NCBI RefSeq assembly: GCF_001989615.1
Contig: NZ_CP019067.1
Location: 2,108,001 to 2,172,000, forward strand
Direction: 5' to 3'
Length of the DNA stretch: 64,000 nt
DNA from: Halorientalis sp. IM1011
GTDB taxonomy: Archaea; Halobacteriota; Halobacteria; Halobacteriales; Haloarculaceae
Shown here: one piece after another, positions 1 through 64,000 of the stretch
Layout: the number at the start of each line of letters is the position of its first letter
How positions within the stretch are numbered: position 1 is the first letter of the stretch
Notes under the pieces: model-generated
Told to the model about the DNA's origin: nothing
The model's input: only the letters and a program-made list of their open reading frames with translations
Database searches by the model: none
Made by a program: the position numbers and the translations under genes

Positions 1-215
1 ACGGTCGCGGCGAGCGCTGGACCGGCGACCGCACCCAGCACTTCGGCCATCAACACGAAGAAGACGACCGGCTGGACCAGCGAACTGAACGTGACGTAGG
101 GGTTCCGGGAGGTCTTCCGGAGCCAGCGGGTCAGGCTGATCCGCATGTCCCCGACCGGCCCGTTCCCGTCAGCCCGCCGGGCGGTGTCGCTCCCGGCGTC
201 GTCAGCGTGACTCAT
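1..215 (-). CDS. ABC-2 type transporter permease, N-terminal part (cut by window edge)
   Basis: The frame reads leftward and leaves the window. The visible 71 residues have a polar, acidic start, then a basic stretch (LTRWLRKTSRNPYVTF) and the first hydrophobic helix (QPVVFFVLMAEVLGAVAG), the usual N-terminus of DrrB-like permeases. Its ATG overlaps the stop codon of the ATPase gene by 4 bp (ATGA), so the two are translated as a pair. Inferred role: membrane half of an ABC exporter for lipids or drugs. The substrate cannot be told. Confidence 0.8.
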   Translation of the reverse strand, partial: MSHADDAGSDTARRADGNGPVGDMRISLTRWLRKTSRNPYVTFSSLVQPVVFFVLMAEVLGAVAGPALAAT

Positions 216-1252
216 CGAGCCACCTCCAGTTCCCGGGTCGCACTGTCCTCGACCGATTCGAGGTCCTCGTCGGTGAGCCGGAGGAACACGTCGTCGAGTG
301 TCGGTGACCGCACGTCGAAGCCGGTGACGGCGACCCCCACCGAATCGAGCGCGCGGAACAGCCCGCCGATCCCGTCTCTGGCGTTCTCGGCCGTGATTGT
401 GAGCCCGTCGTCAGTGGGTTCGACGGTCGGGTCCTCGAAGACGCCCGACCGGTACACTGCTCGTGTCGCCCGATCCCTGTCGGCGGCGTCGACGAGGGTC
501 ACGTCGAATACGTCGCCACCGACGGCCGACTTCAGGGCGGCCGGTGTGTCGGTGGTGACGACCACGCCGTCCCGGAGCAAGGCCAGTCGGTCACAGAGTC
601 GGTCCACCTCTTCGAGGTACTGGGTCGTCAGGAACACCGACGTCCCGCGGTCGTTAATCGACTGCAGGTACTCCCAGAACTGGAGCCGCGCTTCGGGGTC
701 GAGGCCAGTCGTCGGTTCGTCGAGGAAGACGACCGGCGGCCGGTGGACGAGGACGGTCGCGGCGTCGAGCCGTTTCTGCATCCCGCCGGAGAACGTCTCC
801 GCACGCTCGTCGGCCACCTCATCCAGCCCGACGAGTTCGAGCAGGTCGGCGATTCGCTCGTCCCGCTCGGCTTTCGGGACGCCGTAGACCTCACAGGTGT
901 ACCGCACGTTCTCGCGGGCGGTCAGTTCCTCGTCGACGCTGGTCTCCTGAGCCATGTAGCCGATGGACTCGCGGACGGCCTGTGGCTCCTCGGTGGTGTC
1001 GTACCCGTTGATCCGCACCGAGCCCCGTGTCGGGTGCAACAGCGTCACGAGGGTCTTGATCGTGGTCGTTTTGCCGGCACCGTTCGGGCCGAGGAAGCCG
1101 AAGAACTCCCCGGCACCGACCGCGAGGTCGACGCCGCGGACGGCCTCGGTGCCGTCGGCGTAGGTGACGTGGACGTTCTCTGCTTCGATGGCGAGGTCAC
1201 CTGTCGGCGGGTCGGCCCTGTCCGTCTCGGTCGCTGGGCGTGTCGATTGCAT
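212..1252 (-). CDS. ABC transporter ATP-binding protein, DrrA-like
   Basis: 346-residue ATPase of an export-type ABC system. Walker A (GPNGAGKT) is at about residues 55-62, the signature SGGMQ at 154-158, and Walker B (VVFLDEP) at 173-179. The switch residue sits in LTTQYLEE, with Gln where many ABC proteins have His, as in DrrA-type exporters. A C-terminal domain of about 100 residues follows, as in DUF4162 ATPases. The permease gene overlaps it downstream, so they form an operon. The neighbouring Bat-type regulator on the same strand may control it, but that is only proximity. Confidence 0.92.
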   Translation of the reverse strand: MQSTRPATETDRADPPTGDLAIEAENVHVTYADGTEAVRGVDLAVGAGEFFGFLGPNGAGKTTTIKTLVTLLHPTRGSVRINGYDTTEEPQAVRESIGYMAQETSVDEELTARENVRYTCEVYGVPKAERDERIADLLELVGLDEVADERAETFSGGMQKRLDAATVLVHRPPVVFLDEPTTGLDPEARLQFWEYLQSINDRGTSVFLTTQYLEEVDRLCDRLALLRDGVVVTTDTPAALKSAVGGDVFDVTLVDAADRDRATRAVYRSGVFEDPTVEPTDDGLTITAENARDGIGGLFRALDSVGVAVTGFDVRSPTLDDVFLRLTDEDLESVEDSATRELEVAR

Positions 1253-1311
1253 CGCTGGACGCAGTGGTATCCCACCGACCGGGCTAACCCTGACTCTCAG
1301 CCGTCCGGCCG

Positions 1312-1319
1312 TTTAAGTA
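1312..1319 (-). promoter_or_regulatory. TATA-like box for the ABC operon
   Basis: On the minus strand this reads TACTTAAA, about 60 bases before the ABC ATPase start. It abuts the stop codon of the regulator gene, which is also on the minus strand, so the ABC operon probably has its own promoter. Confidence 0.45.
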
Positions 1320-2006
1320 TCAGTCGGGGAGTGGCGGCCAGGTCGAGGCGACAGTCGTCTCGATGACGTGGGCCTGGGCGCGCCGGAGGCGTTCGGATAG
1401 CGCGGAGGCAGTGATCCCCAGCTCCGCGGCTACGTCGTCCAGCGAGGCCATCCGTGGGATCTCGAAGTAGCCCATCTCGTAGGCGGTCCGGAGCGCTTCC
1501 TGCTGGCGGTCGGTCAGGCCCTCGCCCGGGGCCTCGGGTTCGCCGTCGCGGGTGAGCCGCCGGAGCCGAAAGCCCGCGTTCACCTGCCAGAACTCGCGGA
1601 ACTGATCGAATGCGTCGCGGTCGGCGAACCAGCCGGCCTGGATCCACCCGGTCGGCGTGGCCTCGATGCGCTCGATCAGTGCGTCAGTGGTCGCTAGCTC
1701 GCGCAGTCCGTCCAGGTCTTCGATGGCGTCGCCGAGCGTCCCCTCCAGACTCGTGGCGGGGACGGTCTGGTACTGCCGTGTCTCGCCCGCCTGCCCGACG
1801 AGCGTGTAATCGGCGACGAACGCTGCGGACTCGAAGGCCCGTTCGATCTCCTCGATCTCCCCGCCGGACACGTACGCGACGAACAGCGGCCAGTTCCCGT
1901 GATTGTACTGGATCTTCAGATCCAGTTGCGTCTCGGGAACGGCCTTCGCAACCGACACGAGCGGGAGCGCCTCACAGGCAATCTCGAATTCGGCGACCAG
2001 TCCCAT
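1320..2006 (-). CDS. Bat-type HTH transcriptional regulator
   Basis: 228 residues. The first 150 residues resemble the N-terminal sensing region of haloarchaeal bacterio-opsin-activator-like proteins. The C-terminal 60 carry the HTH_10 helix-turn-helix with the family signature LTDRQQEALRTAYEMGYFEIPR followed by DVAAELGITASALSERLRRA. No membrane segment is seen. These proteins are numerous in haloarchaea and their ligands are mostly unknown. The promoter region upstream holds a symmetric TTAAAC/GTTTAA pair. Confidence 0.88.
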   Translation of the reverse strand: MGLVAEFEIACEALPLVSVAKAVPETQLDLKIQYNHGNWPLFVAYVSGGEIEEIERAFESAAFVADYTLVGQAGETRQYQTVPATSLEGTLGDAIEDLDGLRELATTDALIERIEATPTGWIQAGWFADRDAFDQFREFWQVNAGFRLRRLTRDGEPEAPGEGLTDRQQEALRTAYEMGYFEIPRMASLDDVAAELGITASALSERLRRAQAHVIETTVASTWPPLPD

Positions 2007-2087
2007 GCCCGACAGATTCCCGCCCCGTCAGTTGTGCGTGTCGGACCGCGTCGATGTGTGCGGGTAATTCTCTCACCAGCCGTATGA

Positions 2088-2110
2088 TTAAACAGTATAA
2101 TTCCGTTTAA
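2088..2110. promoter_or_regulatory. Divergent promoter with inverted TTAAAC/GTTTAA
   Basis: An AT-rich island in GC-rich DNA between the leftward HTH regulator and the rightward 41-residue gene. TTAAAC (2088-2093) and GTTTAA (2105-2110) form an inverted repeat with an 11-bp spacer. It could be two back-to-back TATA boxes, a regulator site, or both. Confidence 0.5.
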
Positions 2111-2149
2111 GGGGCAGCGTTTTACGTGCGAATCGGAGACTGGCTGGTA

Positions 2150-2275
2150 ATGACACGCTACAGCGCCAGTCGGGGGATCATGTACTCGGCCCCGCCGGCG
2201 AACGACGAGGACGAGGAGGCGGTCGAGGCGGCGACGGCGGCCGAAAGCGGAGACCCGGCGGCCGCGGACGATTAG
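2150..2275 (+). CDS. Small acidic protein, 41 residues
   Basis: An ATG frame of 42 codons ending in TAG. The product starts MTRYSASRGIMYSAPPAN and ends in an acidic tail of Glu, Asp and Ala, the composition expected of a real haloarchaeal protein. It lies about 40 bases from an AT-rich promoter, and a hairpin with a T-run follows it. No function is recognised. The main doubt is its size. Confidence 0.6.
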   Translation: MTRYSASRGIMYSAPPANDEDEEAVEAATAAESGDPAAADD

Positions 2276-2306
2276 AGAACTCGGGCGGAGCGAGCGATAC
2301 GCGCGA

Positions 2307-2327
2307 CTCCGAACGGAGACGTTTTTT
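2307..2327 (+). terminator. Terminator-like hairpin with T-run
   Basis: CTCCG (2307-2311) pairs with CGGAG (2314-2318) across a 2-base loop, followed by six T at 2322-2327. It sits between the 41-residue gene and pdxT and probably ends the first transcript. The stem is only 5 bp. Confidence 0.45.
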
Positions 2328-2350
2328 CGCGCAGGCGCTAACGGGGAGTA

Positions 2351-2935
2351 ATGACTGTGACTGCAGGCGTCGTCGCCGTGCAGGGCGACGTGAGCGAACA
2401 CGCCGGGGCTATCGAGCGGGCAGCCGCCGCTCACGGCGAGGACGCCGAGGTGCGGGAGATCCGCGAGTCGGGCATCGTCCCGGAGTGTGACCTCTTGCTG
2501 TTGCCCGGCGGCGAGTCGACGACCATCTCCCGACTCCTCCACAGCGAGGGGATCGCGCCGGAAATCGTCGACCACGTCGCGGCGGACAAGCCGGTCCTGG
2601 CGACGTGTGCGGGGTTGATCGTCCTGTCGACGGATGCCAACGACGACCGCGTCGAGACGCTGGATCTGGTTGACGCGACCGTCGAGCGCAACGCCTTCGG
2701 CCGGCAGAAGGACAGCTTCGAGGCACCACTGGACGTGGTGGGACTCGACGATCCCTTCCACGCCGTGTTCATCCGCGCGCCGCTGATCGAGTCGGTCGGT
2801 GAGGCCGAGGTACTGGCCGAGTGGGACGGCCGACCGGTCGCGATACGGGACGGCCCGGTCGTCGGGACCTCCTTCCACCCGGAACTGACCGACGACGCGC
2901 GGATCCACGATCTGGCCTTCTTCGCGGAGAACTGA
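2351..2935 (+). CDS. pdxT: Pyridoxal 5'-phosphate synthase glutaminase subunit PdxT
   Basis: 194 residues, normal length for PdxT. It frees ammonia from glutamine and passes it to PdxS, which makes pyridoxal 5'-phosphate from ribose 5-phosphate and glyceraldehyde 3-phosphate. Class I amidotransferase landmarks are present: PGGEST near residue 52, the nucleophile Cys in LATCAGL, and the His/Glu pair in SFHPEL near the C-terminus. pdxS is not in the window. The start ATG is preceded by GGGGAG. Confidence 0.95.
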   Translation: MTVTAGVVAVQGDVSEHAGAIERAAAAHGEDAEVREIRESGIVPECDLLLLPGGESTTISRLLHSEGIAPEIVDHVAADKPVLATCAGLIVLSTDANDDRVETLDLVDATVERNAFGRQKDSFEAPLDVVGLDDPFHAVFIRAPLIESVGEAEVLAEWDGRPVAIRDGPVVGTSFHPELTDDARIHDLAFFAEN

Positions 2936-2986
2936 CCGGCGGGCCGGGAGCCGGGGTTTTTGCCCACGCACGCCCTCCGATCGGGT

Positions 2987-3433
2987 ATGGACGCGACAAT
3001 CGAAGGCGTACGGGTCGCCGGCACGCCTACGGGGCCGGTGCCGGTCGTCCTGCTCGCGGTCGAGGGCGAGTCGGACCAGTTGCCGATCTTCGTCGGCTTC
3101 GACGAGGCCGCGAGCATCGCCCGCGGGCTCGATGCCGAGGACGTGGGTCGGCCGCTGACCCACGACCTCGCGCTGGATCTCGTCGAGGAACTCGGTGGCC
3201 GGATCGAGCGCGTGGTCGTCAGCGACGTGGACGAGGGGACCTACATCGCGGACCTCCACGTCGCGACACCTCGGGAATCGGTCGTAATCGACGCACGGCC
3301 GAGCGACTCGCTGGCGCTGGCCGCCCGGACGAACGCGCCGGTGGCGGTCGACGAATCGGTCTTCGAGGAGGGCCGACGCGACCCCGGGGAGTTCGAAGAG
3401 ATGGACGACATCCGCGAAGTGATGGAAGTTTAG
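2987..3433 (+). CDS. Bifunctional nuclease family protein (DUF151)
   Basis: 148 residues from the ATG. A TTG 27 bases upstream is in frame but less likely. The sequence fits the DUF151 family: an N-terminal beta-rich part (MDATIEGVRVAG, VPVVLLAVEGESDQLPIFVG), then the conserved RPSDSLALAARTNAPVAVDESVF. Some family members have DNase/RNase activity; the role in archaea is not established. It lies 51 bp after pdxT and 22 bp before hisE on the same strand. Confidence 0.85.
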   Translation: MDATIEGVRVAGTPTGPVPVVLLAVEGESDQLPIFVGFDEAASIARGLDAEDVGRPLTHDLALDLVEELGGRIERVVVSDVDEGTYIADLHVATPRESVVIDARPSDSLALAARTNAPVAVDESVFEEGRRDPGEFEEMDDIREVMEV

Positions 3434-3455
3434 TCGCCGCGTCCGAAGGTCGGGC

Positions 3456-3749
3456 ATGGACGACACCGACGCCGTGCTCGACGAGCTGTTCGCGGTGATC
3501 GAGGACCGCAAGGAGACCCTGCCCGAGGACTCCTACACCGCCTCGCTGTTCACCCACGAGAAAGGCGAGAACGCGGTGCTGGAGAAACTCGGCGAGGAGT
3601 CGACCGAACTCCTGCTGGCGGCCAAAGACGACGACCACGAGGAGATCGCCCACGAGGCCGCCGACATCGTCTACCACATGCTCGTCTTGCTCTCGATGAA
3701 AGGGATGGACGTGTCGGACCTGCGGGCGGAGTTGCGGGAGCGGCGGTAG
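3456..3749 (+). CDS. hisE: Phosphoribosyl-ATP pyrophosphatase
   Basis: 97 residues, typical for stand-alone HisE. It removes pyrophosphate from phosphoribosyl-ATP, the second step of histidine synthesis. The MazG-like helical motif is clear: KLGEESTELLLAAKD with the metal-binding EExxE pattern, then HEAADIVYHMLVLL. It is 22 bp after the DUF151 gene. hisH lies 42 kb away in the same window, so the histidine genes are scattered. Confidence 0.95.
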   Translation: MDDTDAVLDELFAVIEDRKETLPEDSYTASLFTHEKGENAVLEKLGEESTELLLAAKDDDHEEIAHEAADIVYHMLVLLSMKGMDVSDLRAELRERR

Positions 3750-3751
3750 CG

Positions 3752-4114
3752 TTATCTCCCCACCAGCCCGCCGACCGCACCCCCGATGGCGCTGTCGATT
3801 GCCAGAACCAGCGCGACGACGGCCCCGAAGACGAACACGCCGGCGCCCAGCAGGCCGGCGGCCGGGCCGACGACGACACCGCCCACCAGCCCAGCGCCGA
3901 GGCCGAACAGGACGGCCAGCACGATCCCACCGATCGCGCCCGCGAGCAGGCCGTGCCAGAGGCCGCTCCCGATCCCACCGCCGGCGACGTAGCCCGCGGC
4001 GAACCCGCCGAGCAGACCCGCGCCGATGTGGCCGATCACGGGGATGGCGAAGGCGAAGATCCCGGCGACGATACTCACGAGGAAGCCGATACCGACGGCG
4101 CGCCAGTCTGTCAT
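3752..4114 (-). CDS. Small Gly-rich membrane protein (DUF5518-like)
   Basis: 120 residues starting MTDWRAVGIGFLVSIVAG. Almost all of it is hydrophobic and Gly/Ala-rich, with about four membrane helices and Gly repeats such as GGFAAGYVAGGGIGSG and GLGAGLVGGVVVG. It looks like the DUF5518 family of haloarchaeal membrane proteins; the function is unknown. It converges on hisE with a 2-bp gap and is divergent from the NOG1-type GTPase. Longer upstream starts lie in antisense coding DNA and are not credible. Confidence 0.8.
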   Translation of the reverse strand: MTDWRAVGIGFLVSIVAGIFAFAIPVIGHIGAGLLGGFAAGYVAGGGIGSGLWHGLLAGAIGGIVLAVLFGLGAGLVGGVVVGPAAGLLGAGVFVFGAVVALVLAIDSAIGGAVGGLVGR

Positions 4115-4229
4115 GGCCCCACTGTCGGCCGCCGCGTGGAAAACGAAACCGTCGAGGTCGCCGTCGGGTGGTCGCTCGTTCGTTGCGGGCTGGAGGCCAC
4201 GGCGGCGCGAGTGGGGGCCAAGGGACGCG

Positions 4230-4238
4230 CTTTTATGC
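4230..4238 (+). promoter_or_regulatory. TATA-like box for the NOG1-type GTPase
   Basis: CTTTTATGC centred about 28 bases before the ATG at 4262. The spacing predicts a leaderless transcript and supports that start over in-frame upstream codons. Confidence 0.6.
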
Positions 4239-4261
4239 CCGAACCGTCTACGAACGCCAAC

Positions 4262-5227
4262 ATGATTCTCGAGGACCTCCCGACGACGCCCACGTCGGAG
4301 GAGCTGATCGACCAGGCGTTCTCCCGGGCAGCTCGCGCAGGCCGGGCCAAATCCGGCTACGATGCCCAGCAGTCGATGCTCCAGACCGCAGCGAACGTCG
4401 TCTCGGACAACCTCGAGAACGTCGTCACCGCGTGGCCCGACATCGACGAACTCGATCCGTTCTACCGCGAACTGATCGATGCCCTCGTGGGTATCGACGA
4501 CCTGCGCCAGCATCTCTCGGAGATCAGCTGGGCCAGCCGGAAGGCAGGCGACATCCGCGACGAGTACCAGAGCCGCTTCCGCGAGGTCGACGCCGACGGG
4601 GCCAAGAAACTCCGCAAGCAGGCCTTCGCCCGCATGGCCGACGTGGTCGAGGAGGTCGAGGACGACCTGCTCGCGGTCAACGAGGCCCGCAACACGCTGC
4701 GTGAGCTGCCGGATATCCGGCCCGACGAGCCGACCATCGTCGTCGCGGGGTACCCCAACGTCGGCAAATCGTCCTTCGTCAACCGGGTGACCAACGCCCG
4801 CAACGAGACGGCCTCCTACCCGTTCACGACGACCGAGATCCGCGTGGGCCACATCGAGCGCGATCACATCCGGTATCAACTGGTGGATACCCCGGGGCTG
4901 CTGGACCGCCCGCCGGAGGACCGCAACGAGATCGAATCCCAGGCCGTGAGTGCGCTGGAACACCTCGCCGACGCCATGCTCGTGATGGTCGACGCGAGCG
5001 GCGAGTGTGGGTACCCCCTCGACGTGCAACTGGAACTCCGGGACGCGCTGGAAGCGCGCTTCGCGGACGTGCCGGTGCTGACGGTCTGTAACAAGAGCGA
5101 CCGCTCGACCGACGTGGAGGCCGACCACTACATGAGCGTCACCGAGGGTGAGAACATTCAGGGGACGCTCGATGCAGCGGTCGAGGCGGTCGGGTACGAA
5201 CCGGAACTGCCCTACGACGACCGGTAG
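4262..5227 (+). CDS. NOG1-family GTPase
   Basis: 321 residues. The N-terminal helical part (1-150) starts MILEDLPTTPTSEELIDQAF as in archaeal NOG1 proteins. The G domain shows G1 AGYPNVGKS (about 162-170), the switch Thr region YPFTTTEIRVGH, G3 DTPGLLD (209-215) and G4 NKSD. NOG1 proteins are OBG-type GTPases linked to assembly of the large ribosomal subunit in eukaryotes; the same role in archaea is inference. The stop codon directly abuts the stop of the convergent DUF389 gene. Confidence 0.92.
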   Translation: MILEDLPTTPTSEELIDQAFSRAARAGRAKSGYDAQQSMLQTAANVVSDNLENVVTAWPDIDELDPFYRELIDALVGIDDLRQHLSEISWASRKAGDIRDEYQSRFREVDADGAKKLRKQAFARMADVVEEVEDDLLAVNEARNTLRELPDIRPDEPTIVVAGYPNVGKSSFVNRVTNARNETASYPFTTTEIRVGHIERDHIRYQLVDTPGLLDRPPEDRNEIESQAVSALEHLADAMLVMVDASGECGYPLDVQLELRDALEARFADVPVLTVCNKSDRSTDVEADHYMSVTEGENIQGTLDAAVEAVGYEPELPYDDR

Positions 5228-6526
5228 TCAGTCGGCTTGCTCGATGGTGACGTAGCGGACCTGCGTCCGTACGTCGTGGCCGGCCCCGTCGTCGACTGCA
5301 GTGTCGATTCGCTCGGCGAGTCCGCCGACCGCTTCCCCGTTCTCGGGTGGCACGCCGACGGTCACGACGACCCGATCGGGCCGGCTCAACAGGATCCCGT
5401 CGGTGAACTCGACTTGCGTGTCCAGGTGTGTCGCCCGCTCGTTCTCGGCGACGACGCCCTCGACGCCGTCGCGAATGTCCGCCTCGGTCTCGGCGTTCTG
5501 GAAGGAGTTGTAGGTGACACCGCCGAGGAAGACCGAGAGGACGGCGATGGCGACCGCGAGGATGGCGACGCGTTTCAGCACGGCGCTTCGAGCCTCGTCG
5601 AGTCGGAACCAGTGGCGGGGTCGGTAGCCGTTGTACCAGAGGACGGCGATGGCGGCGACGTTGATCGAGAGCCCGTTGACCAGGGCGAGGACGCCGGAGC
5701 CGATGCTGACCATCGGGAGGCCCCACGCGATGCCGATCCCGACGGTGGCGGCCGGCGGGATCAGTGCCACGGCGATCATGACGCCGACGATGGCCGCCGA
5801 GACGCCCGAGGACAAAGAGAGCGCGCCCGCGACGCCGGCACCGAGCGCGACGGCGAGCGAGAGGAAGTCGGGTGCCAGTCGCTCGCGGATCTCGGGGACT
5901 TCGGTGATCTCGATACCGGGCGGTATGAGGTGAGCGTACCGGACGAAGACGGCGAAGGCGGCGGCGCTGACGACCGCCAGCGACATGCCGAGCACCTGGA
6001 GCTTGACGCCGCGGTTGAACAGTTCCTGCTCGTCGAGCACCGTGCCGACGCTCGCGGCCATCGCCGGGCCGATCAGTGGGGCGATGACCATCGAGCCGAC
6101 GACGACGGCCGGGGAGTCGAGCAACAGGCCGGCGGTGGCGATGATGGCGCTGATGACCGTCATCGTCGCGTAGATTCGGAGCGCCGGCGCGAGTTCCTCC
6201 GCCCGAGTCTGTAACTCCTCACGGGCGATCCGTCCCTCGTCGACTTCTTCCTCTTCGGCGTACCGGTCCTCCAGTTCCTCGAACCGGCGGGAAACGACGG
6301 TGCTGGCCTCGACGACGACGGTGTAGGCTTCGTCGTCGATGCCCGCCTCCCGGAGCCGTTCGAGTACGGGTTCGACCGCGGGGTTGGGCAGCGGCACGTG
6401 GACGATGGCCGTGAACTCCCGGCCGCTGGTCTCGTCGGTGACGACGTAGTCGACGCCCTCGTCGTCGAGCGCCCCGAGGACCGTCTCGCGTTTCCCCGTC
6501 GGGATTGTCACCTGGAGGAGTCGCAC
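5228..6526 (-). CDS. DUF389 (TIGR00341-like) multi-span membrane protein
   Basis: 432 residues. An N-terminal soluble domain (1-80) starts MRLLQVTIPTGKRETVLGALDDEGVDY. The core has several membrane helices with the family's conserved region SAIIATAGLLLDSPAVVVGSMVIAPLIGP and GVMIAVALIPPAATVGIGIAWG. A small extracellular or cytoplasmic C-terminal domain follows. The transport function of this family has not been established. It is convergent with the NOG1-type GTPase and divergent from engB. Confidence 0.88.
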   Translation of the reverse strand: MRLLQVTIPTGKRETVLGALDDEGVDYVVTDETSGREFTAIVHVPLPNPAVEPVLERLREAGIDDEAYTVVVEASTVVSRRFEELEDRYAEEEEVDEGRIAREELQTRAEELAPALRIYATMTVISAIIATAGLLLDSPAVVVGSMVIAPLIGPAMAASVGTVLDEQELFNRGVKLQVLGMSLAVVSAAAFAVFVRYAHLIPPGIEITEVPEIRERLAPDFLSLAVALGAGVAGALSLSSGVSAAIVGVMIAVALIPPAATVGIGIAWGLPMVSIGSGVLALVNGLSINVAAIAVLWYNGYRPRHWFRLDEARSAVLKRVAILAVAIAVLSVFLGGVTYNSFQNAETEADIRDGVEGVVAENERATHLDTQVEFTDGILLSRPDRVVVTVGVPPENGEAVGGLAERIDTAVDDGAGHDVRTQVRYVTIEQAD

Positions 6527-6606
6527 ACTCGCTCCTCGAACGGGGAGGGGAAATACGTGGTGGGCCGTGGTGACCGTCTCGACCCCGTCCGTCGGAAACA
6601 GCGGCC

Positions 6607-6612
6607 CTTATC
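6607..6612 (+). promoter_or_regulatory. TATA-like box for engB
   Basis: CTTATC centred 27-28 bases before the ATG at 6637. It supports that ATG (leaderless) rather than the in-frame GTG at 6616, which would lie upstream of the predicted transcript start. Confidence 0.55.
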
Positions 6613-6636
6613 CGCGTGAGCCGTCTACGCTCGTCC

Positions 6637-7254
6637 ATGTTCGATTCGCGGCCGGATCGCAGCGCGGAGGTCGTCCTCGTGGGACGCTCGAACGTCGGGA
6701 AGTCCACGTTGATGCGCGAACTGACCGGGCACACCTTCGACACGGGCCAGCGGCCGGGTGTCACCCGCCAGCCCAACCACTACGACTGGAACGCAGAGGA
6801 CTTCGTCATCACCGACCTCCCCGGCTTCGGGTTCATGAAAGGCGTCCCCGACGAGGTCCGCGAGGAGATCAAAGACGACATCGTCGCCTACCTCGAACGC
6901 CACGCCGAGCAGATACTCGTCGCCGTCCTCGTGGTCGACGGCAAAGCCGTCATCGACATCATCGACCGCCACTCCGGTCCCGACGAGATCCCACACGACG
7001 TGGAGATGTTCCACTTCCTGCGCGAGATGGGCATTCCCGTCGTCGTCGCGGTCAACAAGATGGACAAGGTCGACGACCGCGACGAGCGACTGGACGCCCT
7101 CTGTGACCGACTCGGACTGCTCCCGCCGTGGCAACAGTGGCAGGAGACGATCGCCCCGATCACCGCCAAGCGCGGCTCCATCGAACCCATGACCGAGGCC
7201 GTCCGCAACCACCTCCACGAACAGCAACGCGACGATCTCTTTACCTTTTTCTGA
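6637..7254 (+). CDS. engB: EngB-type GTP-binding protein
   Basis: 205 residues from the ATG chosen by promoter spacing. G1 is GRSNVGKST, followed by [13 protein letters not shown] (G2 region), G3 DLPGFG and G4 NKMD. EngB/YsxC GTPases help assemble the large ribosomal subunit in bacteria, and the archaeal members are presumed to act on ribosomes too. The usual EngB length is about 200 residues. It is followed by a 318-bp gap. Confidence 0.92.
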
Positions 7255-7572
7255 CAGGGTTAATTCCGCCGTATTATATCGCGTGAAAAATACGGGGGAT
7301 GATCGAGTCGCGGATCTATCCGGCGATGGAGATCGTCGTTACTCGGTGGGAGCGTAGAAAACGGGGGGTAGAGGGGGATGTTGGGGGGTGGCACCCGAAA
7401 ATTGGGTGCGCTCGAAGTTTAGAGCCTGATAATAATGAACCTTCCGGCTGACGACCCTCGTGACAAGTGTCGAACATTCTCGGACGGTCGATCGCGTAGT
7501 CGGTGGCGAGGCGACCGCCGCTCGGATCGGGGTGGTGAAAGGGCTTAGTGGGCCGGCCGCCAATGGGGAGGC
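7255..7572 (+). other. 318-bp intergenic stretch: AT-rich box, G-rich tract, hairpin
   Basis: Begins with an AT-rich box (GTATTATATCGCG, 7271-7283) that could start a transcript near 7299. A doubtful 50-codon frame (ATG 7299 to TGA 7451) begins there. Between 7346 and 7392 the top strand is strongly G-rich with runs of five and six G. A perfect hairpin GCACCC/GGGTGC (7391-7396/7404-7409, loop GAAAATT) follows. Near 7548 a CTTAGT box lies about 25 bases before the rimI start. Confidence 0.5.
7391..7409 (+). terminator. Hairpin GCACCC-GAAAATT-GGGTGC
   Basis: 6-bp perfect stem with a 7-base AT-rich loop, just after the G-rich tract downstream of engB. It lacks a T-run, so a terminator role is a guess. 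RNA processing or a regulatory role is equally possible. Confidence 0.35.
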
Positions 7573-8046
7573 GTGACAACGCCCGCATCCGAGACCGAGA
7601 CGCCCGCGCCGACCGTTCGTGAGGCGGTCCAGGCGGATCTGCTCGCGGTGTACCGGATCGAGAAGGCCTCGTTCCCCCAGCCGTGGCCCTTCGCCGCCTT
7701 CCAGCGGTTTATCGGGGAACCGGGCTTTCTGATCGCGGAGGTCGGGGCCGGGGTCGCGGGTTATATCGTCGCCGACTCGATCCCCAACCACGGGCGGCCG
7801 CTGGGCCACGTCAAGGACCTCGCCGTCCACCCCGACCAGCGGGGCCAGGGCGTCGGCTCCACGCTGCTCCGGCGGGCGATGGGCGTCATGCGCGCCGAGG
7901 GCGTCGCCGAAGTCAAACTCGAAGTCCGGGAGGGAAACGACGCGGCGCGGGACCTCTACGAGTCGTTCGGGTTCGAACACCGGCGGACCGTCCCCCGCTA
8001 CTACGACGACGGCGAGAACGCGCTCGTGCTGGTCGCCGACCTGTAA
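7573..8046 (+). CDS. rimI: Ribosomal protein alanine N-acetyltransferase, RimI type
   Basis: 157 residues from a GTG start. GNAT fold landmarks are present: the acetyl-CoA loop region HVKDLAVHPDQRGQGVGSTLLRRAM (R/Q-x-x-G-x-G/A pattern) and the C-terminal EVREGNDAARDLYESFGFEHRRTVPRYYDDG typical of RimI/Naa10-like enzymes. Archaeal RimI homologues acetylate protein N-termini in general, so substrates may be broader than ribosomal proteins. The GTG is placed by the CTTAGT box about 25 bases upstream and by conservation of the frame. Confidence 0.9.
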   Translation: MTTPASETETPAPTVREAVQADLLAVYRIEKASFPQPWPFAAFQRFIGEPGFLIAEVGAGVAGYIVADSIPNHGRPLGHVKDLAVHPDQRGQGVGSTLLRRAMGVMRAEGVAEVKLEVREGNDAARDLYESFGFEHRRTVPRYYDDGENALVLVADL

Positions 8047-8047
8047 G

Positions 8048-8055
8048 GTCTATCC
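8048..8055 (+). promoter_or_regulatory. TATA-like box for the DUF5810-like gene
   Basis: GTCTATCC centred about 27 bases before the ATG at 8078. It overlaps the end region of rimI and predicts a leaderless transcript. Confidence 0.4.
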
Positions 8056-8077
8056 GTCCGCGGGCGTACGCTCGGGT

Positions 8078-8560
8078 ATGGGATACACCTGTCCGGTGTG
8101 TGCGGACCCACAGGCCGACGCCGAACATCTGGCGAACCACCTCGCCTTCACCGCCATGCTCGGCGACGACGACCACGAGGCCTGGCTCGAAGAACACGCG
8201 CCCGACTGGGACGAGGCCGACGCCGACGCCCTGGCCGCGACCGTCACCGAACTCGCCGAGGAGACCGACTACCCGCAGGTCTTCGAAGACACAACGGATC
8301 ACGATCACGATCACGACCACGAGCGCTCCGGCGCGCTGTTCGACGACGAGACCCCGGCCGTCGAACGCGGACGCGAGCGCGCGCAGGACCTGAGCGGCCT
8401 CGACGGCGCGGACGAGGAGATTCTGGAGGAAGCCCGAGAGATGACTCGGCAGATGCGGGATAGCGAGGACGAGCGAAGCGAGTCCTCGGACACGGCGAGC
8501 GGGGAGGACGAGCGGAACGCCGCCGACGGCGACGAGTCGGCCGACTCCGAAACCGAGTAA
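8078..8560 (+). CDS. DUF5810-like zinc-binding protein with repeat-derived tail
   Basis: 160 residues. The N-terminus has a CPVC pair and a nearby HLANH, a likely zinc site, as in the haloarchaeal DUF5810 family. The middle holds a His/Asp stretch (DHDHDHDHER). The tail (about residues 125-160) is low complexity, with DERSESS and DERNAADGDES. The DNA for DERSESS is one of the hairpins with the GANCGNAGNGA loop (8464-8488). Followed closely by the DUF5809-like gene. Function unknown. Confidence 0.82.
   Translation: MGYTCPVCADPQADAEHLANHLAFTAMLGDDDHEAWLEEHAPDWDEADADALAATVTELAEETDYPQVFEDTTDHDHDHDHERSGALFDDETPAVERGRERAQDLSGLDGADEEILEEAREMTRQMRDSEDERSESSDTASGEDERNAADGDESADSETE
8464..8488 (+). repeat. 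Loop-conserved hairpin, copy 1 (inside coding DNA)
   Basis: CGAGGAC and GTCCTCG form a 7-bp perfect stem around the 11-base loop GAGCGAAGCGA. It has the same stem as copies 2 and 3 near 15.5 kb. Here it encodes DERSESS in the tail of the DUF5810-like protein. Confidence 0.75.
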
Positions 8561-8584
8561 CGGGAGCGAGTCACAGGTCCGGGT

Positions 8585-9010
8585 ATGCACACCGAGGGAG
8601 TGTTCGCGCCGGAGACGGCGGCCGAGGCCCGGGAGCGGTACGCGGCCGTCGGCCCGGCCGCCCAGACCAGCGTCCGGGAGGTCGCCAAGGCGATGGATTT
8701 CGACAGCGAGGAGTACGAGGACCGCGTCACGGGATCGGTCGTCGCGACCGCCCACGAGGCCATCTTCGCCTCCCTGCTCGAAGTGACCGTCGGCACCGCC
8801 GCGGAGTTCGAGGTGTGGTGTGAGGACCACCCCGACTACGAGCGGGAAGTGATCGGCAACGAGAACGTCGACCGCGTCGTCTGGCACGCGACTCCCTTCG
8901 CCGAGACGGTCGTCGCGGCCACCTTCCAGGAGCGGGAGGGGGCGGCCGTCGGGACGCTCCGCCGGCAGGCGTTCGGCAGCGTCTATCGCGAGGTCGTGAC
9001 TGGCGAGTAG
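8585..9010 (+). CDS. DUF5809-like conserved protein
   Basis: 141 residues, soluble, starting MHTEGVFAPETAAEARERYAA. It resembles the haloarchaeal DUF5809 family, often found next to DUF5810 as here. Conserved-looking parts are VREVAKAMDFDSEEYEDRV and VDRVVWHATPFAETVVAATF, the latter with a central HATPF. Function unknown. It is in the same rightward run as the DUF5810-like gene (24-bp gap). Confidence 0.78.
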   Translation: MHTEGVFAPETAAEARERYAAVGPAAQTSVREVAKAMDFDSEEYEDRVTGSVVATAHEAIFASLLEVTVGTAAEFEVWCEDHPDYEREVIGNENVDRVVWHATPFAETVVAATFQEREGAAVGTLRRQAFGSVYREVVTGE

Positions 9011-9059
9011 GGCGGCCGGTTCCGCTATCGTTTTTCGGCCGGCGCACCGAGGGACGGGT

Positions 9060-9467
9060 ATGCGACAGATCACGCGCCGGGTGACGCTTGCGATCCTCGT
9101 CGCGATCGTCCTGTTGCTCGCGCTCGGTGCTCTCCCCGGGTATCTCAAATCCGGCGATCCATACTACGTGACGGCGACGGCCACGGACGACCGGACGGCC
9201 GTCCCGGCGGACGCGCTCGCACCGAATCGCTATCCCTACACGACGGCCGCGCTGGCGAACGCGACCGGCAACGGGACCGAGAACGCCACGGGCCGCTCGG
9301 GGCCGTACTGGAAGGGACCAGTGGGGTTCAAGGGCGCGTTCACGCACTCGCCGTTCGACGAGATCGACGCGATACGGGGGCGCAACGCGTCCGCGGCAAC
9401 CGACTCGGCCGTGTTCGTCCGCGCGAACGGCACCGTTTACCGACTGGAGGTGACACAGACCCCATGA
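9060..9467 (+). CDS. Small membrane-anchored protein of unknown function
   Basis: 135 residues. One N-terminal hydrophobic helix (about residues 9-26, VTLAILVAIVLLLALGALPG) after a basic MRQITRR, then an exported-looking domain with several Asn-x-Ser/Thr sites (NATGNGTENATG, NGTVY). It probably sits outside the membrane on a single anchor. Its last 4 bases overlap the NUDIX gene start (ATGA), so both are in one operon. Confidence 0.7.
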   Translation: MRQITRRVTLAILVAIVLLLALGALPGYLKSGDPYYVTATATDDRTAVPADALAPNRYPYTTAALANATGNGTENATGRSGPYWKGPVGFKGAFTHSPFDEIDAIRGRNASAATDSAVFVRANGTVYRLEVTQTP

Positions 9468-10111
9468 CCGACGATCCGACGCACCGACGGTTCGAGTCCG
9501 AGGATCACCCCGCTCGCGAACCCGCGGACTTCGACTGGCCCGTGCTGGAGTCGGCCGCCGAGTACGAGACCGGCTGGTACACCGGCGGCTACGACCGCGT
9601 CGGCCAGCCCGACGGCTCCGAGAAACGCTACTACTGGGCGGATCTGCCCGCCGCCGTCGTGATCGTGGCGGTCGTCGACGGCGGGGCCGTCCCGAGCGTG
9701 GCCACGGCTGAATCCACGACCGCTGACGACGACCGCGACCACCTCGTCGTGGTCGACCAGTACCGGCCCACCATCCGCGAGCAGTGTCTCGAACTCCCCG
9801 CGGGCATCGTCGAGGACGGCGAGAGCTACACCGACGCCGGCCGGCGGGAACTCCGCGAGGAGACCGGCTTCGAGGCCGCCGGCGTCTCCCTGATCGAGGA
9901 GTTCTGGTGTTCGACCGGCGTCCTCCGGCACCGCCGGGGCATCGTCTTCGCCGAGGGACTGGAACCGACCGAGACGGACCTCGACGACAACGAGTTCCTC
10001 AGCGTGACGACCGTCCCCGTCGACGAGGCGCTGGACGTGGCCCGGGAGGAACCGTCCAACGACGCCACGATCGAGGGGATCCTGCTGGCACAGGCGGAGG
10101 ACCTGCTGTGA
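9464..10111 (+). CDS. NUDIX hydrolase, ADP-ribose pyrophosphatase-like
   Basis: 215 residues. The NUDIX box is clear: GxxxxxxxxAGRRELREETGFEAAG, with the REEE core as RRELREET-GF. Upstream is QYRPTIREQCLELPAGIVEDGE, the pattern of ADP-sugar pyrophosphatases. The central region has an insertion rich in Ala and Thr. It probably hydrolyses a nucleoside diphosphate derivative such as ADP-ribose. It overlaps the genes on both sides by 4 bp. Confidence 0.88.
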   Translation: MTDDPTHRRFESEDHPAREPADFDWPVLESAAEYETGWYTGGYDRVGQPDGSEKRYYWADLPAAVVIVAVVDGGAVPSVATAESTTADDDRDHLVVVDQYRPTIREQCLELPAGIVEDGESYTDAGRRELREETGFEAAGVSLIEEFWCSTGVLRHRRGIVFAEGLEPTETDLDDNEFLSVTTVPVDEALDVAREEPSNDATIEGILLAQAEDLL

Positions 10112-10467
10112 TCGACGAGATCACGCCCGAGGAACTCGCGGCGCTGCTCGACGCCGACGAACCCGTGCGGATCGTCGACATCCGATCGCCGGCCGCGTTC
10201 CGTCGCGGGCACGTTCCCGGCAGCGAGAACGTCCCGTTCCCCCAGTTGCCGACCCGGGTCGACGAGTTCGCCGGTGCGGACCGCATCGTGACGGTCTGTC
10301 CCCACGGCCACGACAGCCTCCGGGCCGGTCGGTTGATCGTGTCTTCCGAGGCCGTCGACGACGCAACGGTCCAGAGCCTGGCCGGTGGGCTGGAAGCGTG
10401 GGACGGCGAGGTAGAAGCGGGCGCCGACGGGCGGGCGGACGACGAGGGTCCTGCTGCTCCGTTCTGA
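10108..10467 (+). CDS. Rhodanese-like domain protein
   Basis: 119 residues from a GTG start that overlaps the NUDIX stop (GTGA). The single rhodanese domain has ITPEELAALLD, VRIVDIRSPAAFRRGHVPGSENVPF and the active-loop region VTVCPHGHDSLRAG. The Cys of VCPHGHDS is in the catalytic position, so sulfur transfer is plausible. Translational coupling suggests co-expression with the NUDIX hydrolase; a shared pathway is not evident. Confidence 0.85.
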   Translation: MIDEITPEELAALLDADEPVRIVDIRSPAAFRRGHVPGSENVPFPQLPTRVDEFAGADRIVTVCPHGHDSLRAGRLIVSSEAVDDATVQSLAGGLEAWDGEVEAGADGRADDEGPAAPF

Positions 10468-10487
10468 GCGAACGAGGGTGTACTGGG

Positions 10488-10504
10488 GCCGGCGAACCGC
10501 CGGC
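10488..10504. terminator. Hairpin between convergent genes
   Basis: GCCGGC repeated as an inverted pair (10488-10493 and 10499-10504) around GAACC. It lies between the rhodanese and eIF1 genes, which converge, so it may end transcripts from both sides. It has no T-run. Confidence 0.35.
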
Positions 10505-10515
10505 GAGGAGAGCGA

Positions 10516-10821
<306 letters not shown>

Positions 10822-10835
10822 CTACGAAACCGACG

Positions 10836-10843
10836 TATTAAAC
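10836..10843 (-). promoter_or_regulatory. TATA-like box for the eIF1 gene
   Basis: On the minus strand GTTTAATA, centred about 30 bases before the ATG. It predicts a nearly leaderless transcript. Confidence 0.55.
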
Positions 10844-10889
10844 ACCTTCGGGACCGGCGGAAGCAAGCCCCGCGAGCCGGTTTCCGCGG

Positions 10890-13082
10890 TCACCCGAAGG
10901 GCCCCGTCCGCTCGCCGACGATCTCGTTCGCCGCCGCCACCGCGTCGTCGGCGACCGATCCCGTCACCTCCCCCGCGTACCGCGCCCGTTCGTGGAGTCG
11001 ATACACCCGTTCGACGGGCTCGTCGGCGTCGATGGCCGACAGGTACTGCCGCGGGGTCTCCCCGTCCCGGCGCGGTCGCTCCTCACGGGCGAGGACGTAC
11101 TCGGCGCGCTCGAAGGCCCGCTGCACGTCACTCCTCGGGTCGGTCCGTGGCTGCCAGCGGAGCCACACGGCCCGGTAGGCGCGCTCGCCCAGGCCCACCC
11201 GGCGTGCGCCCGCGACGACGCCGCCGAGTACCACGAGCGTGAGCGCAGCCTCCTCCCGAGACGGCGGTTCCGGTAGCGGGAGGCCGCCGCCATCGTCGCT
11301 CGTCGTCCGGTCCGGAGTCCCGTCGGCGGTCTGCGTCCGGATCGGCTCCGGCGTCGGGACGGGTGTGTCCGGAGTCGACTCGCCCACCGTCTGGGCCGGG
11401 GTCGACGGCGGTTCGGTCGTCGGCTCGGGGTCGTCGTCCACCTCCCCGAGGTCGTCCCCGCCGCCGTCGTCGATTTGCTCCTGCTCCGCGGCCTGTCGCG
11501 GGTCGGCCGGTGTCGGATCGAACCGCACCCAGCCGACGTCGGGGAAGTAGACCTCGACCCAGGCGTGGGAGTCCAGCCCCCGGACCTGGTACTCGTCGTC
11601 GCCGACCCGTTCGCCCGTGGTGTACCCGGTGACGAACCGCGCCGGGATGTCCTGGGTCCGGAGCATCGTCACCATCGTCGTCGCGAAGTAGGTGCAGTAC
11701 CCCTCGTTCATCTCGAACAGGAAGCCATCGGCGATCTCGCCGTCGGGCCGCTCCACGTCCAGCGAGTAGCCCTTCTCCCGTTCGAGGTAGGACTCGACCG
11801 CTCTGGCCGTCTCGTAGGGCGTGTCGGCGTCGGCCGCGTCCTGAATATCCCGGGTCTGTGTCGCGACCCGGTCGGGCGTACTCGCAGGGAGGTTCGTGTA
11901 CTGGGACTCGATCCGCTCGGGGTAGTCCTCGCCCGCCCGCTGGAGTCGGGCCGGGGACGTCACCGGCTGGCGGCTGACGACCGTGTAGGTGTCCCCGGGC
12001 GAGAACGACCCCGTCGGCTGGAGGCCGCCCAGCGAGGTGACCGACGTGTCCTCTGCCACGTCGTCACCGACGCTGACCGGCTTCCAGGCCGCCGGCATGG
12101 CGTTCAGGTTGGACTCGATCGTAACCGCCTGTTCGACGGCCTGGCTCTCCCCCGGGGGGCCGCGCATCTCGCCACGATAGCTCACGGTCGATCCGGTCCG
12201 GACCCAGCCGTCGCCGGTGTAGCGGTCGTACGCGCCGGTCCGCCAGTAGGTCGGCCGCTCGCTCTCGACGGTGAACCGGACCTCCTCCGAGAGGCTGATC
12301 GACCCCTGGATCGAGACGCGCTTGTCGGAGTCGATCAGACTCCCCTCGATGGTGTCGGTGCCGCCGTCCCCGAACAGCCCGAACGGCGTCCCCGCCCCGC
12401 CGGGGACGACGCTGACGGTCATCGTCACGACCACCATCGCCGCGAGCACGACCGCCATCGTCTCGACGGCCCGATCGGTCCCGCCGAACCGTTCGAGCCG
12501 ACCGAACCCGACGGTCCCGACCGCACCCAGCGCACCCAGCAACGCGACCAGCGTCTCCACGTCGCCCGTGAGGACGAAGAAGGTCAGCGCGGCCCCACCG
12601 ACCAGCGCCGTCCCGACGTACCGCCGCCGGAGCGCCAGGTACCACGTCAGGAAGACGGGCGCCGGCGTGTACGCCAGCGCGAAAAGCTCGATCATCTGGA
12701 GGCGCAACACCGACAGTCCCAGAAACAGCGACACCACGTCGCCGACGATGCGGTCCTGCTGGGCGAGCACGTCCGCCGGCAGTGCCGCCGCGTACGTCCC
12801 CAGGCCGACCACCAGTAGCGCCAGCCCGACGGGCAGGGCCGTCCACGCCCCGACGACCCGCGACAGCCCCGTCGCCACCACCAGTGTCGTCGCCACGACC
12901 AGCAAGAATGTATTGGGATCGCCGACCACGTCGATGATCCCGTACAGCGGGAAGGTGAAGGAAAACAGCAGGACGCCCGCCGACAGCAGGGCCAGCCCGC
13001 GCGGTTCGAAGACCGCGGTCCAGGGCCGCCGCGCCGCGTCGAGCGCTCCCTCCGCGGTCGCCCCTCCGGTGTCGGTACTCAT
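10890..13082 (-). CDS. Transglutaminase-like membrane protein (DUF3488/DUF4129)
   Basis: 730 residues. The N-terminal half of the first 230 residues has about seven membrane helices. A large extracytoplasmic part follows. The transglutaminase-like core is near residues 440-520: GYCTYFATTMVTMLRTQDIPARFVTGY with the catalytic Cys, HAWVEVYFPDVGWVRFDPTPA with the His and Asp. Then come a Thr/Pro-rich linker, another membrane helix and a DUF4129-like C-terminus. It overlaps the DUF58 gene by 4 bp. The MoxR/DUF58/transglutaminase set is a known conserved operon; its substrate is not established. Confidence 0.9.
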   Translation of the reverse strand: MSTDTGGATAEGALDAARRPWTAVFEPRGLALLSAGVLLFSFTFPLYGIIDVVGDPNTFLLVVATTLVVATGLSRVVGAWTALPVGLALLVVGLGTYAAALPADVLAQQDRIVGDVVSLFLGLSVLRLQMIELFALAYTPAPVFLTWYLALRRRYVGTALVGGAALTFFVLTGDVETLVALLGALGAVGTVGFGRLERFGGTDRAVETMAVVLAAMVVVTMTVSVVPGGAGTPFGLFGDGGTDTIEGSLIDSDKRVSIQGSISLSEEVRFTVESERPTYWRTGAYDRYTGDGWVRTGSTVSYRGEMRGPPGESQAVEQAVTIESNLNAMPAAWKPVSVGDDVAEDTSVTSLGGLQPTGSFSPGDTYTVVSRQPVTSPARLQRAGEDYPERIESQYTNLPASTPDRVATQTRDIQDAADADTPYETARAVESYLEREKGYSLDVERPDGEIADGFLFEMNEGYCTYFATTMVTMLRTQDIPARFVTGYTTGERVGDDEYQVRGLDSHAWVEVYFPDVGWVRFDPTPADPRQAAEQEQIDDGGGDDLGEVDDDPEPTTEPPSTPAQTVGESTPDTPVPTPEPIRTQTADGTPDRTTSDDGGGLPLPEPPSREEAALTLVVLGGVVAGARRVGLGERAYRAVWLRWQPRTDPRSDVQRAFERAEYVLAREERPRRDGETPRQYLSAIDADEPVERVYRLHERARYAGEVTGSVADDAVAAANEIVGERTGPFG

Positions 13083-14161
13083 CGCGACACCTCCCGTTCG
13101 GCCGTTGGGGTTCCGACTGCGGCGTCGCCGATACCGTCGCTGTCACTTTTATCCCTGTCCGCCGTCGCCTGCGCCCGCTCGCCGTCGTCAGCGGGTGATT
13201 CCGGCGGTGTGGAGCCGATAGAGAGCCGGTGATCCTGTCCGTCGATGGTCGCGGTCACGCCCTCGTCGTCGGCGGTGAGGACCACGTCCGCCCCCTCCCG
13301 GGCCGGTCGGGCCGGCTGTCCCGAACCCGTGCGCGCGAGCAGTTCGAGGACGCGTCGCCGCTGGGCGCGCCCCCGACCGGGCGACACCTCGCCGGCTGGA
13401 CAGGCTACTCCGACCGACAGGCCCCGATCGAGCGCCAGCACCGCGAGACTGGCCGCGGCCGACGCCATCGCGTCGTCGTGGCCCGTCGTGGCCCCCGCCG
13501 CGATCGAGAGCGTCGACTCGCGTTGCTCGCTGACGAACTGCTTGACGACGAGGTCGTCCCCGCTGTGCTTGGCGCTGGATTTCCAGTGGACGTCCCGGAG
13601 CGGGTCGCCCGGCGCGTACTCCCGGATCGTGTCGAAGGCCTGCCGGTCGGTCGCCGTCTCCTGACCGAGCAGGCGCGCGACGGCGTCGTCCTCGCGCAGG
13701 TCCACGAGCGGCGGGTAGACCAGCGCCGTCGCGCTCCCCTCGGGTTCGAAGGAGCGCACGAACAGGCCGAGCACGTCGGTCACGACGACGCGTGGCGGTC
13801 CGAGGTCCCACGCGCCCCGCGCCCCGAGTTCGATCTCGTACTCGACGGTGGCCGGGAGCGTCACCCGGCGGTCGTTCCCCTCGGCCGCTACGCCCGGCGG
13901 TACGGCGTCGGTCACCCGCGCGAGCGCCCCACCGTCGACGGTCAACGCGACGGTACGTGACTCGCCGGGATGGCCGGGGGCGGGGTCCTCGCGGTCGATC
14001 TCCGGCCGGCCGGCGCGGTACACCTGGAGGACGCTCACGAGCAGTGCGATCAGCGCGGGCGCGGCCAGCGCGTTCAGCGCCCGGGCACCCGAGGCGGACG
14101 CCATCAGGATCGACCCGACGGCCACGCCGACCACGCCGACGGTGCGCCAGGTCGGTCTCAT
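13079..14161 (-). CDS. DUF58 domain protein
   Basis: 360 residues. Two N-terminal membrane helices (about 8-45) are followed by a beta-rich region and the DUF58 core: DFDTIREYAPGDPLRDVHWKSSAKH appears here as AFDTIREYAPGDPLRDVHWKS, the family hallmark. The C-terminal part has a vWA-like character. It overlaps moxR upstream and the transglutaminase downstream by 4 bp each, so the three are translated as a unit. Possible role: client or adaptor of the MoxR ATPase. Confidence 0.92.
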   Translation of the reverse strand: MRPTWRTVGVVGVAVGSILMASASGARALNALAAPALIALLVSVLQVYRAGRPEIDREDPAPGHPGESRTVALTVDGGALARVTDAVPPGVAAEGNDRRVTLPATVEYEIELGARGAWDLGPPRVVVTDVLGLFVRSFEPEGSATALVYPPLVDLREDDAVARLLGQETATDRQAFDTIREYAPGDPLRDVHWKSSAKHSGDDLVVKQFVSEQRESTLSIAAGATTGHDDAMASAAASLAVLALDRGLSVGVACPAGEVSPGRGRAQRRRVLELLARTGSGQPARPAREGADVVLTADDEGVTATIDGQDHRLSIGSTPPESPADDGERAQATADRDKSDSDGIGDAAVGTPTAEREVSR

Positions 14162-15120
14162 TCTACCGGAACGGTCGAAAGCGTCTCGGCGACGACTTCC
14201 TCGCCGGTCCGCTCGCCCGTCGCCGTCTGGACCCGGTGGGGCATGATCGCCCGCGCTTCCGTCTGCACGTCGTCGGGAATCACGTAGCTCCGGCCCGCGA
14301 GCGCCGCCCGCGCCTGAGCCGCCCGCAGGAGCGCGATGGATCCCCGTGGACTCACGCCCAGCTGGGCCTGTTCACGGGTGTACTCGGCGAGCCGAGTGAC
14401 GTAGCCCCGGACCGGCTCCTCGACGGTGACTCTGCTGACCGCCGTCCGGGCGGCCTGGAGGTCCCCGAGCGTGGCCACCGGCGAGAGGTCCTCGATGGGG
14501 TGGTCCCCCACCACGCGGCCGAGCATCTCGGCCTCCTCGTCGGTGTCGGGGTAGCCGAGGTGGAGTTTCTTCATGAACCGGTCGAGTTCGGCCATCGGGA
14601 GCTCGTAGGTCCGGTCGCGCTCGACCGTGTTCTGGGTCGCGATCACGGTGAAGGGATCGGGCATCTCGTGGGTCTCGCCGTCGACGGTGACCTGCTGTTC
14701 CTCCATGGCCTCCAGCAGGGCGCTCTGGGTCTTGGGTGGTGCGCGATTTATTTCGTCGCCCAGCACGACGTTGGCGAACACCGGGCCGGGCCGGAAGTCG
14801 AACTCGCCGGTCTTCTGGTTGTAGACGTTGACGCCGGTGATGTCGGAGGGCAACAGGTCCGGCGTGAACTGCACGCGTTTGAACGAGCCGTCGAAGGAGG
14901 CGGCGATGGAGCGGGCGAGCATCGTCTTGCCGACGCCGGGGACGTCCTCCAGCAGGACGTGCCCGCGGCCCAGCACCGCGGTGAGGATGTGTTCGATCTC
15001 CGCGTCGTGGCCGACGATCACCTCGCCGACGTTCTCGGCGACTCGGCGGGCGAGCGCGCCGGCTGCCTCGACGCCCTCGTCTGCCTCCTGTCCTACCGTC
15101 GATGTGTCTGCGTCAGTCAT
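14158..15120 (-). CDS. MoxR-family AAA ATPase
   Basis: 320 residues from the ATG at 15120. A GTG 27 bases upstream is in frame, but MTDADTSTVGQEADEG is the more natural start. Walker A GVGKTML is in LEDVPGVGKTMLARSIAASF, Walker B in VVLGDEINRAPPKTQSALLEAMEE, and sensor 1 in VIATQNTVE. MoxR ATPases act as chaperones for vWA or DUF58 partners, which fits the overlapping downstream gene. The 180 bp upstream hold no clear TATA box. Confidence 0.93.
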   Translation of the reverse strand: MTDADTSTVGQEADEGVEAAGALARRVAENVGEVIVGHDAEIEHILTAVLGRGHVLLEDVPGVGKTMLARSIAASFDGSFKRVQFTPDLLPSDITGVNVYNQKTGEFDFRPGPVFANVVLGDEINRAPPKTQSALLEAMEEQQVTVDGETHEMPDPFTVIATQNTVERDRTYELPMAELDRFMKKLHLGYPDTDEEAEMLGRVVGDHPIEDLSPVATLGDLQAARTAVSRVTVEEPVRGYVTRLAEYTREQAQLGVSPRGSIALLRAAQARAALAGRSYVIPDDVQTEARAIMPHRVQTATGERTGEEVVAETLSTVPVE

Positions 15121-15300
15121 GGATAGCGGGGATTGGGGGCGAGTCACGGGTCCACGGCGGACCGTAACCTGTCTCGTCGAACCGGCCGAACGAACCGCTG
15201 GCTCGGAGGTAGCGTCCGGCGAGCCAGCGACCGTCGGTGCCGTTCACATGCGCCGTTCGGGCCGGTCCCACGTAATATTGCTGTATCAGTCGGCTGACCA

Positions 15301-15624
15301 TCACCACTCCTTGCAGTCGGCACAGACCAGGTCGTCGCCGTCCCGCCAGCGGCGGTCGGTGGACTCGCCACAGGACACACACTCGGCGCCGTCTCCGCTC
15401 CAGGCGTACGTCGACGCGGCCGGCGTGACGCCGTCGGGTTCGTCACCCGCGTCACCCTCGTTCCCATCGCTCCCCGTACCGCTCGCGGATTCCGAGGACT
15501 CACTGCGTTCGTCCTCGCCCCTCGCGGGTCGTCCTTCCCCGCTCGCGGATTCCGAGGACTCACTGCGGTCGTCCTCGCTATCGCCGCTCGCGTCCACGAA
15601 CTCCTCCAGCGAGGCGTCGTCCAT
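15301..15624 (-). CDS. Zinc-ribbon protein with repeat-derived acidic N-terminus
   Basis: 107 residues. The C-terminus carries two CxxC pairs (ECVSCGES and VCADCKEW), a zinc ribbon of the DUF7577-like haloarchaeal type. The first 55 residues are Ser/Glu/Asp-rich and contain the unit DxRSESSESASGE twice. The DNA repeat has a period of exactly 60 bp and each unit holds a loop-conserved hairpin. Function unknown. Confidence 0.8.
   Translation of the reverse strand: MDDASLEEFVDASGDSEDDRSESSESASGEGRPARGEDERSESSESASGTGSDGNEGDAGDEPDGVTPAASTYAWSGDGAECVSCGESTDRRWRDGDDLVCADCKEW
15493..15517 (-). repeat. Loop-conserved hairpin, copy 2 (inside coding DNA)
   Basis: On the minus strand CGAGGAC-GAACGCAGTGA-GTCCTCG, a 7-bp stem with an 11-base loop. 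It is part of a 60-bp direct repeat with copy 3. Confidence 0.75.
15553..15577 (-). repeat. Loop-conserved hairpin, copy 3 (inside coding DNA)
   Basis: On the minus strand CGAGGAC-GACCGCAGTGA-GTCCTCG. It differs from copy 2 by one loop base and lies exactly 60 bp away. Confidence 0.75.
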
Positions 15625-15701
15625 ACCGGCCCTGCGTGCCCGGCCGCCTTAGAACTTCGGCGAACCGCGAGAAACAAGTACCAGCCCTCCAACCCTCGGG
15701 T

Positions 15702-15893
15702 ATGGCAGGCCTCGTCGACATCGTGACCAGTATTCCGGAACTCGCACAGAGCATCACCGAAGTCGCCACCGCGGACCCACTCAGCGCCGTGCTGGTGACC
15801 GTGGGCGGCCTCCTGATCGCCGGCACGGTCGCCTTCACGGGCTATCTCGCCCTCGGGGCGGTCGTCTCCGCCGTGATCCCGGACCTCAGTTGA
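15702..15893 (+). CDS. Small membrane protein, 63 residues
   Basis: Starts MAGLVDIVTSIPELAQSITE and has one long hydrophobic segment (about residues 29-60, SAVLVTVGGLLIAGTVAFTGYLALGAVVSAV) with enough length for one or two helices. It overlaps the convergent mer gene by 8 bp at the 3' end. The composition is typical of real haloarchaeal small membrane proteins. Function unknown. Confidence 0.65.
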   Translation: MAGLVDIVTSIPELAQSITEVATADPLSAVLVTVGGLLIAGTVAFTGYLALGAVVSAVIPDLS

Positions 15894-16854
15894 GGACCCG
15901 GCCCGCGAGTTCGACCGCCCGCTCCAGATCCGGGCCGAGGGGTGCGCCGACGACGAAACTGTCCGCGTACTCCATGACGGCCTCGACCTCGTTCTCGACC
16001 TGCTCGGGCGTGCCCGCGATACAGAACGCGTCGATCATCGCCTCGCTCACCAGCCCGAACGCCTCCGTGAACTCGCCGGCCTCGATGGCCCCGCCGATCT
16101 CCTCCGCCCGCTCCCGATCCAGATCGTGACGGTCCAGTACGGGCGGGGCCGCGCCGCCGGCGATGAACGCGACCGGTGGCCGGGCGGCCTCCCGGGCGGC
16201 CGCTTCCTCGTCGGCGACGCTGACGCTCGCGTAGGCCGCGAAGTCGAACTCGCCCCGTTCGTCGGGCCGCTCGTCCAGTCCCTCCTCGACCTGTTCGGCC
16301 GCCCAGGCCATATCGCGAGGGTGTGAGCCGTTGTAGAGGACGCCGTCGGCGTGTTTCGCGGCCATCCGGATCATGTGTGGCCCCTGCGCGCCGACGTAGA
16401 CCGGAATCTCGCCCGCGACTTCGTATTCGAGGTCGGCGTCGGCCGCCCGGAAGGTGCCGTCGATGTCGACCGACTCGCCGGCCCACAGGTCCTGTGCGAC
16501 TTTGAACGTCTCCAGCACTCTACGGAGTGGTTTCTCGCGGTCGACGCCCAGCGCCGACAGGGTAGACCGGTCGCCGGGCCCGACGCCGAAGACGGCGCGG
16601 CCGTCGCTGACCTCCTGGATCGTCGCGACCCGGGAGGCGAGTGCCACGGGGTGTGTGTCGTAGGGGTTGGCCGCCGCCGGGCCCAGCGCCACCTCGTCGG
16701 TGGCCGCCGCGATCCGGTCCAGCGCGACGTAGGGATCGCGGTTGAAGTAGTGACAGGACGCCAGCACGGTGTCGAAGCCGACCCGTTCGGCGGTGACTGC
16801 GAGTTCGGTAACCTCTTCGATCGGATGCTCGGGGGTGAGTTCGATTGCCTTCAT
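15886..16854 (-). CDS. mer: F420-dependent methylene-tetrahydromethanopterin reductase-like protein (Mer)
   Basis: 322 residues, luciferase-like fold. It starts MKAIELTPEHPIEEVTELAV and has the F420-binding family features VALGPAAANPYDTHPVALASRVATIQEVSDGRAVFGVGPGDR and IPVYVGAQGPHMIRMAAKHADGVLYN. Methanogen Mer reduces methylene-H4MPT with reduced F420. Haloarchaea lack methanogenesis, so here it probably acts on methylenetetrahydrofolate or an analogue. Its start overlaps the stop of cofE, which makes the F420 tail, so cofactor synthesis and use are coupled. Confidence 0.88.
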   Translation of the reverse strand: MKAIELTPEHPIEEVTELAVTAERVGFDTVLASCHYFNRDPYVALDRIAAATDEVALGPAAANPYDTHPVALASRVATIQEVSDGRAVFGVGPGDRSTLSALGVDREKPLRRVLETFKVAQDLWAGESVDIDGTFRAADADLEYEVAGEIPVYVGAQGPHMIRMAAKHADGVLYNGSHPRDMAWAAEQVEEGLDERPDERGEFDFAAYASVSVADEEAAAREAARPPVAFIAGGAAPPVLDRHDLDRERAEEIGGAIEAGEFTEAFGLVSEAMIDAFCIAGTPEQVENEVEAVMEYADSFVVGAPLGPDLERAVELAGRVLN

Positions 16855-17600
16855 GGGTATTCCCACGCTTCCAGTGCCTGCCGGACCAGGTCGTCCGCCC
16901 GGTCCCGGAACAGGTCGTCGCTGCCGGCGTGCTCGCCGAACTGCCAGTCGCGGACGACGGTCGCCGGCGTGCCGCCGCCGCCCTCGCCGGCCACGAGGTT
17001 GCTCGCTGCCGCGAGTTCGTCGACGACCGACTGGACCGTGACGCCGAGTTCCCGGCCGTCGCGGTCCGCCTCGCCCCGCCAGTCGCGGCTGGCGGGCAAC
17101 CCGGCCCAGCCGACCGCGACGCCCCGCTGGCCGTGCCGGAACGGTCGACCCGACGTGTCCGAGACGATCACCGGCCGATCCAGCGCCTCGGACAGGGCCT
17201 GCGCGCTCGCGCCGGGGTCTTCGGGCAGCAAGAGGAGGTCGGCGTCGGGCACGTTCGACCGGTCGATGCCCGCGTTGACAGTCACGTGGCCGAACTGCGT
17301 CTTGGTGAGCAAGAACGGAGCCGACAGCAACAGCGACTCGCTCTCCTCCAGCACTGCCTGTGCGAACCGGGGGTCTTTCTCCTCGCCGGTCAGGTCCGTC
17401 AGGCGCTCGGCGATCTCGCGGGCGCGTGCGCCCGGTTCGAAATCCGAGAGATCGGCCGTCCGCCCCTCTGCCTTCGAGACGACCGTGCTGGCTACGACCA
17501 CCACGTCGTCGGGCCGGAGCCGGACCTGCCGCTCGATCAGTCCGGCCAGATCGTCGCCCGGCCGGATCTCCGGCAATCCCGGGACCGCGAACACCTCCAT
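16851..17600 (-). CDS. cofE: Coenzyme F420-0:L-glutamate ligase
   Basis: 249 residues, normal length for CofE, which adds gamma-linked glutamates to F420-0 using GTP. Recognisable parts: MEVFAVPGLPEIRPGDDLAGLI, DDVVVVASTVVSKAEGR, the metal-binding VSDTSGRPFRHGQRGVAVGWAGLP near residues 145-170, and VVDELAAASNLVAGEG. It overlaps mer by 4 bp. Two possible boxes lie upstream: a T-run at 17622-17630 giving a leaderless start, and TTTAAGTA near 17688. Confidence 0.93.
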   Translation of the reverse strand: MEVFAVPGLPEIRPGDDLAGLIERQVRLRPDDVVVVASTVVSKAEGRTADLSDFEPGARAREIAERLTDLTGEEKDPRFAQAVLEESESLLLSAPFLLTKTQFGHVTVNAGIDRSNVPDADLLLLPEDPGASAQALSEALDRPVIVSDTSGRPFRHGQRGVAVGWAGLPASRDWRGEADRDGRELGVTVQSVVDELAAASNLVAGEGGGGTPATVVRDWQFGEHAGSDDLFRDRADDLVRQALEAWEYP

Positions 17601-17683
17601 ACCCCCACTGTGGGGTGGCCGACAAAAAGGGACGCGCCACTGGCAAGGTCGGCCACCATCGCCGACGCGCCCACGCCGGTCCC

Positions 17684-17692
17684 TACTTAAAC
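17684..17692 (-). promoter_or_regulatory. TATA-like box for the cofE-mer operon
   Basis: Reads GTTTAAGTA on the minus strand, 84-92 bases before the cofE ATG. It would give a leader of about 60 bases. A T-rich stretch at 17622-17630 is an alternative that would give a leaderless transcript. Confidence 0.4.
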
Positions 17693-17733
17693 TGCCGGAG
17701 GTTTCCGGAATACGTGACGGTTTCCTTTCACGA

Positions 17734-17745
17734 CCGAATATTCGG
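17734..17745. promoter_or_regulatory. Perfect palindrome CCGAATATTCGG
   Basis: A 12-bp perfect palindrome set in the AT-rich region upstream of cofE and next to two TATA-like boxes. It has the form of a dimeric regulator site. No regulator can be named. Confidence 0.4.
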
Positions 17746-17993
17746 CTATTTTTATATACTATATTTAAACTACCGGCTATCGACGCAGGGGTATATATCA
17801 GGTAAAGGCGAATAGTTGAAGTGGCGACGTATCGTCACTCCGAGTGCGGTGACCGATGTGGCGACGACCCCGGACCGGCGATCGCTGTCGGGGTGGATCC
17901 ATCGGTGTGCGTGCCGACGCGGGCGCTCGTGTGGACGGCACCGATCGACGCCGCCGGGAAACGGGTCGCCTTCGGCCACCTGCCCGCTCCCCT

Positions 17994-18104
17994 CCCCTCG
18001 ACTCCCATAGACGTCTCCCAACACCCCCGAACTTCCGTCGAACGCTCCCCCACCACCCCTCGAACTCCCCTACCCATTCCCAACACCACGGGACGCTCCC
18101 CCAC
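17994..18104 (-). repeat. Two imperfect copies of a G-rich unit
   Basis: On the minus strand, copy A (about 18054-18104) and copy B (about 17994-18053) both begin GTGGGGGAGCGT, have GTGTTGGGA and ATGGG inside, and end near CGAGGGG. They lie just downstream of the Abi-alpha-like gene on its sense strand. The many GGG runs could form G-quadruplexes. Confidence 0.55.
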
Positions 18105-18178
18105 ACGCGTTCCCCCTTTCTCACTCTCGGCGTGCTCCCACGAGTCACAGAATCAGTCGTCGGTGTCCCGACCGCCGC

Positions 18179-19825
18179 TCACTCCCGGTCGGAGGGGTCG
18201 CCAGCGTCGAGTGTCTCGCGTGTCGCGTCCTCGGGCATCGCCGGCCGGTCGGGCACCTCGCGTGACGCGGGCGCTTCGGGCGTCTCGTAGACGCCGGCGG
18301 CCGTTTCGACGACGACCTCGATGGGGAGCACTTCCCGACAGAAGTCGACGCCGAACGGTGTCAGGTGGATGCTCCGCCGGATCAGTTTGGCGCGTTTGGC
18401 CTCCTCGATGGCCTCCTGGACGTCGGGCTGGGCCTGCAGTATCTGGTACTCGTTGAGGTCCTCGACCGGTTCGTCCGAGAACCAGATCAGGCCCAGTCGC
18501 TTGAGGTTGTTCAGGTAGGCGTGGACCCGGTCGAGGTGCTGACAGCCCGCCTCGTTGCCGATCATCGTCATCCCGGCCGCCACGAGTTCCGAACTGATCG
18601 GCACCCACCCCACGTCCCGCACGTCCATCGAGGGCTGGCGACCTTCGGTAGCGAGGAGTCGGAGGATGCGCACCTCGTCCGGCGCGATCTGGTCGAGGAT
18701 CGACGCGTAGGCCGGGTGGACTTCCTCGACGTAGTCCACGTCGGCCGAAGCCTCCATCAGGCGCGCCCCGCGGCGCTGGAGTCGGTCTTTGTCGGCCGGG
18801 AGCGACGTGGTCGTCCGCTCCACGTCCGTCTCGTCGTTCTCGACGGGCGTGTCGACGCCGAGGCGATCCAGTTCGTCGAGCGTGATCGACCGCACTTCCT
18901 CGACCATGTCGACCATCGACTCCGAGGTGGCCGCGGCCCGAACCAGCCGCGGGCCGGTCCGCACGCCCGACCGGACGGAGTAGCCCGACGATCGCTGGAG
19001 CGCGGCCGCCCCGATCCGGGCGACCCGGAACGAGTCGTCGAGGTCGCCGGCCGTCGAGAGCGCCGGGTGGTCGTCCCCGTCGAGGTCCGGCGGCGAGAAC
19101 TTGTCCTCGTCCGCCCCGTCCGGGGCGAGCAGGTGAGACATGACCGAATCGACCGACGCGAGCGCGTCCCCCGAGTCGGTCGCCGGGTCCGCCATGTCGG
19201 CGACGGCGTCGTCGAGCGAGGTCACCAGTTCGTCGGTGTCGACCGACGGGTCCAGCAGGCTCGTGACCGTCGAGTCCAGCGTCGAGAGCACCTCCTCGGA
19301 GTCGTCCGACGGGTCGGTCAGCGTCGCGAGCGCGGCGTCGAACATCGTGAACGCCTCCTCGACTCCCTCCTGGGCGACGGTCGGATCCGTCATCGCCGAT
19401 TCCAGTACCGAGAGGACGCCGTCGGTCTCGGTCGCCGACGCGCCCGCCGGGTCGACGATGGCCGTGTTCAGCACCGACAGGGCCTCCTCGGTGGCGTCGG
19501 GGTCGGCCGGATCGACGACCGCCGACTCGAGCACCGAGAGGAGGCGCTCGGTCTCGCCCGGATCGAGCGGCGTCGGCGTGACGATGGACGCTTCCAGCAC
19601 GTCGAGCAACTGGTCGACCTGCTCCCGTCCGAGGTCGCGCTCGTCGGTGGCCACCCCGAGGATGTCGAACAGGCGCACGACCGAGGACGGATCGAGCGCG
19701 TCGCCGGTGTCGGCGTCGGCGGTCCCCTCGGTTTCGCGTGCGATCTCTGATACCCAGTCGGCGCTGTCCCCACCGTCCGGTTCGGTGTCGCCCGGTTTCC
19801 GTTCGCCGTCGTCGAATTCGCTCAT
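18179..19825 (-). CDS. Repeat protein with C-terminal Abi-alpha-like (DUF4393) domain
   Basis: 548 residues. Residues 70-237 hold about eight units of roughly 22 residues, each like LLSVLESAVVDPADPDATEE. A linker carries SGYSVRSGVRTGPRLVRAA. Residues about 345-503 match my recollection of DUF4393/Abi-alpha: RLMEASADVDYVEEVHPAYA, ILDQIAPDEVRILRLLA, HAYLNNLKRLGLIWFS, and the ending RRSIHLTPFGVDFCREVLP. Some DUF4393 members were named for abortive phage infection; the mechanism is unclear. Its ATG overlaps the DUF445 stop, so a membrane complex is plausible. Confidence 0.72.
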   Translation of the reverse strand: MSEFDDGERKPGDTEPDGGDSADWVSEIARETEGTADADTGDALDPSSVVRLFDILGVATDERDLGREQVDQLLDVLEASIVTPTPLDPGETERLLSVLESAVVDPADPDATEEALSVLNTAIVDPAGASATETDGVLSVLESAMTDPTVAQEGVEEAFTMFDAALATLTDPSDDSEEVLSTLDSTVTSLLDPSVDTDELVTSLDDAVADMADPATDSGDALASVDSVMSHLLAPDGADEDKFSPPDLDGDDHPALSTAGDLDDSFRVARIGAAALQRSSGYSVRSGVRTGPRLVRAAATSESMVDMVEEVRSITLDELDRLGVDTPVENDETDVERTTTSLPADKDRLQRRGARLMEASADVDYVEEVHPAYASILDQIAPDEVRILRLLATEGRQPSMDVRDVGWVPISSELVAAGMTMIGNEAGCQHLDRVHAYLNNLKRLGLIWFSDEPVEDLNEYQILQAQPDVQEAIEEAKRAKLIRRSIHLTPFGVDFCREVLPIEVVVETAAGVYETPEAPASREVPDRPAMPEDATRETLDAGDPSDRE

Positions 19826-21132
19826 ACTGTGGTCACCACCAGCAGCTGAACCCACCCTGCGACGAACCCGAGGGCCGCCCCGATACCGATGAGCAGCCAC
19901 TCGTCTTCCTTGAAAGCAGAACGCAGCGTCATGGTAAAGTCTTGTGGGGGTAACTCCTGCATTCGGCTCGCGATCAGTTCCTTGACCGGCACCGCCCGCT
20001 CGCGGTTGAACTCCTCGTCTTTGAGCGGTTCGAGGGTGTACTCGACCCCCTCCGTCGCCAGCGCGTCGCGGATCTCCTCGTAGCGCCTGTCACCGGTCGC
20101 GACGCGGACGACCGGTGCGGCCATCCCCAGCGCCTCGTCCAGCGTGGGGCGAATCGCCTCCTCGATCAGCCGCCGCGTCCGGTCGGATCGCTTCCCGTAC
20201 AGCAGGTTCTGCGCGACGTTCTCGACGGTGATGATCTCTTCGGCGACGATCTGACCGTACCGTTCGGCGACCTCCTCCTGACGCTGGATAAAGAGTCCCT
20301 GGAGAGTGAACGGGCCGATCTCGATCGGCTCCTGGGGGTTGAAGATCGCCTTGATCGCGATGTAGTTGGTGAAATACCCCACGAACACGCCCGACATCGG
20401 GAGCACCCACCAGGCCCCGTCGAAAAACAGGTACAGCGGGATCGAAAACACGCCAAGCAGGGTTCCGAAGTAAAACCCGGAGTTGACGAGGAAAGATAGC
20501 TCCTCTTCGCCGACCTCCAGAAACATCCGGTTGAGGAGTTCGGGATGGTTGTCGAGGTAGTCGATGACCATCAGCTTGAGGCTCAACACCTCGTCGATGT
20601 GCTCGGCGGTGGTCTGCATGATCCGCTCGGTCACCGCCGGCAGTTCCTGTTCGACCTGGGTGTGAATGAACTGCTGAACCCCGTCGGGGATGCTGTTCCA
20701 CATGACCGGCTCCTTCTTCGAGAGCAGGTCGTCGATGTACGTGTGCACGTTCTCACGCGACTGGGCGACCATGTGCTGGGCGATCCGGTCGGGATCGAGC
20801 CGTTCGTAAAACTCCTTCTGGTTGGCGATCTTCGCGATGGAGGAGTCGTACGCGACGCTGCCCATCTTCGCCGACCGCGATGGGATGATCCCCTGCCAGC
20901 CGACCTTCCCCTCCAGGATACCCGGGATCTGCTGGATCTTCATCGGGAGCATCGGGGCCAGTTGCTTCAGCCCGGGGACTCTGACCCCGCGGAACTCCAG
21001 TGGGTAGAAGAGCAGTCGGATCCCGACCCAGTTGGTGATGTAGCCGATGATGCCGGTGATCGGTGGGATCAGTATCAGATTCCACTGGAGCGGTGGGAGC
21101 GACGCCAGCACGGAGTCGAGCGCGGGGATCAT
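19822..21132 (-). CDS. DUF445 membrane protein
   Basis: 436 residues. An N-terminal helix (about 15-35) runs into GYITNWVGIRLLFYPLEFRGV, and a second such motif appears near residue 250: GVFVGYFTNYIAIKAIFNPQEP, the paired G-x-x-TN motifs of DUF445. Between them is a long soluble helical region, and a last helix closes the C-terminus (WLLIGIGAALGFVAGWVQLLVV). Function unknown. It overlaps the Abi-alpha-like gene by 4 bp and follows the coiled-coil gene by about 205 bp. Confidence 0.88.
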   Translation of the reverse strand: MIPALDSVLASLPPLQWNLILIPPITGIIGYITNWVGIRLLFYPLEFRGVRVPGLKQLAPMLPMKIQQIPGILEGKVGWQGIIPSRSAKMGSVAYDSSIAKIANQKEFYERLDPDRIAQHMVAQSRENVHTYIDDLLSKKEPVMWNSIPDGVQQFIHTQVEQELPAVTERIMQTTAEHIDEVLSLKLMVIDYLDNHPELLNRMFLEVGEEELSFLVNSGFYFGTLLGVFSIPLYLFFDGAWWVLPMSGVFVGYFTNYIAIKAIFNPQEPIEIGPFTLQGLFIQRQEEVAERYGQIVAEEIITVENVAQNLLYGKRSDRTRRLIEEAIRPTLDEALGMAAPVVRVATGDRRYEEIRDALATEGVEYTLEPLKDEEFNRERAVPVKELIASRMQELPPQDFTMTLRSAFKEDEWLLIGIGAALGFVAGWVQLLVVTTV

Positions 21133-21337
21133 ACTGTGTCACCCGCGGCTCTCGGGCCGGATCGAGCGACTCCGATACTGGCTGTGCCGTCCGATACACC
21201 ACCGACTCCCGGTCCCCCTGGTACTCCCCCACATCCGTCTCGTGCCGGCATCATCTCTCTGGACGTACGTGAAACCCGTGCATCCGCGCTCCCCCTTCGT
21301 TCGGAAACGATGCGGCGCGATGCCGCCGACTCGCCGG

Positions 21338-22006
21338 TTACGCCTCGGCGGTATCGTCGTCGCTGTCGGCACCGACCTCGTCGGGCAGTTCCTCGAACTG
21401 CTCCTGGAGGTCGTCGACCTGCTCACGGTAGCGGTCGATCTGGTCGCCCAAGGCTTCCTCGAACTCCTCGGCCTGCTCCTCGAAGCGGCCGCCGAGGTCC
21501 TCGGCCTGCTCGCTGACCTCGTCCTGGAGTTCCTCGAACTGGTCGACGAGCTCGTCGAGGGCGTCAATGGTCTGCTGTTCGGCCGTCTCGTTGGCCTCGA
21601 TCAGGACCTCGAACTGCTTGTCGATAATCTCGAGAGTCTGGTCGAGCTGTTCCTCGTAGAGGTCCAGCGTCTGCTCGTAGTTCTCGTCGATGTTGTCGAG
21701 TGCCTGCTCGTGCTGGTCCAGCAGTTCCTCGAAGCCCTCGTCGACGGCATCGCGGATGTCCTGAACGGTATCCTCGCCCTGCTCGGGCGTGGCGTTCTCG
21801 ACCGTGTCGAGCAACTGGTCGATGGTGTCCTGGACGAACTTGACGGTGTCCTGCTGGGCCTTCTTCTGGTCGCCGATGGTCCCGTGCAGGGACTCGTTGG
21901 CCGCCTTCGGGACCTTGAGCGTCTGCTCGATGACGTCCTGTCCCGTTTCGATCGTCCGACGCTGCACCTCGAAGACCGTGCTGATCGGTGAGTTGTCGTC
22001 GCTCAT
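21338..22006 (-). CDS. Acidic coiled-coil protein, phasin-like
   Basis: 222 residues. It starts MSDDNSPISTVFEVQRRTIE and continues as an almost unbroken heptad helix, for example EQALDNIDENYEQTLDLYEEQ and EEQLDQTLEIIDKQFEVLIEA. The end is Asp-rich. The N-terminal part recalls haloarchaeal phasins that coat polyhydroxyalkanoate granules, but no pha genes are near, so the name is tentative. A strong GGAGGT site precedes the ATG. It lies upstream of DUF445 on the same strand and may belong to that group. Confidence 0.75.
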   Translation of the reverse strand: MSDDNSPISTVFEVQRRTIETGQDVIEQTLKVPKAANESLHGTIGDQKKAQQDTVKFVQDTIDQLLDTVENATPEQGEDTVQDIRDAVDEGFEELLDQHEQALDNIDENYEQTLDLYEEQLDQTLEIIDKQFEVLIEANETAEQQTIDALDELVDQFEELQDEVSEQAEDLGGRFEEQAEEFEEALGDQIDRYREQVDDLQEQFEELPDEVGADSDDDTAEA

Positions 22007-22357
22007 TGTGTTACCTCCAATCTGTCGCTGGTTGCTACCGGAATGCCGGACCGGCGTCGCCGACAGTTTCGTCGCTGGGGACGTCCACCGTCTCTCCCCC
22101 CACGGGAGCCCGGAATACCGACCGGCCGCCAGTGATCCTGACGTCGGTCGCTCCACGTCCCCGTCACGACTGACGGTCGTCCCGGGCGAGACGGACTCCA
22201 CTCGATTCTACTAACCCCGTCCAACATTCCCTGTACACGTTCAGGTTGGTTTCTTTTCCATATTTAGTTGGTGCCATAAATGTGGGCTCCATTAAATACC
22301 CTGTCAGGGACCAACACACGCGGTTTGCGGGGTTTGTTTCCCACGACGGAGAAAACG
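22007..22357. other. 351-bp intergenic stretch with AT-rich promoter region
   Basis: Upstream of the leftward coiled-coil gene and downstream of the leftward phosphoesterase gene. An AT-rich segment at about 22250-22300 holds TATA-like boxes (CATATTTAGTTGG, ATTAAATACC) and the near-palindrome CCCTG-T-CAGGG at 22301-22311. I see no gene. Confidence 0.55.
22013..22018 (-). promoter_or_regulatory. Strong Shine-Dalgarno site GGAGGT
   Basis: GGAGGT lies 6 bases before the ATG of the coiled-coil gene on the minus strand. Most single genes here look leaderless, so a full SD site implies a transcript with a real 5' leader and possibly high expression. Confidence 0.65.
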
Positions 22358-22855
22358 TCACCGGTCGCGTTCGTGAACCGAAACGGTGAGGTCGCCGTCC
22401 TCGACAGTGACAGTCAGCATCGTGACCGTCGTCGCAGGCGGTGCGCCGGTCGCGCTCCCGGGATTGAGCAGCCTGAGGCCGTCGACAGTCGTGTCCAGTA
22501 CTCTGTGGGTGTGGCCGGCGACACCGACGGTCGGCCCGGAACCGGCGTGTTCGCGGACGGTCTCGGCGACGCGGTCCTCGTATCCGACCGGACTCCCGGT
22601 GCCGTGGGTGACGACGAACTCGACGCCCTCCAGCGTCACGGTCTCGACGGTGGGTAAGCCGAGATTCACGTCTGTGTTCCCCGAGACAGCCGTCAGGTCG
22701 CTCGCGAGGTCCTCGACGGTCGCGAGCGCGTCCGCGGAGTCGAAGTCACCGGCGTGGACGACGTGATCCGCCGCGCGCAGTTCGTCGCGGACCCAGTCGG
22801 GGATCCGAGCGATCCGGGAGGGGACGTGCGTGTCGCTGACGATGGCGACCTCCAT
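22358..22855 (-). CDS. YfcE/MJ0936-type metallophosphoesterase
   Basis: 165 residues from MEVAIVSDTHVPSR. Metal-binding motifs: DTH near residue 8, GDFDS, GNTD, and THGTG with GHTHR near residues 130-140. Family members hydrolyse phosphodiesters. It is divergent from the NUDIX-eIF2B gene, with 78 bp between the two starts. A TTG or GTG start further upstream is possible but would enter that region. Confidence 0.9.
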   Translation of the reverse strand: MEVAIVSDTHVPSRIARIPDWVRDELRAADHVVHAGDFDSADALATVEDLASDLTAVSGNTDVNLGLPTVETVTLEGVEFVVTHGTGSPVGYEDRVAETVREHAGSGPTVGVAGHTHRVLDTTVDGLRLLNPGSATGAPPATTVTMLTVTVEDGDLTVSVHERDR

Positions 22856-22933
22856 ACCGTCGACTCGAACCGGGATCGACAAAAACCGTCCCGTCGGGCG
22901 CAGGCTTTTGCTCGTTCAGACGCCACTGCCACC

Positions 22934-24220
22934 ATGGACGAGACGCCGGTCGTCACCTGCTTCCTGCGCAACCGGGGGGACGTGCTCCTCCTCAGCCGGA
23001 GCGAGGCCGTCGGCTCCTACACCGGCCGGTGGGGCGGCGTCGCCGGACACGTCGCCCGCGAGGACGAACCCGCGACCGATCCCGACTCCACGCCAGACGC
23101 GGCCGCCCGCCGCGAGATCGACGAGGAGACCGGCCTCGCCGACGCCGTCACGCTCGTCCGCCGCGGCGACCCGTTCCCCGTCGAGGACGCGGATCTCGAT
23201 CGGCGCTGGCTGGTTCACCCGTACCTCTTCGACTGCACGTCGCGTGACGTGACCCTCGACGACGAGACGACCGACTGTGAGTGGGTCCCGCCGACCGAGA
23301 TCTTGCGCCGCCGGACGGTGCCGCAACTCTGGACTTCCTACGACCGGGTGCGCCCGACCGTCGACACCGTCGCAGACGACCGCGACCACGGATCGGCGTA
23401 CCTCTCCGTGCGCGCGCTGGAAGTCCTCCGCGACGACGCCGCCCTCGCCACAGAGCGCGACGCCGGCGACTGGGGCTCCCTCGCGGATCGCGCCCGCGAC
23501 CTGCTGGCCGCCCGGCCCTCGATGACCGTCGTTCGCAACCGCGTCAACCGGGTGCTGCACGACGCCGACGAGCGAACGCCGTCCGCAGTCGAAGGATCTG
23601 CCCACGAGGGAATCGAAGCGGCGCTCGCCGCCGACGACACCGCTGCCGACCGCGCCGCCGAGCGGGTGGCGGGCGAGGCCCTCGTCACGCTCTCGCGGTC
23701 GGGGACCGTCGAGGGCACGCTGTCCTCGGCCGATCCCGAGCGCCTGCTGGTCGCCGAATCCCGGCCCGGTGGGGAGGGCGTCGGCGTCGCAGAGCGCCGG
23801 GCCGAGGCCGGCGACGACGTGACACTTGCCCCGGACGCGGCGCTCCCCTGGCTCCTGGCCGAGGGGGATTACGACGCCGCGCTGGTCGGTGCCGACACAG
23901 TCCTCGCGGACGGGCGCGTGGTCAACAAAGTCGGAACGCGCGCGCTCGCGCTCGCCGCCGAACGCGAACACGTACCCCTGTACGTCGTCGCGGCTCGGGA
24001 CAAGATCAGTCCGGGAACCGACCTCCACCTCGAACCGGCCGATCCGGCGACGGTCTACGACGGCGACGCCGACCTGTCTGTCGCGGCCCCGCTGTTCGAC
24101 GTGACGCCGCCGGAGCTGGTAACCGGCCTCCTCACCGAGGACGGCCCACTCGACCCTGCCGAGATCGGGTCGGTCGCCGACGACCACCGCGAGCTGGCCG
24201 ACTGGAACGCAAAGGCTTAG
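22934..24220 (+). CDS. Fusion of NUDIX hydrolase and eIF2B/ribose-1,5-bisphosphate isomerase-like domain
   Basis: 428 residues. Residues 1-135 are a NUDIX domain: GRWGGVAGHVA, then the box with AAARREIDEETGLADA. Residues about 170-428 resemble eIF2B alpha-type proteins: the conserved acidic GADTVLADGRVVNKVGTRALALAAEREHVPLYVVAARDKI near the C-terminus is the hallmark. This group includes archaeal ribose-1,5-bisphosphate isomerases and methylthioribose-1-phosphate isomerases. The fusion suggests removal or conversion of a nucleotide-derived sugar phosphate, which is inference. Confidence 0.85.
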   Translation: MDETPVVTCFLRNRGDVLLLSRSEAVGSYTGRWGGVAGHVAREDEPATDPDSTPDAAARREIDEETGLADAVTLVRRGDPFPVEDADLDRRWLVHPYLFDCTSRDVTLDDETTDCEWVPPTEILRRRTVPQLWTSYDRVRPTVDTVADDRDHGSAYLSVRALEVLRDDAALATERDAGDWGSLADRARDLLAARPSMTVVRNRVNRVLHDADERTPSAVEGSAHEGIEAALAADDTAADRAAERVAGEALVTLSRSGTVEGTLSSADPERLLVAESRPGGEGVGVAERRAEAGDDVTLAPDAALPWLLAEGDYDAALVGADTVLADGRVVNKVGTRALALAAEREHVPLYVVAARDKISPGTDLHLEPADPATVYDGDADLSVAAPLFDVTPPELVTGLLTEDGPLDPAEIGSVADDHRELADWNAKA

Positions 24221-24421
24221 CCGCGCGGTCGGATACGCTCACCCGGGCGGCAGTGACGAAGGGTTACCCCCTCCGAGCCCCGTGTGACGAGAGATTTTCT
24301 CCGAGCCGCCCGTTCCGACTCGCCCAGCGACGACCATGTGTCGCGCTGGCATTGGTATGCGATTAAGGTGATACGCCCGCCCCTCTCACGTCCGGCGGTT
24401 TCACACGTAAAAGGGGCTATC

Positions 24422-24431
24422 CCTATATAGG
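24422..24431 (+). promoter_or_regulatory. TATA-like palindrome CCTATATAGG
   Basis: A perfect 10-bp palindrome with a TATA core. It would start transcription near 24453, giving the zinc-ribbon mRNA a leader of about 78 bases. CGTACGTACG follows 7 bases on and may be an operator. Confidence 0.5.
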
Positions 24432-24478
24432 ACGTGATCGTACGTACGGGTACGGGACAGCGGTTCGCGCACGGGGAG

Positions 24479-24504
24479 CGCGGCCGGGCGGGGAGCCGGC
24501 CGCG
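24479..24504 (+). promoter_or_regulatory. GC-rich hairpin in the 5' leader
   Basis: CGCGGCCGG (24479-24487) pairs with CCGGCCGCG (24496-24504) across GCGGGGAG. It ends 26 bases before the ATG of the zinc-ribbon gene and could regulate translation. Confidence 0.4.
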
Positions 24505-24530
24505 AGCGCGACTGCTGACCGGAGTGAACC

Positions 24531-24692
24531 ATGCTACAGCACAAATCGACACCGGAGACGGAGCGACTGGGGAGCGACCACGACAGGGTAGCGACACACG
24601 TCTCGTCCTGTCCGACCTGCGAATCGACCGTCGTCGACGGGCAGGGCGTGCTCGCCTGTACCGACTGTGACTGGGCCGGTATCGTCGGCTGA
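24531..24692 (+). CDS. Small zinc-ribbon protein, 53 residues
   Basis: Starts MLQHKSTPETERLGSDHD and ends in a ribbon with two CxxC pairs: SCPTCEST and ACTDCDWAGIVG. Haloarchaea encode many one-domain zinc-ribbon proteins of this size; a few affect motility or biofilm, most are unstudied. The gene has an unusually long leader region with palindromes and a hairpin. It converges on the Bat-type regulator gene. Confidence 0.75.
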   Translation: MLQHKSTPETERLGSDHDRVATHVSSCPTCESTVVDGQGVLACTDCDWAGIVG

Positions 24693-24719
24693 TCCGGCCG
24701 TCGGCCGACGGACACCGGC

Positions 24720-25382
24720 TCAATCCATCGCGGAGTGGATGATCTGTGACTCGATGCGGTTGAGGTGTTCGCCGACAGTGCCGACGGTGCAGTCACAGAC
24801 GTCGGCGATCTCCTCGTATGTGGCCTGCCGCGGGACCTCGTAGTATCCCATCTCGACGGCCGCCTCCAGCACTTCGCGCTGGCGCTCGGTGAGGCCGGCG
24901 ATGGCACGCTCGTCGTCGGGATTGTACTCGCCCATCTGGGTCGCCTGGGCGTCGATCGTGTCGGGGACGTTCCGGAGCGCCTGCTGGATGTTGTCGTCGG
25001 TGCCGATCACCGTCACGCGGAGATAGCCCTCGCTGGTGAACCGGAGGGGGAGTTCGAGGACGAGGCGGTACTCGTCGAGCAGTTTCAACAGCCCGACCGC
25101 CGGTTCGCGGCCGGTGAAGTGGATGTAGGCGTAGTAGCCGTTCTCGTCGTTGCTGGGGATCAGTTCCCAGTCGATGACGTCGTCGTTGTCGGCCAACAGC
25201 GCCTCGGCCGCGGTCTCGTCGCCGCGTCCCCCGAGCAGGACGACGCCGGTCTCGTCCTCGAACAGGTTGATGTACTTCATCTGTTCGAGGGTGATGTCCG
25301 GGTGGTCCCGGGCCTCGGCCAGCGCCGGGTGGAAGTATCGCTCTTCGAGCGGGACGAACGTGAACGTGAAGTACCGCATCAT
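24720..25382 (-). CDS. Bat-type HTH transcriptional regulator
   Basis: 220 residues from the first of two tandem ATGs (the second begins one codon later). The N-terminal 150 residues are a sensing domain of the type seen in DmsR/Bat-like proteins, with FVPLEERYFHPALAEARDHPDI and DEDETGVVLLGGRGDE-like loops. The C-terminal HTH_10 reads LTERQREVLEAAVEMGYYEVPRQATYEEIADVCDCTVGTVGEHLNRIE. The target is unknown. It is divergent from the thioesterase gene with a 214-bp gap. Confidence 0.87.
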   Translation of the reverse strand: MMRYFTFTFVPLEERYFHPALAEARDHPDITLEQMKYINLFEDETGVVLLGGRGDETAAEALLADNDDVIDWELIPSNDENGYYAYIHFTGREPAVGLLKLLDEYRLVLELPLRFTSEGYLRVTVIGTDDNIQQALRNVPDTIDAQATQMGEYNPDDERAIAGLTERQREVLEAAVEMGYYEVPRQATYEEIADVCDCTVGTVGEHLNRIESQIIHSAMD

Positions 25383-25596
25383 GAGTCGGGGACCTCTCGT
25401 CCGTCCGGCAGTGTGTGGGCGATTCCCGTGTGGCCGGGCTGGTCGGCGAGCGATCGAACGTCGTGTGTCGGGTGTTGCGTGATCATCTCTCGGCACTGCC
25501 CCCCGTTACGGGACGCGGCTACGTGGATCCGACCGCGTGTGTACTCCCGTCGTTTATCTTCTGAACCCTTATTTTGCGGTGGTCGTATGGAGGCGT

Positions 25597-26049
25597 ATGG
25601 ACGTAACAGAAATCTTCTCGTACATGCCGTTTACGAACCTGGTCGGCATCGAGTTGACCGAGGCCGAGGACGGCTACGCCGAAGGACGCGTCGAGATGCG
25701 CGAGGAACTGGCCTCCGTCCCCGGCGGCGACGTGGCCCACGGCGGCGTCACCTACTCGCTGGCCGACACCGTTGGCGGCGCGGCCGTCATCTCGCTGGCC
25801 CAGGACGTGGCCCCGACGATCGACATGCGCATGGACTACCTCGCACCGGCGACGGACGACCTCTACGCCGAAGCGGAGGTCCTGCGAATGGGTGGCAGCG
25901 TCGCCGTCACCGACATCGACGTCTGGGACGCCGAGGAACACCACGTCGCCTCGGCCCGAGGCATCTACAAGACCGGCGGCGACAGCGAAGGCACGCCCTG
26001 GGTCCGCAGCGGCGACGACGAGCAGGAAGGAACCCCGGGCGACGAATAG
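25597..26049 (+). CDS. PaaI-type hotdog thioesterase
   Basis: 150 residues from MDVTEIFSYMPFTNLVGIEL. The hotdog motif is HGGVTYSLADTVGGAAVISLA, preceded by Gly-Gly-Asp-Val-Ala, matching PaaI family thioesterases that hydrolyse aryl or acyl-CoA. An upstream in-frame ATG at 25537 would add 20 hydrophobic residues and is unlikely. A TATA-like CTTATTTTG lies about 28 bases upstream. It converges on the lipoprotein gene with no gap. Confidence 0.88.
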   Translation: MDVTEIFSYMPFTNLVGIELTEAEDGYAEGRVEMREELASVPGGDVAHGGVTYSLADTVGGAAVISLAQDVAPTIDMRMDYLAPATDDLYAEAEVLRMGGSVAVTDIDVWDAEEHHVASARGIYKTGGDSEGTPWVRSGDDEQEGTPGDE

Positions 26050-27093
26050 TCACCGAAGCTGCCAGATCGCTTTCTCGTCGGCCCCGTTCGAGGTGAAGTC
26101 GAAGGAGAAATACAGCGGGCTGGCCCCGGCGTCGACGACGTACGGGATCTCCCCCTCGACGTGCTCGCCGGACGGGACGTTCGGACTCAGCGGCAACGCG
26201 GCGTCGAGTTGTTGCTGGACGCCCAGATCGAGCGCCTGCGGCGTCCCTCGCGCGCCTGTCAACAACGTCTGTCCAACGAGGCCGAGATACGCAGTCCGGT
26301 CTTTCGCGTTGTCGATACGGACCGTCGGAAAGAGGTACTCCCGGCCCTCGCCCGCTGTCGCCCCACCGACGCTGTCGGCGGTTCGCACCTCCGACACCGT
26401 CACAGTGAGGTCCGCCGCGGCGGCCTCCGCACCGACCTCCTCGACGGGAACGCGAAGCGACTGGCGGAATCGTGACTCCTGCCGCTGGGGTTCCGCGTCC
26501 AGATCGACGGTCACCCGCTCGAAGTCCGTTTCGACGGCGTTCACGTCGAAGACGAACGACCAGCCCTGGCTGTCGGCCGCCACCTCGAACGCGACGAACC
26601 CGCGGATAGTCTCGCCAGGCACGAGCAGTCCCTCGGTGAACTGGCTCCCCGTCTGTGAGACGAGCCTGAGCCGTTCACGCGTCGTGCCGTCGCCGTCGGT
26701 CAGCCGGAAGTCGGTCAGGTCACTCATCTCGAGGGCCTCGTCACCCCGGTTCTTGACCGACAGCACGACGACGAGGTACTCCTTCCCGCTGGGGGCCTCG
26801 CCCTCGCCACCGAGTCGTGCCCGGCGGTCGACGCCCTCCACGAGGAAGCCGACTGACTCGTCGAGGATCCGCTGCCCGACGACGGTCGACGGGCGCTCGC
26901 TGTCCAGGTCGGCCGCGTCGTCGGTCGGGGCGCCGTCGCCTGTGGTCTCACCCGAACCGACGGTCCCGCCGGAGAGTCCCGGCTGGCCCGTGGGCGTCGT
27001 CGAGCCGTCGCCGGAACAGCCGGCGAGTGCGAGACTGCCTGCGACCACGCCGGTTCGAAGGAGCGCGCGTCGAGAAACGGGATCGTCGGTCAT
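26050..27093 (-). CDS. Tat-exported lipoprotein with DUF4352-like domains
   Basis: 347 residues. The N-terminus has a twin-arginine motif and a lipobox: SRRALLRTGVVAGSLALAGCSGDG. Two beta-rich domains follow, each with the Ig-like pattern GKEYLVVVLSVKNRGDEAL and GREYLFPTVRIDNAKDRTAYL seen in DUF4352-type proteins. It is probably held on the cell surface by a lipid on Cys-26 or so. Function unknown. The frame ends directly next to the thioesterase stop codon. Confidence 0.83.
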   Translation of the reverse strand: MTDDPVSRRALLRTGVVAGSLALAGCSGDGSTTPTGQPGLSGGTVGSGETTGDGAPTDDAADLDSERPSTVVGQRILDESVGFLVEGVDRRARLGGEGEAPSGKEYLVVVLSVKNRGDEALEMSDLTDFRLTDGDGTTRERLRLVSQTGSQFTEGLLVPGETIRGFVAFEVAADSQGWSFVFDVNAVETDFERVTVDLDAEPQRQESRFRQSLRVPVEEVGAEAAAADLTVTVSEVRTADSVGGATAGEGREYLFPTVRIDNAKDRTAYLGLVGQTLLTGARGTPQALDLGVQQQLDAALPLSPNVPSGEHVEGEIPYVVDAGASPLYFSFDFTSNGADEKAIWQLR

Positions 27094-27175
27094 GTCGTCG
27101 GCGCTACGCCGACACCCGGTATAAGCCTCCTGACCTGAGAACGCTGGGCGACGGCGATTTCCCCGACCGAACCGA

Positions 27176-28861
27176 TCAGTCGCCGGTGGCTGCCGCGCCC
27201 TCGACGTTCTCCTCGGGCACGGTCCCGTCGTCGTTCCAGCCGCGCTGCTCGTAGTAACTCGACAGCTCTTCCGAGAGCCCGTCCAGTTCGTAGGGGAGCG
27301 CCTCGTCGTCGCTACGGTCCTTCCCGCGTTCGTTGTGGAAGTGTCGCTCCATCTCGACGATTCGGCTGCCCACGTCCATCAGCTGCTCGTAGTCCGTCTG
27401 GAACACCTTCTCGTAGCGTTCCTCTTCGGTGTAGGATGAGGAGAACTGACAGAGGACGCCGCTGTCCCTGACCGCCTTGAGGTTCTCCAGTTCGATGATC
27501 TTCCCCGATTTCCCCTCGACGCCTTCCTTGTCCATGGCCTCGTTGGGCGAGACCAGCGGGTACTCGTAGTCGTAGGCGACCGAGTACATGTGGTCGGCCC
27601 CGCGGTTCGAGGTGGCGTAGGAGAGGCCCTGGCCGTTGAGCGTGCGGCCGTCGTGGGCGGCGAACTCCATGCCCTTCATCGTCCAGTTCTCGACGCCGAG
27701 GTCGTCGTGGATGCGGTCGATCCCCTCCGCGAGCATATCGCCCTCGCCCTCGCGGTAGGCGATCTTCTCGACGAGGTCGAGCAAGAGGTCCTCGTTGCCG
27801 AACTCGTCGTTGGCGGCGAGATAGGCCGAGACCGTGTCGCCACAGGAGATGGTGTCCAGCCCGAGCCGGTCACACAGCTCGTTTGCCTCCATGATCGTCC
27901 GGAAGTTGTCGACCAGCGCGTTCGACCCGAAGGCCATCACCGTCTCCCACTCCGGGCCTTCGGTCGTGAACCCGTCCGATTCGTCCTTCGTGGGGAGTTT
28001 GCACGCGAACGCACACGACGAACAGGTCCCCTTCTTGTACTTGTGGTCGATGACCGCCGACGAGCCGATATTTTCGAGTTTGTCGTAGGACAGCTCCTCG
28101 AAGTACTTCGTCGGGACCGCCTCGACCGCGTTGGCGAACGACGAGACCGAGGTGGTCCCGGCATCCTTCATCGGGCTGTCGGAGGTCGCGGCCTCCTGGT
28201 GGATCGCCTGTGTCACCTCGTCGTCGAGTTCGATCTCCGGTCGGGAGTCGCCGTCGAAGGTGAGGAACTTCACGTTCTTCGAGCCCAGCACCGCGCCGAG
28301 GCCGCCGCGGCCGAACGCCCGTGACTCGGAGGTGATGATCGCGGCGAAGCGGACCAGGTTCTCGCCGGCCGGACCCGCGATGGCCGCGTGTTCGTTACCC
28401 AGATCGTGTTCCTCGTCCAGATACTCGATGGTCTCGGGGATGGTCGCTTCTTCGAGGTGGTCGACTTGCTCGAAGGTGACGCCCTCGTCGGTCACGTGGA
28501 CGCCGACCAGTTCGTCGCTCGCGCCGGTGATCTCCACCGCGCCGTAGCCCGTATCCGCGAACGGCCGAGACATGAACCCGCCCGCGTTCGAGGACAGCAG
28601 ACCGTCGGTCAGCGGCGACAGTCCCGTGCAGTTCATCCGGCCCGTGAAGCTCATCGTCGAGGTCTGGAGCGGCCCCGTCGCGAAAAAGAGGCTGTTCTCC
28701 GGCCCGAGCGGGTCCGCGTCGAAGGGGATCCGCTCGTGAGCGAGTTTCGTGCCCACACCCCGGCCGCCGACGAACGACTCCAGTACGTCGTCGATGTTCT
28801 CCGTCTCCGTCTCCTGTTCGCCCACGTCCACCGACAGCAGTGGACCCTGCCCGTGTATCAT
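27176..28861 (-). CDS. Aldehyde:ferredoxin oxidoreductase family protein
   Basis: 561 residues from MIHGQGPLLSVDVG. AOR features: FVGGRGVGTKLAHE near the start, TGPLQTSTMSFTGRMNCTG, AFGRGGLGAVLGSKNVK, and the [4Fe-4S] ligands in CSSCAFACK (C-x2-C-x3-C) with a further Cys near the C-terminus (VLCQFS). AOR enzymes oxidise aldehydes with a tungsten-bispterin cofactor and ferredoxin. The length is a little shorter than the usual 600. The MobB-MoaE fusion in this window may supply pterin. A TATA box marks a leaderless start. Confidence 0.9.
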   Translation of the reverse strand: MIHGQGPLLSVDVGEQETETENIDDVLESFVGGRGVGTKLAHERIPFDADPLGPENSLFFATGPLQTSTMSFTGRMNCTGLSPLTDGLLSSNAGGFMSRPFADTGYGAVEITGASDELVGVHVTDEGVTFEQVDHLEEATIPETIEYLDEEHDLGNEHAAIAGPAGENLVRFAAIITSESRAFGRGGLGAVLGSKNVKFLTFDGDSRPEIELDDEVTQAIHQEAATSDSPMKDAGTTSVSSFANAVEAVPTKYFEELSYDKLENIGSSAVIDHKYKKGTCSSCAFACKLPTKDESDGFTTEGPEWETVMAFGSNALVDNFRTIMEANELCDRLGLDTISCGDTVSAYLAANDEFGNEDLLLDLVEKIAYREGEGDMLAEGIDRIHDDLGVENWTMKGMEFAAHDGRTLNGQGLSYATSNRGADHMYSVAYDYEYPLVSPNEAMDKEGVEGKSGKIIELENLKAVRDSGVLCQFSSSYTEEERYEKVFQTDYEQLMDVGSRIVEMERHFHNERGKDRSDDEALPYELDGLSEELSSYYEQRGWNDDGTVPEENVEGAAATGD

Positions 28862-28885
28862 TGAACGTGGCAACGACTGGGAGCC

Positions 28886-28893
28886 TAATAAAT
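28886..28893 (-). promoter_or_regulatory. TATA box for the AOR gene
   Basis: ATTTATTA on the minus strand, centred 28-29 bases before the ATG at 28861. It rules out the in-frame start 42 bases upstream. Confidence 0.65.
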
Positions 28894-28978
28894 CAATAGC
28901 CACTGGACACGGACGTTTTTAACCGCCCTTCCGGATGGAAGGCTCTGTCCCGATCCGATCTAACAGTGGTCGAACGAG

Positions 28979-29989
28979 CTATCGGTCGCCCGTCACCGCT
29001 TCCATCGTCGTCTCCTTGTGCTCCTGGCTCATACCGGAGACGAAGCCGACCCGGACGGCGTCGACGCCGTCGACAGCGGCGAAATCTTCGACCTTCGCGC
29101 GGACGTCCTCGGGTGTGCCGGTCGCGGCCACGGCGTCGAGCAACTCGTCCGGGAGCGCCGCCGCCATCGCCGCCGTGTCCCGATCCTCCCACGCCGCGCG
29201 GATCTCCTCGACCGCTTCTTCGTACCCCTGTTCGGCGATCGAATCCCCGTAGAAGGGGCCGTACGCGCCGATCAGGAAGGCGATCATCTGGCGGGCCATC
29301 GTGCGTGCGGTCTCGCCGTCCTCGGTCGCACAGCAGCGAACGATGGGGCTGACCCGGAGGTCGTCGGCATTCCGATCACCGAGGTCGGCCCCGCGCCGGA
29401 GGTCGTCCATGCGCTCGTCGAGACCGTCGAGGGTGAACAGCTGGGGGATCCAGCCGTCGGCGAACCGGCCGGCGAGTTCGACGGCTTTGGGCCCGAGCGC
29501 GGCCACGTCGATGGCCGGGGGGTCCGCCGGCACTTCGCCCTCGTAGCTCATCCCGCCGAGGTCGTAGAACTCGCCGTCGTAGTCCACGTCGCCGCCGGCA
29601 CAGACCTGCCGGACGACGTCGATGGTCTCCCGGAGGCGGCGCAGCGGGCGGTCGAACTCCTGCCCGTGCCAGCGCTCGGCGATGGCGGGCGAACTCGTTC
29701 CTAAACTCATGCGGAACCGGCCGTCGCTCACGTCGTGCATGGTGAGTGCGGTCTGACCCAGCACGGTCGGGGCCCGGGAGTACGGCGATATCACGTCGTC
29801 GGTGATGCCGATGTCGTCGGTCCGCTCGGCGAGGACGGTGAGCACGGGGACGATGTTGTAGCCGGTCGTCTCGCCCATCGTGACGTGGCTGAAGCCGTAC
29901 GCCTCGGCGCGCTGGGCCTGGTCGGCCAGCGAGTCGACGCTGTCGTGGTCGCGGCTCATCAACACGAGGTCGCAGGTCGGGGCCGTCAT
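28979..29989 (-). CDS. LLM-class F420-dependent oxidoreductase
   Basis: 336 residues. Luciferase-like fold with MTAPTCDLVLMSRDHDSV, AQRAEAYGFSHVTMGETTGYN, ALTMHDVSDGRFRMSLGTSSP and a C-terminal part with TGTPEDVRAKVEDFAAVDGV. It fits the haloarchaeal TIGR04024-like group. The substrate is not known. The protein probably uses reduced F420, whose biosynthetic gene cofE is 11 kb away. It lies upstream of the AOR gene on the same strand, but that gene has its own promoter. Confidence 0.88.
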   Translation of the reverse strand: MTAPTCDLVLMSRDHDSVDSLADQAQRAEAYGFSHVTMGETTGYNIVPVLTVLAERTDDIGITDDVISPYSRAPTVLGQTALTMHDVSDGRFRMSLGTSSPAIAERWHGQEFDRPLRRLRETIDVVRQVCAGGDVDYDGEFYDLGGMSYEGEVPADPPAIDVAALGPKAVELAGRFADGWIPQLFTLDGLDERMDDLRRGADLGDRNADDLRVSPIVRCCATEDGETARTMARQMIAFLIGAYGPFYGDSIAEQGYEEAVEEIRAAWEDRDTAAMAAALPDELLDAVAATGTPEDVRAKVEDFAAVDGVDAVRVGFVSGMSQEHKETTMEAVTGDR

Positions 29990-30053
29990 GCGCCGACAAA
30001 AACAGGGAACCGGCTTAAGCGTTGGAGGGGTGGATGGGTGATGTTCGGGCCGC

Positions 30054-30212
30054 TCATCGCACGTCGGCCAGCGAGACGACGAGGTCGGACTGGAGCCACC
30101 GGGCGGTGTCCTCGCGGTCGTAGACGACGAGGGCGTCGCCCGCCGTGAACTGTCTGTACCTGCTCTGGGGATCGTCGCCCTCGTCTGCGGGGTCCGTTTC
30201 GGAGTGGGTCAT
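30054..30212 (-). CDS. Small acidic protein (DUF7331-like), 52 residues
   Basis: Starts MTHSETDPADEGDDPQSRYR and has the conserved-looking end DALVVYDREDTARWLQSDLVVSL. This matches the small haloarchaeal DUF7331 family as I recall it. A TATA box lies about 34 bases upstream. Function unknown. It is too short to be found by length filters, but has good codon use and a clear promoter. Confidence 0.72.
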   Translation of the reverse strand: MTHSETDPADEGDDPQSRYRQFTAGDALVVYDREDTARWLQSDLVVSLADVR

Positions 30213-30242
30213 CGTCGGTTCCTGCTTGTGAGGCGATCACCA

Positions 30243-30250
30243 TATAAATC
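30243..30250 (-). promoter_or_regulatory. TATA box for the DUF7331-like gene
   Basis: GATTTATATG on the minus strand, centred about 34 bases before the ATG, which gives a leader of only a few bases. Confidence 0.6.
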
Positions 30251-30372
30251 CGAGACCGTATCGTTCGTTACAGGCCATTTAACGTGTGTTCGACGCAGAA
30301 GTGTCGGCCGAACGGATCGAAACGTCGTAAAACGACGTGAAAGGTGCAAAACGAGAGACGGCTCGCCGACGA

Positions 30373-32244
30373 TCAGTCGGGGTCGACCATCTTCATGGCG
30401 CTCCGGACGGCGTCGCGTTTGCCCAGCAGCGTCACCCGGTCGCCCGCCTCGATGACGTAGTCCGGGCCGGGGACCTCGACCTCGCCGTCGCGATCGACCA
30501 GGGCGACGAGGCAGGTCTCGGGCAGTTCCGGGCCGATCTCCTGGATCGATCGGCCGATCAGTTCCTCCGACGTGACCTCGACTTCCTGTACGTCGCCCTC
30601 GCGGCCCACGTCGGTCATCCAGTGGGCCAGCGCGGGGCGTTCGATCTGGTTGTCCATCGCCCACGCGGTCGCCATCGCCGAGGAGATGGTCCGGACGCCG
30701 AGTTCCTCGAAGGCCTCGACGTTGTCGGGGTTGTTCGCGCGTGCGATCACCCGGTCGGTGTCGAACTTCGAGCTCGACAGCTGGGCGATCAGCAGGTTCG
30801 CGTCGTCGTCCCCGGTCGCGGCGACGACGGTCTTGGCGTTGGCACCGCCCGCTTCCCGGAGCACGTCGGTGTCGGTACCGTCACCCCAGACTACGGAGTA
30901 GCCCTCGTTGCGGGTTCGTTCGACTACCTGTTCGTCCTCCTCGACGATCACGACGTTCTCGCCGCGATCCTCGAGCCGTTCGGCCAGCGCACGGCCGACC
31001 TGACCGCCGCCGACGATGATGACTCGCATTGGTATCACGTTCAGTTGTTCCGCGATGTAGCGCGCGAAGCCGCCCTGGATGGCGACTGTCACGAAGATAA
31101 CCAGAAACACCGTCCCGACGAGGGTCTGGGCCTGCTGGTCCAGCCCCTGAGCCTGCATCTGGACGGCGAACAGCGTCGCGACCGAGGCGGGGATGATACC
31201 CCGCGGGCCCACGAAGCTGATGAACAGTTTCTCCGGTCGGGTGAACCGGTCACCGCGGGTCGAGACGAAGACGAGCAGCGGGCGGATCACCAGCATGACT
31301 GCGGCGACGACCGCGAGTCCGGGCAGCCCGAGCCGGAGCAGGTCGCCCACGTCCAGCAACGCGGCCAGCGCGATGAACACGAAAGATAGGACGATCAGCG
31401 TCACGTCGCCTTTGAACGACTCGATATCGTCCTCGTAGGGGATGTCCGCGTTCCCCAGCAGGAGGCCGGCGGTCGCGACGGCGGCGACGCCGGCCTCGCT
31501 GGCGAGGGAATCGGCGGCCCCGTACGCGATCAACGCGCCCGCGAAGGTGAGCAGGCGGGCGTTACGCGGTGCGTTCCCCGCCGAGAGGTCGGCGTATTTG
31601 AGCAGGGCGTAGATCACGGCGGCGACGATGACGCCGATGAGCAGGCCGATCCCGAGCCGGGCGAAAAACTCCCTGACGAACGCTCCACCGGCGGCTTCGC
31701 GGACGATGATCACCTTGAAGACGACGACGGCGACGATGGCGGCCGTCACGTCGTTGACGATCCCCTCGGTTTCGAGGGCGGCCGCCACCCGCTCCCGGAC
31801 CGGGACCACGTCGAGGATCGGCGTGACGACGGTCGGGCCGGTCGCGACGAGCAAGGCCCCGATCAAGACGGACAGATCCCAGGGCTGGCCGAGCGCGAAC
31901 CGGACCGTCACGGCCGTCCCGACCAGCGCGATGGCGGCACCGACGGTCACCAGCCGCAGGGCGGCCGCCGGGGCTTCCCTGATGCGGTCCAGTCGGAGGT
32001 GGAACGCACCCTCGAAGACGATGATGGCGACCGAGAGCCCGACGATGGCCGGGAGCGCGCCGCCGAAGGTCGCTGCCGAGAGGATTCGGGTGCCGAAGAT
32101 GAGCTCGGAGAGCGGCCCCAGTATCAGCCCCGCGGAGACGAGAAAGATGATACTCGGAACCTGGAATCGGGCGGCCAGCAACTGTGCCCCCACGCCGAGT
32201 CCGATGATGGCAGCCACCAGCGGGATGATCTCACCTGTGGCCAC
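30373..32244 (-). CDS. Cation:proton antiporter with RCK domains (KefC/NhaP-like)
   Basis: 623 residues from a GTG with GGAGG 7 bases upstream. About twelve membrane helices (residues 5-390) include ATGPTVVTPIL, a CPA antiporter motif, and FISFVGPRGIIPASVATLFA. An RCK_N domain follows with the nucleotide-binding MRVIIVGGGQVGRALAERLEDRG, then an RCK_C domain near 540-620. It probably exchanges K+ or Na+ for protons under control of a nucleotide. The in-frame ATG 51 bases upstream lacks an SD site. Confidence 0.92.
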   Translation of the reverse strand: MATGEIIPLVAAIIGLGVGAQLLAARFQVPSIIFLVSAGLILGPLSELIFGTRILSAATFGGALPAIVGLSVAIIVFEGAFHLRLDRIREAPAAALRLVTVGAAIALVGTAVTVRFALGQPWDLSVLIGALLVATGPTVVTPILDVVPVRERVAAALETEGIVNDVTAAIVAVVVFKVIIVREAAGGAFVREFFARLGIGLLIGVIVAAVIYALLKYADLSAGNAPRNARLLTFAGALIAYGAADSLASEAGVAAVATAGLLLGNADIPYEDDIESFKGDVTLIVLSFVFIALAALLDVGDLLRLGLPGLAVVAAVMLVIRPLLVFVSTRGDRFTRPEKLFISFVGPRGIIPASVATLFAVQMQAQGLDQQAQTLVGTVFLVIFVTVAIQGGFARYIAEQLNVIPMRVIIVGGGQVGRALAERLEDRGENVVIVEEDEQVVERTRNEGYSVVWGDGTDTDVLREAGGANAKTVVAATGDDDANLLIAQLSSSKFDTDRVIARANNPDNVEAFEELGVRTISSAMATAWAMDNQIERPALAHWMTDVGREGDVQEVEVTSEELIGRSIQEIGPELPETCLVALVDRDGEVEVPGPDYVIEAGDRVTLLGKRDAVRSAMKMVDPD

Positions 32245-32251
32245 GTCTAAT

Positions 32252-32256
32252 CCTCC
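32252..32256 (-). promoter_or_regulatory. Shine-Dalgarno site deciding the antiporter GTG start
   Basis: GGAGG on the minus strand, 7 bases before GTG at 32244. It favours this GTG over an ATG 51 bases upstream. Confidence 0.6.
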
Positions 32257-32336
32257 ATACACCGGCAGCGACGAACGCCCGGGGCATAAACGCATTCACT
32301 CGCCGCCGCCACGCCTGCGGTCGGTTCCGCCAGACG

Positions 32337-33242
32337 CTACTCCGATCGGGTGTCGAGATACGCCAAGACGCCGCGCGTGTTCATCCGTGCTTCCGCACTG
32401 GCTTTTCGCTCGCCCCAGACCCCGGTCATCGACGTGGTGTCGCCGAAGTACTCGATCACGGCGTCGTCGTCACTGAGTTCGTCACGTTTCCGTTCGACCG
32501 CCGCGACCCACTCGGTCAACACGTCGGCGTACTCCCGGAGTCGGTCGTCGGCCGCCGCCGGCCCGAAGTGACCGTAACAGAGCACGTCGGGATCACAGTC
32601 ACGGATCGTGTGGAGGTCCCCGAGACACCCTTCGAGATCGAAGTCCGACGGCGGCGACGTCTGGTGGATGCTATCGAGTTCGGGGACGTAGATCCCCGCC
32701 GCGTCGCCGGTGAACACGACGGACTCGTCGGGTAACTCGAAGACGACCTGGTGGGGTGCGTGCCCGGGCGTGTGGTGGGCTCGTAGCTCGCGGTCGCCGA
32801 GGTCGAGCACGTCACCGCCGGTGATCTCGCGGATGCGGTCCTCGGGGATGGGTTTCGGGTCCGCGTAGAACTCCCACTGATCGCCGACGGCCCGTTTCGT
32901 GCCCGCGATCAGCCCCGAGGGCTCGACGAGGTGGCGCGCCCCCGACTCGTGGATCACCACGTCGGCGTTCGGGCACGCCTCGGCGAGATAGCCCGCGCCG
33001 CCGGCGTGATCGAGGTGGACGTGGGTCAGCGCGATGGTCGCCAGGTCCTCGGGTGCGATCCCCGCCGCCCTGAGGCCGTCGAGGATCGCCTCGTAGTTGG
33101 TGCCGATGCCCGAGTCGACGATGGCTGGCTCGTCGGCGTCGACGATGTACACCGCGCCGTACTCGGCGGTGTCGTACATACCCGTATCGACGTAGGTGAC
33201 GCCGTCGACGCCGTCGACGGTCAGGTGGTCGCCGATTGCCAT
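32337..33242 (-). CDS. MBL-fold metallo-hydrolase, 301 residues
   Basis: Starts MAIGDHLTVDGVDGVTYVDT. The metal site is THVHLDHAGG (HxHxDH), with further ligands in HTPGHAPHQVVFELP and FTGDAAGIYVPEL, and GHFGP near residue 230. This pattern fits the glyoxalase II/beta-lactamase fold group. The substrate is unknown. It is divergent from the cold-shock gene with a 128-bp gap. Confidence 0.9.
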   Translation of the reverse strand: MAIGDHLTVDGVDGVTYVDTGMYDTAEYGAVYIVDADEPAIVDSGIGTNYEAILDGLRAAGIAPEDLATIALTHVHLDHAGGAGYLAEACPNADVVIHESGARHLVEPSGLIAGTKRAVGDQWEFYADPKPIPEDRIREITGGDVLDLGDRELRAHHTPGHAPHQVVFELPDESVVFTGDAAGIYVPELDSIHQTSPPSDFDLEGCLGDLHTIRDCDPDVLCYGHFGPAAADDRLREYADVLTEWVAAVERKRDELSDDDAVIEYFGDTTSMTGVWGERKASAEARMNTRGVLAYLDTRSE

Positions 33243-33335
33243 ACGGCTACTCTGTAGTCCCCGGAAGAAATCCGTTCCGGCGGGACCACTGCCCACACCA
33301 GTCGCGGGCGGTCCGTGGTAACTCGACCCTCGCCA

Positions 33336-33344
33336 CCCTTATCC
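33336..33344 (+). promoter_or_regulatory. TATA-like box for the cold-shock gene
   Basis: CCCTTATCC centred about 30 bases before the ATG at 33371; predicts a nearly leaderless transcript. Confidence 0.45.
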
Positions 33345-33370
33345 CTCCCCCGCGGTTGTATACAGAGGCA

Positions 33371-33565
33371 ATGGCAAACGGTACGGTCGATTTCTTCAAC
33401 GACACAGGCGGCTACGGTTTCATCGAGACTGACGACGCGGACGAGGACGTGTTCTTCCACATGGAAGACGTCGGCGGCCCGGATCTCGAAGAAGGACAGG
33501 AAGTCGAATTCGACATCGAACAGGCCGACAAGGGCCCCCGCGCGACGAACCTCGTTCGTAACTGA
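33371..33565 (+). CDS. Cold-shock domain protein
   Basis: 64 residues, one cold-shock domain. It starts MANGTVDFFNDTGGYGFIET with RNP1-like GYGFIE and RNP2-like DVFFHMEDV, then GQEVEFDIEQADKGPRATNL. It binds single-stranded nucleic acid and is thought to act as an RNA chaperone. It is more acidic than bacterial CspA, as expected for a halophile. Confidence 0.96.
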   Translation: MANGTVDFFNDTGGYGFIETDDADEDVFFHMEDVGGPDLEEGQEVEFDIEQADKGPRATNLVRN

Positions 33566-33644
33566 ACGGATTCCGACCGCGAATTTTCCGAGACGCTTCC
33601 CGGTGAGCGACGGCACCGTTCCGATTTCGACTCTTCGACGAGAC

Positions 33645-35870
33645 TCACCGCTCCCGTCCGCCGTCGGCGACCGTGGAGTCCACCGGTCGCTCGTCGGCGT
33701 CGACCTCGAACGTCGAGAGCATCCGCCGGAGTTCCCGGGTCCGTTCGGCGAGTCGCCCCGCGGCGTCGGAGACCTCGTCGATGGACTCGGTGGCTTCCCC
33801 GGCGGCCTCGGAGACGGTGTCGGCCTGCTGGGTCGTCTGTTCGGAGACGCTCGCGACCTCGTCGACCATCGCGACGATCCCCTCGGCGGAGTCGGCCTGG
33901 TCGTCGGTCGTCCGGGCGATGCTCTTGAGGCCGGTGTCGACCTCGTCGACGCCGTCGACGATCGCCTCCAGGGCGTCGGTCAGTTCTTCGACCGACGCGA
34001 CGCCGTCCGTGATCCGTGACTCGGTGGCGCGGATGTCGTCGGCGCTCTCGTGAGCCCGTTCCTGGACCGCCTCGACCTGTGACTGGATCTCCGTGACGAC
34101 CGCCTTGGTCTCCTCCGCGAGCTCTTTGACCTCGTCGGCGACGACGGCGAATCCCTCGCCGGCGTCCCCGCCGTCCCCGGCACGGGCCGCCTCGATGTTC
34201 GCGTTCAGCGCGAGGATCGAGGTCTGCTCGGCGATGTCGTCGATCAACTCGGTCGCCTCGCTGACCTGCTCGATCTCGGCGGCCAGATCCTCGATTGCGG
34301 TCACGGCGTCGGCGATCTGCCCCTCGACCTCGCGCATCTCGGCGATGGTCGCCTCGGCCTGCTCGCGACCGTCGGACCCGAGTCGGGCGACCCGATCCGA
34401 CTCGGACGCGATCTCGTCGGTCGTGGCCGCGACCTCCTGGATCGCCGCCGACAGGTCGTTGACCTCGTCGGCCGTCGCCTGGAGGTCCTCGGTCTGTTCG
34501 TGCGCGCCGGCCGAGATCTGCGCGACCGACTCGTCGACCGCCGCGCTGGCCTCCCTGACTTCGGCGGCGCTTTCCTCGACGCCGGTGCTGGATTCGGCCA
34601 CGTCGTCGGCGAACTCCTCGACGTCCGCGACGGTCGCCTCCAGCGACGCGATCATGTCGTTGAACGACGTGGCGATCGCCTGCATCGCCTCGCTGTCGGC
34701 CTCGGGATCCAGCCGCTCGGTGAGATCGCCCTCGGCGCAGGCGGCCATGACCTCGCTGTACCGCTCGGCCTCGGCTTCGAGTGCCTCGTTGAGTCGCTGG
34801 GTCCGCAACTCGGACTGTTCGGCCTCTTCGCGGGCGCGTTCGGCCTCGGTGCGGGCCTCTTCGGCCTCGTCGAGTGACTCCTCCAGCGATCTCCGCATCG
34901 AGTCGAACTCGTCGTACAGCACGCCCACCTCGTCGGCCCGGTCGGTCGACAGTTCCACGTCGAGGTTCCCGCGTCCGATCTCCTCGGCCCGGTCGGCCAG
35001 TCGCTGCAGCGCCAGCGCGAGGTTGCCGCCGACGGTGACACCGAAGATACCGAGGTTCAACGCGACGATGTATATGAGCGCGACGATTGCCGCGGTCGCG
35101 ACGTTGCGGTCACCGTAGACCGTCCCGGTCGGCGCGTGGCTCACGACGTGCCACCCCGTCCCGGAAACGGTCGCGGTCGCGGCGACCAGGTCGGTCTCGC
35201 CGACGGTGCCGGTCGCGGTGCCGTTCGCCGTCAGTTCCGTGGCCCCCGCGGCGCGCTCCTGGTCGCCGGCCGCGAGCACGACCTCGTCGCCCGCCGCGAG
35301 CGCGGTGTCGTACTTCTCGTCCGCGAGCCGATTCCGGAGCGTTTCGGCCGCGCCCGCCACGACGACGTATCCGTTCTCGCCGGCCGGAGCCACGACCGGG
35401 ATCACGGAGCCGTTCCCGACGACGGCGTCCCGGGGTTCGTCGACCGCGACCGACTCGGTCCCCTCGGACGTCGCGACGGAGAGCGACTGGCCGACGGCGC
35501 TCGACGCCGAACTCGCCGCGATCCGGCCGTCCTCGACGTAGTGGATCGCCCCCACCCGGTCGGACCCGGCGGCGGCTCCGGCGAGGTACTCCCCGATGCG
35601 GTCCGCGTCGCCGCTCTCGACGGTCTCCGTGGCCGCCACACTGGTCGCGAGATCGGCGTTGGCCTCGACCCACAGCGCCGCGGTGTCGGCGCTCTCGTTC
35701 GCGTCGGCGGCGAGCGCGGCGTCGGCCGAGGAACCGAGTTCGCCCGCGACGTTGCCGTAGAAGAAGGCGGCCGAGACGAGCGTGACGGCGAACACCAGCG
35801 CGAGCGTCGCCGCGATCTTCAGGCTGTAGCGCGATCTGATCCGGTCTGGGACGAGTCGTTCCGTGTTCAT
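33645..35870 (-). CDS. Methyl-accepting transducer with two HAMP domains (Htr-like)
   Basis: 741 residues. A membrane helix (about 18-40) is followed by an extracellular Cache-like sensor region of about 220 residues, a second helix (about 265-288) and a HAMP domain ([20 protein letters not shown]). A second HAMP-like unit ([20 protein letters not shown]) leads to the cytoplasmic signalling coiled coil with the hairpin region [18 protein letters not shown]. Two tandem HAMPs are the Htr layout of haloarchaeal phototaxis transducers. The ATG is 2 bp after the stop of the opsin-like gene. No che genes are near. Confidence 0.92.
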
Positions 35871-35872
35871 CG

Positions 35873-36628
35873 TCAGTCGTCGGCCGGTGTCTCGGCGGTG
35901 GGGTGGTCGGTGTTCGAGCGCGTCAGGAAGGACAGCGGCGAGGGGTGGGTCTCGACCGTCGACCTGATCGCCGGTTCGGAGCGCAAGAGCAGTCCGGCGA
36001 GGGCGACGTGGCTGAACAGGTCGAGGTAGGCCGAGACGTAGATGCCGGTGAACGCACCGAGCAGGCCAAGCGCCTGTCGCGTCGTCAGCGCGACCAGCAG
36101 GTACGTCAGGAGCATGATCACCTGCACGTTCCGGAGTTTGCCGAAGAGGAGACGGCGGTCACCGGCCACGGACGCCGCCGCCCGCGTGTACGTGCGGAGC
36201 AACAGCCACAGCGAGTAGACGAACCCACCCAGCACCAGCAGGCTCGCGAGGCTGTCCAGCGGCGGCGACGCGAGGTGGCGGGCCATTGCCCCGAAGGAAA
36301 ACGCCCACAGCCCGAGGATCCCCGAGAGGACCGACCGCCGGTCGGCGTCGGCGAGTTGCCCCGTGTAGGCGATCATCACGGCGTAGACGACCCCGTAGTC
36401 CAGAAACCGGGTGAGATACACCGGTGCACCGTGGGGGCCCCGCAACAGCAGGACCCCGGTCGCCATCCCGACGTAACTCACCGTGAGCGACGCGGTTATC
36501 GCCGGTGCGAGCATCGCGTGCCGCCGCGTCGCCCCGTCGAACCGCCGGGCCCAGGCGACGAACACGGCCGTCAGTAGTCCTCCCACGATAGCCACCGCCG
36601 CGTAGAGGGTCCGTTCTTCGAATAGCAT
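35873..36628 (-). CDS. Lysine-less microbial rhodopsin homologue
   Basis: 251 residues with seven membrane helices (about 8-27, 38-62, 70-92, 98-118, 125-146, 165-185, 190-216). By eye it aligns with bacteriorhodopsin and sensory rhodopsin II throughout: SYVGMATGV in helix B, TRFLDY in helix C (Arg74 and Asp77 match BR Arg82 and Asp85), [13 protein letters not shown] in helix F and [17 protein letters not shown] in helix G. Asp203 matches BR Asp212, but the retinal lysine (BR Lys216) is His207, codon CAC at 36010-36008. It cannot form the usual Schiff base. It is the first gene of an operon with the transducer. Confidence 0.83.
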
Positions 36629-36717
36629 CGTTCGGTCTCTCGACGGTCGGCTCCGGGCGTGATCCGTCCGTCCTCCCGCGCCGACCGCTGTCTGTCAAAT
36701 GCACAGGACGAACACAC

Positions 36718-36725
36718 GCATAAAC
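36718..36725 (-). promoter_or_regulatory. TATA-like box for the opsin-like/transducer operon
   Basis: GTTTATGC on the minus strand, about 93 bases before the opsin-like ATG. It would give a leader of about 65 bases. The region is shared with the divergent serS gene. Confidence 0.4.
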
Positions 36726-36826
36726 ACGCGGTCGGTTTCGTTCGCTGAATCGCGTCGGGTCCGGGGGTCCCCGGCGTTCGCGGAGAGCGACACGGTTTTG
36801 CCACGGCACGGAAAACTCCAGTGCAA

Positions 36827-38209
36827 ATGATCAGCAGGCAGTTCCTCCGGGAGAACCCCGAGACGGTCCGGGAGGCCCTCGAAGCCAAGGGCGTCGACGA
36901 CGTGGATCTCGACCGGATACTGGAGATCGACGAGGAGTGGCGCGACCTCAAGGCACGCGGCGACGACCTCCGCCACGAGCGCAACGAGGTCTCCTCGAAG
37001 ATCGGCCAGCTCAAACAGGAGGGCGAGGAGGAAGAAGCCCAGGAGGCAATCGAACGCTCCAGCGAACTGAAGGAGGAACTGGAGGACGTCGAGTCCCGCG
37101 CGGACGACCTGGAGGCCGAACTGGAGGAGGCCCTGCTCGAACTCCCGCAGATCCCCCACGAGGACGCCCCCGTCGGGGACGACGAGAGCGACAACGTCGA
37201 GGTCGCCCGCGAAGGGTTCGACGACCTGCGCGACCTTCCCGAGGAGGTGACGCCCCACTACGACCTCGGTGAGGAACTGGACATCCTGAACTTCGAGCGC
37301 GGCGCGAAGGTCTCCGGCGGCGGCTTCTACTTCCTGCAGGGGGAGGGCGCGCGGCTGGAACACGCGCTGATCCAGTTCATGCTCGACCTGCACCGCGAGC
37401 AGGGGTACACCGACGTGTTCCCGCCGATCCCGGTCAACAGCGCCTCGATGGAGGGGACCGGGCAGTTCCCCAAGTTCGTCGAGGACGCCTACCGCGTCGG
37501 TGGCGACAACGACGAGCCCTACGACGACGAGGACCTCTGGCTGCTCCCGACGGCGGAGGTGCCGGTCACCAACATGTACCGCGACGAGATCCTGCTGGAC
37601 GACGACCTCCCGCTCAAACACCAGGCCTACAGCCCCAACTTCCGGCGGGAGGCCGGCGAACACGGGACCGAAACCCGTGGCATCGTCCGCGTTCACCAGT
37701 TCAACAAGGTCGAACTCGTCAACTTCGTCCGCCCGGAGAACAGCTACGACCGCCTCGAAGACCTCCGCGGGGAGGCCGAGGCGGTACTGGAGGAACTGGG
37801 GCTGCCCTACCGCGTGCTGGAGATGTGTACCGGCGACATGGGCTTCACCCAGGCCAAGAAGTACGATATCGAGGTGTGGGCTCCCGGCGACGACATGGAC
37901 GATGGCCCCGAGGAGGGCGGCCGCTGGCTGGAGGTCTCCTCGGTCTCGAACTTCGAGGACTTCCAGGCCCGGCGGGCGGGCATCCGCTATCGGCCCGAGC
38001 GCCACGAATCTGCCGAATACCTGCACACCCTGAACGGCTCCGGGCTGGCCGTCCCGCGGGTGATGGTCGCCATCATGGAGTACTACCAGAACGAGGACGG
38101 CACCGTCACGATCCCGGAACCGCTCCGGGAATACATGGGCGGGCAGGAGGTCATCGAGGGCCACGAACCCGTCGGTGAGAGTGCCCTGGGCGCGGGCGAG
38201 AAGGACTGA
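36827..38209 (+). CDS. serS: Seryl-tRNA synthetase
   Basis: 460 residues from ATG (an in-frame GTG lies 6 bases upstream). The N-terminal coiled-coil arm (about 30-105) starts [22 protein letters not shown]. Class II motifs: [19 protein letters not shown] (motif 1 region), [26 protein letters not shown] (motif 2) and [19 protein letters not shown] (motif 3). This is the ordinary, bacterial-type SerRS, not the rare methanogen form. A GTTTTGC box about 30 bases upstream supports a leaderless start. Confidence 0.96.
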
Positions 38210-38227
38210 TCCGACGGACTGAATTTT

Positions 38228-38240
38228 CCCCGGATCGGGG
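38228..38240 (+). terminator. Short hairpin after serS
   Basis: CCCCG-GAT-CGGGG, 5-bp stem, 18 bases after the serS stop, preceded by a T-run. A weak terminator candidate. Confidence 0.3.
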
Positions 38241-38280
38241 AGGTCCGAACCACTTTCCTCGCGGACGTGGTACCGGTACT

Positions 38281-38868
38281 GTGACTCTCTTCGAATCGGA
38301 GGCCAAGTCTACCGACCAGCCGACCGCGAGCGACAGCGGGTCGAACGTCTCCGGCGGACTCCGGAAGATCGTGATGGTGGTCGCGATCGGCGGTCTCGCG
38401 TACCTCGCGATCAGACGCTCCCGCAGTGAGGCGCGGTCGGGAGAACGGATCCGGACCCGCGTCGCGGCGGCCGTGGACCCCAGCGGGGCGGGTCCCGACG
38501 GGACGACGGATCGCGGGCAGCCAGCTTCCGGTGGCGTCGGCGTCCCGAGTAGCGCGTCCGACGGCGACAGCGGCTCCGTCGAGGGTTCGGGGTCGGGAGG
38601 CCAAACGGACGATACTGTCGAGGAGTCCGAACCGACAGGTAACACACGGATAGACGACGAACCGGGAGACGACGAATCGGGAGACGACGAATCGGTAACC
38701 GACGAACCGATCGAGGACGCCGAGACGGCCGTCGACGAGGTGGAAGACGCAGACGAACACCCCACCGAACCGGGGACCATGGACGTCGACAGGGACGTGG
38801 TCGAGGAGGCTGTGGACGACGAGGCCGTGGACGATGCGAACGAGTCTGGCGACCGGTCGGCGGAGTGA
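38281..38868 (+). CDS. Membrane-anchored acidic protein
   Basis: 195 residues from a GTG. A single hydrophobic segment (about 30-46, KIVMVVAIGGLAYLAIRR) is followed by a long disordered tail with repeats of GDDESGDDESV, EPIEDAETAV and VVEEAVDDEAVDDA. There is no recognisable domain. The tail may bind cations or partners. The frame has haloarchaeal codon use throughout. Function unknown. Confidence 0.6.
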   Translation: MTLFESEAKSTDQPTASDSGSNVSGGLRKIVMVVAIGGLAYLAIRRSRSEARSGERIRTRVAAAVDPSGAGPDGTTDRGQPASGGVGVPSSASDGDSGSVEGSGSGGQTDDTVEESEPTGNTRIDDEPGDDESGDDESVTDEPIEDAETAVDEVEDADEHPTEPGTMDVDRDVVEEAVDDEAVDDANESGDRSAE

Positions 38869-38898
38869 CCGGACAGGCTCCGTTCGTTTCCGCTTTGG

Positions 38899-39231
38899 CT
38901 ACTGCGTGTAAGTGTCGATCGTCGCTACATTTTCGCCCTCGAAGGTAAATACGTCCACGAAGGCGGTGATGCGGTCGCCGTCGGCGTCGAGCAAGCGGCC
39001 GCGGACTGCGACCTCCCCGGACCCACTGGTCTCGTAGACGGCATCTAGCGGGTGGCTCGTCGAGGTCATCGGCCGTTCCTCGCGCATGAAGGTCACGAAC
39101 CGGTCCCGGCCCTCGATGGTCCGGTCGGGACGGTGCTGGACGAACTCGGGGGCCAGCAGGTCGGCGAGCGCCTCGTAGTCGTGGTCGTCGAGCGCCCGGT
39201 AGTACTCGCGGGCGGCCGCTTCGCGGTCCAT
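38899..39231 (-). CDS. SnoaL/NTF2-like protein
   Basis: 110 residues from MDREAAAREYYRALDDHDYEAL. The fold pattern fits SnoaL-like polyketide cyclases and NTF2-like proteins: LADLLAPEFVQHRPDRTIEGRDRFVTFM near residues 23-50 and a C-terminal beta sheet ending VATIDTYTQ. These small cone-shaped proteins bind varied ligands, so no substrate can be given. Longer upstream starts run through antisense DNA. Confidence 0.82.
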   Translation of the reverse strand: MDREAAAREYYRALDDHDYEALADLLAPEFVQHRPDRTIEGRDRFVTFMREERPMTSTSHPLDAVYETSGSGEVAVRGRLLDADGDRITAFVDVFTFEGENVATIDTYTQ

Positions 39232-39293
39232 GCCCGGACTTGGCGGCCGGGGACCGAGAAAGTGTGGGACCGAACGTCGAGTCCGCGTCGGTC

Positions 39294-40598
39294 TCACTCG
39301 TTGGGGTCTTTCAGGTCGAGTTCGATGTCGTCGTCCTCGTCGTCGCCGTCCTCCCCGTCGCTGGCGTCGGTCCCGTTCGGCTCGACCGGCGTCTCGTCGG
39401 GTCCCTCTGCCGTGTCGCTCCCGTCGGTCGTGTCAGCCGCTCGATCAGCCGTCCCGTTGGGGCCGACTCCGTCGTCCACGTCGAACTCGACGGCACTGGA
39501 GACGCCGTCGGCGTCCCGGTCGCCGTGGCCGGCGCGGCCCTCATCGTCGTCGCTGTCGGACCCGCCCTCGACGGCAACGTCCTCGACGGCGGCGTCCACG
39601 TCGTCCTGCTCGCCGGGGTGGCCGTCGGCGTCGCCGCCGGGCTGGGACGTATCCTCGTCGTCGGCCGGATCCGTCGGGGCGTCGAGACCCTCGTCGGCTC
39701 GGGAATCGGATCGCTCAGTGGCCGTCCCGTCGGCGTCGAGCGTGATGTCGTCGGGGTCCGGCGGTTCACCGATGTCGCGGGCGGACTCGAGCGGGGTTTC
39801 GGCGTCTTGCCGGAGTTCGTCTGCCTCCTTGCCGTTGCCGCTGGCGTACTCGCTGGCGGACTCGGCCAGCCACTCGGCGGCCTGCCAGAGCGCGGTGGCC
39901 TTCTCCTGGGCGCGCTCGAACCCCTGCTGGAGCGGTTCTGACTCGGCGAATCGGACGGCGCTCTGGAACTGGTCGGCCGACTCCTGGAACTCCTCCATCG
40001 CGCGCTGGAAGTCGCCTTGCGATATCAGCCAGTCCCGTTCCTCGTAGCTGTTCATCGCGCTGGTGAACGCGCGGCGGGCCTCGATGTAGTGGGCGTGACC
40101 GACCCGGTAGCGGCCGACGGCGGTCGAGTCGCCGCCGATCTCGGAGACGGCCTCCCGGATCGCGTCGATGTCGGGCCGTTCCGCCAGATCGCCGGTGGAC
40201 CAGGCGTACCGGATCACGCCCTCCTGGTCGATGACGAACACCGCCCGCCGGGCGAGCAACTGGTCGCTGTCCAGCGCCACGTCGTAGGCCTCGACGGCCT
40301 CGCCGTGGGTGTCGCTCAGGAGGGGGATCGACAGGGAGTACTCCTCGGCGTACGCGCGGTGGCTGAACACGCTGTCGGTGCTGACGGCGAAGATGTCCAC
40401 GTCACGCTGCATGGTGAACAGATCGAGTTCCGTCAGGTCACAGGAGTCGTCCTCGCAGGCGGGATTGAAATCGGCCGGATAGAACGCGAGCACGACGATG
40501 CCGTCTCCGACGTAGTCCTCGAGGGAGACGTCTCTGGGTGCGTCGTCGACCACACCCGGCAACGTGAACGTCGGGGCCACCGTCCCTTCCGATAGCAC
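39294..40598 (-). CDS. Peroxiredoxin with long helical and acidic C-terminal extension
   Basis: 434 residues from a GTG. Residues 1-155 are a peroxiredoxin: the peroxidatic Cys48 lies in FYPADFNPACEDDSC, with Cys53 five residues on, as in BCP/PrxQ atypical 2-Cys enzymes. The active-site Thr of the family's FTxxC is Asn here. Residues about 160-285 are helical, TPR-like (YIEARRAFTSAMNSYEERDW). The last 150 are Asp-rich with GDRDADGVSSAVEFDVDDG, like calcium-binding type 3 repeats. BCP enzymes are normally about 155 residues. Confidence 0.82.
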   Translation of the reverse strand: MLSEGTVAPTFTLPGVVDDAPRDVSLEDYVGDGIVVLAFYPADFNPACEDDSCDLTELDLFTMQRDVDIFAVSTDSVFSHRAYAEEYSLSIPLLSDTHGEAVEAYDVALDSDQLLARRAVFVIDQEGVIRYAWSTGDLAERPDIDAIREAVSEIGGDSTAVGRYRVGHAHYIEARRAFTSAMNSYEERDWLISQGDFQRAMEEFQESADQFQSAVRFAESEPLQQGFERAQEKATALWQAAEWLAESASEYASGNGKEADELRQDAETPLESARDIGEPPDPDDITLDADGTATERSDSRADEGLDAPTDPADDEDTSQPGGDADGHPGEQDDVDAAVEDVAVEGGSDSDDDEGRAGHGDRDADGVSSAVEFDVDDGVGPNGTADRAADTTDGSDTAEGPDETPVEPNGTDASDGEDGDDEDDDIELDLKDPNE

Positions 40599-40621
40599 AC
40601 CCGAAACTCGATTGCAAGGGA

Positions 40622-40628
40622 CTTAAAG
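40622..40628. promoter_or_regulatory. Shared symmetric TATA box for tsr3 and the peroxiredoxin
   Basis: CTTAAAG with its TTAA core centred at 40624.5. The tsr3 ATG (40651) and the peroxiredoxin GTG (40598) each lie 26.5 bases away on opposite sides. One box therefore appears to serve two leaderless divergent genes. Confidence 0.6.
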
Positions 40629-40650
40629 CCTGACTGCGTTTGTCCACTCG

Positions 40651-41169
40651 ATGGGCGCATACGGCCTCCACGTCCGCTACGAGGGCGACGACGATCCCGA
40701 CAAGTGTAGCGCCCGGAAACTCGCGCGGTTCGACCTCGCCGACCTCCACCGCGCGACCCGGTCGACACCGCCGGGGATCGTCCTCAACCCCTTCGCCGAC
40801 CGGGTCCTCTCGCCCGAGGACGGCGTCGGCTCCGGCGCGCGCCACGACCGACTCGTCGCGCTCGACTGCTCCTGGGAGACCGCCCAACGCGAGGCGTTCG
40901 ATCTTGAGGGGATCCACCGGGCGCTGCCCTTCCTCGTCGCGGCCAACCCCGTCAACTACGGGACGCCCTTCGAGTTGAACACCGTCGAGGCGTTCGCCGG
41001 CGCGCTCTGTATCCTCGGCCAGCGCGACCACGCCGAAGAGTTGTTGTCGAAGTTCACCTGGGGCCACACCTTCCTCGAACTCAACGAGGAACCCCTGCGT
41101 CGCTACGCCGAATGTACCGATTCCGAGGAAATTCTGGACGTGCAGGACGACTATCTCGACCGCGAGTAA
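40651..41169 (+). CDS. tsr3: Tsr3-type rRNA aminocarboxypropyltransferase (DUF367)
   Basis: 172 residues. Landmarks: [45 protein letters not shown] and [32 protein letters not shown]. Tsr3 uses S-adenosylmethionine to add an aminocarboxypropyl group to a hypermodified nucleotide in small-subunit rRNA; the yeast and archaeal homologues are the DUF367 family. The enzyme is found near ribosome genes in many archaea. A shared TATA box defines a leaderless start. Confidence 0.93.
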
Positions 41170-41178
41170 CCGGGAGCG

Positions 41179-41340
41179 TCAGCGTTCGTGTCGCCCGTGA
41201 AACTCCTCGGAGAGGAAGATGCTGGTACCGTCGCCGTAGAACGTATCGAGCGCGCGGAGGGTGCCGATGTACGCGCCGATGGCGATGATGCTCACGGTGA
41301 GGACGAAACCGACCACGAACCAGAAGAACTCGAGGACCAT
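41179..41340 (-). CDS. Small membrane protein, 53 residues
   Basis: Starts MVLEFFWFVVGFVLTVSIIAIGAY, a single strong membrane helix, followed by a polar stretch LDTFYGDGTSIFLSEEFHG. Codon use is haloarchaeal and the frame is intact. It lies between tsr3 and the enolase-superfamily gene. It is below most length cut-offs. Function unknown. Confidence 0.6.
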   Translation of the reverse strand: MVLEFFWFVVGFVLTVSIIAIGAYIGTLRALDTFYGDGTSIFLSEEFHGRHER

Positions 41341-41388
41341 ACCCCGACCAGTTCCGGAGCCGACTTCAATTTTCCAAGTGCTCGGCCG

Positions 41389-42432
41389 TCAGGGCCACCT
41401 GAAGCCCGCGGGCTCGCCGGGCGGCTCCAGCGGACTCGGCGACAGGTTCCCATCGAAGTCGGGGTCGTTGTACCCGCCGGGGGCCACGTCGTTGGGGCTC
41501 TCGGGGTAGAACAGCGCGGCCAGCGCCTGGATGTGGCCGCGGCCGACACCGAGTTCGAACTGGCCGCCGCCGTACATCTGAATATCGTGATCCTCGCAGT
41601 ACTCGACCGCTTCGAACAGGGATTCGACGCTGCCGAAGCGGGAGGGCTTGATGTTCAACCAGTCGGGTTCGAAGGGCAGGGCCTCGATGCTTGCGACCCC
41701 CGTTATGGGGGCGTCCCAGGAGACTCGACCCTCCCGGCCCTCGAACAGCGGCCGCGTCTCGTCGGTGAGGTTCGGATCTTCGACGACGGCCTCGGGGTAC
41801 GCATTCAGGACCAGTTCGTAGAGGTCGGGATCCGGCGGCGCGTCCACGACGGTCCCCGAGTACTGGCCTTTCAGGTCGCAGATGCGGACGGGTGCGAGGT
41901 CGGCGACCGACTCGGCCAACTCGGCGGTCCAGTCGGTCGTCGGATCGAGTTTGAACTCGGTGTCGGGACGGACGTCGAGGACCGCCTCCAGCCGATCCGT
42001 GGTCGGTGGCTCGCCCAGTCGCGTGCTGACGACGAACTCGACGGGGTCGTAGGTGCGGTCGAGCGCCGACGCCAGATCGGTGTCGGCCTGCCGGAGCGCC
42101 AGATCCAGCGCGGCGCTCTCGACGCCCCACCGGCGGTAGTGGCGGAAGTCCTCGCGCTCGGGCGGCGATGGGAACAGGTCCAGTTCGCCCACGCGTGTGG
42201 AGAACTCGGCGAACGTGTACTCGCCGGTGAGGTCGGGGAGGCCGGCCTCGGCGAGTTCGTGGTGCAGTTCGGTCTCGTAGGTCACGTCCTCTCCCTTCCC
42301 GGTCTCGCCCGCACCCGAGAGGGCGACGGTCGTGGTCGCGCGTGCGAACCCGCTGGTGGTGTCTCGCTCCTGCTGAAGGAGGTCGACGCCGTCGACGACC
42401 ACCGGCAGGTCGGCGACCCGGTCGAAGAGCAT
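41389..42432 (-). CDS. Enolase-superfamily protein
   Basis: 347 residues from MLFDRVADLPVVVDGVDLL. The C-terminal barrel has the superfamily's metal ligands in order: Asp in VRICDLKGQY, Glu in VVEDPNL, Asp in VSWDAPITG, and a Lys in WLNIKPSRFG. A Lys also occurs in FKLDPTTDW. This fits o-succinylbenzoate synthase or dipeptide epimerase-like enzymes, but the N-terminal half is divergent and the substrate cannot be told. It is annotated only as enolase-like in relatives as I recall. Confidence 0.75.
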   Translation of the reverse strand: MLFDRVADLPVVVDGVDLLQQERDTTSGFARATTTVALSGAGETGKGEDVTYETELHHELAEAGLPDLTGEYTFAEFSTRVGELDLFPSPPEREDFRHYRRWGVESAALDLALRQADTDLASALDRTYDPVEFVVSTRLGEPPTTDRLEAVLDVRPDTEFKLDPTTDWTAELAESVADLAPVRICDLKGQYSGTVVDAPPDPDLYELVLNAYPEAVVEDPNLTDETRPLFEGREGRVSWDAPITGVASIEALPFEPDWLNIKPSRFGSVESLFEAVEYCEDHDIQMYGGGQFELGVGRGHIQALAALFYPESPNDVAPGGYNDPDFDGNLSPSPLEPPGEPAGFRWP

Positions 42433-42515
42433 ACCCCGGATAGGGCGGGGGCGGACAAAAAGCCCGGCCGGGTGGTCTCGGAACACTTAACCGCGACGAC
42501 GGGAAACACGCGCTC

Positions 42516-42665
42516 ATGGCTACGTTCGAGAAAGCGGAGGACCGCATCCTCTCCAAGCAGATCTGCATGCGGTGTAACGCTCGCAACCCGACGGAAACCG
42601 ACCGGTGCCGGAAGTGTGGCTACGGAAATCTCCGACCGAAGAACCGCGAACGCAACGCGGCCTAG
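42516..42665 (+). CDS. rpl40e: Ribosomal protein L40e
   Basis: 49 residues. [20 protein letters not shown] with two CxxC pairs: ICMRCNAR and RCRKCGYG, a zinc ribbon, and the basic end [10 protein letters not shown]. This matches archaeal L40e, a large-subunit protein without the eukaryotic ubiquitin fusion. Its last 4 bases overlap the stop of the convergent HEAT-like gene. Confidence 0.96.
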
Positions 42666-43207
42666 AGTTCTCGTAGCGCCTCTCTGGCGGCGTCGCTCGC
42701 CGTCGGATCCGAGTGGCGTCGTAACCGATCCAGCAGTGGCGTCGCATCCTCGATGCCCGCCGCGGCCGCGGCGTGGCTGAGCCCGACTGCTTTCTCCGGA
42801 TCGAGGTAGACGTCGCTCCCCGACGCTCTGTCTGCGTCCAGTTCCGCCGCTAGCGAGTCGAGCAACTGGTCGGCCCTCGGTGCGACGACGCTGGGATCCT
42901 CCCGGGCGACGTGTGCGAGCGCCCGCGCGAACTCGCCGCGCTGTTTCGAGCCGACTCCCTCTAGCACCGTCGTCGCCTCGATCAACTCCGCGACGTGATC
43001 GAACAGGAGGCCCGGCTGCCGTTCGGCCAGCGCGGTGATCCCGTCGGCCGCCGCGCGCGATACCGCGTGTTCGTCGGGTTCGAGTGCCAGCTCGATCAAC
43101 TGCTCGACGTCGACCTCCTCGGGCGATTCCTTCGCGGTCCCACGGAGTCGGTTAGCCGCCTCCAGAGCCGTCTCGTCGCCGCCGAAGACCCAATCGCGCA
43201 GTCCCAC
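42662..43207 (-). CDS. Helical-repeat protein (HEAT-like)
   Basis: 181 residues from a GTG. It is nearly all alpha-helical, with units such as [28 protein letters not shown] and [20 protein letters not shown] that look like HEAT or Armadillo repeats. There are no catalytic motifs. Probably a scaffold. Function unknown. The start GTG reads GTG GGA CTG CGC GAT; no better ATG is present. Confidence 0.65.
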
Positions 43208-43295
43208 TGTATCTGCTCGTGGTGAGTTTCCAGTCCGTAATAACTGATACGGATCCGCTTTTGACGGGCCGGGTTCGCACGCGAACCCGTATATA

Positions 43296-43907
43296 TTACT
43301 CGTCGGGATATTTCGGCTCGCGCTTCTCGGCGCGTTCCAGTGCCGTCTCCACGACGTCGCGCACGTCGCCTTCGAAGGTATCCCCGTGGCCGGCGTACAT
43401 GTGGGCGACTCCGTCGGGCATACGGTCGAGCAGGTCCTCGATGCTCTCGATCAGGCGTTCGCGGGACTGGCCGGCCATGTCGGTCCGGCCGAACGAACCG
43501 TAGTCGAACGCGCCGTCGTCGTGGACGACGACGTCCCCGCTGAAGAGTGTGTTCTCGCTGACGAGCGACACGTGGTCGTCGGCGTGACCGGGGGTGTACA
43601 CCACGTCGAAGGCCTCGTCGCCGATCATGACCTGGTCGCCGTCGGCCAGTTCGACCGAGCGGCGGTCGTGGTCGCCGTAGGCGTACAGTTCGGCGTCGAA
43701 CTCGTCGAGGACGGCGTCCAGCTCTCCGACGTGGTCGCCGTGCTGGTGGGTGAGGACGACGGCGTCGAGACTGGGGGTGTGGTTGCGGATCACGTCGACG
43801 ACGCCGTCCATCGCGCCGGCGTCGACCAGTACTGCGCGCTCGCCCAGCGCCAGATAGGCGTTGCAGGTGAACGTCTCCGCATCGGCCGTGACGTTGTACA
43901 CGTCCAT
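43296..43907 (-). CDS. MBL-fold metallo-hydrolase, 203 residues
   Basis: Starts MDVYNVTADAETFTCNAYLA. Metal motif THQHGDHVGELD (HxHxDH), then YTPGHADDHVSL and FSGDVVVHDDGAF, and MYAGHGDTFEGD near the end. This is the glyoxalase II-like pattern. It may hydrolyse thioesters or related esters. A 9-bp hairpin (43272-43291) lies just downstream, on its 3' side. Confidence 0.9.
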   Translation of the reverse strand: MDVYNVTADAETFTCNAYLALGERAVLVDAGAMDGVVDVIRNHTPSLDAVVLTHQHGDHVGELDAVLDEFDAELYAYGDHDRRSVELADGDQVMIGDEAFDVVYTPGHADDHVSLVSENTLFSGDVVVHDDGAFDYGSFGRTDMAGQSRERLIESIEDLLDRMPDGVAHMYAGHGDTFEGDVRDVVETALERAEKREPKYPDE

Positions 43908-43963
43908 GGTCCGGCCGTAGGCCGGGAACCGTATCAGAGTACCGGGCGACCGATACCGGCGAG

Positions 43964-43971
43964 ATACTTTT
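43964..43971 (+). promoter_or_regulatory. TATA-like box for the DUF5786-like gene
   Basis: ATACTTTT centred about 29 bases before the ATG at 43997; predicts a leaderless transcript. Confidence 0.5.
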
Positions 43972-43996
43972 CACCCTGCAACGCAAATGAACACAC

Positions 43997-44188
43997 ATGG
44001 GGTTCGGGAGCTACGACGAGTCCGAACAGGAAAATCAGGACTACGACACTGATTTTGAGGACGATGACGGCGTATCGACATCCGAGAACAACCACGACGG
44101 CGACATCGAGTACGAGTTCAGCGCGTCGAACGACGAACTACTCGACAAACTCAAACACATCAAAGAGGACGAAGACGAGAACACGTGA
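43997..44188 (+). CDS. DUF5786-like acidic protein
   Basis: 63 residues starting MGFGSYDESEQENQDYDTDF and ending LLDKLKHIKEDEDENT. This matches the DUF5786 family of haloarchaeal proteins as I recall it. Very acidic and probably soluble. Its TGA overlaps the GTG of the DUF99 gene by 4 bp, so the two are coupled. Function unknown. Confidence 0.82.
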   Translation: MGFGSYDESEQENQDYDTDFEDDDGVSTSENNHDGDIEYEFSASNDELLDKLKHIKEDEDENT

Positions 44189-44748
44189 AATCCGGGGTCC
44201 GTGCCCTCGGAATCGCCGAGTCGTTCCGTGAGGGCCGGAGCACGTTCGCCGGTGTCGTGACCCGCGCGAGCCGCGTCGTCGACGGCTTCGCCTTCGCCAC
44301 CTGCACCGTCGGCGGGACCGACGCCACGGACACCGTCTGCACGCTGTTCGACGACCTCGGGCGCGAGGACGTCCGCTACGTGCTCGTCTCCGGGATCGCC
44401 CCCGCCTGGTTCAACGTCCTCGACCTGCACCGCATCGCCGACCACACCGACCGACCCGTTCTTTCCGTGACCTACGAGGAGAGCGAGGGGCTCGAACCGG
44501 CACTGCGCGAGCAGTTCGACGGTGACGCCCTGGAGCAGCGGCTGTCGACCTACCGCGACCAGCCCGACCGCCAGCGTGTCCACGTAGATGCGGACCCCCT
44601 CTTCGTCCGCGCCGTCGGCCTCGACGACGGGGAAGCGGCGGGGGTCGTCGACGGCTTCACGCCCGAGGGCGGACGACCGGAACCGCTCCGGGTCGCGCGG
44701 CTTGCAGCCCGTGGAGCCGACGGGTTCCGCCGCGGCTCCGTGGACTGA
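44185..44748 (+). CDS. DUF99 family protein (endonuclease V-like fold)
   Basis: 187 residues from a GTG that overlaps the previous stop. It starts VKSGVRALGIAESFREG, as DUF99 proteins do, and includes VDGFAFATCTVGGTDATDTVCTLF and RYVLVSGIAPAWFNVLDLHRI. The family has an endonuclease V-like fold but its activity is not established. It lies 49 bp before the UDG gene, so a shared DNA-repair theme is possible but unproven. Confidence 0.87.
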   Translation: MKSGVRALGIAESFREGRSTFAGVVTRASRVVDGFAFATCTVGGTDATDTVCTLFDDLGREDVRYVLVSGIAPAWFNVLDLHRIADHTDRPVLSVTYEESEGLEPALREQFDGDALEQRLSTYRDQPDRQRVHVDADPLFVRAVGLDDGEAAGVVDGFTPEGGRPEPLRVARLAARGADGFRRGSVD

Positions 44749-44797
44749 CTGGCGGTGCAGGCGACTCACTTTTGGTCCCGCCTGCCGGAGCGACCCC

Positions 44798-45382
44798 ATG
44801 GGCGAGATGGAGGATCTGGCGGTGACCGAGTGCACGCGCTGTCCCGACCTCGCGGAGTGTCGGAGTCAGATCGTCAACGGCGTCGGTCCAGCGGACGCTG
44901 ACCTGTTGTTCGTCGGCGAGGGACCGGGCGCGAACGAGGACGAACAGGGCGAACCGTTCGTCGGCCGGAGCGGCACCGTGCTGGACGACGCGCTCCGCGC
45001 GGCCGGACTCGCGCGCGCCGACGTTCGTATCACCAACTGTGTGCGCTGTCGACCGCCGGAGAACCGCGACCCCCGTGCCGCGGAACTGGAGAACTGCCGG
45101 GAGTACCTCGACCGGGAGATCGACCAAATCGATCCGACGGTGATCGTCACGCTCGGGAAGGTGCCGAGTGAACACCTGCTGGACCGGGACGTGGGCGTCA
45201 CTGGCGAGGCCGGCGACACGTTCGACACCGAGATCGCCGGCGAGACCCGGACCGTCATGGTCTCGGTCCACCCGGCCGCGACGCTGTACGACCGCAGCCA
45301 GGAGGAGACCTTCGAGTCGACGATCCAGCGGGCGGCCGACCTGACCGGCGCAGGCGGGCAGTCGACGCTGGGCTCGTTCTGA
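44798..45382 (+). CDS. Uracil-DNA glycosylase, iron-sulfur type
   Basis: 194 residues from MGEMEDLAVTECTRC. Family 4-like features: cysteines for a [4Fe-4S] cluster in ECTRCPDLAECR and NCVRCRPPENRDP, the active-site motif VGEGPGANEDEQGEPFVGRSG, and the C-terminal HPAATLYDRS. It removes uracil from DNA. The start is set by a CTTTTGG box about 27 bases upstream. Normal length for family 4/5 UDG is about 195-220 residues. Confidence 0.92.
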   Translation: MGEMEDLAVTECTRCPDLAECRSQIVNGVGPADADLLFVGEGPGANEDEQGEPFVGRSGTVLDDALRAAGLARADVRITNCVRCRPPENRDPRAAELENCREYLDREIDQIDPTVIVTLGKVPSEHLLDRDVGVTGEAGDTFDTEIAGETRTVMVSVHPAATLYDRSQEETFESTIQRAADLTGAGGQSTLGSF

Positions 45383-45425
45383 GCGTAGCGGAACTGACTT
45401 GACCGGGACCCGCCAATCGTTGCAC

Positions 45426-46073
45426 ATGAGTACGACCCAGACGGCCGCCGAGGTGGTCGTCGTCGACTACGGGCTGGGGAACCTCCGGAGCGTGACCCGC
45501 GGGCTGGAGCGTGCGGGCGCGTCGGTCGAGTTGATCGACGAACCGGCCGCCGTGGACCGGGCCGACGGCATCGTCCTCCCGGGGGTCGGCGCGTTCAGCG
45601 AGGGCATGGAGAACGCCGGTCCCTTCCGGGCAGCGCTGGCTGACGCCGCCGACGAGGGCACGCCGCTGTTCGGTATCTGTCTCGGGATGCAGATGCTGCT
45701 GACGACGAGCGAGGAGGCCGATCACGCCGGACAGGGCGAGGCCGAGGGACTCGACCTGATCCCCGGAACGAACCGGCGATTCCACGGCGAGCAGAAGGTC
45801 CCACACATGGGCTGGAACGAACTCGACGTACAGCGTGACCACCCGCTGGTCGAGGGCGTAGATGGGGAACACGCCTACTTCGTCCACTCCTACTACGCCG
45901 AACCCGACAGCGAGGACGCGGTGGTCACGACCACCGACTACGGGCTCGACTTCCCGAGTATCATCGCGAACGAGGCTGGGAACGTCTTCGGGACGCAGTT
46001 CCACCCCGAGAAGTCGGGTGAGACGGGACTGCAGATTTTACGGAACTTCGTCGAGATCTGTGCGGAGGAGTAG
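45426..46073 (+). CDS. hisH: Imidazole glycerol phosphate synthase, glutaminase subunit
   Basis: 215 residues from MSTTQTAAEVVVVDYG. Glutaminase landmarks: VVDYGLGNLRSV, LPGVGAFSEGM, the nucleophile Cys in FGICLGMQML, and the His/Glu pair in GTQFHPEKSG near the C-terminus. It supplies ammonia to HisF in histidine synthesis. hisF is not in the window. The last 22 codons are copied again 110 bp further on (46184-46249), a decayed second tail. Confidence 0.95.
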   Translation: MSTTQTAAEVVVVDYGLGNLRSVTRGLERAGASVELIDEPAAVDRADGIVLPGVGAFSEGMENAGPFRAALADAADEGTPLFGICLGMQMLLTTSEEADHAGQGEAEGLDLIPGTNRRFHGEQKVPHMGWNELDVQRDHPLVEGVDGEHAYFVHSYYAEPDSEDAVVTTTDYGLDFPSIIANEAGNVFGTQFHPEKSGETGLQILRNFVEICAEE

Positions 46074-46084
46074 GCGGTGTCGTA

Positions 46085-46117
46085 CCGGCCGCGAACGAAG
46101 TGAGCGGCCGGCTTTTT
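46085..46117 (+). terminator. hisH terminator-like hairpin; loop-conserved copy 4
   Basis: CCGGCCGC (46085-46092) pairs with GCGGCCGG (46104-46111) around the 11-base loop GAACGAAGTGA, followed by CTTTTT. It sits 12 bases after the hisH stop. The T-run and stem make it the best terminator candidate in the window. Confidence 0.7.
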
Positions 46118-46138
46118 CGCCCACGTTTTTGCGCGAGC

Positions 46139-46161
46139 GGTCACGAGCCGAGCGAGTGACC
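46139..46161 (+). repeat. Loop-conserved hairpin, copy 5
   Basis: GGTCAC and GTGACC form a 6-bp stem around GAGCCGAGCGA, one base off the shared loop pattern. It lies between the hisH hairpin and the duplicated hisH tail. Confidence 0.6.
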
Positions 46162-46183
46162 CGAGCGGAAAAAGGTGGACTCG

Positions 46184-46249
46184 GAGAAATCGGGTGAGAC
46201 CGGATTGCGGATTCTGCGGAACTTCGTCGAAATCTGTGCGGAGGAGTAG
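46184..46249 (+). pseudogene. Duplicated 3' end of hisH (decayed fragment)
   Basis: Sixty-six bases that match the last 66 bases of hisH (46008-46073): 21 codons and the TAG. The translations differ only by Gln to Arg at the ninth codon (GLQILRNF to GLRILRNF). Most base changes are at third positions and silent, so the copy looks like the tail of a once-functional, diverged hisH. It has no start codon of its own. Confidence 0.8.
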
Positions 46250-46253
46250 GCAG

Positions 46254-47651
46254 TCAGTCGTCCTCGGCCAGCGGCAGTGAGACGGTGACGGTGTTGCCGG
46301 TCTCGTTCGTCTCGAAGGTGATGTGGCCGTCCGAGAGGTCGACGATCCAGTAGACCAGCCAGAGGCCGAGGCCGCTGGTGTGGGTGACGCCGTCCATCTC
46401 CTGTTCGCCGGTCAGGATGCGGTACTCGTAGTCGGGGATCGGCGGGCAGGTGTCTTCGATCGTCAGGAGCGCGAGGTCGTCGACCCGGGACGCGTCGACG
46501 CGGATCCGCGGGGCCGATTCCTCGGCGTGTTTCGCGGCGTTGCCGAGCAGTTCACGGACTGCCACCTCGATATCGTCGAGCGCACGGGCCGTGAGCGACG
46601 GCGGGAGGTCGGTCGTAATCTCCGCCTGTGGATATCGGGTGGCGATCGACGCCACGGCGTCCTCCACGGCGGTGGTCAGATCGACGCGACGCGGTGTGGC
46701 GTGATCGGTGAGCAACTCGATGGTCTGGCGCTGTTTCTCGGCCTTGCCCAGCAGCGACCGGGCGGTTCGCCGGATCACTTCGGCGTGGGCCGGCGGGTCG
46801 TTTTCGGGGTGTTCGGCGATGTACTCGGCGTGACCGAGGACGGTGTTGAGATCGTTCCGGAGATTGTGCCGGAGGATCGTATCGATCACGCGCAACTGCC
46901 GCTCGCGGCGTCTTCGGTCGGTCACGTCCCTGGTGAACCCGACGATCCGGACGACCTCGTTCCCCTCGAAGATCGGTTCGGCCTGCACCCACGCCCAGCG
47001 GTTGTAATCCTGTCGCGGATTGACGCGGAACTCGAAGTCGACCGACTCGCCGTTCGAGAGGCGATCCATGGCGTCTCGGATCGCCGGCCGATCCTCGGGG
47101 TGGATCACGTCGATCAACCGCGACGGGTCGTCCTCGATCACGGCGGCGGGCTGGCCGTAGACTGGCTCGTACGCGTCGTTGATAAAGAGCAACTCGTCCC
47201 AGTCTGCCGAGAACATCCACAGTACGTCCGTCGTCTTGGCGGCGAGTTCCTGGAGGCGCTCGGCGGTCGCGTCGCGCTGGCGCTGGGCTTCAACCCGCTC
47301 GCTGATGTCCCGGGAACTGACGATGTATCCGTCGGTGTCCGTCCCGCCGAGTTTCGCGATCCGACTCTCCAGCCACACGTACGTCCCATTGGCGGTCCGG
47401 TGGCGGTACTCGATGGTGCCGGTTTCCTCCCGGCTGTCGACGACCGCCTCGAACCGCGAGCGAATCCGCTCGCGGTCGTCGGGGTGAATGTACTCGAAGG
47501 CGTACTCGCCCTGCAGTTCCGTGGGCTCGTACCCCAGCACCTCCTCCGTGGCCCGGTTCAGGTACCGAAATACCCCGTCCTCGTCGAGGACGACGATCTT
47601 GTCCCGGGCGTGGTCGAGCAACGCCTCGGCCGGACCTGGCCACTCCATCAC
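46254..47651 (-). CDS. PAS-domain sensor histidine kinase
   Basis: 465 residues, no membrane helix. Two PAS domains (about 10-120 and 135-255) with PAC-like ends (YIVSSRDISERVEAQR; IVGFTRDVTDRRRRER). The phosphoacceptor region is DTILRHNLRNDLNTVLGHAEYI, with His at the H-box, then an HATPase domain with VAVRELLGNAAKHAEES (N-box) and HTSGLGLWLVYWIVDLSDG (G-boxes). It is a cytoplasmic sensor of the haloarchaeal type with no receiver. No response regulator is adjacent. Confidence 0.93.
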   Translation of the reverse strand: MMEWPGPAEALLDHARDKIVVLDEDGVFRYLNRATEEVLGYEPTELQGEYAFEYIHPDDRERIRSRFEAVVDSREETGTIEYRHRTANGTYVWLESRIAKLGGTDTDGYIVSSRDISERVEAQRQRDATAERLQELAAKTTDVLWMFSADWDELLFINDAYEPVYGQPAAVIEDDPSRLIDVIHPEDRPAIRDAMDRLSNGESVDFEFRVNPRQDYNRWAWVQAEPIFEGNEVVRIVGFTRDVTDRRRRERQLRVIDTILRHNLRNDLNTVLGHAEYIAEHPENDPPAHAEVIRRTARSLLGKAEKQRQTIELLTDHATPRRVDLTTAVEDAVASIATRYPQAEITTDLPPSLTARALDDIEVAVRELLGNAAKHAEESAPRIRVDASRVDDLALLTIEDTCPPIPDYEYRILTGEQEMDGVTHTSGLGLWLVYWIVDLSDGHITFETNETGNTVTVSLPLAEDD

Positions 47652-47722
47652 TTAAAGACGTGTCTCGGTGTTGAAAAAGATACTGGCGGATATCGGCCGA
47701 AACAGCGTGAAAGAAGGCGGAT

Positions 47723-48943
47723 TCAGTAGAACGCGATGGGGCCCGTCTCCTGACCCTCCGCGTCCGTGACCTTCTCGCGGGCGTCCTCGAAGTCCTCCAT
47801 GCGGACCTCCGTCCGGTCGTCACGGATGGAGAACATGCCGGCTTCGGTAGTCAGGCTGGCGAGTTCGGCACCGCTGAAGCCCTCCGTCTCCGCGGCGATG
47901 GCGGCGAGATCCAGTTCCTCGGCCAGGTTGAGGTCCTTCGTGTGGATCTCCAGGATCCGCTCGCGGCCCTCGGCGTCGGGTTCGGGGACCTCGATGAGGC
48001 GGTCGAACCGACCGGGGCGGAGGATGGCCCGGTCGAGCATGTCGAAGCGGTTGGTGGCCGCGATGATGCGGATCTCACCCCGATCCTCGAAGCCGTCCAT
48101 CTCCGAGAGGAGTTGCATCATCGTCCGCTGGACCTCGGCGTCCCCGGAGGTCTTGGATTCGGTGCGCTTGGCCGCGATGGCGTCGATCTCGTCGATGAAG
48201 ATGATGGCCGGTTCGCGCTCGGAGGCGAGCTCGAACAGGTCCCGGACCAGTCGTGCGCCCTCGCCGATGAACTTCCGGACGAGTTCGGAGCCGGCCATCT
48301 TGATGAAGGTGGCGTCGGTCTCGTTGGCGACGGCCTTCGCGAGCATCGTCTTCCCGGTCCCGGGCGGGCCGTGGAGCAGGACGCCGCTCGGCGGTTCGAT
48401 GCCGACCTCGCGGAACTGGTCGGCGTCGACCAGCGGTTGTTCGACGGCCTCGCGAACCTCGCGGATCTGTTGGTCCAGTCCGCCGATGTCGGCGTAGGTC
48501 ACCTCGGGGCTGTGGTCGACCTGCATCGCCTGGGCGCGGGCGTCGGTCTCGGCGTCCAGAAGCGTCTGCACGGAGAACGAATCGTTGATGGCGACACGGT
48601 CGCCCGCCTCCAGTTCTTCCTTGAGGTTCGGTGACACCTCCGTGAGGACTTCCTGGTTGTTGCCGTGCTGTTTGACGATGACACCCTCGTCGGTGACTTC
48701 CTCGGCCGTGGCGATGTACAGCGAGGACGTCTTGAGCGTCTCGTTTTCGCGTTCCAGCCGGTCCACCTCGCCGCTGAGGTTGTCGCGTCGTTCCTGGGCC
48801 GAGTCCAGTTGCGACGATAGTTCGTCGTTGACCTGTTCCAGCTTGATAAAGTGCTCCCGCAACGCATCCAGCCGCTCTTCCGGAGACATCTCCGGGTCGA
48901 GATCCAGGCGCGGCCGGTCCGGGAGCGACGGACTCCGGGACAT
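47723..48943 (-). CDS. pan: Proteasome-activating nucleotidase (PAN)
   Basis: 406 residues. An N-terminal coiled coil (about 25-75) is followed by an OB domain and an AAA domain: HGPPGTGKTMLAKAVANETDATFI (Walker A), IIFIDEIDAIAAKRTESKTSGDAEVQRTMMQLL (Walker B), and LRPGRFDRLIEVPEPD with the Arg fingers. It unfolds proteins for the 20S proteasome. The C-terminus ends IAFY, a variant of the HbYX docking motif. It is one of possibly two PAN paralogues in haloarchaea; only one lies here. Confidence 0.96.
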   Translation of the reverse strand: MSRSPSLPDRPRLDLDPEMSPEERLDALREHFIKLEQVNDELSSQLDSAQERRDNLSGEVDRLERENETLKTSSLYIATAEEVTDEGVIVKQHGNNQEVLTEVSPNLKEELEAGDRVAINDSFSVQTLLDAETDARAQAMQVDHSPEVTYADIGGLDQQIREVREAVEQPLVDADQFREVGIEPPSGVLLHGPPGTGKTMLAKAVANETDATFIKMAGSELVRKFIGEGARLVRDLFELASEREPAIIFIDEIDAIAAKRTESKTSGDAEVQRTMMQLLSEMDGFEDRGEIRIIAATNRFDMLDRAILRPGRFDRLIEVPEPDAEGRERILEIHTKDLNLAEELDLAAIAAETEGFSGAELASLTTEAGMFSIRDDRTEVRMEDFEDAREKVTDAEGQETGPIAFY

Positions 48944-48970
48944 CTGACTGTCGACCCTAACGGATGCTCG

Positions 48971-48976
48971 TAAAAG
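48971..48976 (-). promoter_or_regulatory. TATA-like box for the PAN gene
   Basis: CTTTTA on the minus strand, centred about 30 bases before the ATG; predicts a nearly leaderless transcript. Confidence 0.5.
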
Positions 48977-49044
48977 GGCCTTTGGGTCCCGGCCATCCTA
49001 CTCCGCCGGGCCCAGGCCGGCCGAATCGACCCCGCTGTCGCCTC

Positions 49045-50835
49045 TCAGGCCAGGTCTGCGAACTCGTCGAGGTAGTCGTCGTACACCGACAGGGCCGACT
49101 CGACCGGCTCGGGCGAGGCCATGTCGACGCCTGCACCCCGGAGCAGTTCGAGGGGGTACTCCCGGGACCCCTTCCGGAGGAAGTCGACGTACTGCTCGGC
49201 CGCGGGCTCGCCGTTCTCGAGGATGTTGTCGACCAGCGCGACGGCCGCCGAGATGCCCGTCGCGTACTGGTAGACGTAGAACGCGCGGTAGAAGTGGGGG
49301 ATGCGCATCCACTCGCGGGCGATCCGGTCGTCGATCGCCGCGGGCTCGTAGTAGTCGCTTTTCAACTCGTGGTAGAGTTCGTCCAGCCGATCGGGCGTCA
49401 GTGCCTCCCCGGCCTCCGAGAGCTCGTGGGCGCGGTGTTCGAACTCCGCGAACATCGTTTGCCTGTAGAGCGTCGACCGGAACCGTTCGAGATACTCGTT
49501 GAGGACGTGCCGGCGCAGGCGTTCGTCCTCGACGGTATCGAGCAGGTGGTGGGTGAGCAGGGTCTCGTTGACCGTCGAAGCCACCTCTGCCACGAAGATC
49601 TCGTAGCCCGAGTAGACGTAGGGCTGTTCCTCGCTGGTGAGCTGCGTATGGAGGGAGTGCCCGAGTTCGTGAGCCAGCGTGTACATCGAGGACACGTCGT
49701 CCTGGTAGTTCATCAGGATGTACGGCTGGGAGTCGTAGGTCCCGCCGCTGTAAGCCCCCGACTGCTTCCCGTCGGTCTCGTACACGTCCACCCACCGCGA
49801 GTCGAGGCCGTCGGCAAGCCGGGTCTGGTACTCATCACCCAGCGGCGCGACGGCCTCCGTGACGTACTCGCAGGCTTCCTCGTAGGTCACCTCGGGGCTC
49901 TCGCCCTCGACCATCGGGACGTAGAGGTCCCACATCCGGAGTTCGTCCGCCCCGATGCTCTCCCGCTTCAACTCCGCGTGGCGGTGGAGTTTGTCCAGAT
50001 TGTCACGCACCGTATCGACGAGGTTGTCGTACACCTCGACGGGGACGTTCGGGCCGTCGAGTGCGGCCTCGCGGGCGGTGTCGTAGTTGCGCGCGGTCGC
50101 CAGCTTGCTGTCGGTCTTGACGCTGTTCTTGTAGGCGGTCCCGACCGCGTTGCGCACCGTCTCCCACTCGTCGTAGAACTCCTCGTAGACCGCCTGTCGG
50201 AACTCCCGATCAGGGTTCTTCTGGAGCGTGGTGAAGTTGTTGAGGGTGATCCGCTTTTGCTCGCCGTCGGGCGTCTGGACTGTCGGGAACGTCATGTCCG
50301 CGTTGGCGAGCGTGTTGTACACCTCACCGGGCGCTCCCGTCACTTCGCCCAGTTCGGCCAGCAGGTTCTCGATCTCGGCCGACCGGGTGTGCTCTTTCAT
50401 CCGCAACACGTCGTCGAAGTAGTGGTCGTACTCCTCGAGATCCGGTTCGTCCTCGATCATCGCCTCGATGTCCTCCCGATCGAGGTCCTGCAGTTCGGGT
50501 TCGATGAAGGAGGCGGCGCTCTGGGCGTCCGAGGACAGTGATTGCGCCCGCGCGAGCAGGGCCTGATAGTGGCTGTCCGTGGTGTCCTCGTCGCGACGCA
50601 TACGCGCGTAGGAGGTGACGTTTGAAACTGTGCGCATGATTTCCTCACGGAGTTCCAGCACCGACAGGAGCGTCTCGGCCTCCTCGGTCACCTGTCCCTC
50701 GTAGGCCTCCAGATCGGACAGCCGCTCCTGGACGGCCTCGAAGGCGTCTTCCCACGCCTCGTCGTCGGCGTAGAGCGCTTCCAGATCCCACGTGTGTTCC
50801 TCGTCGATGTCGCTGCGGTCGGGAACCGAACTCAT
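49045..50835 (-). CDS. pepF: Oligoendopeptidase F
   Basis: 596 residues, normal for PepF (M3 family). The zinc site is TLAHELGHSLHTQL (HExxH) near residue 385, with the third ligand in FVAEVASTVNE. The N-terminal helical half starts MSSVPDRSDIDEEHTWDLEALYAD. It cleaves short peptides in the cytoplasm, consistent with a role downstream of the proteasome; the neighbouring PAN gene fits that, though the two have separate promoters. Confidence 0.95.
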   Translation of the reverse strand: MSSVPDRSDIDEEHTWDLEALYADDEAWEDAFEAVQERLSDLEAYEGQVTEEAETLLSVLELREEIMRTVSNVTSYARMRRDEDTTDSHYQALLARAQSLSSDAQSAASFIEPELQDLDREDIEAMIEDEPDLEEYDHYFDDVLRMKEHTRSAEIENLLAELGEVTGAPGEVYNTLANADMTFPTVQTPDGEQKRITLNNFTTLQKNPDREFRQAVYEEFYDEWETVRNAVGTAYKNSVKTDSKLATARNYDTAREAALDGPNVPVEVYDNLVDTVRDNLDKLHRHAELKRESIGADELRMWDLYVPMVEGESPEVTYEEACEYVTEAVAPLGDEYQTRLADGLDSRWVDVYETDGKQSGAYSGGTYDSQPYILMNYQDDVSSMYTLAHELGHSLHTQLTSEEQPYVYSGYEIFVAEVASTVNETLLTHHLLDTVEDERLRRHVLNEYLERFRSTLYRQTMFAEFEHRAHELSEAGEALTPDRLDELYHELKSDYYEPAAIDDRIAREWMRIPHFYRAFYVYQYATGISAAVALVDNILENGEPAAEQYVDFLRKGSREYPLELLRGAGVDMASPEPVESALSVYDDYLDEFADLA

Positions 50836-50883
50836 TGCCGCCCGTAGGAAGGGGCGCGAGGTAAGCCTTTACACGACGAGCGC

Positions 50884-51708
50884 TCAGTCCTCCTCCGCGC
50901 GGCCGACGCCGTCGACCAGGTCGTCTGCCACGCGCGCCCGGGTCGCGTGCCGGACCCGACGCTCGCGGAACACCTCGCGTGCGCTCGCTGCGGCCTCGGG
51001 GTCGCGCTCGAAGGCCAGGTCTGGGTAGGTCACGTCGGCGAGCACCAGCGGTTCGGGAGGCGCGGCGGGCACTCCCGCCGGTCCGGGCAGCGATTCCGGG
51101 GCGAGCACGCGATCCACGGCGTCGCGGTCGCGCTCGCCCCGACCGATCTCGTCGATCAGAGCGACCAGCCGGCGGACGAGCTGGCGGGCGAACCCGCCGG
51201 CACGGACCCGGAGCACGAGATAGTCGCCGTCCCGCCGGATCGACCCGTCGAGGTCCCGTACGGTCCCGTCCTCGTCGGGGGTCAGGTTGTGGAAGTCGTG
51301 TTCGCCCCGGAGCCCGTCGAGAGCGGCCCTCGCGCGCTCGTCGTCGACGGCATCGGGCGGCGCGTGGAGGTGGTAGACGTACTCGCGGCTCGTCGCGTCG
51401 TGTGTGGCGTGGAAGTCCGCGGGCGCGTCGGCGACGGCCCACACCCGGACGTCCGGGGGGAGTTCGCTGTCGAACGCGCGGGGCGTCAGCCAGTCGGGGG
51501 CGTCGAAGCCGACGGTCTGTGCGACCGCCGATACCCCGGCGTCGGTCCGACCCGCGGCCGCATAGCCCGGCGGCGCGTCCGCCTTGTCCGCCAGTACGTC
51601 CAGATCCTCGAGTGCCGCGAGCAGCGTGTCCGAGACGGTCGCCACGTTCGGCTGGCGCTGGAAGCCGTGGAACGCCCGGCCGTCGTACGCGACCCGGTAC
51701 GCGCGCAT
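50884..51708 (-). CDS. truA: tRNA pseudouridine synthase TruA
   Basis: 274 residues from MRAYRVAYDGRAFHGFQRQP. The catalytic Asp is in AAGRTDAGVSAVAQ, and ATSREYVYHLHAP and RAGGFARQLVRRLVALIDEIGRG match the family. It converts uridines at positions 38-40 of many tRNAs to pseudouridine. Upstream in-frame starts would add about 72 residues of odd composition and are unlikely. Confidence 0.93.
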   Translation of the reverse strand: MRAYRVAYDGRAFHGFQRQPNVATVSDTLLAALEDLDVLADKADAPPGYAAAGRTDAGVSAVAQTVGFDAPDWLTPRAFDSELPPDVRVWAVADAPADFHATHDATSREYVYHLHAPPDAVDDERARAALDGLRGEHDFHNLTPDEDGTVRDLDGSIRRDGDYLVLRVRAGGFARQLVRRLVALIDEIGRGERDRDAVDRVLAPESLPGPAGVPAAPPEPLVLADVTYPDLAFERDPEAAASAREVFRERRVRHATRARVADDLVDGVGRAEED

Positions 51709-51888
51709 ACCAGCACTCGTTCCGGCGTTCCGATGAGCCTTGCGAGACGCCAATCGAAACTCTACTAAAATCTTTCGACAGTTCAAATTCCCTCGATCGA
51801 TGTTTATCGCAAAACCGCCGGATGGCAACTGTGTAAAAGTCAGTGCAATCGGCGTCAATCGGCCGGAATGTACCGCCAGGGCCACCCC

Positions 51889-51897
51889 TTTATATGC
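51889..51897 (+). promoter_or_regulatory. TATA box for the Ala/Asn-rich secreted protein
   Basis: TTTATATGC centred about 31 bases before the ATG at 51924. It is one of the clearest TATA boxes in the window and gives a leader of 5 bases or less. Confidence 0.7.
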
Positions 51898-51923
51898 ACC
51901 TCTCGGCACAAGCTGGGAGTGCA

Positions 51924-52757
51924 ATGCGCTCGAACATCCGAATCGGTTCGCTGCTGCTGGCGCTCGCGGTGGTCCTCACCGCGGCGGTGCCCGCAGCGGC
52001 GGCCATGAACACGGACGCGAACAGTGTCGAGAACGAGACCAGCGGTGACGCCGAAGCCGGTGCCGAGATCGCGGTGACGGCCTCGGGTAGCGCCGACACG
52101 GCCGGCGAGGCCAACGGCTCGGCGGGGATCGCCGTCGGCGCGTCGGCCAGCGCGGACGGTGACGCCCAGTCCGACCGCGGTGAGGCGGCCTCCAACGGCT
52201 CCGCAGACGTCCGTGCCGAGGGTCAGGTCGAGCTGCCCTTCGGGATCGTGATCGACCTGCCGTTCCAGGGCGAGGCCGAAGCCAGCGCCGACAGTGAGGC
52301 GAACGCGAGTGCGAACGACGGTGACGGCGACCACGGTGTCGTCGCGTCCGTCGTGAGCCTGTTCGCCGGCGGCGAGGCCGAGGCCAACGCCGAGGCAGAC
52401 GCGAACGCGAGCGCGAACGACAGTGACGGTGACGACGACGGGTTCGTCGCGACCGTCCTGAGCGTGTTCGCGAACGGCGAGGCCGAAGCCAACGCGGCGG
52501 CCAGCGGTGAGGCCGATACCGAGACCGACGCTGACGCCGACGCAACGGCCAGCGCCGAGACGAACGCTGAAGCCAGTGCGACGGTCGACGCCGAAGTCGA
52601 TGCCAACGTGAACGCGAGCGGCGAACTCGACGACGCACGCGAGGACGCGAGCGACGCGCTCGGCGAGGTCGACAACGAGACCAGCGAGGAGATCGCTGAC
52701 GCCAACGAGGATTCGAGCGAGGTCGTCGGTGAGATCCAGACCGAGATCGAGGGCTAA
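51924..52757 (+). CDS. Secreted Ala/Asn/Asp-rich repeat protein
   Basis: 277 residues. A Sec signal peptide (MRSNIRIGSLLLALAVVLTAAVPAAA) is followed by three related modules: a hydrophobic patch (LPFGIVIDLPFQ; GVVASVVSLFAGG; GFVATVLSVFANG), then GEAEANAEADANASAND-type stretches. Many Asn-x-Ser/Thr sites suggest glycosylation. The end is a Glu/Asp helix (VDNETSEEIADANEDSSEVVG). No anchor or sorting signal is seen, so it may be shed or held through partners. Confidence 0.75.
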   Translation: MRSNIRIGSLLLALAVVLTAAVPAAAAMNTDANSVENETSGDAEAGAEIAVTASGSADTAGEANGSAGIAVGASASADGDAQSDRGEAASNGSADVRAEGQVELPFGIVIDLPFQGEAEASADSEANASANDGDGDHGVVASVVSLFAGGEAEANAEADANASANDSDGDDDGFVATVLSVFANGEAEANAAASGEADTETDADADATASAETNAEASATVDAEVDANVNASGELDDAREDASDALGEVDNETSEEIADANEDSSEVVGEIQTEIEG

Positions 52758-52923
52758 CGCCGATCACACCCCTCCGAACGTCGTTCCCACTCCACGGGAC
52801 CCACACGAACCCCCATTCCCATGATTCGCTCCGTTACCGCTGACACGTTTCCTGCCCCGGGGTCCCGTCTCGGCAGATCCGAAGATAGATTACGATCACT
52901 CGACCTATCCCTTCACAGACGGA

Positions 52924-53976
52924 ATGCAACGAGTTTCCCGGTGGCTGCTGATCGGTGCGACCGTCCTCGCCGCGTGCTGGCTCTTCGCCGGGCCAGCCGC
53001 GGCCCAGTCAGCCGGCGCGGACAACACCTCGTTGTCGCCCGACAGTACGCTCATCCGGATCGACGCCGCGGCCGACGGATCCGCTGCCTGGGAGATCCAG
53101 TACCAGTTCTACCTGACCGATCCCGGCGAGAAAGAGGCGTTCGAGTCCTACCGTCAGGACATCGAGGCGAACCGCTCGACGTACGTCGAGGAGTTCGCCG
53201 CCGACATCCGCCCGACGGTCCGGCAGGCCGAGAACGACACGGGCCGGGAGATGGCCCTCTCGAACGCCACCGTGACGGTTCGCCGCCAGCGGCTCGCCCA
53301 GCCGACCGGCATCGTCACCTACCGGTTCGGCTGGTCCGGGTTCGCCGGCGGCAACGCCTCGACCCTGTCGATCGGCGACGCCATCAGCGGCTTCTACCTC
53401 GGCCCGGACACGCGACTCACCGTCACCTGGCCCGAGGCCTATCGCCTCGACCGGGTGTCGCCCGATCCGGCCGAGACCCGCAGCGACCGGGTCGTCTGGC
53501 AGGGCGAACTCGGCTTCTCCTCGACGGCCCCCCGAATCGTCGCCACCGAGACGACCGAGTCGGGACCGGCGAGTTCGGGCGGGTTCCCGCTGCTCGCGGC
53601 CGGCGTCGCCGTCCTGATCCTCGCCGCGCTCGGGGCCGCCGGCGCGTTCTACGTCCGGACCCGGTCGGGCGACGGGGACGACGGCGGAGCCGTGACCGGA
53701 GCGACGGCCGGCGGCCCGGCGTCCGCGACCGACGACGACGATACAGCACCAGCGGCTGGCCCGCCGTCGGACCTGCTCAGCGACGACGAACGCGCGCTGT
53801 CGGCCATTCGCGATCACGGCGGCCGGATGAAACAGCAGGAACTGGCCGACGCCTGCGACTGGGGCGAATCGAAGACCAGCAGAGTCGTGAACCGGCTCCG
53901 GGACGACGGCGAGATCGAGGTGTTCCGGCTCGGTCGCGAGAACGTCATCTCACTACCGGAGGAAACCCATGACTGA
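52924..53976 (+). CDS. Membrane protein with extracellular domain and cytoplasmic winged helix
   Basis: 350 residues. Signal peptide (1-27, ending AAAQS), an extracellular beta domain (about 40-215), a membrane helix (about 222-245, FPLLAAGVAVLILAALGAAGAFYV), an acidic linker, and a C-terminal winged helix: DDERALSAIRDHGGRMKQQELADACDWGESKTSRVVNRLRDDGEIEVF. It resembles haloarchaeal DUF7345/DUF7343 proteins. It could carry an outside signal to DNA or act as an anchored regulator. It overlaps the next gene by 8 bp. Confidence 0.82.
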   Translation: MQRVSRWLLIGATVLAACWLFAGPAAAQSAGADNTSLSPDSTLIRIDAAADGSAAWEIQYQFYLTDPGEKEAFESYRQDIEANRSTYVEEFAADIRPTVRQAENDTGREMALSNATVTVRRQRLAQPTGIVTYRFGWSGFAGGNASTLSIGDAISGFYLGPDTRLTVTWPEAYRLDRVSPDPAETRSDRVVWQGELGFSSTAPRIVATETTESGPASSGGFPLLAAGVAVLILAALGAAGAFYVRTRSGDGDDGGAVTGATAGGPASATDDDDTAPAAGPPSDLLSDDERALSAIRDHGGRMKQQELADACDWGESKTSRVVNRLRDDGEIEVFRLGRENVISLPEETHD

Positions 53977-55012
53977 ACCTCAATCACGAATCACGAACCG
54001 ACTGCGCCCCCTCGTGGCCGCGGTGCTGGTCGTCTGTCTCGTCGTCGGGGCCGCGATCCCGGCGGCCGGCCTGTTGGCCGACTCGCCGACGGCCGACCGG
54101 GCGGCCAGTGACGGGGCCGCGACCGACGCGAACGCTGCCAGTACCGACGCGATCCGGGCCGGACAATCCGGCGGTAACGAGAGCGACACGAACGCTACGG
54201 CGTCCGCCGGTGCTCGACTGGCGGGTGCGATCGGTAGCCAGCAGTCCGAGGCGGCCGGTGAGATCGAGACCCGGACGCTGCTCGTCAGGCTCGGCCGCGC
54301 CGACTCGCCCGAGGAGCGGGCCGCGGTGCTCGCAGTGCTGGAGGAGCGAACCGACGCCCGACTGGCCTCGCTACGGGAGCGCCGCGAACGACTTCGGGCG
54401 GCGGCCGACAACCGCTCGGTCTCGCCCGGGGCGTACGCCCACCTCGCCGCCACCGTCTCCGTCGAGGCGACCGTGACCGAGCGGCTGGCCGACCGCGGCG
54501 AGCGAGCCACGACGGACCTCCCCGCCGCCGTCACGGCCGAATACGGGCTCTCGGCGAGCCGGTTCAACGCGCTGGCCAACGACTCCCGGTCGGTCGCCGC
54601 GTCGCTCCGGAGCGACCTCCGGGCCCTCGGGGCGCCCCACGACACCGACGAGATCGGTGCGGAGAACGGCCTCGACGCCGGAAAGATGCTCGACGACCTG
54701 GACGACACCGTCGATCCGGCCAACCGGACGGACTGGCCGTTCGACCGGAACGACTCCACGCTCGGTGACGCCCTCGACGGCGAGAACGAGTCGCTCGACC
54801 TCGACGGCGTCTTCGACGACGGCGACACGTCCGGGACCGGCGACGCCACCGACGAAAGCGCTACCGACGATTCGCTCGACGGCGCCGTCACCGACGACCG
54901 AACGGTCGACGGTTCAGATGGCACGCCCGACGGTACCACCGACAGGAACACGACGGACAGTGACGGGGAATCGGCCGAAAAAGACGCCGACGACGGCCTG
55001 TTCGACGGGTAG
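53969..55012 (+). CDS. Secreted DUF7096-like protein
   Basis: 347 residues. An N-terminal hydrophobic helix (about 14-33, LVAAVLVVCLVVGAAIPAAG) is likely a signal or anchor. A helical region follows (about 90-215) with RLGRADSPEERAAVLAVLEERTDARLASLRERRERL, then a Ser/Asp/Thr-rich tail. It recalls the DUF7096 haloarchaeal family. It overlaps the winged-helix membrane protein gene, so the two probably work together. Function unknown. Confidence 0.72.
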   Translation: MTEPQSRITNRLRPLVAAVLVVCLVVGAAIPAAGLLADSPTADRAASDGAATDANAASTDAIRAGQSGGNESDTNATASAGARLAGAIGSQQSEAAGEIETRTLLVRLGRADSPEERAAVLAVLEERTDARLASLRERRERLRAAADNRSVSPGAYAHLAATVSVEATVTERLADRGERATTDLPAAVTAEYGLSASRFNALANDSRSVAASLRSDLRALGAPHDTDEIGAENGLDAGKMLDDLDDTVDPANRTDWPFDRNDSTLGDALDGENESLDLDGVFDDGDTSGTGDATDESATDDSLDGAVTDDRTVDGSDGTPDGTTDRNTTDSDGESAEKDADDGLFDG

Positions 55013-55021
55013 CGTCGACAG

Positions 55022-56323
55022 TCAGAAGTCGTCGAAGGTCGGCCGGTCGTGGTCGCCGGGGAAGTCCGCCACCGGAACCTGTTTCTGGTCGCCCGACGCC
55101 ATGTCCTTGACCGTCACGGCGTCGTCTTCGAGGTCCTGCTCGCCGACGATGACGACCGTCTCGGCGTTTATCGAGTCGGCGTAGTCGAGCTGGCCGCCGA
55201 AACTCCGATCGGAGAGGTCCGTCTCGACGACGTGGCCGCGCTCGCGCAACTCGCCGGTGATCTCCGCCGCCACGTCCCGCGTGTCCCCGACCGTGAGGAC
55301 GTAGTAGTCGGTCGTGAACCCCTCGTCGGGCCAGACGCCCGCCCGCTGGAGGAGGAGCGAGAGCGGCGCGAGACCGGGCGCGACGCCGACCGCGGGCGTC
55401 GGCTGGCCGCCGAAGCTCTCGATGAGGTCGTCGTAGCGGCCGCCGCCGAACACCGACCGCGAGACCTCGCCCGTGGCGTCGAAACACTCGAAGACGACGC
55501 CGGTGTAGTAGTCCAGTCCGCGGGCGGTCTCCAGCGAGAGCGTACAGTACTCCCGCGCGCCGAAGTCCGCCGCGGCATCGAGGACGTTCTGGAGGTTCGT
55601 CACCGCGTCCTCGACGCGGTCGGTCCCCGCGAACTCGATCAACTCGTCGAGATGCTCCTCGGGCGTGTCCAGCAGGTCGTCGAACTCGGCGGCCTGGTCG
55701 TAGGAGAGGCCGGCCTCGTAGAGCAGGTCGTGGTATTCGTCCTCGTCGATCTTCTCGGATTTGTCCACCGCGCGGATGGCCTCGCGGGTGTCCACGTCGG
55801 CGTCGAACGCCTCCAGCAAACCACCGAGGATGTCCCGATGGGAGACGCGGAACTCGAACTCCTCGCTCGTCAGACCGAGGTTCGTCAGCGCGTCGGCGGC
55901 GAAGGCGAGCACTTCGGCGTCGGCTTCCGGTTCCGACGACCCGAAGATGTCGACGTTGGTCTGGTAGAACTCGCGGAACCGGCCCTGCTGGACCTGCTCG
56001 TACCGCCAGAACGGTCGTGTCGAGACCCACTTGATCGGCTTGGAGAGTTCCTGCTGTTTGGCGACGACCATCCGTGCGACCGTCGGCGTCAACTCGGGGG
56101 TGAGCGACACCTCGCGACCCCCTTTGTCCTCGAAGGCGTACAGTTCCTCGACGATCTCCTCGCCGCTCTTGTCGACGTACATCTCCGTGCGCTCCATCGC
56201 CGGGGTCCCGATCTCGCGGAAGCCGTACTGGCGTGCCGTGGCCTCCAGCGTGTCGATGACCTCCCGCCGGGGCCCCATCTCCGTGGGGTAGAAATCGCGA
56301 AAGCCCTTCAGGCCGTCGTACAT
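55022..56323 (-). CDS. hisS: Histidyl-tRNA synthetase
   Basis: 433 residues from MYDGLKGFRDFYPTEMGPRR. Class II features: FRDFYP and EIGTPAMERTEM (motif 1), FWRYEQVQQGRFREFYQTNVDIFGS (motif 2), and the histidine-specific region LETARGLDYYTGVVFECF and SVFGGGRYDDLIESFGG. The anticodon-binding domain forms the last 100 residues. Its 3' end is 9 bp from the convergent DUF7096-like gene. Confidence 0.96.
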   Translation of the reverse strand: MYDGLKGFRDFYPTEMGPRREVIDTLEATARQYGFREIGTPAMERTEMYVDKSGEEIVEELYAFEDKGGREVSLTPELTPTVARMVVAKQQELSKPIKWVSTRPFWRYEQVQQGRFREFYQTNVDIFGSSEPEADAEVLAFAADALTNLGLTSEEFEFRVSHRDILGGLLEAFDADVDTREAIRAVDKSEKIDEDEYHDLLYEAGLSYDQAAEFDDLLDTPEEHLDELIEFAGTDRVEDAVTNLQNVLDAAADFGAREYCTLSLETARGLDYYTGVVFECFDATGEVSRSVFGGGRYDDLIESFGGQPTPAVGVAPGLAPLSLLLQRAGVWPDEGFTTDYYVLTVGDTRDVAAEITGELRERGHVVETDLSDRSFGGQLDYADSINAETVVIVGEQDLEDDAVTVKDMASGDQKQVPVADFPGDHDRPTFDDF

Positions 56324-56408
56324 GTGCCCCGCTTTGCCCACCGCGCGCTTGAAACTGTCCTTCCGGGACCGGCCCAAGGTACGTCCCCCTCCGTGCCGTA
56401 CTCCGGCT

Positions 56409-56612
56409 ATGGGATCGGACGGCCTCGTCGAACTCGATCAGGACTGCTGGACGGCGCTCGCGAAGTACAATCTCCTGCTGGCGACAGTGTTCGGCGTCGC
56501 CGCCGTCGCCGCCAGAGCGACGCTCCCCTCACAGAACCTGCTCGTCGTCCAGAACGCCACGCTCGCCGTCGTGTTCGGCGGTATCCAGACCTACGCCTGG
56601 CTCTCGGCCTGA
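56409..56612 (+). CDS. Small membrane protein, 67 residues
   Basis: Starts MGSDGLVELDQDCWTALAKY and has two hydrophobic helices (NLLLATVFGVAAVAARATL and NLLVVQNATLAVVFGGIQTYAWL). An upstream ATG-less extension is possible but has poor composition. Divergent from hisS. Function unknown. Confidence 0.65.
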   Translation: MGSDGLVELDQDCWTALAKYNLLLATVFGVAAVAARATLPSQNLLVVQNATLAVVFGGIQTYAWLSA

Positions 56613-56621
56613 GCGGCCGGG

Positions 56622-57218
56622 TTACTGGTCCCGCAACCCGACCACCCGCGTCTGATCGTGGTCGGGAAACACGTCCTCGACGGCCCCGTCCTCGAACTCC
56701 TCGCGGATCAACTCGCGCAACTCCGCCTCGTAGTCACCCTTGGGAATCTCCTCGCTCGGCCCCTCCTCGACCACCAGTTGCGCGTCCACGAGGTCGTCGA
56801 CCGCGCCGCGGCCAAAGCCCGACAGCGGCGCGACGTAGTCGACGCCGTGGCGGTCTTCGAGACTCTGGGCCTGTGCCCGCGAGACCGTCGGCACCCGATC
56901 GTCGCGGCGGGTGCCGTCCGCCACTGCACTGAACGACTCCGCCGCGACGACTTCGAGGACGTGATCGTGAACCTGCTGGATACCGTTACGGGGAAAGCCG
57001 TCCTCGACCATCTGTGCGGCCGCTTCGCGGGCCACGTCCTCGTCCAGCTCGACCGTCTCGATCGGGAATCCGACCGCCGCGGCCGCCTCGCGGGCGTGGT
57101 CGGCCGCGTCGGTGATCCCGAACGTCGCCGAGACGAGCGTGACCTCGTAGAACGGATCGAGGACTAGGGCCGCGAGCGTCGAGTCCTTGCCGCCGCTGTA
57201 GAGGACGCCGACGTCCAT
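56622..57218 (-). CDS. PP-loop ATP-pyrophosphatase (N-type)
   Basis: 198 residues starting MDVGVLYSGGKDSTLAALVL, with the PP-loop SGGKDS at residues 8-13. Another motif is ADGTRRDDRVPTVSRAQAQSLED, then VDYVAPLSGFGRG. This resembles a haloarchaeal group of N-type ATP pyrophosphatases, a class that includes GMP synthase, asparagine synthase and tRNA thiolation enzymes. The substrate is unknown. It directly follows the PDCD5-like gene (no gap), an arrangement that suggests co-expression. Confidence 0.82.
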   Translation of the reverse strand: MDVGVLYSGGKDSTLAALVLDPFYEVTLVSATFGITDAADHAREAAAAVGFPIETVELDEDVAREAAAQMVEDGFPRNGIQQVHDHVLEVVAAESFSAVADGTRRDDRVPTVSRAQAQSLEDRHGVDYVAPLSGFGRGAVDDLVDAQLVVEEGPSEEIPKGDYEAELRELIREEFEDGAVEDVFPDHDQTRVVGLRDQ

Positions 57219-57569
57219 CTACCGGCGTTCGATGTCGAAACTCTTCGAGTCCGGTTTGAGCTCGCTGAGCAGGTCCTTCATCTTCTCCTCGTCGATCTTG
57301 CCCTGGATGCGCCCGCTCCGGGCCAGCGCGATGACCTGCTGTTCGACCTTCTCGCCGAACTGCGGCTTGGACATCTTCACCGTGTTCAGGCGCTTGCGCG
57401 CCCCGTCGGTCAGGTGCTGGCGCAGCAGCGCCTTCTTCTGGGCCTCGGCCTGCTGGCGCTGTGCCTCCTGGGCCTCGCCGCCGCCCTGCCCCTGTTTCTG
57501 CTCGCGCAGCTTCTCCATTTTCTCCTGTCGCAGCCGTTCGAGCTCCTCGTCGTCGGGCTCGCCACTCAT
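57219..57569 (-). CDS. PDCD5-like DNA-binding protein
   Basis: 116 residues. It starts [26 protein letters not shown], then a Gln-rich linker, and the core [47 protein letters not shown], the conserved PDCD5 domain. The archaeal members bind DNA and are conserved near S19e, as here. It is encoded with the PP-loop protein (adjacent stop/start). Confidence 0.94.
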
Positions 57570-57627
57570 GACTACCCGACACTAACCTCGTCAGCCGCAA
57601 AACCCTAACGGACCACCTTTTTACTGC

Positions 57628-57654
57628 GGGGGGTTCGCCGCCGGCGAACCCCCC
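57628..57654. terminator. 12-bp GC hairpin between the PDCD5-like gene and rps19e
   Basis: GGGGGGTTCGCC (57628-57639) pairs perfectly with GGCGAACCCCCC (57643-57654) across a 3-base loop. It lies in a 269-bp gap between the end of rps19e and the start of the PDCD5-like gene, both leftward. Likely ends the rps19e transcript. Confidence 0.5.
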
Positions 57655-57679
57655 TTGCAAAAAGCTGGACCAAAAACCC

Positions 57680-57706
57680 CACCGCGCTCCCTCCGGTCGC
57701 GCGGTG
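57680..57706 (-). repeat. Loop-conserved hairpin, copy 6
   Basis: On the minus strand CACCGCGC and GCGCGGTG form an 8-bp stem around GACCGGAGGGA, which fits the GANCGNAGNGA loop exactly. It lies downstream of rps19e. Confidence 0.7.
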
Positions 57707-57838
57707 TAAACCGCCGCCTGCGGCGGCGGATGCTAGTCCCTCCGCGACCACCAACCGCCACAGCCACCGCAACCGCGACCGCCCCGCGACCGCCACAGCA
57801 CAGCCGCTACCCGCCGAGAGAAAATAGAGAAGATCGGC

Positions 57839-58300
57839 TTACGCGTACCGTTCGAGTTCCGGCCGGTCGAGGTCCGAGAGGACTTCGCCCGCGGTGTCGT
57901 CGAGCAGGCTCATTCCGTCGCCGGTGACCTTGCGGCCTTCGCCCTGCGCGATCTGGATGTAGCCGACCTCTTCGAGCTGCTGGAGCGCGGTCCGGATGAC
58001 CTTCCCGGAGCCGTCCGTGCTGTTCGGCGGGCGGACCCGGTAGCGGGTCGAGCCCTGCTTGGAACTACCGTACTCGGTGGTGAGGCGCTCGACACCGACG
58101 GGACCGTCGACGGCGACCTTCCGGAGCAGGCTGGCGGCGCGGCGCTGCCAGAAGTCCTCCTGCTCGGGCGGGAGTTCGCGACCGGTACCGGTCTTCGTGA
58201 ATCGGGCCCAGTCGGGTTCTTCTACTGCCTCTTCCTCGGCGAGTTTCTCGGCGACCGCCTCGATGAGATTCTCGGCGGGCACGTCGTAGAGCGTCGTCAT
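57839..58300 (-). CDS. rps19e: Ribosomal protein S19e
   Basis: 153 residues starting MTTLYDVPAENLIEAVAEKLAE. Typical S19e: DWARFTKTGTGRELPPEQEDFWQRRAASLLRKVAVDGPVGVERL, then RPPNSTDGSGKVIRTALQQLEEVGYIQ. It is a small-subunit ribosomal protein with a winged-helix core, needed for late assembly. The TATA box about 27 bases upstream sets a leaderless start and excludes longer in-frame forms. Confidence 0.97.
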   Translation of the reverse strand: MTTLYDVPAENLIEAVAEKLAEEEAVEEPDWARFTKTGTGRELPPEQEDFWQRRAASLLRKVAVDGPVGVERLTTEYGSSKQGSTRYRVRPPNSTDGSGKVIRTALQQLEEVGYIQIAQGEGRKVTGDGMSLLDDTAGEVLSDLDRPELERYA

Positions 58301-58323
58301 TGCATCTCCGTTCCGCGCGGCGT

Positions 58324-58331
58324 CATAAAAG
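58324..58331 (-). promoter_or_regulatory. TATA box for rps19e
   Basis: CTTTTATG on the minus strand, centred 27-28 bases before the ATG at 58300. Confidence 0.6.
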
Positions 58332-58432
58332 CGCATCGTTAGCGACCCGTCGCGTGGCTCGCTGTCGTACTCTCCGACTCGACCGGGAGTCGAGAGGGTG
58401 GTTTTCATTAGTAGCGGGTTCGATGTGCCGGT

Positions 58433-59311
58433 ATGGACGAGCGGGCGGCCCTGGCCCTGCTGGCCGACGACCTCCCCGCCGCGGGCGACGACGCGGCCGT
58501 AGTCGGCGACCAGGTCCTCACGACCGATATGCTCCACGAAACGACGGATTTCCCCGCGGGGACGACCAGATACACCGCCGGCTGGCGATCCGTCGGCGCG
58601 TCACTGTCTGACGTGGCCGCGATGGGTGCCGAGGCGACCGCCGCCGTCGCCGTCTACGCCGCCCCGACGTTCGACCCCGACGAGTTGCGCGCGTTCGTGC
58701 GCGGCGCACGGGACGTGTGTGCCTACGTCGAGGCCGAGTACGTCGGCGGCGACCTCGACGACCACGACGAGTTCACCGTCGCCACCACCGCCCTCGGCCG
58801 CACGACCGACCCGGTCCGGCGCTCGGACGCCCAGCCGGGCGACGCCCTCTGTGTGACGGGGACGCTCGGCCGGAGCGGGGCCGCTATCCGCCTGTTCGAG
58901 CGCGGTGACACCGAGTGGGCCAACGAACTGTTCCGGTTCACCCCCCGGGTCGTCCCCGGGCTGGCGATCTCGTCCGCTGCCACGGCGATGATCGACTCCA
59001 GCGACGGACTGGCTCGGTCGCTCCACCAGCTTTCCGACTCCTCTGACTGTGGGTTCGCCGTCGAGACGCCGCTCCCAATCGACGACGCCGTCGACGACGT
59101 GGCCGACGACCCCGCCGACCGCCACGAACTCGGCGTGTTCTTCGGCGAAGACTTCGAACTCGTCTTCACCGCCCCGGAAGAGAGCCTCCCCGGCCTCCGG
59201 GACGTGTGTGACGTGCCGATCAGCCGGATCGGGACCGTCACCGAGGGCGAGGAGGTCACGCTCGACGGCGTGGCGCTCCCGGATCGCGGATACACGCACG
59301 GCGAGGCGTAG
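58433..59311 (+). CDS. thiL: Thiamine-monophosphate kinase
   Basis: 292 residues starting MDERAALALLADDLPAAGDDAAVV. ThiL features: GDDAAVVGDQVLTTDMLHE (metal-binding Asp), WRSVGASLSDVAAMGAEATAAV, DALCVTGTLGRSGAA and MIDSSDGLARSL, then FGEDFELVFTAPE. It phosphorylates thiamine monophosphate to the pyrophosphate, the active cofactor. It is slightly shorter than bacterial ThiL (about 320). Convergent with the site-2 protease gene. Confidence 0.93.
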   Translation: MDERAALALLADDLPAAGDDAAVVGDQVLTTDMLHETTDFPAGTTRYTAGWRSVGASLSDVAAMGAEATAAVAVYAAPTFDPDELRAFVRGARDVCAYVEAEYVGGDLDDHDEFTVATTALGRTTDPVRRSDAQPGDALCVTGTLGRSGAAIRLFERGDTEWANELFRFTPRVVPGLAISSAATAMIDSSDGLARSLHQLSDSSDCGFAVETPLPIDDAVDDVADDPADRHELGVFFGEDFELVFTAPEESLPGLRDVCDVPISRIGTVTEGEEVTLDGVALPDRGYTHGEA

Positions 59312-59340
59312 GTTGGCCGGTATCGGCTGTGTGGGCGGTA

Positions 59341-60447
59341 TCAGGTCGTGACCGGGACTGGCGTGAAGCAGGCCAGGCCCAGCAGGAACGTGACGATGCC
59401 GAGCGCGAACCGCCTGCCGTCGAGTCGCTCGTCGCTGATCGGCGTCGTCGGCCCGGCGTAGGCCAGCCCGAGCGCGAGCGTCCCCCAGAGGAACCAGACC
59501 AGCGTCACCTCTCCGCTCCGGGCCAGCAACTGGAAGGCTCCGAGCCCGAACAGCGCCGCTGGCACGGCCGCACCGATGGTCTCGGTCCGCTCGCCGAACA
59601 TCGCCCGGACGGCGTGGCCACCGTCCAGCTGTCCGACGGGGAGCAGGTTCAGGAAAGTGAGGAAGGCCCCGAGCCAGCCGCCGAAGACGACTGGGTTGAA
59701 GATCAATCGGGGATCCTCGTAGACGAGTTGCTGGCCGGTCAGGGCCGCGATGGCCTCGATCAGGGGCGGGTGGTTGAACTGCACGCCGAAGGGGTTCGTG
59801 ACCGGCGGAAGGTGCAGGCCGATTACGGTGACCACGACGGTCGCGACCAGCCCCGCCAGCGGGCCGGCGATGCCGATGTCGAACAGGGCCTTTCGGTCGG
59901 GAATCCGGCCTTTCATGCGGATGACCGCGCCCATCGTGCCGAAGGGTGGGATCGGGACGGGGATGAAATAGGGCAGGCTGGCGTCGACGCGGTGGTACCG
60001 GCTCAGGACGTAGTGGCCGAGTTCGTGCGTGCCGATCACGCCGAGCACGGCGGCGGTGAACGGCCAGGCCCTGATTGCGGAGGCAGGGTCGGCGAAGGCG
60101 TTGCCCCGGTACCACAGCGAGCCGACGAACAGCGTGGTCGCCACTGTCGCCAGTGCGAGCGCGACGTTCGTCCAGGGGATCCCGTCGACGCCGACCGACT
60201 GCGGTTCGGCGACCAGCACGTAGGTTCCCGGTCCGGTCGGGCCACCTGATTGGTGCTGTCGGAGGGAGATCTCGTACCCGTACTCGCGAAACAGCGGGTG
60301 GACCTCGCGTTCCAGGACGTCGGCGGGGACCGTGGGACGGCCGAGATAGAGGAGTCGATCACCGTCGGTCCGGACCTCGTGGACGCGAAACACCGACGCG
60401 AACTCCTCGATCGGCGGGCCGTCCCGTGGTGTCCGGGCAGCCGCCAT
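59341..60447 (-). CDS. Site-2 protease family protein (M50)
   Basis: 368 residues. After a cytosolic N-terminal part (1-125, with VPADVLEREVHPLFREYGYE) come about six membrane helices. The zinc motif HExxH is in IGTHELGHYVLSRYHRVDASLPYFIPVPIPPFGTMGAVI, and the second ligand region is LNLLPVGQLDGGHAV (NxxPxxxxDG). It cuts membrane proteins inside the bilayer; targets unknown. A T-rich box (GTTTTTAC) lies about 28 bases upstream of the ATG. Confidence 0.93.
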   Translation of the reverse strand: MAAARTPRDGPPIEEFASVFRVHEVRTDGDRLLYLGRPTVPADVLEREVHPLFREYGYEISLRQHQSGGPTGPGTYVLVAEPQSVGVDGIPWTNVALALATVATTLFVGSLWYRGNAFADPASAIRAWPFTAAVLGVIGTHELGHYVLSRYHRVDASLPYFIPVPIPPFGTMGAVIRMKGRIPDRKALFDIGIAGPLAGLVATVVVTVIGLHLPPVTNPFGVQFNHPPLIEAIAALTGQQLVYEDPRLIFNPVVFGGWLGAFLTFLNLLPVGQLDGGHAVRAMFGERTETIGAAVPAALFGLGAFQLLARSGEVTLVWFLWGTLALGLAYAGPTTPISDERLDGRRFALGIVTFLLGLACFTPVPVTT

Positions 60448-60558
60448 CGACCGCTACTTACAGGTCGGCAGTGTAAAAACCTCGTGTCGGCTGACTGGCA
60501 GTCGTTCGCAGGGGGTCGAACGACCGGTTACGGGGCGTCGGGCGGGCGTGGTGTCCAT

Positions 60559-60819
60559 TCAGGCGGATTCGATGCGCCAGGTGGTCGCGCTCGTGTACGA
60601 CCACTTCTCGATCTCCAGGTCGGTAGCCGAGTCCTTCAACTTCACCATCAGCGCACCGATCTCCTTGGGCGACAGTCCGACTTCGTCCGCGATGAACTTG
60701 CTCTTGAAGTACATCTCGCCGTCTGCCGCCTTCTGCGAGAGATACTCCTTGAGCTGTTCCTCTTTGCTCGCAGCGTCTTCCTCGTCGTTCGTCGCGGAGG
60801 GCTGTGTGGTTGCGCTCAT
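60559..60819 (-). CDS. DUF7123-like small protein
   Basis: 86 residues from MSATTQPSATNDEEDAASK. The C-terminal 55 residues (LKEYLSQKAADGEMYFKSKFIADEV, GLSPKEIGALMVKLKD) look like a winged helix, consistent with the haloarchaeal DUF7123 family as I recall it. A DNA-binding or adaptor role is likely. GAGGTG precedes the ATG and a strong TATA box lies about 40 bases upstream. Several inverted repeats are found upstream of that. Confidence 0.78.
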   Translation of the reverse strand: MSATTQPSATNDEEDAASKEEQLKEYLSQKAADGEMYFKSKFIADEVGLSPKEIGALMVKLKDSATDLEIEKWSYTSATTWRIESA

Positions 60820-60855
60820 CTGTGACACCTCACTTCCCCCTTCCGACCAGGAGCC

Positions 60856-60864
60856 CATATAAAG
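60856..60864 (-). promoter_or_regulatory. TATA box for the DUF7123-like gene
   Basis: CTTTATATG on the minus strand, about 40 bases before the ATG. It gives a leader of about 14 bases that includes GAGGTG. Confidence 0.65.
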
Positions 60865-60933
60865 GCAGGAAGCTTCGAATCACTTCGCCGGTTTTAGCGA
60901 CACTTCGCGTTTGTTCGCTCGTAAACCGGTGTG

Positions 60934-60957
60934 AAAAACGTCTTTCAGGACGTTTTT
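60934..60957 (-). terminator. Hairpin AAAAACGTC-GACGTTTTT
   Basis: 9-bp perfect stem, 6-base loop, ending in five T on either strand. It lies about 190 bases after the MobB-MoaE stop codon and upstream of the next promoter, so it may stop read-through transcription, or be part of a small RNA. Confidence 0.45.
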
Positions 60958-61142
60958 AGAGGGCCCGAGACGTTTTATAGAGTGATTAGGGCCCTCTATA
61001 GTGGATGCAGAGTCCTGTAAAACACGTCGTCTGACAGGCGTCTCACGACGCCCATTACCCGGAACATGTTGCCGGATGAGACGTGGCGCGCGGCTGGGAC
61101 GGTGTCCAAATAGCGTCCCGAGCGATGGCTCCACACGGGTGG

Positions 61143-61973
61143 TCAATCGCGTTCGTGGACCCAGTACTCGTCGTCGACGGTGACTTCTTTCTTGAACAGC
61201 GGCACCTCGTCTTTGAGGCGGTCGATGCCGTCCTCCACAGTCCGAAAGGCCTCGCGGCGGTGGCCCGCGAGGACGACGACGAACACGATGTCCTCGCCGT
61301 ACTCGATGACGCCGGTGCGGTGGTGGAGAACCACGTCGAGAACGCCCTCCCGGTCTTCGAGTTCGGCCTCGATGGTCTCCATCCGGTCCTCGGCGACGCC
61401 CTCGTACTTCTCGAAGGCCAGGTACTCGGTGGGGTCGTCGTCGGGGGCGTCCTTCGCCCGCACGCGCCCGGTGAAGGTGGCGATGGCACCCGATCGCTCG
61501 GCCCGCGGGGAGGCCTTGACCCGTTCGACGAGCGATTCCAGCGTCTCGCGGGGTTCGGTCCCGGCGAGTGCATCGAGTACCGAATCGACGTCTACGTCGT
61601 CGGCGGTTGGGGCGCTGGCCAGTTCCGTCCCGGCGTGGTCGCGGTCGCCGAGGACGACCTGCGGGATGGCGGCGTGGCTGAACCCCTCGACGATGGCGTA
61701 GTCGTAGTCGGGGGCGAGCTGGTCGAGGGTGTCGTCGAGGGTGCGGTCCTCGCCGGTGGCGAACCAGCCTTCGTCGTCGGTGAGGCCGTAGGTCGTGGCT
61801 GCGCCGGCCGCGCGGTGCCGGGCGGTGTCCTTCCCGTCGGTGTCGATGTCCGGCGCGTGCGTGAGGTGTTTGACGGTCGCGACGCGCCCGCGGTCGGCCA
61901 GTCGCTCTGCGAGCCGTTCGACCAGCGTCGTCTTCCCCGAATCGGACGGGCCGACGACCCCGAGTACGTGCAT
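61143..61973 (-). CDS. MobB-MoaE fusion protein (molybdopterin synthesis)
   Basis: 276 residues. Residues 1-150 are MobB-like: GVVGPSDSGKTTLVERLAERL (P-loop), ATVKHLTHAPDIDTDGKDTARHRAAGA. Residues about 160-276 are MoaE: GAIATFTGRVRAKDAPD, LAFEKYEGVAEDRM, VVLHHRTGVIEYGEDIVFVVV and the C-terminal EVPLFKKEVTVDDEYWVHER. MoaE is the large subunit of molybdopterin synthase; MobB binds GTP and helps insert the nucleotide. SD GGAGG before 61973 supports this ATG; an ATG at 62000 would fit a leaderless start. Confidence 0.9.
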   Translation of the reverse strand: MHVLGVVGPSDSGKTTLVERLAERLADRGRVATVKHLTHAPDIDTDGKDTARHRAAGAATTYGLTDDEGWFATGEDRTLDDTLDQLAPDYDYAIVEGFSHAAIPQVVLGDRDHAGTELASAPTADDVDVDSVLDALAGTEPRETLESLVERVKASPRAERSGAIATFTGRVRAKDAPDDDPTEYLAFEKYEGVAEDRMETIEAELEDREGVLDVVLHHRTGVIEYGEDIVFVVVLAGHRREAFRTVEDGIDRLKDEVPLFKKEVTVDDEYWVHERD

Positions 61974-62026
61974 GCCTCCGCCTCGGTCCTCCGGGCGCAT
62001 TAGGGTTCGGTCCCGGCTTGACAACC

Positions 62027-62032
62027 CTTAAG
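62027..62032. promoter_or_regulatory. Symmetric TATA-like CTTAAG between MobB-MoaE and pyrH
   Basis: The palindrome CTTAAG lies about 28 bases before the pyrH ATG and about 29 bases before the alternative MobB-MoaE ATG at 62000. It may serve both divergent genes. Flanking CCGGCTT/AAGCCGG (62013-62019/62030-62036) adds an inverted repeat. Confidence 0.45.
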
Positions 62033-62057
62033 CCGGCAACAGGGTAACGCGGTTGTA

Positions 62058-62750
62058 ATGAAAGTCGTCGTCTCTATCGGCGGAAGCGTTCTCGCACCGG
62101 ATCTCGACCCGGACCGGGTTCGCGCCTACGCGAACGTCGTCGAGTCGCTGCTCGCGGAGGGCCACCGCGTCGGCGTCGTCGTCGGCGGTGGTACCGTCGC
62201 CCGCGACTACATCGCCTCGGCCCGCGAACTCGGAGCCAACGAGATGCAACTCGACCAGCTGGGTATCGGCGTCACCCGCCTGAACGCGCGCCTGCTCGTC
62301 GCTGCACTCGGCGACCGGGCCGCCCCGACACCCCCGGAAACGTACGAGGACGCCGGCGCGGCCTTCCACCGCGGCGACGTGCCCGTGATGGGCGGGGTCG
62401 CGGCCGCACAGACCACCGACGCGGTCAGCGCCGCACTGGCCGAGTACGTCAACGCCGACCTGCTCGTGTACGCCACGAGCGTCCCCGGCGTGTTCAGCGC
62501 CGACCCGAACGAACACGACGACGCGACGAAGTACACCGAACTGTCGGCCGACGAACTCGTGGACGTGATCGCAGACATCGAGATGGCCGCCGGGAGCAAC
62601 GCCCCGGTCGACCTGCTGGCCGCGAAAGTGATCCAGCGGGCGAACCTCCGGGCCGTGGTGCTGGACGGCACCGACCCCGAAGCCGTCACGCGCGCGGTCC
62701 TCGACGACGACCACGATGGGACCGAGGTCGTCCCGGGTGATGGGGTGTGA
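62058..62750 (+). CDS. pyrH: Uridylate kinase
   Basis: 230 residues, archaeal PyrH. It starts MKVVVSIGGSVLAPDLDPDR, has VGVVVGGGTVARDYIASARELGANEMQLDQLGIGVTRLNARLL and ADLLVYATSVPGVFSADPNEHDDATKY, as in amino-acid-kinase-fold UMP kinases. It phosphorylates UMP to UDP. Its stop overlaps the lysS GTG by 4 bp. Confidence 0.95.
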   Translation: MKVVVSIGGSVLAPDLDPDRVRAYANVVESLLAEGHRVGVVVGGGTVARDYIASARELGANEMQLDQLGIGVTRLNARLLVAALGDRAAPTPPETYEDAGAAFHRGDVPVMGGVAAAQTTDAVSAALAEYVNADLLVYATSVPGVFSADPNEHDDATKYTELSADELVDVIADIEMAAGSNAPVDLLAAKVIQRANLRAVVLDGTDPEAVTRAVLDDDHDGTEVVPGDGV

Positions 62751-64000
62751 CCGGCGACCGTGCACCACCCGCAATCGACGTGGACCTCGACGACGAGGCC
62801 ATCTACGACCCCTACGCGGTCGGGACGAGCGACCGCCGGGCCTTCTGGGCCGACGCCGTCGCCGACGCAATACTCGCTACGGACCCCGACGAGCCAATCG
62901 TCATCAAGGGCGGCGTCTCCCCCTCCGGCGTGCCCCACATCGGCCACTTCAACGAGATCCTGCGGAGCTACTTCGTGGCCGAGGCGCTGCGCGACCGGGA
63001 TCGGGAGGTCCGGCAGGTGTTCACGACCGACGACAAAGACCCCCTGCGGAAGATTCCCCGGACGCTCGCCGATCTGGACTGGAACGTGGTCGACTTCGGC
63101 GACGACGCCGTCGACTCGGCCGCCGTCGGCCAGAATCTCGGCAAACCGTACACGGACATTCCAGATCCCTTCGGCTGCTGTGACTCCTACGGCGCACACT
63201 TCACGGAACTCCTGCTCCGGGCGGCCGACCTCGTGGACGTCCCCATCGAGTTCGTCTCGAACACCGACCTCTACGAGGCGGGCGAGTTCGAGCCCGTGAC
63301 TCGCGACCTGCTCTCCCGCGCGGACGAGGCCCGGACCCTCCTGGGCGACTACCAGGACAGTGTCGACGAGGACTACACGCCCTTCACTCCCCAGTGTGCC
63401 GAATGCGGGAAGCTCACCGGCGAGGTCACGAGTGTCGACCTCGACGCCGGCGAGGTCGAGTACACCTGCACGGATCTGGAGGCCGGCGACCGGACGATCC
63501 AGGGCTGTGGCCACGAGGGGACGGCCACGCTCCGGGAGGGCAAGCTCCCGTGGCGGTTCGAGTGGCCGGGCCAGTGGGACATTCTGGGTGTGGACTTCGA
63601 GCCGTTCGGGAAGGACCACGCGGAGGGGTCCTGGCCCAGCGGCGAGGACGTCGCCCGGAACCTGCTCGATATCGACCCGCCGGTCCCGATGGTCTACGAG
63701 TGGTTCACGCTCGACGGCGAAGCGCTCTCCTCCTCCTCGGGCAACATCGTCACGGTCGCGGAGGTGCTGGAACTGCTCGAACCGGAGGTGTTCCGCTACT
63801 TCTTCGTGAAGAACCCCCGCAAGCAACGGGATTTCAGCGTCGAGACGTTGGACCAGCTGGTCGACGAGTTCGATCACTTCGAGCGGGTCTACTTCGGCGA
63901 CGCCGAGCCCCGGGACGAGACCGAGGCGGAACTCGTCGATAGGGCCTATCCGATGATCGTCGATTCGGTGCCCGAGCGCCAGCCCGTCCGGATCCCCTAC
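62747..64000 (+). CDS. lysS: Lysyl-tRNA synthetase, class I (cut by window end)
   Basis: 418 codons visible from a GTG that overlaps the pyrH stop. This is the archaeal class I LysRS, unrelated to the class II bacterial enzyme. The HIGH motif is in GGVSPSGVPHIGHFNEILRSYF (residues 64-67) and the KMSKS-like motif in GEALSSSSGNIVTVAEVL. A zinc-like set of Cys lies in FTPQCAECGKLTGEV and YTCTDLEAG. The C-terminal anticodon-binding part is beyond the window. Confidence 0.94.
   Translation, partial: MTGDRAPPAIDVDLDDEAIYDPYAVGTSDRRAFWADAVADAILATDPDEPIVIKGGVSPSGVPHIGHFNEILRSYFVAEALRDRDREVRQVFTTDDKDPLRKIPRTLADLDWNVVDFGDDAVDSAAVGQNLGKPYTDIPDPFGCCDSYGAHFTELLLRAADLVDVPIEFVSNTDLYEAGEFEPVTRDLLSRADEARTLLGDYQDSVDEDYTPFTPQCAECGKLTGEVTSVDLDAGEVEYTCTDLEAGDRTIQGCGHEGTATLREGKLPWRFEWPGQWDILGVDFEPFGKDHAEGSWPSGEDVARNLLDIDPPVPMVYEWFTLDGEALSSSSGNIVTVAEVLELLEPEVFRYFFVKNPRKQRDFSVETLDQLVDEFDHFERVYFGDAEPRDETEAELVDRAYPMIVDSVPERQPVRIPY

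Follow-up and report, generated by a model that had tools for sequence, protein, structure and literature searches.

A histidine-type lysine-less opsin and its HtrII-like transducer in Halorientalis: a candidate retinal-independent receptor complex

What might a seven-helix opsin homologue do beside a sensory transducer once its Schiff-base lysine is gone? This question is raised by two adjacent genes in the window, the 64,000-nucleotide stretch of Halorientalis sp. IM1011 DNA analysed here. The original prediction described two open reading frames of 251 and 741 aa, 2 bp apart, and the sequence bears out their coordinates and strand: both lie on the minus strand, and 2 bp separate the opsin stop from the transducer start (Table 1). 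Membership in the rhodopsin family, for which a profile search had been proposed as a check, is confirmed by a match of opsin residues 9-216 to Bac_rhodopsin (PF01036; 41.6 bits, curated cut-off 24.6, E 1.3e-10), and a PDB sequence search returned deltarhodopsin, BR and SRII. An AlphaFold2 model of the opsin built from a 5-sequence alignment is poor (mean pLDDT 47), so that its top Foldseek entries, SRII/HtrII with a TM score of about 0.55, carry no weight by themselves. The two HAMP domains ascribed to the transducer are recovered by Pfam as two HAMP stretches together with MCPsignal (E 1.5e-34), and the best PDB match of this protein is NpHtrII (2f95_B, E 1.2e-22). It has the HtrII-type layout TM1-TM2-HAMP-HAMP-MCP signalling domain, including an equivalent of Asn74; the AlphaFold2 model of its N-terminus, likewise from a 5-sequence alignment, has a mean pLDDT of 39.

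Table 1. Coordinates in the window of the opsin and transducer genes and of their main domains and residues
Feature	Position	Strand	Basis
HtrII-like transducer, 741 aa: TM1, extracytoplasmic domain, TM2, two HAMP, MCP signalling domain	33645..35870	-	Pfam, PDB search
MCP signalling domain, residues 505-675	33846..34358	-	PF00015 E 1.5e-34
First HAMP domain, residues 286-331	34878..35015	-	PF00672
Asn272 in TM2 = NpHtrII Asn74, partner of SRII Tyr199	35055..35057	-	Ungapped alignment to 2f95_B; Asn in 7/7 His-clade transducers
Extracytoplasmic domain, about residues 40-258, divergent relative of dCache-like HtrII domain	35097..35753	-	hhalign
Lysine-less opsin-related protein, 251 aa, His207 at BR Lys216 position	35873..36628	-	PF01036 E 1.3e-10, PDB matches BR/SRII, trees
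His207 codon CAC (BR K216 / SRII K205 position)	36008..36010	-	Sequence, alignment, His in 9/9 His-type homologues
Asp203 = BR Asp212	36020..36022	-	9/9 in His-type
Tyr201 = NpSRII Tyr199, transducer-contact residue; Val/Ile in BR	36026..36028	-	Alignment; PMC3274258, PMC5292967
Tyr176 = BR Tyr185 / SRII Tyr174	36101..36103	-	9/9 in His-type
Arg74 = BR Arg82	36407..36409	-	9/9 in His-type
Tyr52 = BR Tyr57 / SRII Tyr51	36473..36475	-	9/9 in His-type

Lysine-less haloarchaeal opsins are not new. According to the available text of Becker et al. 2016 (PLoS One e0156543, PMC4915679), 48 of 170 opsins from 80 haloarchaeal genomes, nearly 30%, lack the lysine and were named ORPs; 15 of 16 in group A and 17 of 32 in group B adjoin transducers, and taxis to non-light stimuli was proposed for them. 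The lysine position holds Arg in group A (mainly Halorubrum) and Leu or another hydrophobic residue in group B; a search of the same text found no His there. The main inference of the original prediction had therefore already been published. Its view of a rhodopsin-fold Htr partner, most likely not sensing light via retinal, is supported by the lost pocket, the missing retinal genes and the conserved interface contact described below, whereas its judgement that a haloarchaeal lysine-less opsin paired with a transducer is unusual does not stand against this published class and the many linked pairs in the present sample.

To place the window opsin, we built trees of 90 and 89 sequences with the lysine column masked (support is given as bootstrap/SH-aLRT in the careful tree). 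All 67 lysine-less opsins fall on one side of a 100/99 branch, and a new family outside ORPs was rejected. The lysine-less sequences form a Halorubrum-type Arg group (100/99), a Natrialbaceae Arg group (100/99), a His clade of eight sequences (100/99) and a hydrophobic group (80/91); the first and last are equated with groups A and B of Becker et al. by residue and taxon pattern, without the paper's own sequences, and family labels such as Natrialbaceae are our interpretation of group codes. The window opsin is thus an ORP that lies in the His clade, outside group A (Arg) and group B (hydrophobic). Also in the sample is a very divergent lysine-bearing opsin (L124:4896-5924; end branch 2.78), in which Gly replaces BR Trp86 and to which no transducer is linked.

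Beyond the window there are eight His-type homologues. Four, at 79-81% identity, were all found in Halorientalis by contig search, with the same copies in genomes of the window's genus group; three have 42-45% identity (L061 45%, L062 44%, L063 42%), and L077, from another family, about 31%. The search of viral contigs found no relatives. Since the same His occurs in these eight homologues from independent genomes, codon 207 (CAC) is genuine and a sequencing error is ruled out. L077 (genome G353) is an isolated His-type opsin on a long branch, placed weakly with the hydrophobic group and having a short-loop transducer upstream; His at the lysine site may have arisen twice.

The alignment with lysine-bearing BRs and SRIIs confirmed the assigned equivalences of R74, D77, D203 and H207 to BR R82, D85, D212 and K216, the absence of the TTP motif and the replacement of the helix-F Trp (BR W182) by L173. 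The Schiff-base lysine of SRI/SRII is missing, and with it much of the retinal cage: relative to SRII, the changes are W76 to Y78, W171 to L173, P175 to L177, W178 (BR W189) to A180 and K205 to H207, so that of the aromatic cage W76/W171/Y174/W178 only Tyr174 is retained, as Y176. The SRII T80 position has become Y82 (SRII numbers in helices B and C were set by motif, the reference loop length differing). What has been kept is polar. The BR Tyr57-Arg82-Tyr185-Asp212 set is complete in all nine His-type sequences (Y52, R74, Y176, D203), as is R184-Q185 at the end of helix F. D77 is not general, being Asp in the five closest sequences and Met, Val or Ala in the other four.

The host genome (99.99% complete, 3.78 Mb) points the same way as the pocket. 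The window opsin is its one PF01036 match, and profile searches found in it neither Brp/Blh (PF15461), which the same search detects in eight congeners, nor the lycopene cyclase domain of CrtY (TIGR03462), found in 8/8 congeners; the host has lost its retinal biosynthesis genes, none being detectable by profile search. Light sensing by the opsin through non-covalently bound retinal, or through some other carotenoid derivative bound in this way, is conceivable: BR and bovine rhodopsin that lack the lysine can function with aminated retinylidene compounds (cited in PMC4915679), and a cell might in principle obtain retinal made by others. However, the cage has other residues in place of three conserved Trp and the Pro of helix F, neither Brp/Blh nor CrtY was detected in the host, and, as the available text of Becker et al. 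has it, ORPs of two species, expressed and purified, did not absorb in the retinal range (480-580 nm) when retinal was added in excess (PMC4915679). We therefore consider light sensing of this kind very improbable.

Loss of the chromophore site and of the retinal pathway might also be expected of a decaying, non-functional remnant of a sensory rhodopsin. This possibility we regard as extremely improbable, because the frame is intact, dN/dS is about 0.2-0.4, the His and the polar core are invariant down to 31-45% identity and synteny is kept in seven genomes. Rough Nei-Gojobori estimates put pairwise dN/dS at 0.22-0.37 (opsin) and 0.19-0.29 (transducer), and the opsin mean is about 0.29 in pairs including the window vs 0.27 in the others, with no visible relaxation in the window lineage. 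Both genes are under purifying selection, and a pseudogene was rejected as an explanation of the opsin. The pair lies beside serS in 7/7 genus-group genomes that have it, and the Csp/MBL side is kept in most.

In the SRII-HtrII complex, the hydrogen bond between SRII Tyr199 and HtrII Asn74 is tied to complex formation and signalling (PMC3274258, PMC5292967); its importance follows from the findings that BR given Thr200/Tyr210 binds HtrII (PMC3274258) and that the bond shifts in the M state (PMC5292967). By alignment, both sides are retained in the window pair, as opsin Y201 and transducer N272, and the Tyr is present in every lysine-less opsin and SR examined, whereas BRs have Val or Ile. SRII Tyr174 also bonds Thr204, an interaction of functional importance (PMC3274258); the Thr204 position is Ser206 in the window opsin and varies across the rest of the His clade. 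The second SRII-HtrII bond, made by SRII Thr189, has no evident counterpart, the opsin having Gly191, and this counts against the reading that we favor.

The two proteins have also been inherited together. Trees of the linked transducers recover the main groups of the opsin tree, those that accompany lysine-less opsins fall on a single branch (99 SH-aLRT), and opsin and transducer distances are strongly correlated (Mantel r 0.934, 61 pairs; 0 of 2000 permutations as high). The distance correlation alone does not separate co-inheritance from shared species history, except through three within-genome comparisons. These come from genomes having both a His pair and an SRII/HtrII pair: their two transducers are 42-43% identical within a genome, against 68-83% identity between the His-linked one and the window transducer. 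These genomes control for species history, and in them transducers follow the opsin type, not the genome.

Linkage itself is frequent. A linked transducer is present for 16/16 Natrialbaceae Arg-type, 7/10 group-A-like and about 16/32 group-B-like opsins in this sample, and a survey of relatives, which had been suggested as a check, found His at the lysine position in 9/9 His-type opsins and a linked transducer in 8/9. The exception is L062 (genome G113), for which the stretch covered, 3.6 kb downstream and 1.8 kb upstream, contains no transducer gene, which also counts against the favored reading; this opsin (L062:3559-4323) sits between a Mrp-type ATPase gene and a fumarase-like gene, both assigned by eye. 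The comparison with the layout of sensory rhodopsin/Htr pairs holds for adjacency and fails for order: the opsin comes first in 7/7 paired His-clade loci (the window, L002-L005, L061 and L063), while the transducer comes first in the remaining 54 linked pairs, which comprise every SRII/HtrII and non-His-clade ORP pair examined, among them L077. In these 54 the two genes usually overlap by 4 bp or stand a few bases apart (overlong ORF calls make the distances for L077 and L106 unreliable). Two further arrangements were noted. Natrialbaceae-type loci (L064-L080 except L077) make up another well-supported clade, this one having Arg in place of the lysine; their transducers bear an ectodomain and are encoded upstream, overlapping the opsin gene by 4 bp, 14/16 of the opsins have Thr at SRII Thr204, and the HtrII Asn74 position is Asn or His. 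At L083, L087, L088, L090 and L091, two lysine-less opsins lie close together, in four cases with one transducer between them.

Taken together, we think that the pair probably descends from a sensory rhodopsin and its HtrII and works as a receptor complex independent of retinal, with a relay from helix G to TM2. The Schiff-base lysine of the seven-helix protein is gone, as are most aromatic residues of its retinal cage; the polar Tyr-Arg-Tyr-Asp network on the extracellular side is kept, His207 lying a single helical turn from Asp203, and so is the contact from helix G to TM2 of the transducer. In the proposed mechanism, a stimulus other than light sensed through retinal (a ligand, ion or proton) would act on the emptied pocket or the polar network and shift helices F/G; TM2 would then move via the Tyr201-Asn272 contact, and HAMP would carry the signal on to CheA and the archaellum. 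The host has CheW-domain and archaellin genes (C1 2.047-2.060 Mb, some 84-97 kb from the pair). Judged from sequence, coupling between opsin and transducer is well supported; physical binding, the direction of the signal and the opsin itself being the sensor are what we infer beyond it. It is tempting to go one step further and suppose that the Asp203-His207 pair in the old retinal site might form a protonation or ion/ligand switch, His207 functionally replacing the protonated Schiff base, so that a chromophore-free seven-helix chemoreceptor would drive the transducer via the sensory-rhodopsin relay. We offer this only tentatively, as an unlikely though specific version of the mechanism.

The sensor might instead reside in the transducer, the lysine-less opsin being a leftover structural or tuning subunit for stability, assembly or gain. 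Between TM1 and TM2 there is an ectodomain of about 219 residues, a distant relative of the dCache-like HtrII ectodomain (hhalign against the HtrII profile: prob 95.9, E 6e-9) and nearer to Natrialbaceae Arg-type ORP transducers (prob 99.5) than to canonical HtrII. PDB profile searches gave nothing meaningful for it and weak chemoreceptor-sensor matches for the HtrII ectodomain. HtrII of Halobacterium salinarum is a serine receptor (PMC3274258), and between the window and L061 ectodomain and opsin diverge at similar rates (45% identity each). On the other hand, the window ectodomain matches no Cache model in the Pfam profile search (canonical HtrII has a weak dCache_1 match, below cut-off). 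The polar core around H207 is kept in 9/9, and the periplasmic stretch of most group-A-like and group-B-like transducers is only about 44-60 aa, so that in the wider family no extracytoplasmic input other than the seven-helix protein is evident. These short stretches argue for the seven-helix protein as the putative shared input of ORPs; in the His clade, the ectodomain could provide a further input or substitute for one. We find it rather unlikely that the ectodomain is the real sensor.

What haloarchaeal lysine-less opsins sense was left open in 2016, as far as the available text of that paper goes (PMC4915679), and no later answer was found in the literature. The host provides a clean test case: it has a single opsin and chemotaxis and archaellum genes, a retinal pathway is not detectable in it, and the transducer beside the opsin has a known SRII-HtrII contact. 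If the opsin proved to be the sensor, microbial rhodopsins would gain a chemoreceptor branch comparable to GPCRs.

Among known systems, Rh-noK (of betaproteobacteria and others) and the lysine-less freshwater FArhodopsins are also microbial rhodopsins without the lysine, but they are kin of xanthorhodopsin/proteorhodopsin, occur in tandem with a pump or flotillin and have no transducer (PMC10308929). NpSRII/NpHtrII shares with the window pair a seven-helix protein, a 2TM-HAMP-MCP transducer and conserved Tyr199 and Asn74 equivalents; in contrast, the window pair lacks the Schiff-base Lys, has the cage aromatics replaced and reverses the gene order, and the ectodomain of its transducer is absent in NpHtrII and present in the longer HtrIIs of related genomes. 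The closest likeness is to ORPs as described in the available text of Becker et al.: lysine-less Type 1 opsin homologues related to sensory opsins, with the aromatic cage lost and many located by HAMP/MCP transducers. Unlike those, the window opsin has His, keeps the Tyr174 equivalent that is lost in groups A and B, and its gene comes first, next to that of a transducer with a large ectodomain. The His clade, the opsin-first order, the retained polar set and contact, the co-variation and the retinal-pathway-free host go beyond that text, and the window pair is a well-marked variant of the published ORPs.
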